Shown here: positions 1 through 44,941 of the stretch, piece after piece
Numbering within the stretch: position 1 is the stretch's first letter
How the letters are laid out: every line of letters begins with the position of its first letter
NCBI GenBank assembly: GCA_945903645.1
Contig: CAMDOM010000023.1
Location: 1-44,941, forward strand
Direction of reading: 5' to 3'
Length of the DNA stretch: 44,941 bases
Source: Chryseobacterium gleum
GTDB taxonomy: Bacteria; Bacteroidota; Bacteroidia; UBA10329
Program-made: the position numbers and the translations under genes
Notes under the pieces: generated by a model
Databases searched by the model: none
What the model was told of the DNA's origin: nothing
Seen by the model: only the letters and a program-made list of their open reading frames with translations

Positions 1-42
1 CTTGAAATCTTTGATGCTGTTGAGGTGATGATGGGCAATTAA
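1..42 (+). CDS. 3' end of an unseen gene (partial)
   Basis: The window opens in a reading frame that stays open for 13 codons (LEIFDAVEVMMGN) and ends at TAA 40-42. Too little is left to say what it encodes. It could be chance, since any frame may be open for 13 codons, but the 109-base non-coding gap before the next start fits a gene end here. Confidence 0.35.
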   Translation, partial: LEIFDAVEVMMGN

Positions 43-151
43 CCTGACGCCATACAAAGCCAAATAAGGAACAGCGCCATCAACACTTCGCTGTGGGCAA
101 CCTATGTCAAATCCTAAATTCAAGGGCTAGAACACAGGTTAATTTTCTGCC

Positions 152-1297
152 ATGAAACGCTTAGTGAATCTGGCAATGGTGGCGGTGCTTTGGTTGGGCG
201 TTGTGTCCACTACCTTGGCTCAAATAACTCCGCTCGACTCCATAAAAGTGATGGTGGCAAGCAACCGCACCCGCGATGCCATTCCCCATTTGGATCGCCT
301 CTTGCGCATAGACCCAATGCGGGCTGCCCACAATTATTTCTTAGGGCAATGCCTCATTCGCGAGGGCATTCGCATAGCCGAAGCTGCCACCTACTTAGAA
401 AAATCGGCACAGCTTTACGCCAAGCATGATGTAGACCCAGGTATGGGCGAACCTGAATTTGTGCATTTCTATCTAGTAATCGCTTATACCCGATTACGGC
501 AATGCGAAAAGGCGTTACAGGCCTATTACGAATTTATGGAAGTATATTCAAAAGCAGACCCGTTTTATCCCAAAGAAGCGGCAAAATGGGTAGAGCTTTG
601 CCACGAACCCCAACGACTTGCTCAAGAAGTAGATGCACGGCCTGCATTGGCAATAGGCAGCGGTTTGCTCAAGGATAGATTGGTGGCGCTGGAAAGCACA
701 AAGGATCACGTGGTAACCCGTCCGTTGCCGTTTTCAACCCAATCGGTGCTATACGGTGTGCAAGTAGGGGCTTTGGTCAAACCCACCTACACCGTCAATT
801 TTCCAGGGCTTAAAAATGTTGGCGTTTATGTGGATGAAAACGGCATTTATCGTTACGTGATTGGCAACCTCACATTTCGGTCGCAAGCCGAACGGTTGCT
901 TCGCGAGGTACGCTTGGCAGAATATCCAGATGCATTTATTGTGGATATCAATAATCCAGAACGCTACAAAGAAGAAGTGGTGTTGCTCAACGAATTGAGC
1001 ATTCAGCGCCAGTTGGTAGGCGATGTAGAATTCCGTGTTCAAATTGGCGCCTTTGCCGAAGCACTGCCCGAGCATTTTGCACAGCTCTATTTTCAATTGG
1101 AGGGTATACGCGAAGTACCCACAAGCGACTTAACGCTACTAACAGTTGGTTCTTTTACTACCTATACACTAGCACAGGGCGAAAAGGATAGGCTTGACGA
1201 ATTGGGATTTAAGGATGCCTTTATCACAGCATTTAACCAAGGGCAACGCATACCAACAAGCATGGCACTTCGTTATTTAGAAACCCAAAAACACTAA
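152..1297 (+). CDS. Secreted TPR protein with two SPOR-like repeats
   Basis: A 381-residue exported protein. Residues 1-23 are a signal peptide (basic MKR, hydrophobic core, ending near TLAQ). Residues about 40-100 look like tetratricopeptide helices (AIPHLDRLLRIDP, then LGQCLIREG and ATYLEKSAQLY). The C-terminal half holds two SPOR-like units: one begins YGVQVGALV and contains YRYVIGNL and DAFIVDI, the other begins FRVQIGAF and contains LLTVGSF and DAFITAF. SPOR domains of this shape often bind denuded peptidoglycan in the periplasm, so a cell-envelope scaffolding role is an inference. A TAATTTTC element at 140-147, close to the Bacteroidota -7 consensus, lies only four bases before the ATG. 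The gene stands alone and converges on the secreted protein gene at 1315. I do not recognise a specific named family. Confidence 0.8.
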   Translation: MKRLVNLAMVAVLWLGVVSTTLAQITPLDSIKVMVASNRTRDAIPHLDRLLRIDPMRAAHNYFLGQCLIREGIRIAEAATYLEKSAQLYAKHDVDPGMGEPEFVHFYLVIAYTRLRQCEKALQAYYEFMEVYSKADPFYPKEAAKWVELCHEPQRLAQEVDARPALAIGSGLLKDRLVALESTKDHVVTRPLPFSTQSVLYGVQVGALVKPTYTVNFPGLKNVGVYVDENGIYRYVIGNLTFRSQAERLLREVRLAEYPDAFIVDINNPERYKEEVVLLNELSIQRQLVGDVEFRVQIGAFAEALPEHFAQLYFQLEGIREVPTSDLTLLTVGSFTTYTLAQGEKDRLDELGFKDAFITAFNQGQRIPTSMALRYLETQKH

Positions 1298-1314
1298 AAA
1301 GAGGCGGGATTATC

Positions 1315-2073
1315 CTATTTCTCAATTACCTCATAGGTAACCTTCTTCACCCCATTAACCCTATTGGTATCCATCGCGTGCATCACTTGGAGGTAAAAGC
1401 TACCTGCATAAGCGAAGTTCACACCTTCTAGGGTGATGGTAACCGTTTTGTCGCGATAGTTGAGCACCTTCTCATCTGTAACATCAATGGTGCGTGGCAA
1501 AAAGAGAATGCCTTGTTCGGGGCTTATCACTTTCACTTTGAAATGCAAACTGCTGAACTCATAGTTACCATCAAAATGAAAAGTGAGCTGCACTTGGCGG
1601 GGTTTAGCTTGTTCAAACTTTAGGCGAAAAAGAGGATTGTGGTCACGCAGCCAGACATTGCCCGTAAATGCCGATCCCACCAAGTCTTTAGACACCATTA
1701 TCGAGGTGTTGCCGGCCGCACGAAACGAGCCTTGAACATCCGCAATAGATTCTTCATCGGCATTTACCAATATAATTTTGGCAGTGAGGTGTTCACCTTG
1801 ACGCATAAGGATTTGCTTCATAACGCCCCTGTAATTCTCAGTAAGCGCAAGATTATCGTGCAGCGTATCGTTACCGATGATATACTGAACACGCAAAAAC
1901 AAAGGCGACACCGCCCAAGATTTGGCATTAAACGAAAAACTGATATCTATGAACGCATCAAATTCTGAAGTATACGCCATAGTTACAGGTGTTTTCCGCG
2001 ATAGGGAAGTAAACTCCACAGCGCTGGCAGCAGAATAGGAAAGCAACAAGAAGAATAGAATAGATAATCGCAT
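1315..2073 (-). CDS. Secreted protein of unknown function, coupled to DUF58 gene
   Basis: A 252-residue protein with a clear signal peptide (MRLSILFFLLLSYSAASA). I chose ATG 2073 although the frame is open to 2172, because this start puts the signal peptide at the N terminus and its A overlaps the last base pair of the upstream DUF58 stop codon (TAATG), a typical translational coupling. The mature part looks beta-rich, with no motif I recognise; the C-terminal pattern GSFYLQVMHAM...GVKKVTYEV is faintly like envelope lipoproteins such as GldH, but I would not assign it. No cysteine follows the signal, so it is probably periplasmic rather than a lipoprotein. Coupling suggests it works with, or is regulated with, the DUF58 protein. 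Confidence 0.75.
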   Translation of the reverse strand: MRLSILFFLLLSYSAASAVEFTSLSRKTPVTMAYTSEFDAFIDISFSFNAKSWAVSPLFLRVQYIIGNDTLHDNLALTENYRGVMKQILMRQGEHLTAKIILVNADEESIADVQGSFRAAGNTSIMVSKDLVGSAFTGNVWLRDHNPLFRLKFEQAKPRQVQLTFHFDGNYEFSSLHFKVKVISPEQGILFLPRTIDVTDEKVLNYRDKTVTITLEGVNFAYAGSFYLQVMHAMDTNRVNGVKKVTYEVIEK

Positions 2074-3011
2074 TAGTACATCTTTTTTCGTTTCAGGAGA
2101 TAGGGCAACAGCACTTGGTCGAATTTCCGATTGATGTCGGCCTGCACCAACTCTATGCCATATTGCCCGCATTTCAGCTTCAATTGGCGTTCAAATTCTT
2201 GCATGGAAGCTAAATAGGCCTCCTTCACATCCATTGGATTTAGCTTCAGTTCTTCGCCAGTTTCCAAATCTATAAATCGGTATGGACGATTCTCAAACTG
2301 AAATTCAAGTTCGTGCTTCTTATCGGCCACATGAAATAGAATCACTTCGTGCTTGTTGTGCCTTAGATGTTGAAGCGAGGCCCACATATCATCTTGGCTC
2401 TTCTCCGAATTTTCCATCATATCGCTAAACACGATAACCAACGACCTACGTTTTATTTTATCGGCAATCTCGTGCAACGCCTGTGCGCCTGAACTTTTGG
2501 TGCGATATCCATCAGGCAAAGGATGAAGCAGTTTTTCGAGTTCCGTAAAAACCAATTTGGAATGCACCTGTGTGGAGCGCGTATCTGTGTGCACATGCAC
2601 CGCATCAGAAAACAGAGAAACACCAAATGCATCGCGTTGCTTTTTGAGAAGATGAACCAACGCTGCGGCAGCATATGTAGCAAATCCAATTTTGTTCACA
2701 TGTGTGGGCCCTGAATTATCTGACACAGGAAAATACATGGAAGAAGATGTGTCAATCACTATTTGACAGCGAAGATTGGTTTCTTCTTCATAACGTTTCA
2801 CAAACAATTTCTCCGTTCGTGCAAAAAGCTTCCAATCAATATGGCGTGTGGTTTCGCCTGTATTGTACAAGCGATGCTCGGCAAACTCTACGGAAAATCC
2901 GTGAAATGGACTTTTGTGCAATCCCGTGATAAATCCTTCAACCACTTGCTTGGCCAACAATTCGAGTTGACTGAATTGCTTAACAGATTGGCTTTGGAGA
3001 GATATGCTCAT
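2073..3011 (-). CDS. DUF58 domain-containing protein (vWA-like)
   Basis: A 312-residue cytoplasmic protein of the DUF58 family. The family signature is present: an N-terminal segment with GFSVEFAEHRLYNTGETTRHIDWKLFART-like spacing, then a von Willebrand A fold starting IVIDTSSSM, whose DxSxS pattern is an intact MIDAS metal site. In Bacteroidota such proteins usually follow moxR and precede batA-E (aerotolerance-type operons). Here no MoxR ATPase or Bat gene is adjacent: upstream is thioredoxin behind a terminator, downstream only the coupled secreted protein. A role as adaptor to a MoxR ATPase encoded elsewhere is inference. Start ATG 3011 gives the usual family length. Confidence 0.88.
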   Translation of the reverse strand: MSISLQSQSVKQFSQLELLAKQVVEGFITGLHKSPFHGFSVEFAEHRLYNTGETTRHIDWKLFARTEKLFVKRYEEETNLRCQIVIDTSSSMYFPVSDNSGPTHVNKIGFATYAAAALVHLLKKQRDAFGVSLFSDAVHVHTDTRSTQVHSKLVFTELEKLLHPLPDGYRTKSSGAQALHEIADKIKRRSLVIVFSDMMENSEKSQDDMWASLQHLRHNKHEVILFHVADKKHELEFQFENRPYRFIDLETGEELKLNPMDVKEAYLASMQEFERQLKLKCGQYGIELVQADINRKFDQVLLPYLLKRKKMY

Positions 3012-3034
3012 GCGGTGGGTAAAGATAAAATGAA

Positions 3035-3084
3035 AAGGGTGTAAAGACCGAAGACCAAATGGGGTCTTTTGTCTTTACACCCTT
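3035..3084 (-). terminator. Long-stem intrinsic terminator after trx
   Basis: An inverted repeat with a perfect 14-bp outer stem (AAGGGTGTAAAGAC at 3035-3048 pairing with 3071-3084) and a further 6-bp inner stem (AAGACC with GGTCTT), about 20 paired bases around a short loop. On the minus strand it follows the thioredoxin stop and is followed by TTTTCATTTT, so it probably ends trx transcription before the DUF58 gene. Confidence 0.7.
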
Positions 3085-3105
3085 CGGTGCTTAAGCAGCA
3101 ATAAA

Positions 3106-3423
3106 TTAGAGTATCGCGTCTAGTTTGGCAGCAAACGTTTGCTTTGGCACAGCGCCAACAACTTTATCTACTTGCTCGCCATTTTTGAAAAACAAAATAG
3201 TTGGAATGTTTCTGATACCCAAACGTGCGGAAATTTCTGGATTGTTGTCTACATCCACTTTTCCGACAATAGCTTTTCCTTCATAATCATTAGAAAGTTC
3301 TTCTACAATTGGAGCCACCATGCGGCAAGGGCCACACCATACTGCCCAAAAATCTACAAGCACTGGCTTGTCTGATTTCAGTACTAATTCATCAAAATTC
3401 GCATCGGTTAATTCTAAGGCCAT
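3106..3423 (-). CDS. trxA: Thioredoxin
   Basis: A 105-residue thioredoxin, standard length. It has the active site WCGPC in the context VDFWAVWCGPCRM, the conserved cis-proline region RNIPTILFF and the C-terminal GAVPKQTF turn. It reduces protein disulfides in the cytoplasm, normally recycled by thioredoxin reductase (not in this window). It has no signal peptide. It is transcribed alone, with a promoter at 3468-3502 and a hairpin terminator at 3035-3084. Confidence 0.95.
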   Translation of the reverse strand: MALELTDANFDELVLKSDKPVLVDFWAVWCGPCRMVAPIVEELSNDYEGKAIVGKVDVDNNPEISARLGIRNIPTILFFKNGEQVDKVVGAVPKQTFAAKLDAIL

Positions 3424-3467
3424 TATTTCAATATTTTAAGGTGTTTACGTTTTCAATTTTAGGACAA

Positions 3468-3502
3468 CAAAAGTAGCAAATACCTCAGGGCATAAATGCA
3501 AA
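3468..3502 (-). promoter_or_regulatory. Bacteroidota-type promoter for trxA
   Basis: On the minus strand TACTTTTG (3475-3468) is an exact match to the -7 consensus TAnnTTTG, with TTTG at 3502-3499 as a -33 element. The 23-base spacer is a little longer than usual. The leader to the trx ATG would be about 40 bases. Confidence 0.5.
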
Positions 3503-3558
3503 AAGCTAGTATCGGAACTTGACTACTTATGAACCGCTTTGGCTCGCAAGGCACAAAA

Positions 3559-3588
3559 AAAAGAGACCTCCTTATGGAAGCCTCTTTT
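3559..3588 (-). terminator. Intrinsic terminator of the SprB-repeat adhesin gene
   Basis: A 13-bp hairpin with two mismatches (AAAAGAGACCTCC / GGAAGCCTCTTTT, loop TTAT). On the minus strand the stem is followed by a run of eight T, as expected of an intrinsic terminator for the gene ending at 3613. Confidence 0.7.
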
Positions 3589-3612
3589 CTTTATGAATTC
3601 ATGTGGTTTTGG

Positions 3613-6600
3613 TTAGCGCACCACTAACACATCTCCCTGAAGCTTGTATTGGGTTTCGCTGTCGCCATCAATTCCTACAGCAGTAATTACATAGTAGTAG
3701 GTTCCTGGCTCAACTTCCACTCCACTCAATGTTCGGCCTTCCCATCCACCAAGCGGCTGAGTCCACTCATACACCAATTGCCCCCAACGATTGAACACTT
3801 GACCCGTGAAGGATTTGATATTTCTAATTTCGAATGGGAAGAAATTGTTTTGCGTTGGATCAATCGGGAACATGTCATTGAATCCATCCGCATTTGGGGT
3901 AATCACATTTGGAATGTTGATTAGCGAAGTGGGTTCTATATATACAGCATTCTGGATAAGAACCGAATCGATGCAACCTGTTGTGCCATCAAAGGCAATC
4001 AAAAGAATATCGAACGCGCCCGAATCGGCATACAGATAGGTGAAGTCGTCCAAATCTTCGGTTGTGATAACGGTGCCATCGCCAAACTGCCATTCATAGG
4101 AAGTTCCTCCCACGGAAGTATTCGTAATGGTTAGTTCTAGCGGCTGCAAGCCCGTTTCTGGAGATATGCTAAAGCCAGCACTAAACGGAACTATTGGCGC
4201 ATCGATGGTGGCCGAAGCTGAAGTGACGCAACCATTATTGTCAGTAATCGCAACGGTGTACGTCCCTTGAGCCAACCCAATTGCCGTACTTGATTGCTGC
4301 CCTGCCTGATCGGACCAGAGATAACTGTAAGGAAGCGAACCTCCAGTTACGGCTACTTGAGCAACACCATCGGCACCGCCATCGCAGGTTATAGGAGTTT
4401 CTTGTGTAACACTTGCCGCCAATATATCTGGTTCAGAAATTACAAGTCCAGAAAGGGTTGCTGGGCAGTTGTTGGCATCCAACACTACCACACCATAATT
4501 TCCTGGGCTAAGATTGCCTGCCGTTGCAGTAGTTTGAATGGTGGGGTCGTTCCATTGGAATGTATATCCAGGAGTTCCTCCAACCACGTTGAGCGTTATG
4601 CTTCCGTCATTTGCACCAAAACACGAAATGGTGGTAAGTTGCGAAACTGTTGCTTGAACCAAAGTAGGTTGACCCACAAGGATGTTGTTGAAAGTTTCAT
4701 CACAACCATTAGCGTCTGTAACGGTTACCGAATAGGTTCCTGCAAGAATGCCAGTAACGGTTTGCCCTGAGAGATTTCCGGGACTCCAAGCGTATGAGTA
4801 CGACCCCGTTCCACCTGTAACGTTTGCGATTATTTGCGCAGAAGCTGTTCCGAAACACGAAGCATCTAGAATATCTACTGCGATATTGATGGATGCAGGT
4901 TCAGTGATTTCGACCGATGCGTTGGCATTACAGCCATTATCATCCGTAACAATCACATTATAGGTTCCAATAGCAAGACCACCGACTTGATTGTTAGTAG
5001 AAAGCGTTGGGTCGTTCCATTGATAATCGAAAGGCGCAGTGCCACCAGTTTGTGTAACGCTTGCCACACCATCGTTTCCACCTGCACACGAAACTTCGCT
5101 CGTTTGAACCGCAATTGGAAGCAATTCGCCCGGCTCGGTGATGGTTACCGAAACAATTGTATCACACGTTGAAGAACTTGAAACTAAAACCTGCCAAGAA
5201 CCAGCTGGAAGATTGCTTGCGGTAGCGGCTGTTTGAGCAGCAGGGTCGTTCCAGAGAAAGGTAACACTTGGGTTTCCTACAATATTTATAGTGGCTTGGC
5301 CATCATTAATTCCATTGCAGCTAACATTTTGGTCGATAGTAACTGTAGCGGCAAAAGGAGCTGGGTCAAGAATATCGACACTCGCGGTTCCAATACAACC
5401 GTTGTCATCCGTTATCTCAACCGTCCATATTCCCGAAGGAAGATTGACAGCAGTTTCGGTGATTTGAGTGTTCGGGTCGTCCCAAATAACGGTGTAAGGA
5501 GCTGTTCCACCAAGAGGAGTTACTGTAGCTTCGCCAGTGGCAGCACCAAAACAATCAGCATCAATAGTTCCGAAAATTTGCCCTGTTAAAATTGCTGGCT
5601 CATCAATAATTACAGTTTCAGTAAGTGAACAGCCTCCTGCATCTTGAATAAGCACATCATAAGAACCCGCAGCTAAACCTGTGCCAGATGAGATATTTGC
5701 TGCACTAGAATTGACCACACCAACGGGCCAAGTAAACACGATAGGCGCAACTCCACCCGTCACTGTAATGGTAGCTTGTCCATCTGCACTACCAAAGCAA
5801 AGAGCATCGGTTATAGCCGTTGCAGCAACGGGGGGAACGAATCCAGCCAAATCGCCAATGTGAACAGTACCAACACCAGCGGCACCGCCTTGACCAGCAC
5901 CGCCTGGAACTTGGGTATTGGGAGTTACCACGTTGCTAAAACATGGGTTTGTGAATACTTTGATACGACCACCAGAACCTCCTCCGCCAAGCGCTCCAGC
6001 AGTTCCATTGTTAGCAGAGCCACCAGTAGAGCCAAAGCAGAAAAAATCGTTGTTGTTGCAAGCCCCAGAACCTAAACCACCAGCGCCACCAGCACCGCCT
6101 GTTCCTCCCTGCGAGCGCAATGTTCCTGTAATAGTGGCTAAACCATTAGCTGTAATGTAAATGCCGCCACCTGATCCACCTCCGCTACCAGCACCTCCTC
6201 CTGCGCCAGAGGAATATGTCACCTCACCGCAATCATCACAACCATCAGAGCAGCAACGTGGCGACCGCCCTCCATTTCCACCAGCACCACCAGCACCACC
6301 ATTTCCGCCAGAAACAGATACGGTTCCTGAAATAGTTAAAGCGCCAGTTGCATTTAATGCGATGATACCACCACCGTTTCCACCACCATTTCCACTACCA
6401 CCATCATTCGCACTTTTGCCACCACCGCCACCGCCAGCACCACCAGAACCAAGGGCAATATCAGGACCTGTAGGGGTGCCATACGCAGCGCTTGTTGCTC
6501 CGCCTGTTCCTCCTGTACCTGTTGTAGTTGATGTGCAACCAGCAAGGCTAACCCCAGCGAAGTTGCCGCCATTGTAGGCAGATCCGTTTCCGCCAGCACC

Positions 6601-7161
6601 GCCACCAAGCGCTGCTCCGCCATAGCTACCACCTCCAGCGCCACCCGCGCCACCTGCTCCTGGAACAAAACCATAGGTATCTCCAAAATTTTGACACTGT
6701 TGTTTTGGACCTCGCCCAAACGTACCTACTACACCAGCTGCACCAGCACCTAGACCAGACCCTGCTGCGCCTGGTTGACCTGGATTTACTTCAACTACAA
6801 GGCAATCATCCTTACTCAAACATCCTAAAAGCGAGCTAATATTACTACCTGTGTTGGCACCTGCACCTCCTACTCCACCTGGCAATCCAGCGCCATCGGC
6901 AATAATATCTCCCAGAACTTCAATGCTTGTGGCGTTGATAACCAATTCACCACATCCATTGCTCGAATATGGGGTAACCGTAACTGTTACCCCAGCATTA
7001 ACCCGAAAAATGCCAGCAACGTTGTGAATACCTGAAAGCGTGGTATTGGATGAAATAATTAAATCTCCAGCATGAGGAGTGGTGCCGCATTGGGCCTTAG
7101 CATCACGTATACTTACAGCTAAAAAAGCTGCAATTATGATGAGTAAAAATCCTTGTTTCAT
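3613..7161 (-). CDS. Giant glycine-rich, SprB-repeat, T9SS-exported surface protein
   Basis: A 1182-residue secreted protein. I chose ATG 7161 because it starts directly with a signal peptide (MKQGFLLIIIAAFLAVSIRDAKA); the open frame extends 12 codons upstream. Residues about 90-430 are extremely rich in Gly, Ala, Ser and Asn (runs such as GAGGAGGAGGG). Residues about 450-985 hold seven SprB-type repeats, each opening with a xxCxGxxxG motif (ALCFGSADG, ADCFGAATG, VSCNGINDG, VSCAGGNDG, ASCFGTASA, ISCFGANDG, ITCDGGADG) and containing W.DP and GTY.V.VTD.NGC. A PKD domain follows (WQFGDGT). The last about 100 residues are a T9SS type B (gliding-associated) sorting domain: NVITPNADGFND, FNRWGQLVYE, GTYYYVI, LQGDVLVVR. 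It is therefore probably exported through the T9SS and held at the cell surface, in adhesion or gliding; the exact role is unknown. Confidence 0.92.
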   Translation of the reverse strand: MKQGFLLIIIAAFLAVSIRDAKAQCGTTPHAGDLIISSNTTLSGIHNVAGIFRVNAGVTVTVTPYSSNGCGELVINATSIEVLGDIIADGAGLPGGVGGAGANTGSNISSLLGCLSKDDCLVVEVNPGQPGAAGSGLGAGAAGVVGTFGRGPKQQCQNFGDTYGFVPGAGGAGGAGGGSYGGAALGGGAGGNGSAYNGGNFAGVSLAGCTSTTTGTGGTGGATSAAYGTPTGPDIALGSGGAGGGGGGKSANDGGSGNGGGNGGGIIALNATGALTISGTVSVSGGNGGAGGAGGNGGRSPRCCSDGCDDCGEVTYSSGAGGGAGSGGGSGGGIYITANGLATITGTLRSQGGTGGAGGAGGLGSGACNNNDFFCFGSTGGSANNGTAGALGGGGSGGRIKVFTNPCFSNVVTPNTQVPGGAGQGGAAGVGTVHIGDLAGFVPPVAATAITDALCFGSADGQATITVTGGVAPIVFTWPVGVVNSSAANISSGTGLAAGSYDVLIQDAGGCSLTETVIIDEPAILTGQIFGTIDADCFGAATGEATVTPLGGTAPYTVIWDDPNTQITETAVNLPSGIWTVEITDDNGCIGTASVDILDPAPFAATVTIDQNVSCNGINDGQATINIVGNPSVTFLWNDPAAQTAATASNLPAGSWQVLVSSSSTCDTIVSVTITEPGELLPIAVQTSEVSCAGGNDGVASVTQTGGTAPFDYQWNDPTLSTNNQVGGLAIGTYNVIVTDDNGCNANASVEITEPASINIAVDILDASCFGTASAQIIANVTGGTGSYSYAWSPGNLSGQTVTGILAGTYSVTVTDANGCDETFNNILVGQPTLVQATVSQLTTISCFGANDGSITLNVVGGTPGYTFQWNDPTIQTTATAGNLSPGNYGVVVLDANNCPATLSGLVISEPDILAASVTQETPITCDGGADGVAQVAVTGGSLPYSYLWSDQAGQQSSTAIGLAQGTYTVAITDNNGCVTSASATIDAPIVPFSAGFSISPETGLQPLELTITNTSVGGTSYEWQFGDGTVITTEDLDDFTYLYADSGAFDILLIAFDGTTGCIDSVLIQNAVYIEPTSLINIPNVITPNADGFNDMFPIDPTQNNFFPFEIRNIKSFTGQVFNRWGQLVYEWTQPLGGWEGRTLSGVEVEPGTYYYVITAVGIDGDSETQYKLQGDVLVVR

Positions 7162-7322
7162 AGATTGATGTATAAATTCTCCGAAATACGAAGTCAAGCA
7201 GCAAATCTATCAAAATGAATGAATTGTCGAGTCATTTATCTCAAGCCAGAATCGGACATACCTATCAGCCACAATTGAGAAACTTTCGCCTGAGAAAAAA
7301 CGGCTAAATGATGCCCAATTAT

Positions 7323-7353
7323 TTTGCTTCCCACTAGGAAAGGCGTACGTTTG
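7323..7353 (+). promoter_or_regulatory. Consensus promoter of pcrA, possibly leaderless
   Basis: TTTG (7323-7326), a 19-base spacer and TACGTTTG (7346-7353) match the Bacteroidota promoter consensus (TTTG, about 19 bases, TAnnTTTG) exactly. Only five bases separate the -7 box from the ATG at 7359, so the transcript should start at or next to the start codon. Confidence 0.65.
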
Positions 7354-7358
7354 GGACT

Positions 7359-9704
7359 ATGAAATACTTGGAGGAACTAAACCCACAACAGCGCCTAGCA
7401 GTTGAAAATACTGAAGGGCCAGTGATGATTATTGCAGGTGCGGGATCAGGAAAAACACGTGTGCTTACCTACAGGGTAGGACATTTGATGAACATAGGGG
7501 TAGATTCGTTTCGAATACTTGCCCTAACTTTTACAAACAAGGCTGCGAAAGAAATGCGTCATCGCATCGAAACCATGGTTGGCCCAGAGGCTAAAAACAT
7601 TTGGATGGGAACATTCCATTCCGTTTTCTCAAGAATTTTAAGAGCTGAAGCAGATAAAATCGGATACCCAACCAACTTCACTATTTACGACTCCGCAGAT
7701 TCCAAAAATCTTATCAGTGATATTTTAAAGGAGGAATCGTTAGACGAAAAAACGTACAAGACTTCAATGGTTTTGAGTAGAATTTCATCGGCTAAAACGA
7801 ATCTCATTTCAGCCAATGAATACTTGAGAAATGATCAAATTATTGCTGAAGACCGCATGAGCGCTAAGCCTCAACTAGGCGTGATTTTCAAGAAATATTC
7901 CGACCGATTATTCAAATCTGGAGCAATGGATTTTGATGATTTGTTGTATTGGACAAACGTTTTATTGCGGGATTTTCCTGATGTTCTGAACAAGTATCAA
8001 AACCGTTTTAAGTACATTATGGTGGATGAGTATCAAGACACCAACTATGCGCAATACCTAATTGTAAAACGTCTTGCAGCCAAATTGGAGAACATTTGTG
8101 TGGTGGGAGATGACGCCCAGAGTATTTATGCTTTCCGAGGCGCCAACATTGAAAACATCCTCAACTTCAAAAAGGATTATCCTGATGTGAAGGTTTTCAA
8201 ACTAGAGCAGAATTATCGAAGTACCCAACATATTGTGAATGCTGCAAACAGTGTCATCGCTCAGAATAAAGACCAATTAAAAAAAACAGTTTGGACTCAA
8301 AATGATGAGGGCGAGCGTATTAAAGTGATGCGCGCTTTAACCGACAATGAAGAAGGAATGATGATTGCCCGGTCCATATTCGAGACAAAAATGAACCAGC
8401 AAGCAAAGGAAAATGAGTTTGCAATTCTCTATAGAACAAACGCGCAGTCTAGAGCTTTGGAAGAAGGGCTTCGCAAAATGAACATTCCTTATAGAATTTA
8501 TGGTGGTCAGAGTTTCTACCAACGAAAGGAGGTGAAAGACTTGCTATCGTACTTCAGGTTGGTCATTAACCCAAAAGATGAAGAGGCTTTAAAACGGGTA
8601 ATTAACTACCCCATCAGAGGGATAGGAAAAACCACCTTAGAGCGTGCTGTAGTTTTGGCCAATGATTGGAATGTTGATTTATGGTCGGTAATTTCTAATC
8701 CGCAGGTTCGCGGAACAAATTTCAATACGGGAACAACTGCTAAGTTCGATCAATTCGCCATGATGATTCGAAGTTTTCAGATTGAATTAGCTAGTCTAGA
8801 TGCGTTTGAATTAGCTAGTAAAATTGCTGCTTCATCAGGAATATTAAAGGAATTGTACTCTGACCGTACACCCGAAGGTGTGAGTCGGTATGAGAACATT
8901 CAAGAACTACTTAACGGCATTAAAGAATTCGTGGAGGATACTCCAGGAGAAGACGAAGTAGTTGAAGAAGGCGCCAAATCTTTAGAGCGATTTACTGCGG
9001 ATGTTGCCCTATTAACAGATTCAGATTCCGAGAAAGACAATGAAAATATTAGTCGCGTTTCGCTGATGACCATTCATGCTTCGAAGGGATTGGAATTTCC
9101 TTACGTATTTATAGCTGGGTTAGAAGAAAATCTATTCCCATCGCAACTTTCCTTAAGTTCAAGAACCGACTTGGAAGAAGAACGTAGGCTTTTTTATGTG
9201 GCGCTAACCCGCGCGGAGAAAGAGGTTTCGTTGAGCTATGCGCTTAGTCGCTTTCGTTGGGGCCAATTGGTGCATGGCGAACCCAGCCGTTTCTTAGATG
9301 AAATACCAGAAATGTACCTTGACATGTCGGCTGCGATGAGTCGCGACTTACCGGAAAAAACTATACCTTCGCGGTCTTGGTCTTCAAAAACTGAGCCTAG
9401 TAAAAACCAAAATCCAACACCAAAGCCAAACAAACCAATGAAAGACCGGAATCTTACTAAATATGATGACAGCCGATTAGAGGGTGCGGTGGATAATACC
9501 TCTGGTAACAGCGGAAATATTGAAAAAATCGTGATTGGTACCCAAGTAATTCACGATAAATTTGGTAAGGGTCAAGTAATTGCAATGGAAGGCATTGCGC
9601 CCAACCTAAAAGCAACGGTTTTCTTTCAAGGTGCTGGGAATAAACAGTTGTTACTAAAATTCGCTAAGCTCAGAATCATCGGGCAAAGTAGAAATGAACT
9701 CTAA
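7359..9704 (+). CDS. pcrA: ATP-dependent DNA helicase PcrA/UvrD
   Basis: A 781-residue superfamily 1A helicase that unwinds DNA 3'-5' in nucleotide excision and mismatch repair and removes proteins from DNA. Motifs in order: Q-motif LNPQQRLAV (residues 7-15), Walker A AGAGSGKT (26-33), LTFTNKAAKEM, Walker B DEYQDTN (about 223), VVGDDAQSIYAFRGA, QNYRST, LMTIHASKGLEFPYVF, and EERRLFYVALTRA. A low-complexity linker (about 665-715) leads to the small C-terminal domain GTQVIHDKFGKGQV that PcrA uses to contact RNA polymerase. Length is usual. It overlaps the next gene by 11 bases. Confidence 0.95.
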   Translation: MKYLEELNPQQRLAVENTEGPVMIIAGAGSGKTRVLTYRVGHLMNIGVDSFRILALTFTNKAAKEMRHRIETMVGPEAKNIWMGTFHSVFSRILRAEADKIGYPTNFTIYDSADSKNLISDILKEESLDEKTYKTSMVLSRISSAKTNLISANEYLRNDQIIAEDRMSAKPQLGVIFKKYSDRLFKSGAMDFDDLLYWTNVLLRDFPDVLNKYQNRFKYIMVDEYQDTNYAQYLIVKRLAAKLENICVVGDDAQSIYAFRGANIENILNFKKDYPDVKVFKLEQNYRSTQHIVNAANSVIAQNKDQLKKTVWTQNDEGERIKVMRALTDNEEGMMIARSIFETKMNQQAKENEFAILYRTNAQSRALEEGLRKMNIPYRIYGGQSFYQRKEVKDLLSYFRLVINPKDEEALKRVINYPIRGIGKTTLERAVVLANDWNVDLWSVISNPQVRGTNFNTGTTAKFDQFAMMIRSFQIELASLDAFELASKIAASSGILKELYSDRTPEGVSRYENIQELLNGIKEFVEDTPGEDEVVEEGAKSLERFTADVALLTDSDSEKDNENISRVSLMTIHASKGLEFPYVFIAGLEENLFPSQLSLSSRTDLEEERRLFYVALTRAEKEVSLSYALSRFRWGQLVHGEPSRFLDEIPEMYLDMSAAMSRDLPEKTIPSRSWSSKTEPSKNQNPTPKPNKPMKDRNLTKYDDSRLEGAVDNTSGNSGNIEKIVIGTQVIHDKFGKGQVIAMEGIAPNLKATVFFQGAGNKQLLLKFAKLRIIGQSRNEL

Positions 9705-10566
9705 GTTCAACATTCTCCAAAAACTTTTTCCGAGGCAGACAATTTGGTGGGTTGAACTTTTAGGTTCTGCCTTCATTTTTGCTTCAGTTTATCTGCTGCT
9801 TTATATTACCTACCATGCTGCAACGGCTTCCGTTGCGGCCTACTTTGGATTGGAACCAATCCTATTTCTTGATAAAATCAGTTATGCCAATAGCAATGGT
9901 TGGTATCCTCACGCGGTTAAACGCGTTTTTGTTGTTGGCGCAATACTGATGGGAGTGTTAGGAGTGGTCTTCTACATATTATATGCCGCGCTTAGAAAGA
10001 CCTTCGTTTTTGTGCGCTTATTTATGCTTTGGACTAGCATAATTTCCTTTGGTTTATTAGCTCAACGGCTTGTAGGAGTGCTTATTTCGTTCAACTTTGA
10101 ATTTCGAAAACTTGGTGAAATAGGCTTTGAACTGGCTGTATTTGGAGCCTATATGTACTACCTGCCCACCACATTCTCAATGATGGCTTTCACAGGTTTG
10201 TTGCTGATGGTAGCCGTTGGATTTTTTGTGGGTAAACCCTTTCTTCAATCTGCATGGTCTTCTCTTCAAATTGGTGACGAGAAAAGCAGATTTAACTACT
10301 TAAAGTATCAAGTTATACTTCCATATTTCTTTGGGATGTTACTCGTCACGTTGATAATGTTTCCCTATAATATGATTTCCAATGTCATGGCATTTGCTTG
10401 CATTGGTCTTTGCTTAGTTTTTGCAATTGTAAGAGCAATGCTGCTAGGTCCAGTAGTAGTTCCTCGTCAAAAAAACTGGGAACGTTGGGCGCTTGTACCT
10501 GCTGCAATGTTAGTTGCAAGCATTCTATTCCTAAGAGTCGTTATGGCTTTAGGTATTCGTTTTTAG
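9694..10566 (+). CDS. Multispanning membrane protein of unknown function
   Basis: A 290-residue integral membrane protein. I count about seven hydrophobic segments (near residues 22-42, 70-95, 105-125, 145-180, 205-225, 230-250 and 265-285). Basic loops such as RPRQK-like GPVVVPRQKNWER lie between them. I recognise no family. The start overlaps the pcrA stop by 11 bases, so the two genes are very probably co-transcribed and translationally coupled, but no functional link is evident. The stop at 10566 lies five bases from the convergent end of the TonB-dependent receptor gene. Confidence 0.8.
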   Translation: MNSKFNILQKLFPRQTIWWVELLGSAFIFASVYLLLYITYHAATASVAAYFGLEPILFLDKISYANSNGWYPHAVKRVFVVGAILMGVLGVVFYILYAALRKTFVFVRLFMLWTSIISFGLLAQRLVGVLISFNFEFRKLGEIGFELAVFGAYMYYLPTTFSMMAFTGLLLMVAVGFFVGKPFLQSAWSSLQIGDEKSRFNYLKYQVILPYFFGMLLVTLIMFPYNMISNVMAFACIGLCLVFAIVRAMLLGPVVVPRQKNWERWALVPAAMLVASILFLRVVMALGIRF

Positions 10567-10571
10567 CCCAA

Positions 10572-12854
10572 TTAGATTGTCAACTTATATTGTAGTGTAA
10601 AACTACGTGGCGCCTCCATTATTCCTGGGCGCATAGAGAAGAATTCATTCGTGGCATTCTTCACAATAAAACCAACGGTTGAACGTTTTCCGATTCTGTA
10701 GAAAGCACGTGCATCTATGCGCCATATTCCGCTGCTATTAAGCTTACGATAGTCAGACACTCCAGGAAGTAGCGATTCAAATTCCGCGTCAATGCGATCC
10801 ATAAAGCTATTGTACTCAGCGTTAAATCCAAGCGTGAATTTCCATAAATCAAATTCCAAATCGGCTTTAAACACATTGGCTATGCGGTATTTTAATATAC
10901 TTTGCTGTTGAAGTGAATCTGGATTTGATATGCTGGTAAACAAGTTTTGCATGTACACATTCACATTAAGCTGAGTAGTATCATCTTCCAAATCTGCAGG
11001 GTAATTGAATGTGTAACCCACATACAACCGAACTGGAACTGGGCCAATATTTCCATCACCAGAAAGTCCTAACTCAATGCCTGCAACTCTCGCTCGACTT
11101 ACGTTTTGCGGTTTAAACCCAAGTCTAGACTCCCCATCAATATCATAAATTCCAATTGGATACTCAATCATATCCTCCATTTCCATCCAAAAGAGGGCAA
11201 CATCGGCATAAGCGTTCCATTTCGAAATTCGAAATCCTTGTTTTACGCCTAACTCAGCAGACCAACCGCGTTCTGGTTTCAACTCGGGCGTTGGAAATAT
11301 GTTAATTGGTCCCAAGCTAGCGTTAATGTACTTCTCTCCGATACTTGCAAATCGGAACGATTGACCAAATGAAGCACGGATGTTGGTTTTCTTCGCCACC
11401 TGATAATTAGCACCTGCTCGAAATATTGGCCCTGAGGCTTGAGTGCCTAGGCCTTGCACCACGTTCCACTCTCCGCGTACTCCAAAAAGCAGCGTAATTT
11501 TCTTTAAGAAATTCTTCTCTGCTTGAAGAAAAATAGCAGGGTTGTCTGTTACCGCTCTTTGTGGATAAAGTGAACTCATAGACCAAATGTGCTGATACTG
11601 AATACCAGTATTCAGCATAAAACCATACTTAAACTCCTTTTGCATTCTATAATCCATAAAAAATACATTGGAAGTGGATGGTCCTTCAAAATTCTCATCT
11701 CTCCGTTCAACACGAAAATAACGTGCGCGAAGGGTATGAATTCCCGCCTTTTCACCTACATATTGAATCCATGGATCATAATTCATAAAGGTGTATTTGT
11801 CTTGGCTACTGGTGCCGCTAAGTGGCTTAAACGCACCTTCTTGATTATTGGCCCAAAGAACAAAACGACCAGACTGTTGGTACTGAGCGTTTGCGTTTAA
11901 ACCATACGAAAGCCCCTTCACCTTTTTATTCTTTATGCGAGTTTTTACGTTTAACCGAAATGCTTGGCGCTGTCCACCTTGCAGGTAAGTAAGGTCAGAA
12001 CTTCCATGAGCTCCCACCACCAAATCGAAGTTTTTCCAACGATGGCGATGCGAGAAAAACACACCAGTAAATACTGGCGATGTGGATTTGTCCCACCATC
12101 TTGCCTCTTCTACTTTTGGATTGGAATACACACCTTGATATATACGAAATTCAGTTTCAGGCTTATCCTTGGCAAACCCAGTACGCACATTTATAACTCC
12201 ATTTATTGCTCCCGAACCATAAAGTGAGCTGCTCGCTCCTTTCACCACTTCAATTTGCTCAACCGTTTCCATAGGGATTGCACTCCATTGAATATCCTGC
12301 AAATCACCAGTTAGCAGTGGAATATCATCAATAACCAACTGAACCCTACTACCAACACCATAACTATATCCACTACCTCCACGAATAGAAACCTGACCAT
12401 CCAAAATGGTAACCCCTGGAACTCGACTCACGGCAGCTTTTAAATCAGGGGACGCGGTATTTTCAATCAAATACTCTTTTACCACGTCAATTGACACCAT
12501 TTCCTGGCTGATGGTTTTTTCATATTGGCTTCCTGTGACTACCACCACATCCATAGTTTTGGTTTCTACACCAATTTTTATGGCCAGTTTTAACTCCTCA
12601 TTTTTAGCCAAAGTCACTTCGCGCTCCAGTTTCTCATACCCAATAAAACTGAATGTGATTTTGTGCTTTCCCTCTGAAAGTTTCAATGCAAATGCCCCAT
12701 TCACATCTGTTACAGTACCCACGCCACCTTCAGCGATAATGTTTACGCCAATTAGCGTTTCGCCCGTGGCCCTGTCTGCCACTTTACCAGAAATGGTTTG
12801 TCCAAAAACCTGACTATCCAAAAGCATCAACAATAAAAATCCGAATAGTCTCAT
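10572..12854 (-). CDS. TonB-dependent outer membrane receptor
   Basis: A 760-residue outer membrane receptor. After a signal peptide (to about residue 18, VFGQ) there is a carboxypeptidase-regulatory-like domain (ISGKVADRATGETLIGVNI, then GAFALKL), then a plug domain (SRVPGVTILDGQVSIRGGSGYSYG, IEVVKGASSSLYGSGAINGVINVRT) and a 22-strand-type beta barrel ending FTLQYKLTI, with an aromatic-rich C terminus. Such receptors import siderophores, vitamin B12, nickel or sugars using energy from TonB; the substrate cannot be told from the sequence. No SusD partner is adjacent, which argues against a polysaccharide locus. A promoter lies at 12876-12905. Confidence 0.92.
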   Translation of the reverse strand: MRLFGFLLLMLLDSQVFGQTISGKVADRATGETLIGVNIIAEGGVGTVTDVNGAFALKLSEGKHKITFSFIGYEKLEREVTLAKNEELKLAIKIGVETKTMDVVVVTGSQYEKTISQEMVSIDVVKEYLIENTASPDLKAAVSRVPGVTILDGQVSIRGGSGYSYGVGSRVQLVIDDIPLLTGDLQDIQWSAIPMETVEQIEVVKGASSSLYGSGAINGVINVRTGFAKDKPETEFRIYQGVYSNPKVEEARWWDKSTSPVFTGVFFSHRHRWKNFDLVVGAHGSSDLTYLQGGQRQAFRLNVKTRIKNKKVKGLSYGLNANAQYQQSGRFVLWANNQEGAFKPLSGTSSQDKYTFMNYDPWIQYVGEKAGIHTLRARYFRVERRDENFEGPSTSNVFFMDYRMQKEFKYGFMLNTGIQYQHIWSMSSLYPQRAVTDNPAIFLQAEKNFLKKITLLFGVRGEWNVVQGLGTQASGPIFRAGANYQVAKKTNIRASFGQSFRFASIGEKYINASLGPINIFPTPELKPERGWSAELGVKQGFRISKWNAYADVALFWMEMEDMIEYPIGIYDIDGESRLGFKPQNVSRARVAGIELGLSGDGNIGPVPVRLYVGYTFNYPADLEDDTTQLNVNVYMQNLFTSISNPDSLQQQSILKYRIANVFKADLEFDLWKFTLGFNAEYNSFMDRIDAEFESLLPGVSDYRKLNSSGIWRIDARAFYRIGKRSTVGFIVKNATNEFFSMRPGIMEAPRSFTLQYKLTI

Positions 12855-12875
12855 ACTATATAATGTTTGAAGGCG

Positions 12876-12905
12876 CGAAAATAGAAAAGCCCTTCACAAG
12901 GCAAA
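12876..12905 (-). promoter_or_regulatory. Promoter of the TonB receptor gene, with adjacent inverted repeat
   Basis: On the minus strand TTTG (12905-12902), 18 bases, and TATTTTCG (12883-12876) give a near-consensus Bacteroidota promoter. Immediately upstream, 12909-12926 is an inverted repeat with perfect 6-base arms (ACAACT, six bases, AGTTGT), placed where an operator for a regulator could sit. That role is a guess. Confidence 0.45.
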
Positions 12906-12992
12906 TTGACAACTATCAGAAGTTGTAAAGCGCGAATGTTCATATCAGAATTTAGACGGTGGAGAATGATGATTATTCAGATGAAAAAAATG

Positions 12993-13000
12993 TAGATTTG
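12993..13000 (+). promoter_or_regulatory. -7 promoter box of the 13043 operon
   Basis: TAGATTTG is an exact match to TAnnTTTG, followed by CCCCCA, and leaves a leader of about 36 bases before the ATG at 13043. No clear TTG -33 element stands at the expected distance. Confidence 0.45.
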
Positions 13001-13042
13001 CCCCCATTCAAAAATTTTGAACTCACATCTTGAAATTCATCC

Positions 13043-13807
13043 ATGGGCAACGGATCAAAAAACTTAGGTAGATTATTCATTCCAGTAATTATGACTGTTT
13101 TAGGTCTCGCAGCAGTGTATTCTGCTTTAGCGGGTGGTCAAAACGTGTATTGGTTATTCGGGGGAGCATTAATAACAATTGTTGGGCTTTTTGCGGTATT
13201 AGTTATTCTAGACAAAGTACCAGCGGGAATTCAAAAAGTGTTGTTTTTTGCGTTCATACCATTGGCATTAGTTACTGCTTACTTCTCTTTCATTTCCATT
13301 GATGAACCAATGAAATTTGACATTGAAAAAAAGAAGCGCTACGCTGACGTGATTGAAAACATCAAGGTAATTCGCGACTGGCAGTTGGCCTATAAGTCGG
13401 TGAATAAGGTATATGCTCCGAATTTCGATTCCTTATTTCAGTTCGTAAATACTGGTGTATTTCCAGTAGTTCGTGCCCTAGGAACTGTTCCAGATACTTT
13501 GACTGAAGCAGAAGCTGTAAGACTTGGAATCGTTTCTCGTGACACGGTTATGGTTAGTGTTCGTGATTCGCTGTACAAGCTTGGTGGCGACATCAATGAT
13601 GTTCGATTTATCCCATACAGCAATAAAGTAGAATTCACAATGGCGGCAGGTATGGTTGAAAAAGGGCAAATGCAAGTCCCCGTTTTCGAACTTTTTGCAA
13701 GCAATGAGGACATTTTTCAAGACATTGAGCCTCTCTATTACAAAATAGAGGAAGGTATTAAAGTAGGTTCACTAACCGAGCCTTCTACCAGTGGAAACTG
13801 GGAGTGA
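13043..13807 (+). CDS. Membrane-anchored protein of unknown function
   Basis: A 254-residue protein with three hydrophobic segments in its first about 95 residues (near 11-30, 35-53 and 65-84) and a soluble C-terminal domain of about 160 residues (from IEKKKRYADVIENIKVIRDWQLAYKS). The soluble part resembles no enzyme I know; its start has the look of a pilin-like or sensor stalk helix (helix with RDWQLAYKSVNKVYAPNFDSL, like the start of type II secretion pseudopilins after their membrane anchor), which is only an impression. It starts a tight operon: its end overlaps the DUF3822 gene by 17 bases, which in turn overlaps rsmD. Confidence 0.75.
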   Translation: MGNGSKNLGRLFIPVIMTVLGLAAVYSALAGGQNVYWLFGGALITIVGLFAVLVILDKVPAGIQKVLFFAFIPLALVTAYFSFISIDEPMKFDIEKKKRYADVIENIKVIRDWQLAYKSVNKVYAPNFDSLFQFVNTGVFPVVRALGTVPDTLTEAEAVRLGIVSRDTVMVSVRDSLYKLGGDINDVRFIPYSNKVEFTMAAGMVEKGQMQVPVFELFASNEDIFQDIEPLYYKIEEGIKVGSLTEPSTSGNWE

Positions 13808-14654
13808 TTTAGCTAGTGTGCTTTCATTTAGAAAAGTTCTTCACCTTCTACCCGACAGGATAGAAGAACTCAACTCACCCGACCTATTCAATTTTCTTGA
13901 AATTGGTCGTTCTCATGTTTGCATTCTAGCGATAGACAGCAAGCAGCGTAAAGCACTTTCTTTCTCGAAATACGAGTTTCCTTTCAGCCTTCAAGATACA
14001 CGGTGGGCGGAATTAGTAAGTCAAGTTCTTACGGAGGTCAGCATTCAAAATTTTTCTGTGGCAGTGGTTGACGACTTACCGTGTACCATTATTCCTTCTG
14101 ATTTATTTCCTTCTGAGAAAAAAGACCTCAAGGCACTTATTACATTGGAAAATGGATTGATTCCGGATTCTACATTGATAGAAACCAACCTCGATAGTTT
14201 GGATGCGAATTGCGTGTTCGCACTTCCAAACGTTCTAAACAAGGTTATTCATTGTGAGAAAATAATCCCAGCTTTTGCCGCTTGGATGCCATCGTTAATT
14301 CGGAATCCAACCTCCACTCATATTCACGTTCACGTGTCAAATCAATCCTTTAGGTTGGCGTTACTCCAAGGTAAAGGCTTATTACTACACAACACATTTA
14401 ATTTTTCGGCCCATGAAGATGTGCTGTATTTTACTCTAGCGGCCCTAGAGCAATTGTCAATACTTCATAGCGAAACAACGCTCACGCTATATGGCAATGT
14501 GGCCAAAGGCGATCATTTACATTCGTTATTTACAAAATACATTTCCCAAGTTTATTTTGCTGAAAAGCCAACTGAATTAGGCTACAGCTATTCCTTTAAA
14601 GACCTTCCAAACCATATGAGTCCCTTTCTTTTAAACGCCCCAAAATGCGCATAA
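13791..14654 (+). CDS. DUF3822 family protein
   Basis: A 287-residue soluble protein matching the DUF3822 family, which in Bacteroidota commonly sits directly upstream of rsmD. Recognisable features are the N-terminal CILAIDSKQRKALSFSKYEF segment and the C-terminal LYFTLAALEQLSIL...LYGN segment; the overall shape (two similar halves, each with a beta-beta-alpha core and the pattern LTLYGNVAKGDHLHSLF) is like an actin/ASKHA-type fold, an inference. Start is GTG 13791; a second GTG at 13818 is possible, and there is no ATG in frame nearby. It overlaps the previous gene by 17 and rsmD by 10 bases. Confidence 0.75.
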   Translation: METGSDLASVLSFRKVLHLLPDRIEELNSPDLFNFLEIGRSHVCILAIDSKQRKALSFSKYEFPFSLQDTRWAELVSQVLTEVSIQNFSVAVVDDLPCTIIPSDLFPSEKKDLKALITLENGLIPDSTLIETNLDSLDANCVFALPNVLNKVIHCEKIIPAFAAWMPSLIRNPTSTHIHVHVSNQSFRLALLQGKGLLLHNTFNFSAHEDVLYFTLAALEQLSILHSETTLTLYGNVAKGDHLHSLFTKYISQVYFAEKPTELGYSYSFKDLPNHMSPFLLNAPKCA

Positions 14655-15196
14655 TAAGTGGCCGACTAAGAGGAAGAACCATCATTGCACCGCGCAATTT
14701 GCCTGTTCGGCCTACCACAGATATGGCCAAAGAAGGCCTTTTCAATATCATAGCAAACAGGTACGACCTTAGTGAAGTTAGAAGTTTGGATTTGTTTTGC
14801 GGAACGGGAAATATAAGTTTCGAGTTGCTAAGTAGAGGCGTGACGGATATTACGTGTGTGGACGGAAATGGTGGTTGCGCACAGTTTGTAAAGCAAACAT
14901 TAGAGAAATTTGAGTGCGAAAGGAGTAATGTAGTTCGTTCGGATGTGAAGCAATACATTTCTAGGGCCATCGGAAAATGGGATATAATATTTGCAGATCC
15001 TCCGTTTGAATACCTCGAGCACGCATCACTTGTAGAAATGATTCTTCACAAGAGACTAATTGCCGATGATGGTGTGCTTATCATGGAGCATCCTGCTTCC
15101 GTAGATTTGAGCCAAATCGTTGGTTACCAAAATACCCGTAAGTATGGTCGAATTAACTTTAGTTTTTTCGCTTCAGAAGCGAAGGAAGTAATCTGA
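14645..15196 (+). CDS. rsmD: 16S rRNA (guanine(966)-N(2))-methyltransferase RsmD
   Basis: A 183-residue SAM-dependent methyltransferase that modifies G966 of 16S rRNA. It begins with the family signature MRIISGRLRGR and continues RPTTDMAKEGLFNII, SAM-binding LDLFCGTGNISFE (about residues 56-68) and the catalytic motif DPPFEY (about 118). Usual length. It overlaps the DUF3822 gene by 10 bases and its 3' end overlaps the convergent trmN6 by 24 bases. Confidence 0.93.
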   Translation: MRIISGRLRGRTIIAPRNLPVRPTTDMAKEGLFNIIANRYDLSEVRSLDLFCGTGNISFELLSRGVTDITCVDGNGGCAQFVKQTLEKFECERSNVVRSDVKQYISRAIGKWDIIFADPPFEYLEHASLVEMILHKRLIADDGVLIMEHPASVDLSQIVGYQNTRKYGRINFSFFASEAKEVI

Positions 15197-15892
15197 AGTT
15201 AGACGCTTATACTCCTCGGTGTAACCACGCTGACCCGCTTTTTCTTCAAGCACAATAGTTTCTGCTCTCTGCTCACCAATAGGTTTGAAAGTGGTGAACG
15301 TAATGATATGGCGAATCACTTCGTGGTTAGGAAGTGGTGCCACATTGAGTTGCTGAGTCACGTAAAACCCAAACTTCTCCGCATTTTTCAAGAATACTAG
15401 CTGCTCAGTAACTGGGAATATGACGGCAAATCTTCCTGTAGGTTTTAATAACCGGGCCGCTTCGCGAAATAGAACTTCTGGAGATAGCCCAACCGTATGT
15501 TTCGCAAAATTCAAAACCGAATCTTTTGGCGGTTGGTCGTGTGTAAAAAACGGTGGATTGCACGTAATCAAATCATACACAGCGCTCTGCTCAGGTTTCC
15601 AATGCTCTAATCCATAACTGTGTGCATGAATATCTGAAAAACTGGACCATTGAAAATTTTGCGAGGCAATGGCTGCGGCACCTTCATTTATATCAATAGC
15701 ATCTACTTTAACTTTTGCCCTTTGAGCAACCATTAGAGCTACTAGTCCGCTTCCAGTGCCAATATCCAGTACTTCTTCTCCGTCATTTACCTCCGCCCAC
15801 GCTCCTAGTAACACTCCATCTGTGCCCACTTTAAAAGCATGGCGGTGATGGTAAATTCGAAACTTTTTGAACTGAAAATACGGTTCAGCCAT
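15173..15892 (-). CDS. trmN6: tRNA1(Val) (adenine(37)-N6)-methyltransferase
   Basis: A 239-residue methyltransferase of the YfiC/TrmN6 family. It shows FQFKKFRIYHHRHAFKVGTDG, the SAM-binding LDIGTGSGLVALM (about residues 41-53) and the N6-adenine catalytic motif NPPFF (about residue 112). It modifies A37 next to the anticodon of valine tRNA. It is the last gene of rpsP-rimM-trmN6, starting 8 bases inside rimM, so translation is probably coupled. Confidence 0.9.
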   Translation of the reverse strand: MAEPYFQFKKFRIYHHRHAFKVGTDGVLLGAWAEVNDGEEVLDIGTGSGLVALMVAQRAKVKVDAIDINEGAAAIASQNFQWSSFSDIHAHSYGLEHWKPEQSAVYDLITCNPPFFTHDQPPKDSVLNFAKHTVGLSPEVLFREAARLLKPTGRFAVIFPVTEQLVFLKNAEKFGFYVTQQLNVAPLPNHEVIRHIITFTTFKPIGEQRAETIVLEEKAGQRGYTEEYKRLTSDYFLRF

Positions 15893-16412
15893 TTAGATAA
15901 AGATCAACCAATCCCGCAGGAGCATCAACTATAATACGCTTCGTTTCCTCGTCAATTTGTTGAACAATACCATCAACCGCGGGAATTAGAATCTCTTTCC
16001 CTTTAAACTGAATCTCGAATACAGATTGATGCTGAAGTTCTAAAACACCCGAAACTTCACCAATATGGCCCAAGGACACATCTGTAACGGCAAAGCCAAT
16101 TAACGAATTCAAACCTATTTCTTCCTCGACAACGGTTAAATGCTGTTCATCGATAAACACTTCTTTGCCCACCATGCGCTCCGCAGCATCAATGGTATCT
16201 ATGCCTTCCAATTTCAAAACGATTGTGCTTCGGTCGGTATCAGGCTTTTCTGTTACAAAAAAAGGAACCGGTCCACCCTGCAACAGGATGAAGACCGGTT
16301 CATTGATATTTATTTCAGGAATTACTCCTTGAGTAAGCCTAACCTTTAACGCTCCTTTAAGTCCGTGGGGTTTTACAAAATACCCAAGAACTACAAGTTT
16401 GTTCAGGTTCAA
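15885..16412 (-). CDS. rimM: Ribosome maturation factor RimM
   Basis: A 175-residue RimM, which helps fold the 3' domain of 16S rRNA around S19 in the 30S subunit. The N-terminal domain starts VVLGYFVKPHGLKGALKVR; the C-terminal PRC-barrel has LNSLIGFAVTDVSLGHIGEVSGVLE and KEILIPAVDGIVQQID. I chose the TTG at 16412 (one base after the rpsP stop) because it gives the family length and N terminus; the longer open frame from TTG 16508 would run antiparallel in a shifted frame through the S16 tail and add a meaningless Leu/Gln-rich leader. No ATG is available in either position. Confidence 0.85.
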   Translation of the reverse strand: MNLNKLVVLGYFVKPHGLKGALKVRLTQGVIPEININEPVFILLQGGPVPFFVTEKPDTDRSTIVLKLEGIDTIDAAERMVGKEVFIDEQHLTVVEEEIGLNSLIGFAVTDVSLGHIGEVSGVLELQHQSVFEIQFKGKEILIPAVDGIVQQIDEETKRIIVDAPAGLVDLYLNG

Positions 16413-16413
16413 C

Positions 16414-17025
16414 TTAAACTGCTGGCTCTTCGCCTTCTGCAGCCTCTGGGGCAACGTCTTCAGTTGCTGGAGCAGACTCAGCCACAACTGCAACAGGAGC
16501 TTCCTCAACAGGGGCTTCTAGTTCAGCAACAACTTCTTCTTCAGCTAAAGCAACTTCCTCTACCAAAGGAGATTTTTTAGCAGCAACTTTTGCAGCAATA
16601 GCTGCGTTCTTTTTCACCTCAGCAGCTAAACGTTCTTTCTGAACATCTGCTTTGGCTTTCACAACGGCTTTGGCACTTGACCCGATAAGGTTATCCTTAT
16701 CAGCAATCCAAGCGGCAAATTTCTTATCAGCCTCTTCTTGGCTGAAAGCACCTTTTTTCACACCTCCATTGAGGTGTTTTTTGTACAACACGCCTTTATA
16801 GGATAGAATTGCCCGGCAAGTATCGGATGGCTGTGCTCCATTATCCAACCACTGCACCGCGCTATCGAAATTGATGTCGATAGTTGCTGGTTGAGTGTTT
16901 GGGTTGTAAGTGCCCAATTTCTCGATATTCTTCCCATCCCGTGGGGCTCTTGAATCGGCTACCACGATATGATAAAACGGGTAACCTTTCCTTCCGTGTC
17001 TCTGCAATCTGATTTTAGTTGGCAT
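16414..17025 (-). CDS. rpsP: 30S ribosomal protein S16 with long C-terminal extension
   Basis: A 203-residue S16. Residues 1-80 are the conserved core ([32 protein letters not shown], then [20 protein letters not shown]). After it comes a lysine-rich helix (to about 155) and an acidic Ala/Glu/Val tail ([18 protein letters not shown] and onward) of about 50 residues. S16 of E. coli is 82 residues; extended forms are usual in Bacteroidota, but the function of the tail is not known. First gene of the rpsP-rimM-trmN6 operon. A promoter lies at 17059-17088. Confidence 0.95.
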
Positions 17026-17487
17026 GTGACAGTTATATAGTTAAAAATTTTAGGGATGCAAAGATGCAACTTTCCTACGATATGGCAAGCCTATTCGTAA
17101 ACCTTTTTTTGATTCATGTTTTTTGACATGCCGCCCAAAATATGGGTGTTAATAAATGAAACTGCTAAGACACAATATTCTCATGCAATTTACGTTAAGT
17201 GATTGTACATTTCATTCCCCTATGACAATCGCCCTAGTCCTTTTCGTTGGTATGTTGCTTTATCTTTCTATGGATTTAGTGTTGCAGGATTAACTATTCC
17301 GTAACGTTAAAACTATAGTCGAATTGCAATAGAAGTTATTAACAGTTGTCTGTCCTAGATAGCTGTGTGCCTATTTTCGTTGCCCCCATATCGTTTAGTG
17401 CTCTTGTTTTCGCAATTGTGGCCAAGCGTCATTTTGGCGATTTCAACCCGCTAACTACCACTATTTTACAATTCACTATCGAGCATT
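17026..17487 (+). other. 462-base divergent intergenic region rpsP / dnaE
   Basis: It holds the rpsP promoter on the minus strand and, for dnaE, a weak candidate: TTG 17346-17348, 23 bases, TATTTTCG 17372-17379. That would give a leader of about 105 bases. A 23-codon hydrophobic frame (17222-17293, MTIALVLFVGMLLYLSMDLV) is present but unsupported. I see no RNA gene or repeat here. Confidence 0.5.
17059..17088 (-). promoter_or_regulatory. Probable promoter of rpsP-rimM-trmN6
   Basis: On the minus strand CTTG/TTG (17088-17086), a 19-base spacer and CATCTTTG (17066-17059) match the Bacteroidota promoter with one mismatch in the -7 box. The leader would be about 27 bases. Confidence 0.4.
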
Positions 17488-20400
17488 ATGTTCCTCATTT
17501 TTGACACCGAAACTACTGGCTTACCCAAAAATTATAACGCTCCAATCTCGGATGCGGACAATTGGCCGCGGTTGGTGCAATTGGCATGGCAACTTCATGC
17601 CGCAGATGGGGCGCTAATTAGCGCATACAATGTAATTGTAAAACCGGATGGGTTTGACATTCCATACAATTCCGAGAAAATTCATGGCATTTCTACTTCC
17701 AAGGCATTGGCCGAAGGTCGCCCGCTAAACGAAGTACTTACCGAATTTGCGGATATTCTAACCCAAACTTCCTTTTTGGCTGGTCATAATGTTGGTTTTG
17801 ACATCAGTATTATGGGTGCCGAATTTCTGCGTGTTTTTGATTCGGAACCAGTATCCACAATGAATTGGCTCGACACTAAGGATGAGTCTACAACATATTG
17901 CGCTATTCCCGGAGGAAAAGGCGGTAAGTACAAATGGCCCAAACTGACCGAATTGCATGTCAAATTATTCAATGAGGCATTTGATGAAGCACATAATGCC
18001 GCTGCTGACGTAGCCGCAACATCGCGGTGTTTTCTAGAACTATTGCGCATTGGCGTAATTACTCATGCCAAAGCTGGGTTGTCTGACGAAGCATTTGCTC
18101 ATTTTAACACCATAAATGCAGGGCCGTTCGAAGCAGAAAAAGTCGCCATTCAATCGCAAGTTGCAGCAAGTAAAGCACTAAAAAAGGCCACCGAAAGCAA
18201 CGCAACCTCCGGTGATCATGATGCAACCCATGCTTTCGCTCATTTGCACAGCCATTCACAGTTTAGCGTGTTGCAAAGCACTATTCGGGTGCAATCGTTG
18301 GTGGATAGAGCCTATGAATTGAGTATGCCAGGCGTGGCCCTCACCGACAATGCAAACATGTATGGAGCATTCCATTTTGTGAATGCCATTGAGGGTTTGA
18401 ACACCAAAATTGCGGCAGAAAATGAACGTATTGCAAATGGCGAAGTCATCGGTGTAGAGCGCGAGTTATTTAAGGGCGTTGTGGGTTGCGAATTTTACGT
18501 GACGGACGACCGCACCGATAAATCTCGACAAAATAATGGCTACCAAATTGTGCTGCTGGCTAAGGATAAAATAGGGTATCACAATCTGGCAAAACTTAGT
18601 TCCATTTCGTTTTCAGAGGGTTTCTATTATGTGGCACGCATAGATAAAGAGGCTCTATTGCGACATAAAACCGGACTTATTGCAACTACTGGTGGACTTG
18701 GTGGCGAGGTGCCAAGTTTGATTTTGAATGTTGGTGAAAAACAAGCCGAAGAATCGCTTTTATGGTGGAAAGAACAATTTAGGGAAGATTTCTATGTAGA
18801 ACTTTTCGACCATGGATTGCAAGAAGAAAAACACCTCAATCGGGTGTTGATAGACCTCAGTAAAAAACATGATGTAAAGTATTTCCCTTCCAATAATGTC
18901 TATTACCTGAACCAAAAAGACGCTCAAGCCCAGAAAATTCTACAATGCGTGAAAGAGGGCGTGCGCATCAATGAACCATCGCGTGGCTTAGAATTTATAG
19001 AACGGCAGTTTCCGAACGACCAATTTTACTTCAAGAGTCAGAAGGATATGCAGGCCATATTCTCGGCTCAACCAGAAGCGTTTGCTACCATTACCGAGAT
19101 TCTCAACAAAATAGAGAATTACAAGCTGAAGCAAGATGTTTTGCTTCCTGTATTTGATATTCCAGCAGAATTCAAGAACCAAGAGGACCTTGCCGATGCA
19201 GGTAAGCGCGGTGAAAATGCCTATTTGCGCCATTTGAGCTATGAGGGAGCCAAAAAACGGTATGGTGAAATTACCGAAGCTTTAGTGGAACGCATCGACT
19301 TCGAGCTGGCTACAATTGTCAAAACGGGTTATCCCGGCTACTTCCTTATTGTTCAAGATTTTTGTGCTGAGGCTAGAAAAATGGGAGTAAGTGTAGGGCC
19401 AGGACGTGGCTCAGCAGCGGGCTCAGTGGTAGCTTATTGCATTGGAATTACCAATGTTGACCCCATCAAATATGATTTGCTTTTCGAACGTTTTCTGAAC
19501 CCTGACCGCGTTTCACTTCCCGATATCGACATTGATTTTGATGATGAAGGGCGAGGAAAAGTAATTGATTGGGTGGTGAACAAATACGGAAGCAAACAGG
19601 TTGCTCAAATTATCACATACGGCAGTATGGCTGCAAAATCAGCTATTCGAGATACGGCTCGTGTAATGAATTTGCCGCTTTCGGATGCCGATCGAATAGC
19701 CAAACTATTGCCTGACAATCTTTCGTTGGGAAAGATTTTTTCGTTGGATGAAAAAGCCCTGAAAGAGGCTTTAAGTGGCGATAGCGAAAAGATGCAAATG
19801 GTAGTCGATTTCAAGAAATTGGGAGAAGGTGATAGTCTTACGGCTCAAGTTATTCAACAAGCGCGGGTAATTGAAGGTTCGCTACGAAACATTGGCGTGC
19901 ACGCTTGTGGCGTAATTATCACGCCAAATGACATTACCGACCACATTCCTGTAACCACAGCCAAAGATTCGGAGCTCGCTCTCACCCAGTTTGACAACAG
20001 CGTGGTGGAAAGCGCGGGCATGCTCAAGATGGACTTCTTGGGGCTAAAAACCTTGTCCATCATCCGCGATGCGATTGCGCTGGTTAAGCTGCGTTTTGGC
20101 ACTGAGATAGACCCCGACACCATTCCTCTGGATGATGAGAAGACCTTCGAACTTTATCAGACTGGGCAGACCAACGGCACGTTTCAGTTTGAGAGTCCTG
20201 GTATGCAAAAACACCTGCGTGCGCTGAAACCAGACAAGTTTGGAGACCTCATTGCCATGAACGCCCTCTATCGCCCGGGGCCTATTGAATACATCCCCAA
20301 TTTCATTGCTCGAAAGTTAGGCCGTGAACCCATCAGCTACGACTTGCCCGAAATGGAGGAATATTTAGGCGAGACTTATGGCATCACGGTCTATCAGGAA

Positions 20401-21849
20401 CAGGTGATGTTGCTGTCGCAACGCTTGGCCGATTTCACCAAAGGTCAGGCCGATGGACTGCGCAAGGCGATGGGTAAAAAAATCAAGAAGGACCTCGACA
20501 AGTTGAAACCGATGTTCTTTGAAGGCGCCATGGCAAAGGGGCACCCAGAAGATAAACTAGACAAAATTTGGCGCGATTGGGAGGCGTTTGCGCAATACGC
20601 CTTCAACAAATCACATAGCACCTGCTATAGTGTGGTGGCCTATCATACTGGCTATCTCAAAGCAAACTATCCAGCCGAATACATGGCCTCGGTTCTCACG
20701 CACAACATGAACGACATCAAGAAGGTGACCTTCTTTATGGACGAATGTCGCAGAATGGGAGTTCCTGTGCTAGGGCCAGATATAAACGAAAGCCGCTACA
20801 AGTTTGCAGTGAACGCCAAAGGCGAGATTCGTTTTGGTTTGGGTGCAGTGAAAGGCGTTGGCGAAGGAGCTGTAGAAGCAATGGTAAACGAGCGCGAAGC
20901 TGGCGGATTTTACACGTCCATTTTTGATCTCTCCAAACGTATTGACCTACGTGCTGCCAACAAGAAAGCGCTTGAAAGTTTGGCGTACGCTGGTGCGTTC
21001 GACACGTTTCCAAACAGTCATCGCGCTATGTATTTCTCTAGCGAAGGAAACACAACCTTCCTTGAAAAAGCCATTAAATATGGCGGTAGTCATCAGGAAT
21101 CGGCAAATTCGGCACAGGTTTCTTTGTTTGGAGATGCTTCATCTGTGCAATTGCCAGAGCCTGTTCCCCCAGTGTGCGAAACATGGGGCAATATACAAGC
21201 CCTAAAAGCAGAGCGCGAAGTGGTTGGTGTTTACATCAGCGGCCATCCACTGGACGATCATCGCTTAGCTATGGATAATTTCTGCACCATTGATTTAACC
21301 ACTTTGCAAACCGAAAATGCCAAAAGCATTTCAAGTGAGTACAAGTTTGCAGGTATCGTAACAAGTGTGCAGCATCGCATTAGCAAAACTGGAAATCCGT
21401 TCGGAATTTTTGAACTGGAAGACCGTGATGGCACATTCCAAATAAGTCTATTTGCTGAGGACTACACCAAGTATCGCGAGTACTTTAGCGATGGGTATTT
21501 TCTCTATTTGCGTGGCATGTGGAAAGATCGCTGGCGCGGAAAAGAGGATGCGCGTCCGCCAGAAAAAGAATTTAAGATCAACGGCATTGAATTGCTCACA
21601 TCACTTATGGACAAAAAGGTTACGGGAATAACAATAGACCTACCGTTGAGTGAAGTAATTCCGCAGCAAATTGTAGAGCTCGAAACCTTGTTCAAAGGAC
21701 ATCCTGGCCCGTGTAAAGTGGCCTTCAGAGTAACCAACGAAGACGGAGACCGCATCAACTTTCGCTCGCGTACCATCACCATAAAACCCGACCAAGAATT
21801 GATTTTCGGAATTCGGGAGCAGTTGGGATATGCAGTGGGGTTGAAGTAG
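17488..21849 (+). CDS. dnaE: DNA polymerase III alpha subunit with fused 3'-5' exonuclease
   Basis: A 1453-residue replicative polymerase. Residues 1-190 are a DnaQ-type DEDDh exonuclease (motif I DTETTG at 6-11, motif II GHNVGFD about 98, motif III HNAAADV about 168). Residues about 250-500 form the PHP domain (HLHSHSQFSVL). The polymerase core follows: GPGRGSAAGS (about 638) and the catalytic LPDIDIDFDDEGRG (about 677-690), then HACGVII, LYRPGPIEYIP and FNKSHSTCYS. An OB fold lies near 1285 (YKFAGIVTSVQHRISK). The fusion, also seen in other Bacteroidota DnaE proteins, puts proofreading in the same chain. No frameshift or missing catalytic residue was seen. Start ATG 17488 leaves only four residues before motif I. 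Confidence 0.95.
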   Translation: MFLIFDTETTGLPKNYNAPISDADNWPRLVQLAWQLHAADGALISAYNVIVKPDGFDIPYNSEKIHGISTSKALAEGRPLNEVLTEFADILTQTSFLAGHNVGFDISIMGAEFLRVFDSEPVSTMNWLDTKDESTTYCAIPGGKGGKYKWPKLTELHVKLFNEAFDEAHNAAADVAATSRCFLELLRIGVITHAKAGLSDEAFAHFNTINAGPFEAEKVAIQSQVAASKALKKATESNATSGDHDATHAFAHLHSHSQFSVLQSTIRVQSLVDRAYELSMPGVALTDNANMYGAFHFVNAIEGLNTKIAAENERIANGEVIGVERELFKGVVGCEFYVTDDRTDKSRQNNGYQIVLLAKDKIGYHNLAKLSSISFSEGFYYVARIDKEALLRHKTGLIATTGGLGGEVPSLILNVGEKQAEESLLWWKEQFREDFYVELFDHGLQEEKHLNRVLIDLSKKHDVKYFPSNNVYYLNQKDAQAQKILQCVKEGVRINEPSRGLEFIERQFPNDQFYFKSQKDMQAIFSAQPEAFATITEILNKIENYKLKQDVLLPVFDIPAEFKNQEDLADAGKRGENAYLRHLSYEGAKKRYGEITEALVERIDFELATIVKTGYPGYFLIVQDFCAEARKMGVSVGPGRGSAAGSVVAYCIGITNVDPIKYDLLFERFLNPDRVSLPDIDIDFDDEGRGKVIDWVVNKYGSKQVAQIITYGSMAAKSAIRDTARVMNLPLSDADRIAKLLPDNLSLGKIFSLDEKALKEALSGDSEKMQMVVDFKKLGEGDSLTAQVIQQARVIEGSLRNIGVHACGVIITPNDITDHIPVTTAKDSELALTQFDNSVVESAGMLKMDFLGLKTLSIIRDAIALVKLRFGTEIDPDTIPLDDEKTFELYQTGQTNGTFQFESPGMQKHLRALKPDKFGDLIAMNALYRPGPIEYIPNFIARKLGREPISYDLPEMEEYLGETYGITVYQEQVMLLSQRLADFTKGQADGLRKAMGKKIKKDLDKLKPMFFEGAMAKGHPEDKLDKIWRDWEAFAQYAFNKSHSTCYSVVAYHTGYLKANYPAEYMASVLTHNMNDIKKVTFFMDECRRMGVPVLGPDINESRYKFAVNAKGEIRFGLGAVKGVGEGAVEAMVNEREAGGFYTSIFDLSKRIDLRAANKKALESLAYAGAFDTFPNSHRAMYFSSEGNTTFLEKAIKYGGSHQESANSAQVSLFGDASSVQLPEPVPPVCETWGNIQALKAEREVVGVYISGHPLDDHRLAMDNFCTIDLTTLQTENAKSISSEYKFAGIVTSVQHRISKTGNPFGIFELEDRDGTFQISLFAEDYTKYREYFSDGYFLYLRGMWKDRWRGKEDARPPEKEFKINGIELLTSLMDKKVTGITIDLPLSEVIPQQIVELETLFKGHPGPCKVAFRVTNEDGDRINFRSRTITIKPDQELIFGIREQLGYAVGLK

Positions 21850-21919
21850 TAATGAACGTATAATCGAAATGCTGTACAAGCGTTTGTTCCTTAGGGGCAG
21901 AATCTCAAAGGAGAACGTG

Positions 21920-22219
21920 CTACTTAATAACCAACGCATCTGGGTCTTGACGCGTATCCCATACAGTATGCACGATGATAAACTGCTCAGCTGTCTCATA
22001 ATAGAGCATGAAATCATCAACGATTAGTCCGCGTATATCCTCCATAGTAGTGATGACCCCGATATCAGGCTGCTTCAAAAGCAGACGTAATTCCTGATTG
22101 AACTTCCGATAAAGTATGGCTGAATAGGCATTACTGCCATTGCGCTCGGTATAGAATTTGAGGATGACATAGAGCCGGATATTGGCACGATGCGACCAGA
22201 CTATTTTTCTTTCAACCAT
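21920..22219 (-). CDS. RelE/ParE-type toxin
   Basis: A 99-residue basic protein with the RelE/ParE pattern: N-terminal helices (IVWSHRANIRLYVILKFYTERNGSNAYS), a middle GVITTMEDIRGLIVDDFMLYYE strand region and a final FIIVHTVWDTRQDP strand, where many family members read IIxxxxWDxRRNP. Members cleave mRNA on the ribosome or poison gyrase; which applies is not visible. Its start lies 19 bases inside the antitoxin gene upstream, the usual antitoxin-first layout. Confidence 0.85.
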   Translation of the reverse strand: MVERKIVWSHRANIRLYVILKFYTERNGSNAYSAILYRKFNQELRLLLKQPDIGVITTMEDIRGLIVDDFMLYYETAEQFIIVHTVWDTRQDPDALVIK

Positions 22220-22431
22220 TGATTGAAGGCCTTATCCATAGAGTCCTGATCGAAGTATTTTCCTTCGGTCAACTCCGCTTTAGAAGCCATGATATCCTCA
22301 ATCTGTTGCGCATTGAGCGGTAGAGAGTGTTTGGTGGCGTCTAAGAGGGTGTTGAGTGCGGTAAGCAGTGCCGTATCGTCAATAGCAGCAATACGTTGGT
22401 GCAACGCCTGTTTCAGTTGGGCAGCTTTCAT
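22201..22431 (-). CDS. Antitoxin of the RelE/ParE pair
   Basis: A 76-residue mostly helical protein (MKAAQLKQALHQRIAAIDDTALLTAL...KGKYFDQD-like EGKYFDQDSMDKAFNQWLKEK). Small size, the C-terminal helical tail and its position directly before the toxin with a 19-base overlap identify it as the antitoxin. I chose ATG 22431; the frame is open to a GTG at 22506, which would add an unlikely leader. It follows ccmF by 84 bases on the same strand and may be read from the ccm operon. Confidence 0.78.
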   Translation of the reverse strand: MKAAQLKQALHQRIAAIDDTALLTALNTLLDATKHSLPLNAQQIEDIMASKAELTEGKYFDQDSMDKAFNQWLKEK

Positions 22432-22515
22432 GGCTTTGTTTTCTAATCGTAAAGATAATGGATGAACAAGTACCTTCATAGAGGAATCCATTGATAGGAT
22501 TTTCACCCATCAAGA

Positions 22516-24930
22516 CTATTCTACCCCCAATTTTACCCTTCTCCTTATCGCCATAACTGTGCCGATAATCATAATGACACAACCCGCCCAAAGAATGTTT
22601 ATCCACGGAAATACAAGGGCTTTGAGCACGATAAACTCTCTGTAGTTATTAGGCCGCTCAAATAGTTCAATCTCTACTTTGCTTTCTTCAGGAATCAACC
22701 GGTTAATTCGGAATTTCAACCCTAGCGGTTCAATTTGAGCTTCTACTGGAATGGCATACGCTCCACGCAAGGCGTAAATTGGCGTGGCGGTATGCTTCGC
22801 ACTATTCACATCCACAGCAGTTAAATTTACTCCAACAGCAATATCCGATTCCTGCAACCCAACGGCAGCCTTGTCAACATTGCGTTCAAAACCACTAAAT
22901 GTAACAATCGCATTGCCAGCAAACAGGGTATCGCCCACCGCTAACGCCTGCGTAGCTGTGCTTTTAAATTCTTCTTCCTTTACCTCAGGCTTCTCAATTT
23001 CAGCATAGGTAATAAAGGTGTAGATGTCTTTATGCAAGAAATGGCGCGTATCGGGCTCGGCCACATTGCCCATGCGCGGATTGGTTTGAATGCGCGGAGT
23101 TAATGTAAAAGCATGCTCAAACACACCAGGCGAAGGTTGGGTCAGATATTCCACCTCATAAAAAATGTTCACGCCTTCTTTCACCTTGCCTTTGTAGGTG
23201 ACGAAATACTCGGCCATGCGCAGCGTATCTCCTTTCATCAGCAAGATATTCTCGCGATTATCATAGTCCTCACCAAGGCTAGCCACATCCATTCCCGATG
23301 TGTTCATGCTTATAGTCTGGGTTTTGGAAGTGGATAAAAATGCTCCCAAAAGAATTAACCCAAAACCGATATGTGCCACAGATGCACCAGCCACTGCAAC
23401 TTTTCCTTTCAGCACACGAATCCAATAATTGAGGTTGGCCGTGAGGGTAAAAAGGGTGGCAAACAACATGAGCAAATACATGAAATGGGTGTATTGCATA
23501 GCCACAGCAATAGCCACGGTTAGTACCAACGCCAAAACGAATGGTACTATCAAGGATTTGAAAAATTCCTTTGGGTCGGTTTTTCGGTATTTGAAATATT
23601 GGGTAACGGCAATAAGCAGCGCCACAATAATTGCCAATGGCAACTGCCAACTATTGTAGTGCGAAATAGGGTCAATAGGCGGAGCTATGTTTGTTCCAAG
23701 CACCTTATTTATCACCGGAATGCTGGTCGTGAAACTGACCTGAAATGCAGAAATACTTAGCACCATGGCCCCAACAAACATCCAAAACTCCCGGCTGTAA
23801 AGGCTTTCTTCGCCATCAGTTTTTGGAAGGTCTTTCCAGCGGAACGCCAACAACAACATGGCAAGAAAAAGGAAAGTGAGCAGATAAACCAACAACTGAC
23901 CCGACATGCCCAAATCGGTGAAGGCGTGTACGGAAGTTTCACCCAAAATGCCGCTTCGTGTAAGAAATGTAGAGTAAAGAATTAGGATAAACGTAATAAG
24001 CGTAAGCACAAAAGTGATGATGAGCGATTGGCCTTTATTCTTCTGAATAACCATTACGTGTGCCGCTCCAACCATTGTAATCCATGGCACTAAACTGGCG
24101 TTTTCTACAGGGTCCCAAGCCCAAAAACCACCAAAACTCAATGCTTCATACGCCCAAGCACCCCCCATTAAAATACCTGTTCCTAGAATCATAATTCCAA
24201 AGTAAGTCCAAGGCAACGCAGGTTTTAGCCATGCGGTATATTGACGTTTCCACAATCCAGCAATAGCAAAGGCAAACGGAACTAATGTGGAAGCAAACCC
24301 AAGAAAAAGCGTGGGTGGATGAATGGTCATCCAATAGTTCTGCAGCAATGGATTCAATCCCCTACCGTCAAGATTGGTGAGATAGGAGGCGTTTTGAATG
24401 AATGGCAAATTCATGAAATCGGGATGGTCGCGCATCAAAACAAACGGATTGCTACCCAATCGGAATTCCAAAAGTTGTGTGCCGAGCAACATGGAAACAA
24501 GAAACGCTTGCACCAATGCGAAGACCGCCATCACTGGCGCTTCCCATTGTTTAGACGTAACCATGAGCACCATTCCTAGTACCATGTGCCAAAACAACCA
24601 TAACAAAAAACTACCTTCTTGTCCTTCCCAAAAGCTGGAAAGAATGTATTTCATCGGCATTTCAGTATTGCTATGCTGCCATATATAATGGTATTCGAAG
24701 CAATGATTGTAGAGCAAGTAAAGCAACATGCCCACCATGCCCAACACAGAGAATGAGTGAGCACTAAAAGCAGCGCGACCAATATTTCGCCACGAAATGC
24801 TGTCCTCGTTTTCCTTGGCGGCAAAGAAGTAGGCAATAGCCGCAACTAAAGCCGCCACAAAGCCTAAAACGATAAAAAAATGCCCGAGCTGGCCGGGCAA
24901 AAGGTGTTCTCCGATGTAATTAATTTCCAT
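22516..24930 (-). CDS. ccmF: Cytochrome c biogenesis protein CcmF/CcsA (heme lyase)
   Basis: An 804-residue multispanning membrane protein of the CcmF family, the core of the cytochrome c heme lyase. It has the periplasmic tryptophan-rich WWD-type loop GGFWAWDPVENASLVPW (about residues 265-285), many transmembrane segments, and a large periplasmic domain near the C terminus (about 560-770) before a last membrane helix. Last gene of ccmB-C-D-E-F. No CcmH gene is nearby, though CcmF and CcmH act together in proteobacteria. Confidence 0.92.
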   Translation of the reverse strand: MEINYIGEHLLPGQLGHFFIVLGFVAALVAAIAYFFAAKENEDSISWRNIGRAAFSAHSFSVLGMVGMLLYLLYNHCFEYHYIWQHSNTEMPMKYILSSFWEGQEGSFLLWLFWHMVLGMVLMVTSKQWEAPVMAVFALVQAFLVSMLLGTQLLEFRLGSNPFVLMRDHPDFMNLPFIQNASYLTNLDGRGLNPLLQNYWMTIHPPTLFLGFASTLVPFAFAIAGLWKRQYTAWLKPALPWTYFGIMILGTGILMGGAWAYEALSFGGFWAWDPVENASLVPWITMVGAAHVMVIQKNKGQSLIITFVLTLITFILILYSTFLTRSGILGETSVHAFTDLGMSGQLLVYLLTFLFLAMLLLAFRWKDLPKTDGEESLYSREFWMFVGAMVLSISAFQVSFTTSIPVINKVLGTNIAPPIDPISHYNSWQLPLAIIVALLIAVTQYFKYRKTDPKEFFKSLIVPFVLALVLTVAIAVAMQYTHFMYLLMLFATLFTLTANLNYWIRVLKGKVAVAGASVAHIGFGLILLGAFLSTSKTQTISMNTSGMDVASLGEDYDNRENILLMKGDTLRMAEYFVTYKGKVKEGVNIFYEVEYLTQPSPGVFEHAFTLTPRIQTNPRMGNVAEPDTRHFLHKDIYTFITYAEIEKPEVKEEEFKSTATQALAVGDTLFAGNAIVTFSGFERNVDKAAVGLQESDIAVGVNLTAVDVNSAKHTATPIYALRGAYAIPVEAQIEPLGLKFRINRLIPEESKVEIELFERPNNYREFIVLKALVFPWINILWAGCVIMIIGTVMAIRRRVKLGVE

Positions 24931-24987
24931 GTGTAGAAATGAACCACTAAGGTTCGTTCAAGTTTTTAGGAATGAAAAATACTCGAC

Positions 24988-25401
24988 TTAAGACTTGGTC
25001 TCAGCCGAAAATTCCTGCATTTCGCCAGGTTTACCATCGTTGTATTTTGATGGGCACTTCATTAAAATTTTAGACGCTTCGAAATGATTGCCGTTATATT
25101 TGCCTACTAGAACAACCTGTTCCGAACGTTCAAAATCTTGGGGTTTAGAACCTTTGAAATACACTTTTTGTTCAGCGCCTTCATTGTCCACCAAATTGAA
25201 CGAAAATAAATTAGCGTCCAATTTTGGGTCGTAGTTCATAGCTGCCTCTTTGTTCAGCTTTCCCACCACGTGATATTCCTTTCCGGGATTGTCGATGGCT
25301 TGTTCGAATGATGCATAGGTACTGCTATCGGCTACCGTGCTCATAATAGCGCCAATGGCCAAGGCAATAACGATAATTCCAATAATATGAGTCCGTTTCA
25401 T
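24988..25401 (-). CDS. ccmE: Heme chaperone CcmE, cysteine variant
   Basis: A 137-residue heme chaperone anchored by an N-terminal membrane helix (MKRTHIIGIIVIALAIGAIM) with a periplasmic OB-fold domain. In classical CcmE the heme is bound covalently by a histidine in HxxxY. Here the motif reads KCPSKY, so Cys116 and Tyr120 form CxxxY. This variant is known from archaea and some sulfate reducers whose Ccm systems lack CcmG and CcmH. I chose ATG 25401 over 25419 because it begins directly at the conserved MKRTHIIG. It lies between the ccmD-like gene and ccmF. Confidence 0.92.
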   Translation of the reverse strand: MKRTHIIGIIVIALAIGAIMSTVADSSTYASFEQAIDNPGKEYHVVGKLNKEAAMNYDPKLDANLFSFNLVDNEGAEQKVYFKGSKPQDFERSEQVVLVGKYNGNHFEASKILMKCPSKYNDGKPGEMQEFSAETKS

Positions 25402-25439
25402 GGCTGATGCAAATTGCAAATGATGATGAGCGTTCGTTG

Positions 25440-25661
25440 CTACTTCTTCCCAAAATCGCGGGATTCCATTTTTGTAACTCTCCTATCCATAGTGATTAGA
25501 TAAAACACCAATCCAACAAAAATGATGGCGATTACACCAACCACCACGTAAATTTTGCCTTCACTTCGAAGTGTATTTGCCATTTCTACAGCTTGCCCTT
25601 TCGAAATAAATGGAATGGCTAAAAGAACAAGTACAATCCAAGTACGCAGCGATTTTCTCAT
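25440..25661 (-). CDS. CcmD-like small membrane protein
   Basis: A 73-residue protein with a signal-like N terminus (residues 1-22), one transmembrane helix (IYVVVGVIAIIFVGLVFYLI, about 37-56) and a basic cytoplasmic tail (DRRVTKMESRDFGKK). Size, topology and position between ccmC and ccmE identify it as the CcmD-type protein that helps release heme-loaded CcmE from CcmC. Sequence similarity alone would not settle it. Confidence 0.75.
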   Translation of the reverse strand: MRKSLRTWIVLVLLAIPFISKGQAVEMANTLRSEGKIYVVVGVIAIIFVGLVFYLITMDRRVTKMESRDFGKK

Positions 25662-25671
25662 GATTAAATTC

Positions 25672-26346
25672 CTATTCGTTACTTTCTAATTGACCGATGC
25701 GCACCCGAAGGTTTACAAGCCAAACGCCAAGCATCGTCCAGCCAATTACTGCGGGATAGAACACCAATTTCATACTGTTGTTGAGGTCGTAGCCGCCAAA
25801 GCCAGGATTGCCACCATTGCCAGGATGCAGGCTATCGGTAAGGCGTGGTAAAACCATAATAAAAACCATAAACATGACGTAGGCAAAGATGTTGTACACC
25901 GCTGCTACACGGGCACGTTTCTGCTCCTCATCCATACTTCCGCGAAGCACTATATATGCCAAATACACCAGCATTCCCATGGCAACACCATTTAACTTCG
26001 GGTCGTTGGTCCACCAAGTACCCCACGTAAATTTTGCCCAAAGACTGCCAGTGAGGATTCCAATAACGCCCATAAACAGTGCCACATTCACACTTTCGGA
26101 TGCCATACGGTCCGTGGTCATCTTTCCTTTAATGAGGTGAAGAATGCTGTAAACCAAAGATACCGTGAGCAGTATCATCATTCCAAACCACTGCGTTACG
26201 TGGTAAAAGAGATTACGGATGCTCTCGTTTAGAATAGGAAGCGCAGGAACCTCGATGAGCATACCAACAACAAGCGAATACATGATGAGAATAATGGAAA
26301 GCCATTTCCACCATGCAATACCAAAAAGAGCTATTTTATTGTTCAC
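25672..26346 (-). CDS. ccmC: Heme-handling protein CcmC (CcsA family)
   Basis: A 224-residue membrane protein with six hydrophobic segments. It has the WWD motif WGTWWTNDPK (about residue 107) flanked by the two heme-ligand histidines, in FYHVTQWF (about 48) and DSLHPGNGG (about 173). It loads heme onto CcmE. The start is GTG; no ATG is in frame upstream, and the spacing to ccmB is 27 bases. Confidence 0.92.
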   Translation of the reverse strand: MNNKIALFGIAWWKWLSIILIMYSLVVGMLIEVPALPILNESIRNLFYHVTQWFGMMILLTVSLVYSILHLIKGKMTTDRMASESVNVALFMGVIGILTGSLWAKFTWGTWWTNDPKLNGVAMGMLVYLAYIVLRGSMDEEQKRARVAAVYNIFAYVMFMVFIMVLPRLTDSLHPGNGGNPGFGGYDLNNSMKLVFYPAVIGWTMLGVWLVNLRVRIGQLESNE

Positions 26347-26373
26347 GTAATTCCTAAATTCTGACCCTCAATT

Positions 26374-27030
26374 TTAGTCGCGCCAAAGGTAGGGGAATAA
26401 AAGAAAGCTTAGGGTGACAATGATTACCTCAAGCAGCACTAGAATTATGATAAGACTGTAGCTGACAGACCAATCGAGGCCGTCTACTGCATTCTTCGAA
26501 AGTTTTATGAGCGTTAATAAAAACGGCAATTGCACTGGAAAGCTGAGGATAGCCATCAAGCTCATGTTGTTGTCCGTTTTTGCTGCAATTGCCGACATCA
26601 AGGTTAGAATAGACGCAAAGCCAGTACTGCCCAAAACCAATGTCACAAGAAATAGCGTGTGGTCCTGCACCAAATCGCCAATCCACCAGATGTAGATAAC
26701 ATAGGCCAGCACTCCAATTACGGTCATCAGGGCTGCGTTGTAGAGCATTTTGGCAAAGACAAAAGCCTGCGGAGAAATGACCGAGAAGAAATAGAGCATG
26801 CGCCCTTTACTCTCTTGAAAAAACGAACGCCCAACCGCATTAAGCGCTGCAAAAAGCATGATAATCCAAAACAGTGCGTTCCAAACTGGTGGACTTACTA
26901 CTTGCTTAAAACTGAGGTAGCAAACAAAAACAGTGCTCACCACATAGAGCAGAATTCCGTTGAGCGCATAGCGATTTCGCAACTCCAATTGAAACTCTTT
27001 AAGAAATAGGGTGCGCACCTGTTGCCACAT
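26374..27030 (-). CDS. ccmB: Heme exporter membrane protein CcmB
   Basis: A 218-residue six-helix permease of an ABC-2 type transporter (LFLKEFQLELRNRYALNGILLY at the N terminus, IALLLGSTGFASILTLMSAIA-type segment in the middle, PYLW at the end). It works with ATPase CcmA to drive heme release from CcmC/CcmE. CcmA is not encoded in this cluster. First gene of the operon; a TACCTTTG box ends four bases before its ATG. Confidence 0.88.
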   Translation of the reverse strand: MWQQVRTLFLKEFQLELRNRYALNGILLYVVSTVFVCYLSFKQVVSPPVWNALFWIIMLFAALNAVGRSFFQESKGRMLYFFSVISPQAFVFAKMLYNAALMTVIGVLAYVIYIWWIGDLVQDHTLFLVTLVLGSTGFASILTLMSAIAAKTDNNMSLMAILSFPVQLPFLLTLIKLSKNAVDGLDWSVSYSLIIILVLLEVIIVTLSFLLFPYLWRD

Positions 27031-27034
27031 GCTG

Positions 27035-27042
27035 CAAAGGTA
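27035..27042 (-). promoter_or_regulatory. -7 box of the ccm operon, next to the start codon
   Basis: TACCTTTG on the minus strand matches TAnnTTTG exactly and is separated from the ccmB ATG (27030) by only four bases. No clear TTTG -33 element is at the right distance. If used, the transcript is leaderless. Confidence 0.45.
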
Positions 27043-27114
27043 ACCTCACACCCTTCAAATGTTCGGAAGTAGAAAGGTAACTTCGCGCCACTTCCAAAAC
27101 AACGGAAACCGCTC

Positions 27115-29562
27115 ATGAACATCTCCTACAACTGGCTAAAACAGTATCTTCCATCACCAATAACCGCTAGCGAAGCAGCCGAACTTCTAACCCACAGCGG
27201 CCTTGAAGTGGAGCACGTGGTTCCTTTTACATCTATCCAAGGTGGATTGGCAGGTATCGTTATTGGCGAGGTGCTTACCCGCGAAAAACATCCCGATGCC
27301 GACCGACTAAGCGTGACCACGGTGAATGTAGGTGGTGCAGAGCCGTTGCAAATTGTGTGTGGCGCGCCCAATGTGGCGGCAGGACAAAAAGTGGTGGTGG
27401 CAACCGTTGGCGCCATACTTTATCCATCGAAAGGAGAGCCGTTTGAAATAAAGAAATCGAAGATTAGAGGGCAAGTTTCGGAGGGAATGATTTGCGCTGA
27501 GGATGAAATAGGATTGGGAGAAAGCCATGATGGCATTATGATTTTGCCGGCCGATGTGAAAGTGGGCACACCTGCTGCCGCTTATTTTGAAATTGAGAAT
27601 GACGAGGTTTTAGAAATTGGCCTAACGCCAAACCGTGCCGATGCGATGAGTCATATTGGAGTGGCACGCGATTTAAGAGCGGTGGCTCGTGCCAGCAAAT
27701 CGGGCTTTGAAACCTTGGAATTGAACTGGCCATCTGTGGCAGATTACAGCGCTGCCCTCAAAACCAATCCCATTGCCATTGAAGTGCACGACACCGATGC
27801 TTGTCCGCGCTACGTGGGCATCTACATTCAAGGCATTGAGGTGAAACCATCGCCACAGTGGTTGCAAAATCGCTTGAAAGCCATTGGCTCGCGGCCCATA
27901 AACAACGTGGTGGACATCACCAATTTTGTGCTACACGAACTGGGGCAACCGCTCCATGCCTTTGATGCCGACAAGATTGGCGGGCAAAAAGTGGTGGTGC
28001 GCACGGCCAACTCCTCCGAAAAATTTACCACGTTAGATGGTGTGGAGCGTTCCATGCATTCCGAAAATTTGATGATCTGCGATGCCACAAAAGGGATGTG
28101 CATTGCAGGTGTATTTGGCGGTGCCAACTCGGGCGTAACCTCTGAAACGGTGAACATCTTCCTCGAAAGCGCCTTTTTCAATCCCGTTTCTATCCGAAAA
28201 ACCGCCAAACGGTATGGATTAAATACCGATGCATCGTTTCGGTTTGAGCGCGGAATCGACCCCGAAATCACGGTTTTTGCGGCCAAGCGCGCAGCATTGC
28301 TCATTCAGCAATTGGCGGGAGGGCAGCTTTCGGTAATCACCGACATCTACCCCAACCCTATACCGCACTACAAAGTGCAGGTGAATTTCGAAACCATCAA
28401 TCGCATCATTGGTCAGGCCATTCCGACAGAAAAAGTGATTTCGATTGTGGAAGATTTGGGAATGTTTATCGAGAAAAAGAACGCAGATGGATTGAAACTT
28501 TCTGTGCCCACGTTCAAAACCGATGTGACCCGCGAGATAGATGTGATTGAAGAAGTGCTGCGCGTGTATGGCTACGACAACATTGCTGGCAGCGGCCAAT
28601 TGCGCATGCCTCTGATTAGCAGCGACCGCAAAGACGCGGAATTGCTGCGCAATATGGCTTCGGACATGCTGAGCGCGCAGGGATTTAATGAGATAATGAA
28701 CAACTCATTGACGCGCTCCAACTATATGGAAAAGCACCTACCGGATTTGGCGGGTAAATCGGTGGGCATTCTAAATCCGTTGAGCACCGACCTCAATGCC
28801 ATGCGCCAAACCTTGCTGTTTGGCGGATTGGAATCCGTTTCGCGCAACATTCGGCATCAAAACCCCGATGTACGGTTTTATGAGTTTGGCAATCTCTATT
28901 TTGCGCAAGATGGCGCCCCTTGGCCTTATAACGAGCAGCTATCGTTGGGTGTTTTTCTCTCTGGAAAATGGCAACACGAGCGCTGGAATGCCCAAAAAGG
29001 CGATGTCACCTTTTCGCATTTGCACGCAGTGGTCAATCAAATGCTAACGCGAATGGGCATTGCCCCCAAACTAACGGACATCGCTACCGATAATTCCGTG
29101 TTTGGTTTTGGTATGGAATACGTGGCCAAAAAGAAAACGCTGGTGCAATTTGGCAGTGTGCGCAAGGATATTCTTGCCGCGTTCGACATTAGCCAAGAGG
29201 TGTTTTTTGCCGATGTGCATTGGGATAATGTGCTGGCATATTCGGCCATCAACAAGCTGGAAGTGGCCGAATTGCCCAAGTATCCATCCGTGAGGCGCGA
29301 CCTTGCGTTGCTGCTCGACAAAACAGTGAAATACGCGCAGATTGAAGAACTCGCCAACCAAACCGAACGCAAATTGCTGAAGGCAGTCGATTTGTTTGAT
29401 GTGTATGAAGGCAAGGGCATCCCCGAAGGAAAACGCTCCTATGCCGTCAGTTTCATTTTGCGCGATGATGCCGCCACCCTCGAAGACAAAACCATCGAGA
29501 AAACGATGGAACGCCTTCTTGGAAAATTCAAACAGGAATTGGGGGCGGAGTTGAGGGGGTAG
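27115..29562 (+). CDS. pheT: Phenylalanine--tRNA ligase beta subunit
   Basis: An 815-residue subunit of the (alpha-beta)2 enzyme that charges tRNA(Phe). Domains in order: N-terminal MNISYNWLKQYLP, tRNA-binding OB fold (about 40-150, GEVLTREKHPDADRLSVTTV), B3/B4 editing domain (about 210-380, RPINNVVDITNFVLHELGQPLHAFD), B5 (about 405-475), catalytic-like core (RNIRHQNPDVRFYEFGN) and the ferredoxin-like anticodon-binding domain (about 720-815, PSVRRDLALLLDK...LFDVYEGKGIPEGKRSYA). Full family length. The alpha subunit (pheS) is not in the window. A weak TAACTTCG box lies at 27078-27085, giving a short leader; the gene is divergent from ccmB by 84 bases. Confidence 0.96.
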   Translation: MNISYNWLKQYLPSPITASEAAELLTHSGLEVEHVVPFTSIQGGLAGIVIGEVLTREKHPDADRLSVTTVNVGGAEPLQIVCGAPNVAAGQKVVVATVGAILYPSKGEPFEIKKSKIRGQVSEGMICAEDEIGLGESHDGIMILPADVKVGTPAAAYFEIENDEVLEIGLTPNRADAMSHIGVARDLRAVARASKSGFETLELNWPSVADYSAALKTNPIAIEVHDTDACPRYVGIYIQGIEVKPSPQWLQNRLKAIGSRPINNVVDITNFVLHELGQPLHAFDADKIGGQKVVVRTANSSEKFTTLDGVERSMHSENLMICDATKGMCIAGVFGGANSGVTSETVNIFLESAFFNPVSIRKTAKRYGLNTDASFRFERGIDPEITVFAAKRAALLIQQLAGGQLSVITDIYPNPIPHYKVQVNFETINRIIGQAIPTEKVISIVEDLGMFIEKKNADGLKLSVPTFKTDVTREIDVIEEVLRVYGYDNIAGSGQLRMPLISSDRKDAELLRNMASDMLSAQGFNEIMNNSLTRSNYMEKHLPDLAGKSVGILNPLSTDLNAMRQTLLFGGLESVSRNIRHQNPDVRFYEFGNLYFAQDGAPWPYNEQLSLGVFLSGKWQHERWNAQKGDVTFSHLHAVVNQMLTRMGIAPKLTDIATDNSVFGFGMEYVAKKKTLVQFGSVRKDILAAFDISQEVFFADVHWDNVLAYSAINKLEVAELPKYPSVRRDLALLLDKTVKYAQIEELANQTERKLLKAVDLFDVYEGKGIPEGKRSYAVSFILRDDAATLEDKTIEKTMERLLGKFKQELGAELRG

Positions 29563-29591
29563 GGAATTTGGCCAAATAGTCTAAATTATAT

Positions 29592-29622
29592 TTCGCCAGC
29601 GTAACTGCGCGAAAAATTTCAG
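29592..29622 (+). repeat. 31-base repeat, copy 1
   Basis: Matches the copy at 30892-30922 in 26 of 31 bases with no gaps, exactly 1300 bases apart. It begins TTCGCCAGCGTAA and is palindromic: TTTCGC (29591-29596) pairs with GCGAAA (29608-29613). It lies 30 bases after the pheT stop. Confidence 0.7.
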
Positions 29623-29804
29623 CTTACCTCACAATGCTTCGCGGTGCGGTGCTAAGGCTAGGGAACTCCCCTGATTCTTAGGTAATAATGCTAAAAAATG
29701 TTTTGCAAGTATTACTGATAATGATGGTTCACTTGTACACAAAAACACCAGCTTAAAGCATAGTGATTAAGAAACAAAGGCTACAAATGCGGTATTTATA
29801 CTTG

Positions 29805-30104
29805 TTATCTATGTGAGTAATCTGTAGGGTTTTTATAAGCGTGAATCACAGCAAGGATAATGATTTGCTGTTTAGTATCGTCAATAACATAATGAATGTG
29901 ATAGGGAAATTGTTTTAAAAGAAGTGTTCTAACCTGGTTGTATTTTAGTTGAAACCCAAGCGGAGAGTCTGCTATGTATGCTTTAGCTTCTCGGAGACGA
30001 AACAAAAACTGTTTAGCCAGTTCAGGATTAATGTTTTTGTAATAATCTGTAGCATCAATAATATCAATCCTTACCGCAGGTCTGTTTACTAAAGAATAGC
30101 TCAT
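29805..30104 (-). CDS. RelE/ParE-type toxin (second pair)
   Basis: A 99-residue RelE/ParE toxin. Family features: N-terminal helical pair with ATDYYKNINPELAKQFLFRLREAKAYIADSPLGF, then the strand pair VRTLLLKQFPYHIHYVID and IIILAVIHAYKNP, the last being the usual IhAVhHxxRxP region. The start overlaps the antitoxin stop by four bases (ATGA). It is unlike the pair at 21920-22431 in sequence, so this is not a duplication. Confidence 0.88.
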   Translation of the reverse strand: MSYSLVNRPAVRIDIIDATDYYKNINPELAKQFLFRLREAKAYIADSPLGFQLKYNQVRTLLLKQFPYHIHYVIDDTKQQIIILAVIHAYKNPTDYSHR

Positions 30105-30343
30105 AGACTTTTTTCAATATCATCAATGGTTTTATCAAAGTCTGCTACATCCGTAAGATTATTGTAGTAGTCGCTTAACCTGTCATCAATAATTTGCTTT
30201 TGCCAAGGGGCAAGCTCCACCACGTTTTCTGCTTCTTCCTTTTGCAAATCGGTATACTTAGTTTTTAGCGATTGCCATTCCTCAATAGGGATAAATACAC
30301 CAGTTGTATTACCTCTGTTATCATGAATAAATTGCAGCGTCAT
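30101..30343 (-). CDS. Antitoxin of the second RelE/ParE pair
   Basis: An 80-residue protein. The N terminus (LQFIHDNRGNTTGVFIPIEEWQSL) has the look of a Phd/YefM-like DNA-binding start, and the acidic C-terminal helix (DRLSDYYNNLTDVADFDKTIDDIEKSL) is the kind that wraps the toxin. It directly precedes the toxin with an ATGA overlap. Confidence 0.82.
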   Translation of the reverse strand: MTLQFIHDNRGNTTGVFIPIEEWQSLKTKYTDLQKEEAENVVELAPWQKQIIDDRLSDYYNNLTDVADFDKTIDDIEKSL

Positions 30344-30428
30344 AGTTTTAATTTTTATTTGAGAAAATTTTCTTCGCTATCAGACACAGTCTCCATGTCT
30401 TTCTGACATCGCTTGCTGATGCCTACTT

Positions 30429-30641
30429 TCATTTGCCTGCTGCCACTTTTTTCAAATGAGTTTTGGTTTGTTCCAAAGAGCCCAATTTATTGCCATCGGC
30501 ATCTTTCAATGCAGATAAAAACAGCGTTTCTTCCAGTTCTTGACTCGAAAAAATAGAAGCTTCTTTTTGCATTTTTTTGAGCAAGTTGAGCAAAAACGTA
30601 GTTTCCGCTTTAGACTCGCTGGGGATGAGGATGTATTCCAT
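30429..30641 (-). CDS. Orphan small antitoxin-like protein
   Basis: A 70-residue protein (MEYILIPSESKAETTFLLNLLKKM, then FSSQELEETLFLSALKDADGNK). Short proteins with this MEYILI..ES..ET start and helical body occur in Bacteroidota next to small toxin genes. Here no toxin follows; the next gene downstream is the antitoxin at 30343. It may be an orphan left by loss of its toxin, or unrelated. The ATG start and codon use look normal. Confidence 0.55.
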   Translation of the reverse strand: MEYILIPSESKAETTFLLNLLKKMQKEASIFSSQELEETLFLSALKDADGNKLGSLEQTKTHLKKVAAGK

Positions 30642-30891
30642 GAGGTAAAATTGAAATGATCCTCCAAAGGTAATTCAGAACGATTGGCAACAATTCGAAA
30701 AGAAAAATTCTAATCAAAAAGCAAATTCATGGTTTATGCTGCCCTCAGCTTGTGGGGCATGGAGGTTGAGGCTATGCTTGTTTGAAAAGAGGTACAGAGC
30801 AGCAGAACATTTTAAGAAAAGGTAAACTATAGATGGGATGCGGCTTCGGCTCAAAAAAGGAGGCATTTGCCTGTTCTGTCCTAAAATAAAA

Positions 30892-30922
30892 TTCGCCAGC
30901 GTAATTGGGCGGACAATTTTAG
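30892..30922 (+). repeat. 31-base repeat, copy 2
   Basis: The second copy (TTCGCCAGCGTAATTGGGCG, then GACAATTTTAG). Its own inverted symmetry is AAATTCGCC (30889-30897) against GGCG...AATTT (30908-30919), extending outward through CTAAAAT (30881-30887) and ATTTTAG (30916-30922). Confidence 0.7.
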
Positions 30923-31083
30923 TATAATTTAAACGCCTGATTGAAGCAATTAACACACTCAGGCTTTCAGGCTCTTATACCTTGGATTCATTCTTCATTT
31001 TTTTGTATCAAAATAGACATTCTTCGAAATCAGGAAGGGCATTTGTTCTACCAAATGGCGCTCCTACGGTGTGTTTAGCACTT

Positions 31084-31091
31084 TATATTTG
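31084..31091 (+). promoter_or_regulatory. -7 box upstream of the frameshifted T9SS gene
   Basis: TATATTTG, an exact match to TAnnTTTG, with a leader of about 105 bases to ATG 31204. No TTG is visible at the -33 distance. Confidence 0.35.
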
Positions 31092-31203
31092 CAGATGAAA
31101 CGCGATATGCCACCAGTACCAATTCCATAAAGAGAAAAAATGGCGGATGCTGAAAAGCAGTAACAGAGTAGGCGCATTATTTATAATTCCAAGTTAAACT
31201 CAA

Positions 31204-31693
31204 ATGAAAAAACGCCTCCTCACCCTCCTTACACTTGCGGCACTAACCGTTGCTCACACGGGATGCCAAGAGGGGGCCAGCGTTCAGGAAACTTCGAGCA
31301 ACGGCCAGTTCGACCCAGCAGCGGCAGGGCTTGGAACGCATAGTGTGCAATATGTGGTTGTCGGAGCAAATGGTTGTGTTGGCAGCAGTGGTCTCTGCAC
31401 CACCGTTGACCTCACCACAGGCTCAGGCATAGGCCTCGACAACGGTGGCAACGGGGTGGAGGTGTATCCTAACCCCAGCAATGGTCTCTTTACCGTGGTG
31501 ATGGATGGCTTGAACGGCATCGTTCAACTGAGCGTGATGGACATCCGTGGCCGTGAGGTGGCCTCGCAGAGCCTCACCGCCAGTGGCCGCACCACGCACA
31601 GCATCGACCTGAGCGGGCTTTGCCAATGGGGTCTATACACTCCAAATCCAGAGCGCTGCTGGTGTAAGCGGCATGAAGCTGGTGAAGGAGTAA
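31204..31693 (+). pseudogene. Frameshifted secreted protein with T9SS type A sorting domain
   Basis: The open frame from ATG 31204 has a signal peptide (MKKRLLTLLTLAALTVAHTG), the segment NGQFDPAAAGLGTHSVQYVV typical of the last repeat in large secreted Bacteroidota proteins, and a T9SS type A sorting domain (VEVYPNPSNGLFTVVM, VQLSVMDIRGREV, HSIDLSGL). After SGL the frame goes wrong. One G fewer near 31616-31619 restores FANGVYTLQIQSAAGVSGM, then KLVKE and TAA at 31691-31693, exactly the expected end, just before the terminator at 31716. As written the frame runs on to 31812. The segment before NGQFDP also seems scrambled (another frame reads GGQRSGN), so the gene may be a decayed remnant of a larger protein; a sequencing error is the alternative for the 3' shift. 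Confidence 0.7.
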
Positions 31694-31715
31694 CTGCCAA
31701 TGGCACACTCAAGGT

Positions 31716-31752
31716 AAAGCCTCACCCTCAAACGGTGGGGCTTTGGTTTTTA
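31716..31752 (+). terminator. Intrinsic terminator of the T9SS gene
   Basis: An 11-bp stem (AAAGCCTCACC with GGTGGGGCTTT, one T-G pair), 7-base loop, followed by GGTTTTTAT. It lies 23 bases after the restored stop at 31693 and inside the run-on frame, which supports the restored end. Confidence 0.75.
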
Positions 31753-31808
31753 TGCATGGCATCATTAAAAGCTAGTCCGCACCAGTATCGATGCGCCACC
31801 TGTGGTAG

Positions 31809-31840
31809 TTGAACCCTTTGTCCTTTCCGTTGTTTCTTTG
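31809..31840 (+). promoter_or_regulatory. Candidate promoter of the DUF5522 gene
   Basis: TTG (31809-31811), 21 bases, TTTCTTTG (31833-31840; one mismatch to TAnnTTTG), only six bases before ATG 31847. Another candidate for a leaderless or nearly leaderless transcript. Confidence 0.35.
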
Positions 31841-31846
31841 CAGACC

Positions 31847-32035
31847 ATGTGCCCCTTCGACAATTTCAACACCCGTCCAGCCTTAGAGCCCGATGAATTT
31901 TATCATTCGGAAGAAGGATTCATCATTTTTACATCCAAATACCTCACGAAGCGCGGCTATTGCTGCAAAAATGGCTGCAAGCATTGCCCCTATGGCTTCG
32001 ACAAAAGCAAGGGGCGCATTGTGCCAAGGAAATAA
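31847..32035 (+). CDS. DUF5522 family small cysteine-rich protein
   Basis: A 62-residue protein. The signature is RGYCCKNGCKHCPYGFDKS near the C terminus, with four cysteines in a CCxxxCxxC arrangement that probably binds zinc or an iron-sulfur cluster. The N-terminal part has FNTRPALEPDEFYHSEEGFIIFTSKYLTKRGY. This matches the DUF5522 family found across Bacteroidota; its role is unknown. I chose ATG 31847 rather than the GTG at 31802 because it fits the family N terminus. Confidence 0.85.
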   Translation: MCPFDNFNTRPALEPDEFYHSEEGFIIFTSKYLTKRGYCCKNGCKHCPYGFDKSKGRIVPRK

Positions 32036-32045
32036 ATCTTCCTTA

Positions 32046-32094
32046 TTTGAAGGATAAAAAATGCTAAATTTGTCCCACATTTGAGGATAAATTA
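32046..32094 (+). repeat. 49-base direct repeat upstream of the DUF4143 ATPase gene
   Basis: Aligns without gaps with 33467-33515 at 34 of 49 positions, 1421 bases apart. It contains GGATAAA (32052-32058), the reverse complement TTTGTCC (32069-32075) and GGATAAA (32085-32091). The spacing between the three is the same in both copies. A TAAATTTG -7 box (32065-32072) overlaps the middle motif, so a protein bound here could control the ATPase gene. Confidence 0.75.
32065..32072 (+). promoter_or_regulatory. -7 box of the DUF4143 ATPase gene
   Basis: TAAATTTG matches TAnnTTTG exactly and lies inside the 49-base repeat. The TTTG at 32046-32049 is only 15 bases upstream, short for a -33 element. 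The leader would be about 35 bases. Confidence 0.45.
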
Positions 32095-32112
32095 TTTAAT
32101 ACGCCAATTTCT

Positions 32113-33411
32113 TTGGACACTTTACTGTTACAGCGGCTCATAGTCCGCAACCGCGAATCACTACTTATGGGATCTATATCCCCGCGAGAGCTAGTTCTAC
32201 CTACCGACTTAGGTCTCATAGTGACACTTATAGGAGTGAGGCGCTGTGGTAAGACTAGTCTGTTGCAGCACACCGCTCGCGAGCTTGTTGCCAATGGTGT
32301 TTCTTCTGACCGTATCGTTTATCTAAACTTTGAAGATGAGCGTATCAGTGCAGATTTCAGCGCTTCAGATTTGGTGAATGCCCTATTATTGCTGAATCCC
32401 AATGTGGCTTTGAGTTCATACTATCTGTTTCTCGATGAGGTACAGGCCGTGTCACAATGGGAAAAAATGGTTTACACACTACACGAAACGGAAAGGGCAC
32501 GTCTTTTTATCACAGGTTCCAATTCAGATTTACTTAGTGTAGAGATAGCCACCGCACTTAGAGGACGGTCTCTCTCTTTCGAACTATTTCCATTTTCGTT
32601 CAGTGAGTTTCTCAGTATGCGCAGCCATAAATCAAATTTATTGCGAGAAGAGTCACGTGCCGAAATGCAGAATTTATTTGACGAATATTTGAAATTTGGT
32701 GGATTTCCAGATGTATGTAGTCAGCCTAATAACGCACTACGCACCCGAATATTACAAGAGTATTTCAACGCCATGTTATACCGTGACATGGTAGAACGCT
32801 ATGAAATATCATCACCCGTGACACTCAAGTATTTCTGCAAGCGATTGGTAGAAAATATCGGGAAGCCTACATCGATAAATAAAATCTACAACGAACTGAA
32901 ATCTCAGGGGCGTATGTTGACCAAAAATGTATTGTATGAATGGATAGACCATGCTCAAAATATATATCTGTTTCAGCGGTGTCCTCGGCCCGTGCAGTCA
33001 TTGGTCAAACAATCCACGGGATATGATAAATATTATGGCATAGATGCTGGAATGATGGCGGCCTTAAGCTCAACAATGGGCGAACATTATGGAAGTTTAT
33101 TGGAGAACACTGTGTTTATGCATCTGCGCAGACGACAGCATACAGTGACTTATCACAATGGCAAACGAGAATGTGATTTTTTGCTATTTGAAGATGGAAA
33201 GGTGGTGGCTGCTATCCAAGTCACCAAAACTATACGCGATTCAACTACCAAAGAGTGTGAACTAGCTGGACTTCTTGATGCTTGCAAAGCCTACAATCTC
33301 ACTAAAGGAGTAATTGTAACTGCCTATGATGAAGAAAGATTTAATCATGAGGGCGTTGAAGTGGAGGTCGTACCTGCATTTGAATATTTAGTAAGATCGA
33401 AATATTTATAA
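32113..33411 (+). CDS. AAA family ATPase with C-terminal DUF4143
   Basis: A 432-residue ATPase of the COG1373 type. Walker A is GVRRCGKT (residues 41-48), Walker B is LFLDEVQ (about 104-110), followed by FITGSNSDLLS as sensor 1 and GRSLSFELFPFSFSEFL. The C-terminal DUF4143 region has YYGIDAGMMAALSS, LLENTVFMHLRRR and the nuclease-like KRECDFLLFEDGKVVAAIQVT, which keeps a D and a QxT, a PD-(D/E)XK-like pattern. The start is TTG 32113, chosen because family members carry about 40 residues before Walker A; ATG 32167 is the alternative. It is flanked on both sides by a 49-base repeat. Cellular role unknown for the family. Confidence 0.88.
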   Translation: MDTLLLQRLIVRNRESLLMGSISPRELVLPTDLGLIVTLIGVRRCGKTSLLQHTARELVANGVSSDRIVYLNFEDERISADFSASDLVNALLLLNPNVALSSYYLFLDEVQAVSQWEKMVYTLHETERARLFITGSNSDLLSVEIATALRGRSLSFELFPFSFSEFLSMRSHKSNLLREESRAEMQNLFDEYLKFGGFPDVCSQPNNALRTRILQEYFNAMLYRDMVERYEISSPVTLKYFCKRLVENIGKPTSINKIYNELKSQGRMLTKNVLYEWIDHAQNIYLFQRCPRPVQSLVKQSTGYDKYYGIDAGMMAALSSTMGEHYGSLLENTVFMHLRRRQHTVTYHNGKRECDFLLFEDGKVVAAIQVTKTIRDSTTKECELAGLLDACKAYNLTKGVIVTAYDEERFNHEGVEVEVVPAFEYLVRSKYL

Positions 33412-33466
33412 CTCTTCAATCACTTGTTTATCATTGACTTACACGGAATAATTAAAAATGTATCGA

Positions 33467-33515
33467 TTTGAAGGACAAAAATTACATTTTTTATCCCTAT
33501 TACAAGGATAAATAA
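33467..33515 (+). repeat. 49-base direct repeat downstream of the DUF4143 ATPase gene
   Basis: The second copy, between the ATPase stop and hutU. Motifs: GGACAAA (33473-33479), TTTATCC (33490-33496) and GGATAAA (33506-33512). The last two form a perfect 7-base inverted repeat with a 9-base loop. The -7 box found in the upstream copy is not conserved here. Confidence 0.72.
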
Positions 33516-33554
33516 ATTAAATTGCTATAAGTAATTGATAATAAGCTTGTTTAA

Positions 33555-35636
33555 ATGAATCATTTCCAATCTACCATTTGCCAAGGCATTCCTGCCCAAT
33601 TACCTGCTCTACAGCCGCTTGATGCTTCGGTGTCGCACGCCCCAAAACGCAAGGATATTCTTTCTTCTGACGAAAAAAAACTGGCGCTGCGCAATGCCTT
33701 GCGCTATTTTCCAAAGGAGTGGCACGCGGATTTAGCCGTAGATTTTCTGCACGAATTGAAGGAATATGGCCGCATTTATATGCACCGCTTTCGCCCCAGT
33801 TATGCCATGCACGCGCGGCCTATTGATGCCTATCCAGCCCAATGCCAGCAGGCTGCGGCCATCATGCTTATGATTCAGAACAACTTGGATCCCGCTGTGG
33901 CGCAGCATCCGCACGAGCTGATAACCTATGGCGGCAATGGGGCGGTGTTTCAAAATTGGGCGCAATACCTGCTCACCATGCGCTATTTGAGTGAGATGAC
34001 CGAGCAGCAAACCTTGGCCATGTATAGCGGCCACCCGATGGGGCTCTTCCCCTCCCACCCCGATGCACCTCGCGTAGTGGTGACCAACGGCATGATGATT
34101 CCCAACTATTCCAAACCTGACGATTGGGAACGCTTCAACGCCCTTGGCGTGACGCAATACGGCCAAATGACTGCTGGTTCGTACATGTACATTGGCCCAC
34201 AAGGCATAGTGCATGGCACGGCCATTACGGTGCTCAATGCGGTGCGGAAGATAAAAGCGACCTCCCCCGACCCCTCCTTCCCAGGAGGGGAGCTGCCGCA
34301 GCAGGGAACACCCCCCCTGGGAAGGGGGGGTGCCCGAAGGGCGGGGGGATCTGAGTATCTGCCGCTATTTGTGACCAGCGGCCTAGGCGGTATGAGCGGG
34401 GCACAACCCAAGGCGGGCAACATTGCAGGGGTGATTACCATATGTGCCGAAATAAATCCTGCGGCTGCCTACAAGCGCCATGCACAAGGTTGGGTGGATG
34501 AGGTAATCGAAGATGTGGATACTGCTATTGACGCGGCCCAACAGTGGCAATCCAAAAATGTGGCGCACAGCATCGCTTTCTTAGGGAATATCGTTGATTT
34601 GTGGGAACGCCTAGCCCAGCGCAACATTGCCGTAGACCTTGGCAGTGATCAAACAAGCCTGCACAACCCATGGGCGGGAGGATACTATCCTGTTGGATTA
34701 TCCTTGGAGGAAAGCAATGGCATGATGGCCGCGCAACCCGGATTGTTCCAGCAAAAAGTTCACGAATCGCTACGCAGACAGGTTTTGGCCATCAATACAT
34801 TGGCAGAAAATGGCATGTATTTCTTCGATTATGGAAACGCGTTTCTTCTTAAAGCAGGGCGTGCTGGTGCGGATATCGTGAAAGAAGACGGCACATTTAT
34901 TTACCCCAGCTACGTGCAGGATATCATGGGCCCCATGTGTTTCGATTATGGGTTTGGGCCGTTTCGGTGGGTGTGCGCCTCCGGCAAGCCCGAAGACTTG
35001 GCCGCTACCGATGCCATTGCCGCAGATGTGATAGCGGAAATGCTACAATCCGCGCCAGCAGACATTTGCCCACAACTGCAAGACAATCTGCATTGGGTAC
35101 GCAATGCCCATGAAAACCGTCTTGTGGTGGGTACGCAAGCCCGCATTTTGTATGCCGATGCCGAAGGAAGAATGAAAATAGCAGCTGCATTTAACCGCGC
35201 CATTCGCGATGGGAAAATTGGCGCGATAGTTCTAGGTCGGGACCACCACGATGTGTCGGGTACAGATTCGCCCTATCGCGAAACCAGTAATATCTATGAT
35301 GGCTCACAGTTTACAGCCGACATGGCGGTTCAGAATTTCGTGGGCGATGCCTTTCGTGGCGCCACATGGGTAAGCCTTCACAATGGCGGTGGTGTGGGCT
35401 GGGGCGAGGTAATCAATGGTGGCTTTGGAATGCTGTTGGACGGTTCGGAAGATGCCGATAGACGCTTAAAAATGATGCTGCACTGGGATGTGAACAACGG
35501 CATTACACGCAGAAGTTGGGCACGAAACGATGGCGCAGTATCTGCCATAACCCGCGCCATGCAGCAAGAACCACTGCTTAAAGTGACGCTGCCGAATAGG
35601 GTAGACGATTCCGTTTTTGGCGCGTTGCAATTTTGA
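33555..35636 (+). CDS. hutU: Urocanate hydratase (urocanase) with in-frame insertion
   Basis: A 693-residue urocanase, which converts urocanate to imidazolone propionate in histidine breakdown using tightly bound NAD+. Recognisable segments: YGGNGAVFQNW, YSGHPMGLFP, GQMTAGSYMYIGPQGIVHGT, VTSGLGGMSGAQPKA, DQTSLHNPWAGGYYPVG, and a C-terminal GRDHHDVSGTDSPYRETSN. Bacteroidota urocanases are of this longer type (about 660-680 residues). Between RKIKA and LFVTSG it carries about 31 foreign residues rich in Gly, Pro and Arg, encoded by a GC-rich palindrome (34260-34349) that keeps the frame. No other hut gene is in the window. Confidence 0.93.
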   Translation: MNHFQSTICQGIPAQLPALQPLDASVSHAPKRKDILSSDEKKLALRNALRYFPKEWHADLAVDFLHELKEYGRIYMHRFRPSYAMHARPIDAYPAQCQQAAAIMLMIQNNLDPAVAQHPHELITYGGNGAVFQNWAQYLLTMRYLSEMTEQQTLAMYSGHPMGLFPSHPDAPRVVVTNGMMIPNYSKPDDWERFNALGVTQYGQMTAGSYMYIGPQGIVHGTAITVLNAVRKIKATSPDPSFPGGELPQQGTPPLGRGGARRAGGSEYLPLFVTSGLGGMSGAQPKAGNIAGVITICAEINPAAAYKRHAQGWVDEVIEDVDTAIDAAQQWQSKNVAHSIAFLGNIVDLWERLAQRNIAVDLGSDQTSLHNPWAGGYYPVGLSLEESNGMMAAQPGLFQQKVHESLRRQVLAINTLAENGMYFFDYGNAFLLKAGRAGADIVKEDGTFIYPSYVQDIMGPMCFDYGFGPFRWVCASGKPEDLAATDAIAADVIAEMLQSAPADICPQLQDNLHWVRNAHENRLVVGTQARILYADAEGRMKIAAAFNRAIRDGKIGAIVLGRDHHDVSGTDSPYRETSNIYDGSQFTADMAVQNFVGDAFRGATWVSLHNGGGVGWGEVINGGFGMLLDGSEDADRRLKMMLHWDVNNGITRRSWARNDGAVSAITRAMQQEPLLKVTLPNRVDDSVFGALQF
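34260..34349 (+). repeat. GC-rich palindromic element inside hutU
   Basis: A 90-base inverted repeat. The outer arms are TCCCCCGA (34263) against GCGGGGGGA (34341-34349), the inner arms CCTTCCCAGGAGGGG (34276-34290) against CCCCCCCTGGGAAGG (34311-34325). A small GCCCGAAGGGC hairpin sits in the right arm. Its base composition is far from that of the host gene. It is of the kind of G/C-run palindromic repeats that occur in many copies in some Bacteroidota genomes. Confidence 0.8.
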
Positions 35637-35641
35637 ACATT

Positions 35642-36697
35642 ATGGACGAACTCAACCACATTTCGAAGAAAAAACCATTTTTCCCCATCATCGCTCCGCT
35701 GCGCAAATACCTGCGACAAGAAGGGCGAGAAAAGAAATTGGGGTTGAAATATGCCGACCTATTGGAGCATCGCATGGCTGTGCCACTCTTGGATAAAACT
35801 GGCAAAGACACCCTGTGGGAAACGGTGTTCTACTCGCCCGAAAAAACCAAGGAGCTAAACAAATCGCTTTCGTTTATCTATGTTTTGCTGCGCAACGAAG
35901 GTGATTTTAGTTCGTCAAAACACTTGGATGTAGACCGTATAGATTACTGCGCCTTCGGCAATTCCAATCCGTTTCGGGTGCGAATCGTCAATCGGTTCAA
36001 CGACAACTACGACTATTTCTACATCAAAACTGCCGATGCCTCGCGTATCTACGGCCTTGAACTGGAACACTTATTATCGCCCAATCGCATCAGTTATTTC
36101 GTGGACGATACCACCCTTATTGAAGAGCATATCGCAGGTATTCCGGGCGATGTACTCATAGACCGCATGTTAGAAACCACCCAAGTAAATCGCGTGCGGT
36201 TGGCCAAGGAGTTTGTGAAGTTCAACGAGCGTTGCCATGTACGGCTATTGGGAGATATGCGCAGCTACAACTACGTGGTAGCCATAACTCCCGATTTTGA
36301 CGATGTGCAATACCGCATTCGCGCCATCGACTTTGATCAGCAAAGCTACGAAGGTAGAAGAAGGCTATATTTACCTCAGTTTTTCAAGGAAAATTTGCCA
36401 TTGGTAAAAATGGGCATGGAGCTCATCAATGCGGAAACCGTGGAGCAGTATGAAAACGAAGAACGTTCGCTCATTGCGCGAAGATTGGTGCGCAGCAGGT
36501 ATCGAATTAAAGATTTGCTCGATTGCATGGAGCAGGATAGCATCTCATCTCCCGAAAAAATTGCAAGTCTGGCCGCAGACCTCGCTGCATATCATAAGCA
36601 TCCCGACTTTCTGCTTTGCACTAACATGGGCGCGGTGCTCAAACTGCACTTAAAGCTTACGCTTCGCAAGCAAATACGCAAGGTGACCAATTTCTAA
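35642..36697 (+). CDS. Predicted protein-kinase-fold protein of unknown function
   Basis: A 351-residue cytoplasmic protein that I do not recognise as a named family. Its sequence nevertheless carries kinase-fold marks in the right order: Lys129 in YFYIK (the ATP-binding lysine), Glu140/Glu142 in GLELEHLL (helix C), a hinge-like IEEHIAGIPGD, then LLGDMRSYNYVV with Asp205 and Asn210 exactly five residues apart as in HRDxxxxN, and IDFDQ with Asp230 as the DFG/DFD aspartate. It starts at ATG 35642, five bases after the hutU stop; the TTG at 35633 is an unlikely alternative. Co-transcription with hutU is probable. Kinase function is my inference. Confidence 0.78.
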   Translation: MDELNHISKKKPFFPIIAPLRKYLRQEGREKKLGLKYADLLEHRMAVPLLDKTGKDTLWETVFYSPEKTKELNKSLSFIYVLLRNEGDFSSSKHLDVDRIDYCAFGNSNPFRVRIVNRFNDNYDYFYIKTADASRIYGLELEHLLSPNRISYFVDDTTLIEEHIAGIPGDVLIDRMLETTQVNRVRLAKEFVKFNERCHVRLLGDMRSYNYVVAITPDFDDVQYRIRAIDFDQQSYEGRRRLYLPQFFKENLPLVKMGMELINAETVEQYENEERSLIARRLVRSRYRIKDLLDCMEQDSISSPEKIASLAADLAAYHKHPDFLLCTNMGAVLKLHLKLTLRKQIRKVTNF

Positions 36698-36857
36698 TTT
36701 AGGCGCTATAAATTCGGTTTATCGTCAGCGATGCTCAATTGGTCGAATACCTGAACCCTACCGATTCATTTGCGTACACCACGCGCAACGATTGCATTCC
36801 CCCGTGCCAAAACAACACCAACCCAATAGACCATTGCCCTTGAAAGCAAGCGCAGAA

Positions 36858-39482
36858 ATGCGTTCCCTATTGGAGCACTCAGAGCGCAGTGTATTGGTTA
36901 TGAACCTTGACTATCGCATTCTTTGGTTCAATTCGAAAGCGGCTATTTCTATGCAGCGCTATTACGGCAAAGAGCTAAACGCGGGTTCATCCTACTGGGA
37001 ATTTTCTGATAGAGAGAATGACTTGCGGTTTGTCCGAAATTTTGAATCAGCACTCAAAGGCCGAACCGTGAACACAGAGCGAAGGCTAAAATCGGATGGA
37101 GAACATGAGTTGTGGATTGATGGCACATTTTCACCGCTTTTTTACGCTGACGAAATTATTACAGGAGTCATTTATTCCTACCAGAATATCTCAAAACGGA
37201 AGCTCGAAGAGAAAGAAGCAAGTCATCGCGAAAGCATAATTCAAGCTATAAACACCAACGAATCTCAAGCATTTGTGCTCATCGATGACAAAAACAAAGT
37301 GCTTAGTTGCAATCCCATTGCTTCAAAAATGATTGGGACAGGAGACTTTGCACTTGACGCTGCGGACAATTCGATTCTCGATTGCATAGCACCCCAATGG
37401 AAAGACCGCTTTGTTGGAGGATTAAAACTAGCACGTTCTGGAGGAACTATTTCAATCGAGTTTGAACATACCAAACCAAAACACCGCACGGTAGAAATCA
37501 GATTCTGCCCTGTCAATGCGCAAAACGAAGCAAGTCTAGTTTCCATTTGGGCATTCGATATAACCGACAAAAAGAAGGGAGAACAAGAAGTGCGCATTTC
37601 GGAAGAAAATCTGCGCTCGGTATTCAACAGCAGTTCTCAAACATTCTATCTGCTCGACCACGAACTAAATATATTGGCCTTTAACGAGCCTGCAAAGGCT
37701 CTGGTGAAAGAGCAATATGGGCGAAATTTGAGCATTGGCGTCAATGTGGCGGAGATAACACCTGAGGAAAGAATGACTCAGTTTTTGGCAGAAACGCAAC
37801 GTGCATTTGCTGGTAAACGCGTTCAGGTAGAAAAGCATTTTTCCAACAATGGAAAGGAATATTGGTTCGAGCGCCATATCAATCCCATTCGAAATCAGTT
37901 TGGGGTGGTGGATCGGGTTGCGATGTGGTCTATAAATATCACCGATCGAAAAAAGGCCGAAGAAGCGTTGCGCGAGAGCGAGTCTAAATTCAGAAAGCTG
38001 GCATCGCTAATGCCGGTTGGTGTTTATCAAACGAATATTGAAAGCAATACTACTTATGTGAACAATAGTTTGAAAGCTATTTTGGGCACATCTACTAGCG
38101 AACTTTTGTCTGGAGCATGGAAAAAACTAATTCATTCCGATGATAGTGATGCGGTATTTAAATGCTGGAAAAAATCAGAAAATGACAAACTACCTTATGA
38201 AATACAGTACAGAATTACCTCGGCAAGTGGCACTATAACGCATGTGTTGGAACAGGCTCTGCCGCTCTACAATAATTTGAAAGAATACCATGGGTTTCTA
38301 GGCACTGTGATTGACCTAACTGCCCAACGCGCTACGCAGAAACTGCAACAAGACAAGGACATAGCCGAACGGTCACTGCGGTTTCGTTCGGAGTTCTTGG
38401 CAAGCATGAGCCACGAAATCCGCACTCCGCTTACAGGCATAATTGGTATGACGGAATTATTGATGAGTTCTAATTTAAGCAAAAGTCAGCGCAAACGTGT
38501 GGAGAACATCTTTACCGCATCGGCAGATTTGCGTTCAATTGTGAACGATGTGCTTAACCTATCGGAATTGGAATCGGGCAAAATTGCCATCCATGAAGAG
38601 TCGTTTAGCGTGAATCAACTGCTGCATCAGGTAAAAGATAGATTTTGGCCAGAAGCCAATAATAAAGGCATTGGTTTACACCTACAACATTTGGACTCCG
38701 ACACTATCGTATGCTCAGACAGACGAAGAATAACTCAGATTTTATCAAACCTAACGCGCAATGCTATAAAATTTACGTTGAAAGGAGAGGTTACGGTTGC
38801 GGCTTCAGTTGCCAATGCTAAAGTTCGCTTTGAAGTCCACGATACGGGAATAGGCATACCACAAAGTGAGTTGCCTAAATTATTCAAGGCCTTTTCGCAG
38901 TTGGAACACACCACTGCACAAAACCTTGAAGGAACGGGGTTGGGATTGTCCATTTGCCAAAAGCTTGCAACAATGATGGGAGGCACAATTGACGTAACCA
39001 GCGAGTACGGTTTAGGAAGTGTATTTTGGTTTGAAATACCACTTAGTCACAAGGAACTAGCTATAGATGAACCAAAAAACCGCAAGGCAACAGCTTCGAC
39101 AGGAGTTATGAATAAAGAGATTTTGCTTGTGGAGGATAATCTGATTAACCAACAAGCTTTTCGGGCTATGCTGCACAAAATAGGCTGCAACGTTACCCTA
39201 GCATCCAATGGTGAAGAAGCAATTGCAGCATTTAACCGAGCGAGCTACGACCTCATTTTTATGGATATTCAAATGCCCGTGATGGACGGCATTGCTGCTA
39301 CAGATCAGATTCGGGCCAAAGGCGGTGTTGTGCCTCCAATAATTGGTTTAAGTGGCAACGCTCTAAAACGAGATGCAGAAGGCCATCTCAATATTGCGAT
39401 GGACGATTTTTTGGTAAAACCCGTGGTGTCTAAGGAACTGGAACGGATGATTCAGAAGTGGACATCCACTTCATCCCAATAA
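36858..39482 (+). CDS. Hybrid sensor histidine kinase with PAS domains
   Basis: An 874-residue soluble hybrid kinase. It has four PAS/PAC units in its first about 490 residues (starts near MRSLLEHSERSVLVM, ESQAFVLIDDK, NLRSVFNSSSQTFYLLD and ESKFRKLASLMPVG). A HisKA domain follows with His519 in SMSHEIRTPLTG, then the ATPase domain (NLTRNAIKF, DTGIGIPQSELPKLF, GTGLGLSI) and a receiver with Asp803 in LIFMDIQMPVMDG and Lys in FLVKP. No membrane segment is visible, so the signal is probably internal. I chose ATG 36858; a TTG start at 36792 would add 22 residues. No output regulator is adjacent. Confidence 0.9.
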   Translation: MRSLLEHSERSVLVMNLDYRILWFNSKAAISMQRYYGKELNAGSSYWEFSDRENDLRFVRNFESALKGRTVNTERRLKSDGEHELWIDGTFSPLFYADEIITGVIYSYQNISKRKLEEKEASHRESIIQAINTNESQAFVLIDDKNKVLSCNPIASKMIGTGDFALDAADNSILDCIAPQWKDRFVGGLKLARSGGTISIEFEHTKPKHRTVEIRFCPVNAQNEASLVSIWAFDITDKKKGEQEVRISEENLRSVFNSSSQTFYLLDHELNILAFNEPAKALVKEQYGRNLSIGVNVAEITPEERMTQFLAETQRAFAGKRVQVEKHFSNNGKEYWFERHINPIRNQFGVVDRVAMWSINITDRKKAEEALRESESKFRKLASLMPVGVYQTNIESNTTYVNNSLKAILGTSTSELLSGAWKKLIHSDDSDAVFKCWKKSENDKLPYEIQYRITSASGTITHVLEQALPLYNNLKEYHGFLGTVIDLTAQRATQKLQQDKDIAERSLRFRSEFLASMSHEIRTPLTGIIGMTELLMSSNLSKSQRKRVENIFTASADLRSIVNDVLNLSELESGKIAIHEESFSVNQLLHQVKDRFWPEANNKGIGLHLQHLDSDTIVCSDRRRITQILSNLTRNAIKFTLKGEVTVAASVANAKVRFEVHDTGIGIPQSELPKLFKAFSQLEHTTAQNLEGTGLGLSICQKLATMMGGTIDVTSEYGLGSVFWFEIPLSHKELAIDEPKNRKATASTGVMNKEILLVEDNLINQQAFRAMLHKIGCNVTLASNGEEAIAAFNRASYDLIFMDIQMPVMDGIAATDQIRAKGGVVPPIIGLSGNALKRDAEGHLNIAMDDFLVKPVVSKELERMIQKWTSTSSQ

Positions 39483-39516
39483 AAAAGGCCAAAATCGCGA
39501 ACGATTCTGGCCTTTT
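39483..39516 (+). terminator. Bidirectional terminator between the kinase and the PPIase
   Basis: A 15-base stem with one mismatch (AAAAGGCCAAAATCG with CGATTCTGGCCTTTT) and loop CGAA. A-run and T-run on both sides let it end the kinase gene (+) and the convergent isomerase gene (-, ending 39534). Confidence 0.85.
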
Positions 39517-39533
39517 CTGATGGGAGCGGTATC

Positions 39534-41624
39534 TCAATAAAACTTAGCGCGATTATCTTTCACGTCTGCCTTCTTTTTCAAGGCTTCAAAAACTTCATAG
39601 TCTACACGAGCAGAAAAATTGATGTTGAGACCGGCAGCAGCCTCCGCATAGCTAGGCAAAGCTGGAGCAGCTGGGCGGCTATCCACAACGATTACGAATA
39701 CACCTTGCTGACCCTTGATTGGTTCAGATAGTTTACCAATAGGCGCTACTGAAGCTGTTCCGATAACCTCTGGCTCGCGACCCAATCCTGCAATTGCAGA
39801 AGAAGCAAACGTTACATTCTCTTTCACCTCTACTGGAAGATCTTGATTATCGGCCAACGCTTGGATGTCTGTTGCCTTTGCAGCAGCCAACTCCTTTATA
39901 AACTGTTCCGCTTTTTTCTCCTTACGAACTTCGGCTTCCAATTCTTCTTTGATATCACTAATTGGCGTGTGGTCGTCTTCGCGCACAGCGGTTAAAACTG
40001 CAATAACAAAAGTGTTGCCTATTTCCATAACCTTACTAACATTACCTTTTTCAGCTCCAAATGCCCAACGAATCACTTCGCGAGGAGATTCGAGACCAGC
40101 AATAGTGCGGTCATTTTCTTTCAAATTGGGAGCTAAACGTTTGTTCAAGCCTTTTTCCAAAACCAACTTGTCGAATGTTTCAACAGATTTCACAGTACGG
40201 GCAAAATCATCCGCTTGTCCATAGGTCATTTGGAAAGTTTTGCTGCTCGATTCCACATTGCGTTGAACTATTGCAACAGAACGTTTTTCCGACTTTCCTT
40301 TCTGATCTATCACCTCAATAATATGATAACCGAATTGCGATTGCACAAGGGTGATATCACCTTTCTTGCCATCAAAACAGGCATCGTTAAAACTTGGAAC
40401 CATTTGACCTTCCTTAAACCAACCCAAATCGCCACCCATGGCACCCGACCCTGGATCTTCTGACTTAAGACGAGCAAGAGCTGCAAAATCGCCTTTCTTG
40501 TTTTTAACAACATCAAACAAACTATCTGCAACTGCCTTAGCACCTGCTTCACCACCATACTTATTAGGAGTGATTAAAATGTGACGCGCGCTAACTGAAT
40601 CAGGTGAAGATTTTACACCCAACAATTTCGCAACTTTCACAGAAAGACCTTCTTGATAAGGACCGTAAACTGTGCCTTTGGCAGCACCAAACATAATTGA
40701 GTCGATAGACAAAGGAAGTGAGCCCTTGGCTGTCCAAGCTGCGTTGAAACGAACATCTGATTCACGATTCACGAAAAGGGTATCATTCTCAGCAGATACA
40801 AACTCAACTTTAACGCGGTCGGCCCATTGTTGCACTTTATCGAAGTCTTCTTTAGATGGCTCAACAGTGAAAGCTACAAACTCCACATCGCGTGATGGCT
40901 CTGCCTCATATTTCTTAAGGTGGTCGTTGTAGTATTTCTTAACCTCCGAATCAGAAACTTCAATTGTAGAATCAGAAACAGTATCATAACGCTTCATTAC
41001 CATGCGCACCGTTGCGGGCTCATTCTTCGCTTTATGGTCATTTTCCGCTTCGAAAGTGGTAGTGTATAATCCTTTTTTAATAAGATTGAAGTACTTTTCT
41101 GACCTACGAATTTTGGCAATATCTTGCTCGAATTGCACCCAACGCGCTTTCAACTCAGGGTCTTCTTCCATACGCTTTAGTAGGGCAAAAACCTGAGCGT
41201 TGTCAAATTGACCTGTCTTTGGGTCAGTAAACGCTTGCACAACTTGCGGATGTGGGTTAGCACCTTGAACCATGTCATAGATTTCGTCCGGAGTTACAGT
41301 AACTCCCAACTCATCCATTTCTTGATTCATTACAATATCTCGAAGCAATTGCATCCAAGTTTGCTCGCGCAATTGATCTGTTACGGAAGTTGTGACGGTG
41401 GTTTGACCGCTTTGCGCCTTGTAATTATCAATGGCAAGTTGAACTTTTTCTTCAAATTCACGGCCTTCGATGGATACCCCAGCCACTTCTCCAACTTCAG
41501 TTTGGGATCCGCTAACTAGAAAATTACTCGAAGAAAAGAGGTCGCCAAGGATAAAGGCTAGCATTGCACCGCCTATTATTACAAGCAAAAGGGTTGATTT
41601 CTCACGGATTTTTCCGATAACCAT
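39534..41624 (-). CDS. PpiD/SurA-type peptidyl-prolyl isomerase
   Basis: A 696-residue periplasmic folding factor anchored by one N-terminal membrane helix (STLLLVIIGGAMLAFILGDLF, residues 9-29), as in PpiD. Residues about 35-230 form a SurA-N-like chaperone domain. A parvulin domain lies at about 342-445: ARHILI, DFAALARLKSEDPGSGAMGGDLGWF, GKKGDITLVQSQFGYHIIEV. A second, degenerate parvulin-like region may follow. The protein probably helps fold outer membrane and T9SS clients. It is a single gene closed by the terminator at 39483-39516. Confidence 0.9.
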   Translation of the reverse strand: MVIGKIREKSTLLLVIIGGAMLAFILGDLFSSSNFLVSGSQTEVGEVAGVSIEGREFEEKVQLAIDNYKAQSGQTTVTTSVTDQLREQTWMQLLRDIVMNQEMDELGVTVTPDEIYDMVQGANPHPQVVQAFTDPKTGQFDNAQVFALLKRMEEDPELKARWVQFEQDIAKIRRSEKYFNLIKKGLYTTTFEAENDHKAKNEPATVRMVMKRYDTVSDSTIEVSDSEVKKYYNDHLKKYEAEPSRDVEFVAFTVEPSKEDFDKVQQWADRVKVEFVSAENDTLFVNRESDVRFNAAWTAKGSLPLSIDSIMFGAAKGTVYGPYQEGLSVKVAKLLGVKSSPDSVSARHILITPNKYGGEAGAKAVADSLFDVVKNKKGDFAALARLKSEDPGSGAMGGDLGWFKEGQMVPSFNDACFDGKKGDITLVQSQFGYHIIEVIDQKGKSEKRSVAIVQRNVESSSKTFQMTYGQADDFARTVKSVETFDKLVLEKGLNKRLAPNLKENDRTIAGLESPREVIRWAFGAEKGNVSKVMEIGNTFVIAVLTAVREDDHTPISDIKEELEAEVRKEKKAEQFIKELAAAKATDIQALADNQDLPVEVKENVTFASSAIAGLGREPEVIGTASVAPIGKLSEPIKGQQGVFVIVVDSRPAAPALPSYAEAAAGLNINFSARVDYEVFEALKKKADVKDNRAKFY

Positions 41625-41768
41625 GGGATATGGGTCTTAAATTTTTAGGGCTGCGAATATACGTGTAGATATGCTAATGTGGAGCCTTGCTCTAATTGGA
41701 GCGAAACATAACTAATGATGGGTTCTTTCGTGTCCATTTCAATTGCTTCGATTTAAAAATTCCTTTCG

Positions 41769-41797
41769 TTGAAATCGACTTGAAAACCTGACCTTTG
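41769..41797 (+). promoter_or_regulatory. Candidate promoter of the GatB/YqeY gene
   Basis: TTG (41769-41771), 18 bases, GACCTTTG (41790-41797; one mismatch to TAnnTTTG). The leader would be about 30 bases. Confidence 0.35.
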
Positions 41798-41830
41798 GGC
41801 TTCCGAAAATATCCTTTAGAACAAAAAAAC

Positions 41831-42280
41831 ATGACATTGACAGAACGAATTAACAACGATATAAAGGATGCAATGAGAGCCAAAGATCAGGCTCGGCTTA
41901 CAGCTCTTCGTGCCATTAAGGCGCAATTGCTTTTAGCAGCTACAGCCCAGGCGGGTGGTGGCGATACTTCGGAGGAAGAAGGCATCAAGATTCTTCAAAA
42001 ACTTGTTAAACAGCGTAAAGACAGTGCGGCTATTTACACGGAGCAAGGTCGCGAGGAGCTGGCTGCTCCCGAATTGGCAGAGGCTGCCATCATTGAAGAA
42101 TACATGCCAAAACAATTGTCGGAAGACGAATTGAAACCTATTATCGTGGCCATTATTGCCAAGGTTGGGGCATCTGGAGCTGCAGATATGGGCAAAGTGA
42201 TGGGAGTGGCTTCTAAAGAATTGGCCGGAAAAGCAGACGGAAAAGCCATTTCTTCAATGGTTAAAACCCTCCTTGGCTAA
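41831..42280 (+). CDS. GatB/YqeY domain protein
   Basis: A 149-residue protein of the YqeY family, which shares the tail domain of the GatB amidotransferase subunit. It starts MTLTERINNDIKDAMRAKDQARLTALRAIKAQL and has EEYMPKQLSEDEL and the C-terminal GKVMGVASKELAGKADGKAISSMVKTLL. Family members bind tRNA-like partners loosely; no defined reaction. I chose ATG 41831 rather than an upstream in-frame start at 41795, because it begins at the conserved MTL.ERI. A terminator follows at 42305. Confidence 0.92.
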   Translation: MTLTERINNDIKDAMRAKDQARLTALRAIKAQLLLAATAQAGGGDTSEEEGIKILQKLVKQRKDSAAIYTEQGREELAAPELAEAAIIEEYMPKQLSEDELKPIIVAIIAKVGASGAADMGKVMGVASKELAGKADGKAISSMVKTLLG

Positions 42281-42304
42281 AGGGAAAATACCTTCAGTTG
42301 ACGG

Positions 42305-42337
42305 AACGATAGAGGTGTTAAACTTCCATCGTTTTTT
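42305..42337 (+). terminator. Intrinsic terminator of the YqeY gene
   Basis: An 11-base stem with one mismatch (AACGATAGAGG with CTTCCATCGTT), loop TGTTAAA, followed by TTTTCTATCT. It ends 25 bases before the convergent polyprenyl synthetase gene. Confidence 0.7.
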
Positions 42338-42362
42338 CTATCTGATTTTCTCGCAGTAAAGC

Positions 42363-43337
42363 TTACTTCTTTCGGTCTATAACGAAATTGACCAGCTCAA
42401 TTAAAGATTCACGGGACGAATTGGCAGGGAAAGACGCCAACAATTCCAAGGCCTTATCTCGGTATTCGTTCATGCGATTCACGGTGTAATCAATGCCACC
42501 CAACTTGCTCACCAAGGCGATTACTTCGGACACACGTTTTTCATCGGTGTTATGATTTTTGATGGTGTTGATGATAAAACGCTTGTCTACACTATCGGCA
42601 TTATTCAGCGCATAAATCAACGGTAGCGTCATTTTCTTCTCTTTAATGTCAATACCTGTGGGCTTGCCAATTCCAGTATCTGCACCGTAATCAAAAAGGT
42701 CATCTCTTATTTGAAAAGCTATTCCTACAGTTTCCCCAAAAAGACGCATTTGTTCGATTATTGACTTGTCTTCCGTAACGCTGGCAGCCCCACTTGCACA
42801 GCAACTGGCTATAAGTGAAGCTGTTTTCTGAGTGATGATGCTGAAATAAACATCCTCTGTAATATCCAGTTTACGGGCTTTTTCAATTTGTAGCAACTCA
42901 CCTTCGCTCATTTCCTCTACGGCCCGCGAGGTAATTTCCAATAAATGATAATCCTTGTGTTTTACAGAAAGAAGTAACCCACGCGAAAGGAGATAATCGC
43001 CTACCAACACGGCTACTTTATTTTTCCAAAGGGCAGAGATGGAGAAAAATCCTCTCCTAGTGTCAGAATCGTCCACCACATCATCATGCACCAAAGTGGC
43101 CGTGTGTAATAGCTCTATCAATGTAGCAGCTCGGTACGTGCTATCGTTTGTTCCACCCACCATTTTAGCGGAAAGAAAAACAAACAACGGACGCATTTGC
43201 TTGCCTTTGCGCTTAACGATATATCGCGTAATCTTATCTAGGAGCGGAACATTGCTTCGCATCGAAGAACGAAAACGCCCTTCGAATTCCTCCATTTCTA
43301 CCCGAACGGGCGCTTTGATGTGATCGAGTGCTGACAC
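42363..43337 (-). CDS. Polyprenyl diphosphate synthase
   Basis: A 324-residue trans-prenyltransferase that chains isopentenyl diphosphate, here probably to the octaprenyl or longer side chain of menaquinone. The first aspartate-rich motif is LVHDDVVDDSDTRRG (about residues 79-93), the second is FQIRDDLFDYGAD (about 207), followed by GKPTGIDIKEKKMTLPLIYAL. The N terminus reads RKGKQMRPLFVFLSAKM, the usual IPP-binding region. Start GTG 43337 fits the family length; no ATG is near. Product chain length cannot be read from sequence. Confidence 0.92.
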   Translation of the reverse strand: MSALDHIKAPVRVEMEEFEGRFRSSMRSNVPLLDKITRYIVKRKGKQMRPLFVFLSAKMVGGTNDSTYRAATLIELLHTATLVHDDVVDDSDTRRGFFSISALWKNKVAVLVGDYLLSRGLLLSVKHKDYHLLEITSRAVEEMSEGELLQIEKARKLDITEDVYFSIITQKTASLIASCCASGAASVTEDKSIIEQMRLFGETVGIAFQIRDDLFDYGADTGIGKPTGIDIKEKKMTLPLIYALNNADSVDKRFIINTIKNHNTDEKRVSEVIALVSKLGGIDYTVNRMNEYRDKALELLASFPANSSRESLIELVNFVIDRKK

Positions 43338-43518
43338 CTTATTTTCGATGGCCGAAGATAGGTAAGTTGCGATTGATGCGGCTACATATCAAAGTAGAAA
43401 TAAGGTCGCGGTAGGACATATTCGCCAGTTGGTTTTTTCGCCAGCAACCCCCAACGAACTTTCTTAACATTACCACTGTAATTCAATCAAAAATAACGTA
43501 TCAAGGTCAGCCATTCCA

Positions 43519-43822
43519 ATGCGCAACGGAAAGCGTGTTTACGAACTCTACCGTTCGAAAATTGCTGACGAAAAATGGGATGTAATTGTGATCGGCAGTG
43601 GCATGGGCTGTATGAGTTGTTCAGCAGCATTATCGAAATACGAAAAAAAGGTGCTTTTGCTTCAGCAGCATTATGTTCCAGGTGGATTTACCCACATGTT
43701 TGGCGGAAAAGGATATCAATGGGATGCGGGCGTACACGTGATGGGATAAATGACTCCTGGAGAAAATTGCAGATAATGTGCTGCATGTTTCTGAGGCGAT
43801 AAAAGGTGTGGACCTAGCGTAA
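43519..43822 (+). pseudogene. Truncated FAD-dependent oxidoreductase (retinol saturase/CrtI-like)
   Basis: The first 76 codons encode the start of a carotenoid/retinol-saturase-type flavoprotein: WDVIVIGSGMGCMSCSAAL (dinucleotide-binding loop), KKVLLLQQHYVPGGFTHMF and GYQWDAGVHVMG. It then stops at TAA 43747. Continuing across this stop, MTP follows, and after a one-base shift EKIADNVLHVSEAIKGVDLA to a second stop at 43820. So it shows a nonsense change and a probable frameshift, and the other 80% of the protein (about 500 residues in the family) is missing. The GxGxxG third glycine is also Cys. Confidence 0.75.
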
Positions 43823-43840
43823 AGTCCAACTTCTATTGCC

Positions 43841-44344
43841 TCAAAAAGGCAGAATAATATCTTCGGTGACGATGGTATCGCTATGATTTAGGGCGCGATC
43901 TACAATGTAAATCTCGTAGCGCACGGTATCGAAAGGGGAACCCGGCCGAGCAAAAACTCCCGCTTCCATTATGCCTTGCAAACTCTTATCGCCACCTTCG
44001 GGCGTTAGGCTAAGAAAGCGTGAATGAAAAGGAAACACAGGTAAAAACTCGACATATTGGCCGTTTTGTTTCTCGAAATAGCGCACAAATAAATTGTAGA
44101 AATAGGGCTGACCGGGAGCAAAATCGCCCAATGTATCGCCCGCATTCAATCCCAAATCACCATCGCCATCGGTGAAACGAAACCGAACATAGCCTAACGA
44201 ATCAGCTTCCGAAAGCGGAGTTTGATTAAGTACCGTCTGCTCGTAGGTAATATGCGGAATGTCTGAGAAATCTTCCTTTTTGAGACAGCCCGCCAAGGCT
44301 AGTATCACTGTGGTGATAAGAAGTATTTGAGCCAACCGCTGCAT
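43841..44344 (-). CDS. Lipoprotein of unknown function
   Basis: A 167-residue lipoprotein: the signal peptide ends in the lipobox LALAGC (Cys20). The mature part has a DGDGDLGLNAGDTLGD stretch, which looks like a calcium-binding loop, and a beta-rich remainder with FDTVRYEIYIVDRALNHSDTI. The family occurs in Bacteroidota but has no known function. Its start lies 40 bases from the divergent LuxE-type gene. Confidence 0.85.
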   Translation of the reverse strand: MQRLAQILLITTVILALAGCLKKEDFSDIPHITYEQTVLNQTPLSEADSLGYVRFRFTDGDGDLGLNAGDTLGDFAPGQPYFYNLFVRYFEKQNGQYVEFLPVFPFHSRFLSLTPEGGDKSLQGIMEAGVFARPGSPFDTVRYEIYIVDRALNHSDTIVTEDIILPF

Positions 44345-44383
44345 CGCTCAAAATTAGGCAATTTTGCCCCCAAGCACCAAGCT

Positions 44384-44941
44384 ATGATGACCACCGCAAC
44401 TTTGGCCGACCGCATATTTGCCTTGCGCGAACATAACGATGTTGCGTTTGATCAAATTGCGCTGCAGTTGTTTGCCTTTCACATGCAGCACAACGAAACC
44501 TACCGCAGCTTTGTGCAGCACCTTGGTGTTAGGAAAGAAGATGTGAAGCAGGTGAGTCAAATTCCGTTTTTACCCATTGAACTGTTCAAGCATCACGCAG
44601 TGGGCATATTCGATGGACCGCCCGAAACTGTGTTTCTGAGCAGTGGAACAACAGGCAGCGAAAGAAGCCAGCACCATGTGGCCGACCTTAGCGTGTACAA
44701 TCGAAGCCTTGTGCAGTGCTTCCGCTTAGCGTTTGGCGAGCCGAAAGACTACTGCATTTTGGCGCTGCTTCCCTCCTATTTGGAGCGCAGCAACGCATCG
44801 TTGGTGCACATGGTGCGCAAACTGATAGACTTGGGCCAGCATCCCGATAGTGGCTATTACTTGGATAGGCTCACTTCGCTTTCCAAAGTGCTGCGTAAAA
44901 ATTCTGCTTCTGGACAAAAAACGCTGCTCATTGGAGTAACG
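44384..44941 (+). CDS. LuxE/PaaK-type acyl-protein synthetase, N-terminal part
   Basis: The frame from ATG 44384 (or ATG 44387) is open to the window end, 186 codons. It reads like the LuxE family of acyl-activating enzymes: IPFLPIELFKHH, then the phosphate-binding loop LSSGTTGSERSQHH (about residues 84-97) and LALLPSYLERSNASLVHM. LuxE-type proteins transfer or activate acyl groups via an acyl-AMP step; the bacterial non-luminous members have no established substrate. A CAATTTTG box at 44359-44366 is a possible -7 element 17 bases before the start. The C-terminal part lies beyond the window. Confidence 0.85.
   Translation, partial: MMTTATLADRIFALREHNDVAFDQIALQLFAFHMQHNETYRSFVQHLGVRKEDVKQVSQIPFLPIELFKHHAVGIFDGPPETVFLSSGTTGSERSQHHVADLSVYNRSLVQCFRLAFGEPKDYCILALLPSYLERSNASLVHMVRKLIDLGQHPDSGYYLDRLTSLSKVLRKNSASGQKTLLIGVT

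Follow-up and report, generated by a model that had tools for sequence, protein, structure and literature searches.

A gene for an ATPase in Chryseobacterium gleum lies between two copies of a short direct repeat, and this arrangement raises the question whether the repeats are binding sites for a regulator, perhaps for the ATPase itself, or whether they mark the ends of a gene-sized mobile unit. Both possibilities had been put forward in an initial annotation of the window, by which we mean the whole stretch of 44,941 nucleotides that was analysed. Here, we follow the repeats from the locus itself to the homologues of the ATPase in Bacteria and Archaea.

The paired arrays and their surroundings

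The two repeats (32046-32094 and 33467-33515) align without gaps, with 34 of 49 bases identical on recounting. They can be extended to 55 nt (32045-32099 and 33466-33520; 39 of 55 bases, 71% identity), and the extended repeat attains a z of 8.4 against Markov shuffles of both flanks, and of 5.9 when narrower flanks are used. Each copy forms an array of two palindromes of about 23 bp (TTTRTCC-N9-GGAYAAA) that are set 33 bp apart, as can be read from the half-site pairs 32052 to 32085 in the left array and 33473 to 33506 in the right one; the outer left arm is degenerate (Table 1).

The initial annotation had described 49-base repeats matching at 34 of 49 positions, with three motifs equally spaced in both copies and not attributable to chance, one copy holding the -7 box of the gene and the other following its stop codon. 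This description is confirmed: the three core half-sites are kept at identical spacing, and the triplet GGAYAAA-TTTRTCC-GGAYAAA, searched with variable spacings, has exactly two matches in the 3,195,031-base genome, both of them at the window locus, with no match of the reversed control pattern in the whole genome. An even scatter of the triplet through the genome, named in that annotation as an outcome that would count against its proposal, was hence not what we found. The perfect palindrome TTTRTCC-N9-GGAYAAA is likewise present genome-wide only at 32069-32091 and 33490-33512, and weaker matches to it are no more frequent than in the control (68 vs 80). Since the sites are unique to this locus, a global regulator acting throughout the genome can be excluded, and a structured RNA was rejected because the Rfam match was at chance level.

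The left array begins at 32036, immediately past the stop codon of the DUF5522 gene, and its second palindrome overlaps the -7 box and ends about 20 nt upstream of the start codon of the ATPase gene. The -7 box (32065-32072) is thereby located inside an array that overlaps the gene's own promoter, the layout of an autoregulatory operator. Promoters of Bacteroidota carry a -7 box of the consensus TAnnTTTG and a -33 TTTG at a spacing of about 19-21; here, a TTTG is found 15 nt upstream of the -7 box TAAATTTG, so that the -33 spacing is not ideal. The equivalent of this box in the second copy reads TACATTTT, and the consensus is lost.

Table 1. Features of the window locus, followed by operator arrays found without their gene in other genomes
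Feature	Position	Strand	Basis or remark
DUF5522 gene, left neighbour	31847..32035	+	Pfam; its end abuts the unit
Left array, palindrome 1 (imperfect), ATCTTCCTTATTTGAAGGATAAA	32036..32058	none	Sequence and comparison of the family layout; right half-site GGATAAA is motif 1 of the initial annotation
-7 box TAAATTTG, Bacteroidota-type	32065..32072	+	Read from the sequence; overlaps half-site TTTGTCC
Left array, palindrome 2, TTTGTCCCACATTTGAGGATAAA	32069..32091	none	Exact pattern; 33 bp from palindrome 1
ATPase gene (AAA_14 + DUF4143; PDC-S01), 432 aa, TTG start	32113..33411	+	Pfam, PADLOC, AlphaFold
Right array, palindrome 1 (left arm degenerate), AATGTATCGATTTGAAGGACAAA	33457..33479	none	Sequence comparison
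Right array, palindrome 2, TTTATCCCTATTACAAGGATAAA	33490..33512	none	Exact pattern; 33 bp from palindrome 1
Putative acquired unit of 1,485 bp (both arrays and the gene)	32036..33520	+	Absent in four congeners
Urocanase gene, right neighbour	33555..35636	+	Pfam
Lone operator array, L238	2433-2500 (on the reverse complement of the locus)		Cognate gene absent from the genome
Lone operator array, L236	about 2191-2256		Cognate gene absent from the genome

Several features were recorded nearby. A ParE-type toxin gene (29805-30104) stands beside a RelB-like antitoxin candidate (30101-30343) that scores below the Pfam cut-off, both on the minus strand. A short open reading frame of secreted type (31204-31809) bears a Por secretion tail (PF18962) and looks altered or truncated, since its frame continues past this tail. 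The urocanase gene contains, at 34241-34367, about 90 extra in-frame and GC-rich bases (TSPDPSFPGGELPQQGTPPLGRGGARRAGG) relative to two congeners, and the urocanase of other congeners has in-frame extra sequence elsewhere, near residue 442; this extra sequence resembles a dispersed repeat inserted in frame.

The ATPase and the phasing of its operators

Both Pfam domains of the encoded protein score far above their cut-offs (PF13173, AAA_14, 113.4 bits vs 27; PF13635, DUF4143, 62.4 vs 28.1), and the PADLOC profile PDLC04787 matches residues 31-427 (E 2.4e-110), which assigns the protein to the group PDC-S01. Sequence searches with the ATPase against PDB, NCBIfam and PHROGs gave no useful match. 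An AlphaFold model built from 38 aligned homologues reached a mean pLDDT of 90.6, and the ordered helix predicted at the N-terminus (residues 3-19) supports the TTG start. The nearest solved folds in a Foldseek search were 2fna (SSO1545; E 2e-8), 2qen (PABY2304) and 2qby (Cdc6/Orc1 on origin DNA; E 4e-6 and 7e-6), at TM values of only 0.29-0.41, so that the similarity is one at the level of domains. Within this limit, the model resembles the AAA+ proteins of the Cdc6/Orc1 type that possess a winged helix; the predicted secondary structure of the window protein can be read as placing such a winged helix at about residues 235-290.

At about residues 326-421, the protein is predicted to adopt a PD-(D/E)XK-like fold in which the lysine is replaced: the active signature D..(D/E)xK gives way to E..D..Q-V-T (E331..D355..Q369-V-T371). 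The position of the lysine is held by C, S, A or T in most of 164 relatives, and ExK is present in a minority, mostly distant ones. Catalysis by this domain is consequently doubtful in the window branch, and it may only bind DNA or partners.

Is the array a feature of this one gene, or of its family? We gathered homologues by class-wide and species-wide searches, in a sample biased to Bacteroidota, and scored repeats by simple ungapped comparison from automated start codons, with thresholds (z>3, score>=10) of our own choosing. An upstream repeat, direct or inverted, was found at z>3 in 59.5% of 126 homologous loci and in 12.4% of 113 upstream regions of neighbouring genes; at z>5, the corresponding values were 40.5 and 6.2%. 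The 40% of the 126 loci that lack an upstream repeat at z>3 do so in part owing to a single or diverged array. An overlap of array and -7 box like that of the window was seen by inspection in several relatives. The letters of the operator vary from member to member (e.g., TTTTGTCGAATATATTCGATAAAA, TTTTGTTCATTATACTGAATAAAA, TATCTTTCGTTAGTAACGAAAGATA), and GGAYAAA is absent from most homologues, which excludes a single motif for the whole family. They diverge so fast that upstream regions resemble each other only where the proteins are more than about 55% identical; below this value, comparing entire upstream regions letter by letter with protein similarity is uninformative. The search for the motif triplet around homologues, which the initial annotation had proposed, therefore usually fails at the level of letters, and nevertheless recovers the same architecture spelled in other letters.

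What is conserved is the phasing. A strong direct repeat was present in 74 of 163 loci, with preferred spacings of 23 bp (19 loci), 32-33 bp (35 loci) and 40-41 bp (11 loci); shuffled sequences yielded 6.6 loci with no preferred spacing, and stretches inside the genes yielded 3. Mapped onto the protein tree, the spacing class changes only four times, as compared with a mean of 30.8 and a minimum of 24 for shuffled labels, and among 35 loci sharing less than 50% identity, archaea included, four changes stand against 14.8 for shuffled labels (minimum 11). As these classes are so sharp, we expect the result to depend little on the thresholds. The 23-bp class unites methanogens with Bacteroidota, the 33-bp class has archaeal members too, and relatives in both classes likewise match the PADLOC PDC-S01 profile. 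A difference of four residues in the length of the helix-turn-helix (HTH) goes with the spacing class: it measures 17-18 residues in all 20 loci of the 23-bp class, and 21 residues in 14 of 15 loci of the 40-bp class and in 22 of 29 of the 33-bp class. Even the two paralogues in the genome under study differ, the window copy having a spacing of 33 bp and the other one (at C7) of 23 bp.

Because the spacing follows the protein tree across Bacteria and Archaea, each array is very likely the operator that the ATPase encoded beside it recognises. Judged from these sequence comparisons, host regulators would not easily account for the match between spacing and protein, and recognition by the ATPase itself could. 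The proposal of the initial annotation that the repeats are regulator sites, perhaps those of the ATPase, is in this way well supported by the congruence with the ATPase tree, the differing paralogues and the winged helix in the predicted fold.

Two further observations concern other ATPases. In locus L106, from position 1737 onward, a gene for an ATPase of an apparently different type is located 3' of the DUF4143 gene, and its promoter contains a very similar half-site (TTTGTCG...AAATAAAA), so that this style of operator may extend to other ATPase families. A distant relative of the ATPase (about 27%) is found in 173 Acinetobacter plasmid records (e.g., L208) among 236 plasmid records matched overall.

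Presence, absence and boundaries of the unit

Empty sites in close relatives, the comparison suggested in the initial annotation, do exist: in four species of the same genus, the DUF5522 and urocanase genes are adjacent and the unit is missing, with a gap about as long as what lies outside the arrays here. These empty sites contain no lone array of the window motif. A second such site involves L127, the closest homologue in the class search, which adjoins a gene for a PLP-enzyme; the same site is empty in congeners, and in genome G417 it holds a remnant that joins an operator to the final 35 bp of the lost gene. A dispersed repeat of about 130-260 bp was noted beside the unit at L127 (genome G348, about start-670 to start-62), and it is present in many places in G417 and G406.

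The loci L084 and L086 have a stretch of DNA in common that takes in both arrays, starting at the outer edge of the left one and stopping shortly beyond the right one (start-91 to stop+44); these boundaries derive from pairwise BLAST and are accurate to about 10-20 bp. The two loci occupy the same chromosomal neighbourhood and are about 2 kb apart relative to their common flank. At the L084 site, which belongs to a genus other than that of the window, genome G438 has array, gene and array, and G643 has the same two flanks around one array of two palindromes, with the gene absent. This lone array ends on either side where the two arrays of G438 have their outer edges. Another lone array was found in G639, and a cognate gene was not detected elsewhere in either G643 or G639. 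A discrete unit that is present or absent at orthologous sites is thus seen in the genus of the window, at the L127 site and in the pair G438/G643. Lone arrays could have arisen either through loss of the gene by recombination between arrays or because a gene entered at an array; to account for them, passive recombination between direct repeats suffices.

A group of 16 loci in Prevotella and related bacteria encodes closely similar proteins (93-97% identity in 13 genomes). Their DNA similarity starts near -125, at positions between roughly -117 and -140, and stops at about the stop codon, and the flanking proteins have nothing in common except for one 30% match. We found no target duplication at these 16 loci, the longest match between a locus' own flanks (5.69) being close to that between mismatched flanks (5.72), with unit ends known to 10-20 bp. 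For the Prevotella copy L116, a search with its flanks in 200 relatives returned mainly one conserved flank and no clean empty site. The near-identical unit is represented by one copy in each of the 13 genomes, and likewise by one each in G438, G439 and G638; what is seen is therefore spread between genomes and not amplification within them. Pfam detected only AAA domains and DUF4143 in the window unit, and no known transposase or recombinase domain. Six relatives (L130, L131, L136, L141, L152, L008) are broken by stop codons, which suggests rapid gain and decay of these ATPase genes.

Arrays on both sides of the gene are rare. Direct comparison at z>4 found them in 8 of 161 loci, and the control taken from inside genes contained none; one of the eight, L106, is probably explained by the promoter of the next ATPase gene. 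A profile scan restricted to loci with a strong upstream repeat found 3 of 72. A downstream array is excluded by these numbers as a general feature, and the system does not require the right array. In L102, a partial second copy after the stop codon consists of an array and about 35 codons. Of the idea that the gene travels as a mobile unit, gain and loss as a block is borne out by empty sites, close copies without common flanks and lone arrays; the idea that the repeats are its working ends fares less well, since most relatives are one-sided, the 16-locus group shows no target duplication and the checked genomes contain no two near-identical copies.

Readings of the locus and known systems

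Most likely, the locus represents a nomadic, self-regulating single gene that brings its operator along; the right array may or may not have a function today. In the form that we consider probable, a self-recognised operator array travels on a nomadic one-gene cassette, at whose other edge a second copy stands as the right array. We infer that the PDC-S01 ATPase recognises the palindromes through its winged helix and assembles on two phased palindromes; when bound, it would cover the -7 box and the start region and so control, most likely repress, its own gene. The cassette of array and gene would have been acquired as a block between the DUF5522 and urocanase genes, the right array marking its other edge, and recombination between the arrays would remove the gene and leave one array behind.

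That the right array is functionless, the remnant of a second, adjacent unit whose gene was deleted or a chance duplication, is possible if rather doubtful, and would be compatible with a working left operator. The partial second copy in L102, the fused remnant in G417 and the lone arrays without cognate gene in G643 and G639 are what such events should leave; however, both window arrays have kept the three core half-sites and their spacing despite diverged letters in between, which suggests constraint, and two-sided arrays recur in unrelated subfamilies. We regard it as unlikely that the arrays are the ends of an active mobile unit, be it a one-gene transposon or a site-specific element, which the AAA+/REase-like protein itself moves or excises. 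The coincidence of the L084/L086 boundaries with the outer array edges, the matching edges of the lone array in G643, near-identical units at distinct sites and the empty sites would all suit it, but in most members just one side of the gene has an array, the 16-locus group lacks a target duplication, each of 13 genomes holds a single near-identical copy, the PD-(D/E)XK lysine is replaced in the window subfamily, and the empty sites in the window's genus contain no lone array of its motif. Equally speculative is the broader notion that PDC-S01-type genes are self-recognising one-gene mobile elements whose Orc1-like AAA+/REase-like protein binds the phased palindromes at the ends to excise, to insert and to exclude a second copy of the same specificity; if this were true, a genome could harbour several members, but only one per operator type.

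Control of the ATPase genes by a host transcription factor appears very improbable to us: operators overlapping a promoter are what ordinary regulation would look like, yet the spacing class follows the ATPase across phyla in Bacteria and Archaea, the paralogues within one genome differ, and the sites are found nowhere else in that genome. Still harder to credit is a role of the right array as operator for urocanase, whose gene begins 35-100 bp further downstream. The array's location ahead of 33555 would fit; the lost -7 consensus in the right copy, the urocanase genes of congeners that have no array, and the unrelated downstream genes at other two-sided loci all speak against it.

According to two reports, PDC-S01 is a candidate single-gene phage defence in which an ATPase is fused to a PD-(D/E)XK-type domain; it is spread across domains and ranks fourth by frequency among the defence candidates of prokaryotes (PMC12988326). 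Among single defence loci of rumen genomes it is the most frequent one (PMC12988326, PMC13356809), and its antiviral function is reported as unvalidated (PMC12988326). The window protein is a member by its profile match (E 2.4e-110), with a candidate antiviral role only. Operator arrays and boundaries of a gene-sized unit are not mentioned in the accessible part of the PDC-S01 description (PMC12988326). A literature search of partial coverage returned no account of PDC-S01 operators, operator grammar, unit boundaries, control or spread, and almost nothing on DUF4143/COG1373. An operator spacing that follows the protein offers a direct handle, as the array would predict the DNA bound by each protein and so make binding, autoregulation and trigger testable together. 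The sharp unit boundaries and the lone arrays, in turn, reduce the unexplained spread of PDC-S01 to a question of one gene and one site.

With SSO1545, PABY2304 and Cdc6/Orc1 (2fna, 2qen, 2qby), the window ATPase has AAA+ and winged helix in common at an identity of 12-14%, and it differs by an additional C-terminal REase-like domain; no replication origin is implied. Orc1/Cdc6 binds repeats at archaeal origins, often beside its own gene. IniR of mycobacteria is an ATPase regulator of transcription that combines an AAA+ domain likened to SSO1545 with a DNA-binding domain, but both its domain architecture and its DNA-binding domain differ from those of the window ATPase (PMC5760070). Insertion sequences and small transposons resemble the PDC-S01 unit in being gene-sized, in occupying non-homologous sites and, in some members, in their terminal repeats, whereas the PDC-S01 unit has no known transposase, yielded no target duplication in the 16-locus group and usually has an array on just one of its sides. 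Restriction-modification controller boxes, toxin-antitoxin operators and iteron-type rep operators consist of tandem palindromes over their own promoter, with gene-specific letters and horizontal spread. The window system has these three traits in common with such autoregulated single regulators; what sets the window system apart is that it comprises one gene without a partner, and that its operators fall into three discrete phasing classes which follow the ATPase.

Follow-up and report, generated by a model that had tools for sequence, protein, structure and literature searches.

The described systems that come closest to the gene reported here are the PI3K/PI4K enzymes (VPS34/PIK3C3, PI4K beta, and p110; PF00454) and the PIKKs (mTOR, ATM/Tel1, and SMG1). 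Among other enzymes of kinase fold, HipA carries a DRHxxN-like loop and SelO transfers AMP. In small-molecule kinases, according to PMC4702295, extra residues usually (not universally) separate helix E from the catalytic loop, and as a rule that loop contains no Arg or Lys, whereas PI3K-type enzymes keep an Arg or His there. The LanM dehydratase acts by phosphorylation and then elimination. The LanM enzyme CylM has the fold of a lipid kinase without sequence similarity to kinases (PMC4550811). Here we describe an orphan gene from the 44,941-nucleotide stretch of Chryseobacterium gleum DNA that was analyzed as a whole (the window); the original prediction, made from the letters of that stretch, had read its product as a divergent kinase coupled to the urocanase gene hutU.

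An orphan gene with a putative kinase active site

Rereading the sequence confirmed the coordinates, the frame, and the residues K129, E140/E142, D205, N210, and D230 of the original prediction, as well as its statement that the gene starts five bases past urocanase, the hutU stop and the ATG being 5 bp apart. If the gene instead began at the in-frame TTG at 35633, it would overlap hutU. The features of the locus are as follows.

35642..36697, + strand: orphan kinase gene (family K), 351 aa, with ATG at 35642 and stop at 36695-36697; assigned from family alignments and models
33555..35636, + strand: hutU (urocanase), 5 bp upstream, identified by Pfam and NCBIfam; a neighbor judged to lie outside the kinase's system, adjacent only in the genus and one relative
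35954..35971, + strand: FGNSNP, residues 105-110, between the first two N-lobe strands; N107 and P110 in 187/187 alignment rows
36026..36046, + strand: K129-x-x-D132-x-x-R135, third N-lobe strand, with the putative ATP-binding Lys; each residue in 187/187
36059..36067, + strand: E140 and E142, in the helix after the K129 strand (helix 133-145 in the model); E142 in 186/187
36251..36271, + strand: putative catalytic loop, G204-D205-M-[R/H]207-x-x-N210; D205 and N210 in 187/187, position 207 Arg in 154 and His in 33
36329..36337, + strand: putative metal-binding D230-F231-D232, counterpart of DFG; each residue in 187/187

K129 stands inside YFYIK, with E140 and E142 next, GDMRSYN runs from G204 to N210, and D230 belongs to I229-D230-F231-D232-Q233; five residues separate D205 from N210 and 20 separate N210 from D230. 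The K129-D132-R135 core is common to PI3K-group kinases. In the model, E140/E142 are candidate salt-bridge partners for K129, and FGNSNP is a possible counterpart of the phosphate loop, judging by its place in the predicted secondary structure.

Residues in the order and spacing of a kinase fold, the basis of the original prediction, are indeed present, but the spacing by itself is not above chance. Among 597 control ORFs (non-redundant, unrelated, at least 250 aa long, and taken from the neighborhoods of kinase genes), a loose K..E..D(x4)N..D pattern matched 237, so spacing alone is weak evidence and was rejected as proof of a kinase; a tighter GD(x4)N..DF pattern matched 3 of the 597. Conservation was read from a 187-row family alignment drawn from the 220 loci with the gene, of which 34 were dropped as short or duplicate and with the window protein entered twice; aligned members share at least 47% identity with the window protein. 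K129, D132, R135, D205, N210, D230, F231, and D232 are invariant in this alignment, while position 142 is Glu in 186 rows and Asp in 1, and position 140 is Glu in 184 and Asp in 3. The kinase reading rises above chance because of this conservation, together with a predicted fold in which the strand, the helix, and the loops carry the residues expected of them, and the assignment of the orphan protein as a kinase is solid.

Predicted fold and sequence comparisons

An AlphaFold2 model of the window protein (69 aligned sequences) had a pLDDT of 87.6 and a pTM of 0.87, and a second AlphaFold model, of the Pedobacter cryophilus member, had values of 86.5 and 0.86; the two are not fully independent, since their alignments have most rows in common. 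Structure prediction had been suggested along with the original prediction, and both models show a two-lobe kinase fold. With that fold in two members and K129, D205, N210, and D230 conserved in every row, the description of the protein as a divergent kinase is borne out, and neither line of evidence contradicts it. The order of elements is strand, strand, strand (K129), helix (E142), strand, strand, hinge, a helix that stops three residues short of the catalytic Asp, a beta hairpin to DFD, and helices, with strands at 95-103 and 111-117 and a helix at 133-145 in the window-protein model. The marks of the protein-kinase-like superfamily at the level of the fold, namely a strand-3 Lys, a helix-C acid, an Asp with an Asn five residues on, and a metal-binding Asp, are all found in the predicted models. 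An insert before the catalytic loop is absent: helix 184-201 is followed by D205 in the window model and helix 189-206 by D210 in the second.

Foldseek against the PDB placed Drosophila VPS34 first for both models (E-values of 1.8e-4 and 2.1e-5), with low TM-scores to VPS34 of 0.35-0.40 and a high rmsd; ordinary Ser/Thr kinases came next at nearly equal E-values, so Foldseek by itself cannot separate the kinase groups. In VIA-align, which re-ranks Foldseek's first 1000 chains only, the best 50 entries listed for each model were all PI3K, PI4K, or PIKK kinases. VPS34 was the best match in both cases, as 7rsj for the window model (Z 13.1, rmsd 4.5 over 269 residues, 8% identity) and as 2x6j for the second (Z 13.2, rmsd 4.3 over 268); Tel1 (12.8), mTOR (12.4), ATM (12.3), and PI4K beta tie with VPS34 within about 1 Z, and the alignments cover model residues 17 or 21 through 350, the C-terminal end. 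APH (aminoglycoside phosphotransferase) or HipA entries numbered 0 among the best 50 rows listed per Foldseek or VIA-align run for both models, which does not exclude them, as such structures were perhaps absent from a comparison in which only Foldseek's first 1000 chains were realigned. In a viral structure library the matches listed were mostly protein kinases, a giant-virus PI3K being second. Within the first 1000 Foldseek chains, it is the PI3K/PI4K/PIKK fold group that both predicted models match best across most of their length. The original prediction had likened the pattern to the kinase/aminoglycoside phosphotransferase fold; the nearest fold found is PI3K/PI4K/PIKK and not the aminoglycoside phosphotransferase type, by VIA-align with both models and by the joint core described below.

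The orphan protein had no credible match in Pfam, NCBIfam, PHROGs, PADLOC, or PDB sequences, and single weak matches (a cytochrome b558/566 subunit, a sigma-54 factor, a ribbon-helix-helix protein, and others) were judged to be chance. Searches of the family against PDB sequences with phmmer and hmmsearch found nothing, and a Pfam scan left 44/44 family members without a match, including to PF00454, APH (PF01636), and HipA_C. The profile search first proposed, against PKinase, APH, HipA, and CotH, separated no group from decoys: with hhalign, none of the PI3K, HipA, APH, Pkinase, and CotH profiles rose above ten decoys, and the PI3K profile, built from four sequences only, had a probability of 0.08%. 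In 148 genomes of the phylum, no PF00454 match exceeded the cut-off and none lay in genome G000; 6 weak partial matches fell below it. PROSITE-style PI3/4-kinase signatures 1 and 2 matched 4/4 typed human domains and 0/187 family rows.

What the family and the PI3K group do have in common is a joint core, consisting of a hydrophobic residue followed by K..D..R, a later D.[RH]..N, and a later [ILV]DF. This core is found in 186/187 family rows and in three of the four typed human PI3K-group domains (VPS34, p110 alpha, and PI4K beta; mTOR fails, with Glu at K+3), in none of 63 proteins from relatives (0/19 HipA, 0/16 APH, 0/7 Pkinase, and 0/21 CotH), and in 0/597 unrelated ORFs. Because the pattern was composed after both groups had been seen, it is supporting and not independent evidence. 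Searches of the open-licence PMC literature listed no paper on the family. The orphan kinase is a family named by none of the four libraries searched (Pfam, NCBIfam, PHROG, and PADLOC), with a known fold group and an unexpected nearest relative; going by the models, its PI3K-likeness is likely.

Set beside PI3K/PI4K enzymes, the family has its best structural matches there and shares the K..D..R, D.[RH]..N, and IDF core, but it lacks a Pfam or profile match and both signatures, has IDFD for IDFG and GDM[RH] for GDRH, leaves no space in 351 aa for C2, helical, or adaptor domains, and has no link to inositol synthesis. PIKKs resemble it in their Z-scores, in the DxH/R loop, and in the predicted C-terminal helices after the active site, but by its length the orphan kinase is without FAT or HEAT regions, and mTOR fails the strict K..D..R test. 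HipA shares the kinase fold and has its DRHxxN-like loop, but the local HipA proteins are without the joint core, and no conserved antitoxin-like neighbor was noticed near the orphan kinase. We describe the family as resembling PI3K/PIKK-type kinases in fold and working, but do not count it among the members of PF00454, because the signatures fail in all 187 rows and LanM sets a precedent for fold without sequence likeness.

Distribution, inheritance, and neighborhood

At least 588 related loci exist, and the best 80 listed in the collection scan are all titled as Bacteroidota or groups within it. The kinase is single-copy in the window genome, has relatives in 69 of 197 related genomes, and occurs in 99 of 395 genomes of the phylum, that is, in about a quarter of Bacteroidota. 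Matches are near all-or-none, nearly all with E < 1e-70, with one weak second match in genome G047; a single open frame among the 220 loci exceeds 420 aa, at 427 aa. G270 is the only genome of the 395 with two full copies, and the second (L218, G270:C3:105230-106207) is fast-evolving (branch 2.67) and adjoins a ClpP gene. At G420:C1:3158142-3158407 the gene is broken into two fragments that contain stop codons and appears to be a pseudogene. A quick tree of 87 rows sorts most members by family and unites its 14 non-Bacteroidia sequences in one clade, which suggests that the kinase was inherited mainly vertically in Bacteroidota; rows on long branches, weak support at many forks, and a tree search that stopped short of completion limit this reading. 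No plasmid relatives were found, and of 10 pattern matches in viral contigs 0 were confirmed.

Neighbors of the kinase change with lineage, and a toxin-antitoxin or fixed-operon arrangement was rejected. Clustering covered ORFs of at least 60 aa at 155 of 161 loci (6 were dropped where the ORF caller had missed the kinase gene), and within that sample no recurrent hipB-type or antitoxin-like partner gene was noticed. Clusters resembling fructose-bisphosphate aldolase, cystathionine synthase, and a substrate-binding protein, mostly in Chitinophagaceae, and a two-component pair in Pontibacter were named by eye; neighbors named by Pfam elsewhere are an O-methyltransferase, ClpP, flavodoxin, SIMPL, arginase, transketolase, DprA, FtsW-type, and MFS proteins. 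At two loci of one family (L048 and L054, f14), the kinase gene has a flavodoxin-type gene close on one side and a 136-aa gene close on the other, with gaps of -17 to 6 bp.

Alternative explanations

It is unlikely, though worth weighing, that the protein is a small-molecule kinase of the APH/choline-kinase type, acting on an antibiotic, sugar, amine, or nucleoside, whose size and helices mislead AlphaFold and the fold search toward PI3K. The general kinase fold and the GDxxxxN ... IDF order are shared with this group, the hinge 'LIEEHIxGIPGD' and 'GDM[RH]xxN ... IDFD' resemble APH motifs, and the best APH stretch in hhalign, while not significant, was the catalytic loop. Against this, the model has no insert from helix to catalytic loop and Arg or His stands at D+2 in 187/187 rows, both of which differ from small-molecule kinases as PMC4702295 generally describes them; moreover, the Pfam APH profile matches 0/44 members, and the joint core is missing from all 16 local APH proteins.

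A lipid kinase acting on inositol or another polyol lipid, as a bacterial counterpart of VPS34/PI4K, is distinctly improbable. The closest structures include lipid kinases, and some Bacteroidetes make inositol lipids, as PMC9246714 reports, but the PIKK protein kinases score equally within about 1 Z. Inositol-phosphate synthase (PF01658), present in 62/395 genomes of which 16 have the kinase, showed no association with it (odds ratio 1.05, p 0.87) and was not found in the window genome, and the link to inositol was rejected.

Just as improbable is a kinase tied to the metabolism of bacillithiol, a low-molecular-weight thiol, and expressed with BshA. The bshA gene immediately precedes the kinase gene, on the same strand, in 12 of 15 non-Bacteroidia kinase loci with 7-kb flanks, spread over 7 families, with three of the neighbor proteins at 553-577 bits against a cut-off of 273.7; no other gene stays next to the kinase in several families. 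Each of the 99 kinase genomes has bshA, and the 16 without bshA all lack the kinase (Fisher p 0.015, uncorrected for kinship). This co-occurrence says little, however, because bshA is near-universal (379/395 genomes), and 280 genomes carry it without the kinase; furthermore, the same search found bshA in 0 of the fetched Bacteroidia kinase loci, the gene block around it is broadly syntenic, and no step in the known bacillithiol pathway is known to require a kinase. That block is partly shared among non-Bacteroidia loci L189, L191, L194-L196, L199, and L206 and includes genes for an LptF/G-like permease, a tetrapyrrole-methylase-family protein, a metallo-beta-lactamase-fold protein, a cell wall hydrolase, and a 2-hydroxyacid dehydrogenase; L191 and L206 also have a ribosome-hibernation-factor-like cluster there.

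We give little credence to a kinase-fold enzyme of other chemistry, whether LanM-like phosphorylation-elimination or SelO-like AMP transfer, or to a pseudokinase. By the description in PMC4550811, CylM is a bacterial protein that is folded like a lipid kinase although its sequence resembles no kinase, and its active site is of the form Lys/DxHxxN/Asp (DxHxxN/D), features that recall the orphan family. LanM is, however, large, two-domain, and peptide-modifying, whereas the orphan kinase is a lone 351-aa domain without fusion to a LanC-type cyclase, and no small-peptide gene was seen to recur beside it (155 loci, ORFs of at least 60 aa); against a pseudokinase, all catalytic residues are intact across the 187 rows.

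It is scarcely credible that the protein regulates histidine catabolism, or serves it as an enzyme, in coupling with hutU: the same strand and the gap of 5 bp (6 bp in the closest relative, G007) speak for it, but among the 220 fetched loci hutU lies nearby, with at most 2 genes between, only in 7/9 genus genomes and in G053, a genome from another family, a 187-aa gene unrelated to either usually intervenes, and in G005 the kinase is kept with no hutU within 5 kb. The contig of G006 ends too soon to judge. The 187-aa gene, which has no Pfam match, directly precedes the kinase in seven genus genomes and is missing in the window and G007, hence the short gaps in these two. Therefore, the coupling to hutU that was originally claimed is local; the kinase's place beside it is a local accident, and the two may share a transcript and no more. 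Pfam and NCBIfam identify HutU itself, at 693 aa, as a genuine urocanase (387 bits, the cut-off being 375). The Pfam matches do not cover its residues 212-269, a region that separates the N-terminal domain from the Rossmann domain and has a Gly/Pro/Arg-rich stretch; the length of this region varies, since the relatives in G004 and G008 align over 744-752 columns. Upstream of hutU, 32113-33411 (+) encodes an AAA_14/DUF4143 ATPase that matched nothing in the other genus loci searched; downstream of the kinase gene, 36792-39482 (+) encodes a hybrid histidine kinase that combines PAS repeats with a receiver domain and whose only relative among the genus loci searched is in G007 (58% identity).

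Discussion

Our preferred reading, which is reasonably probable, is that the product is a phosphotransferase of the protein-kinase-like superfamily that stands alone and is catalytically intact, with a fold and motif core closest to PI3K/PI4K/PIKK and a cellular role of its own. By established kinase chemistry, ATP would bind between the lobes, with K129 (together with E142) on its phosphates, N210 and D230 would bind Mg2+, and D205 would position the acceptor hydroxyl; R/H207 may aid proton transfer or charge, as a counterpart of the basic residue in the PIKK 'DxH'. The acceptor is probably a protein, which we favor, with less certainty, over an inositol lipid or a drug-like small molecule because Arg or His always stands at D+2, no insert precedes the loop, and inositol synthesis was neither found nor seen to co-occur. 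More tentatively, the family could be a single-domain PI3K/PIKK-type protein kinase, native to Bacteroidota, mostly vertical and inositol-independent, that is sister to the VPS34/mTOR/ATM group and phosphorylates a conserved bacterial protein; this fuller version is possible but doubtful as a whole.

The strong constraint on the family, expressed in the identity of aligned members to the window protein, points to a specific substrate. The related loci represent an enzyme with an unbroken predicted kinase active site that four family libraries do not recognize. The PI3K/PIKK group is central to eukaryotic growth and DNA-damage control, and here its likeness appears in a single-domain, single-copy gene; if that likeness reflects real descent, the family would offer a bacterial reference point for the origin of this kinase group.
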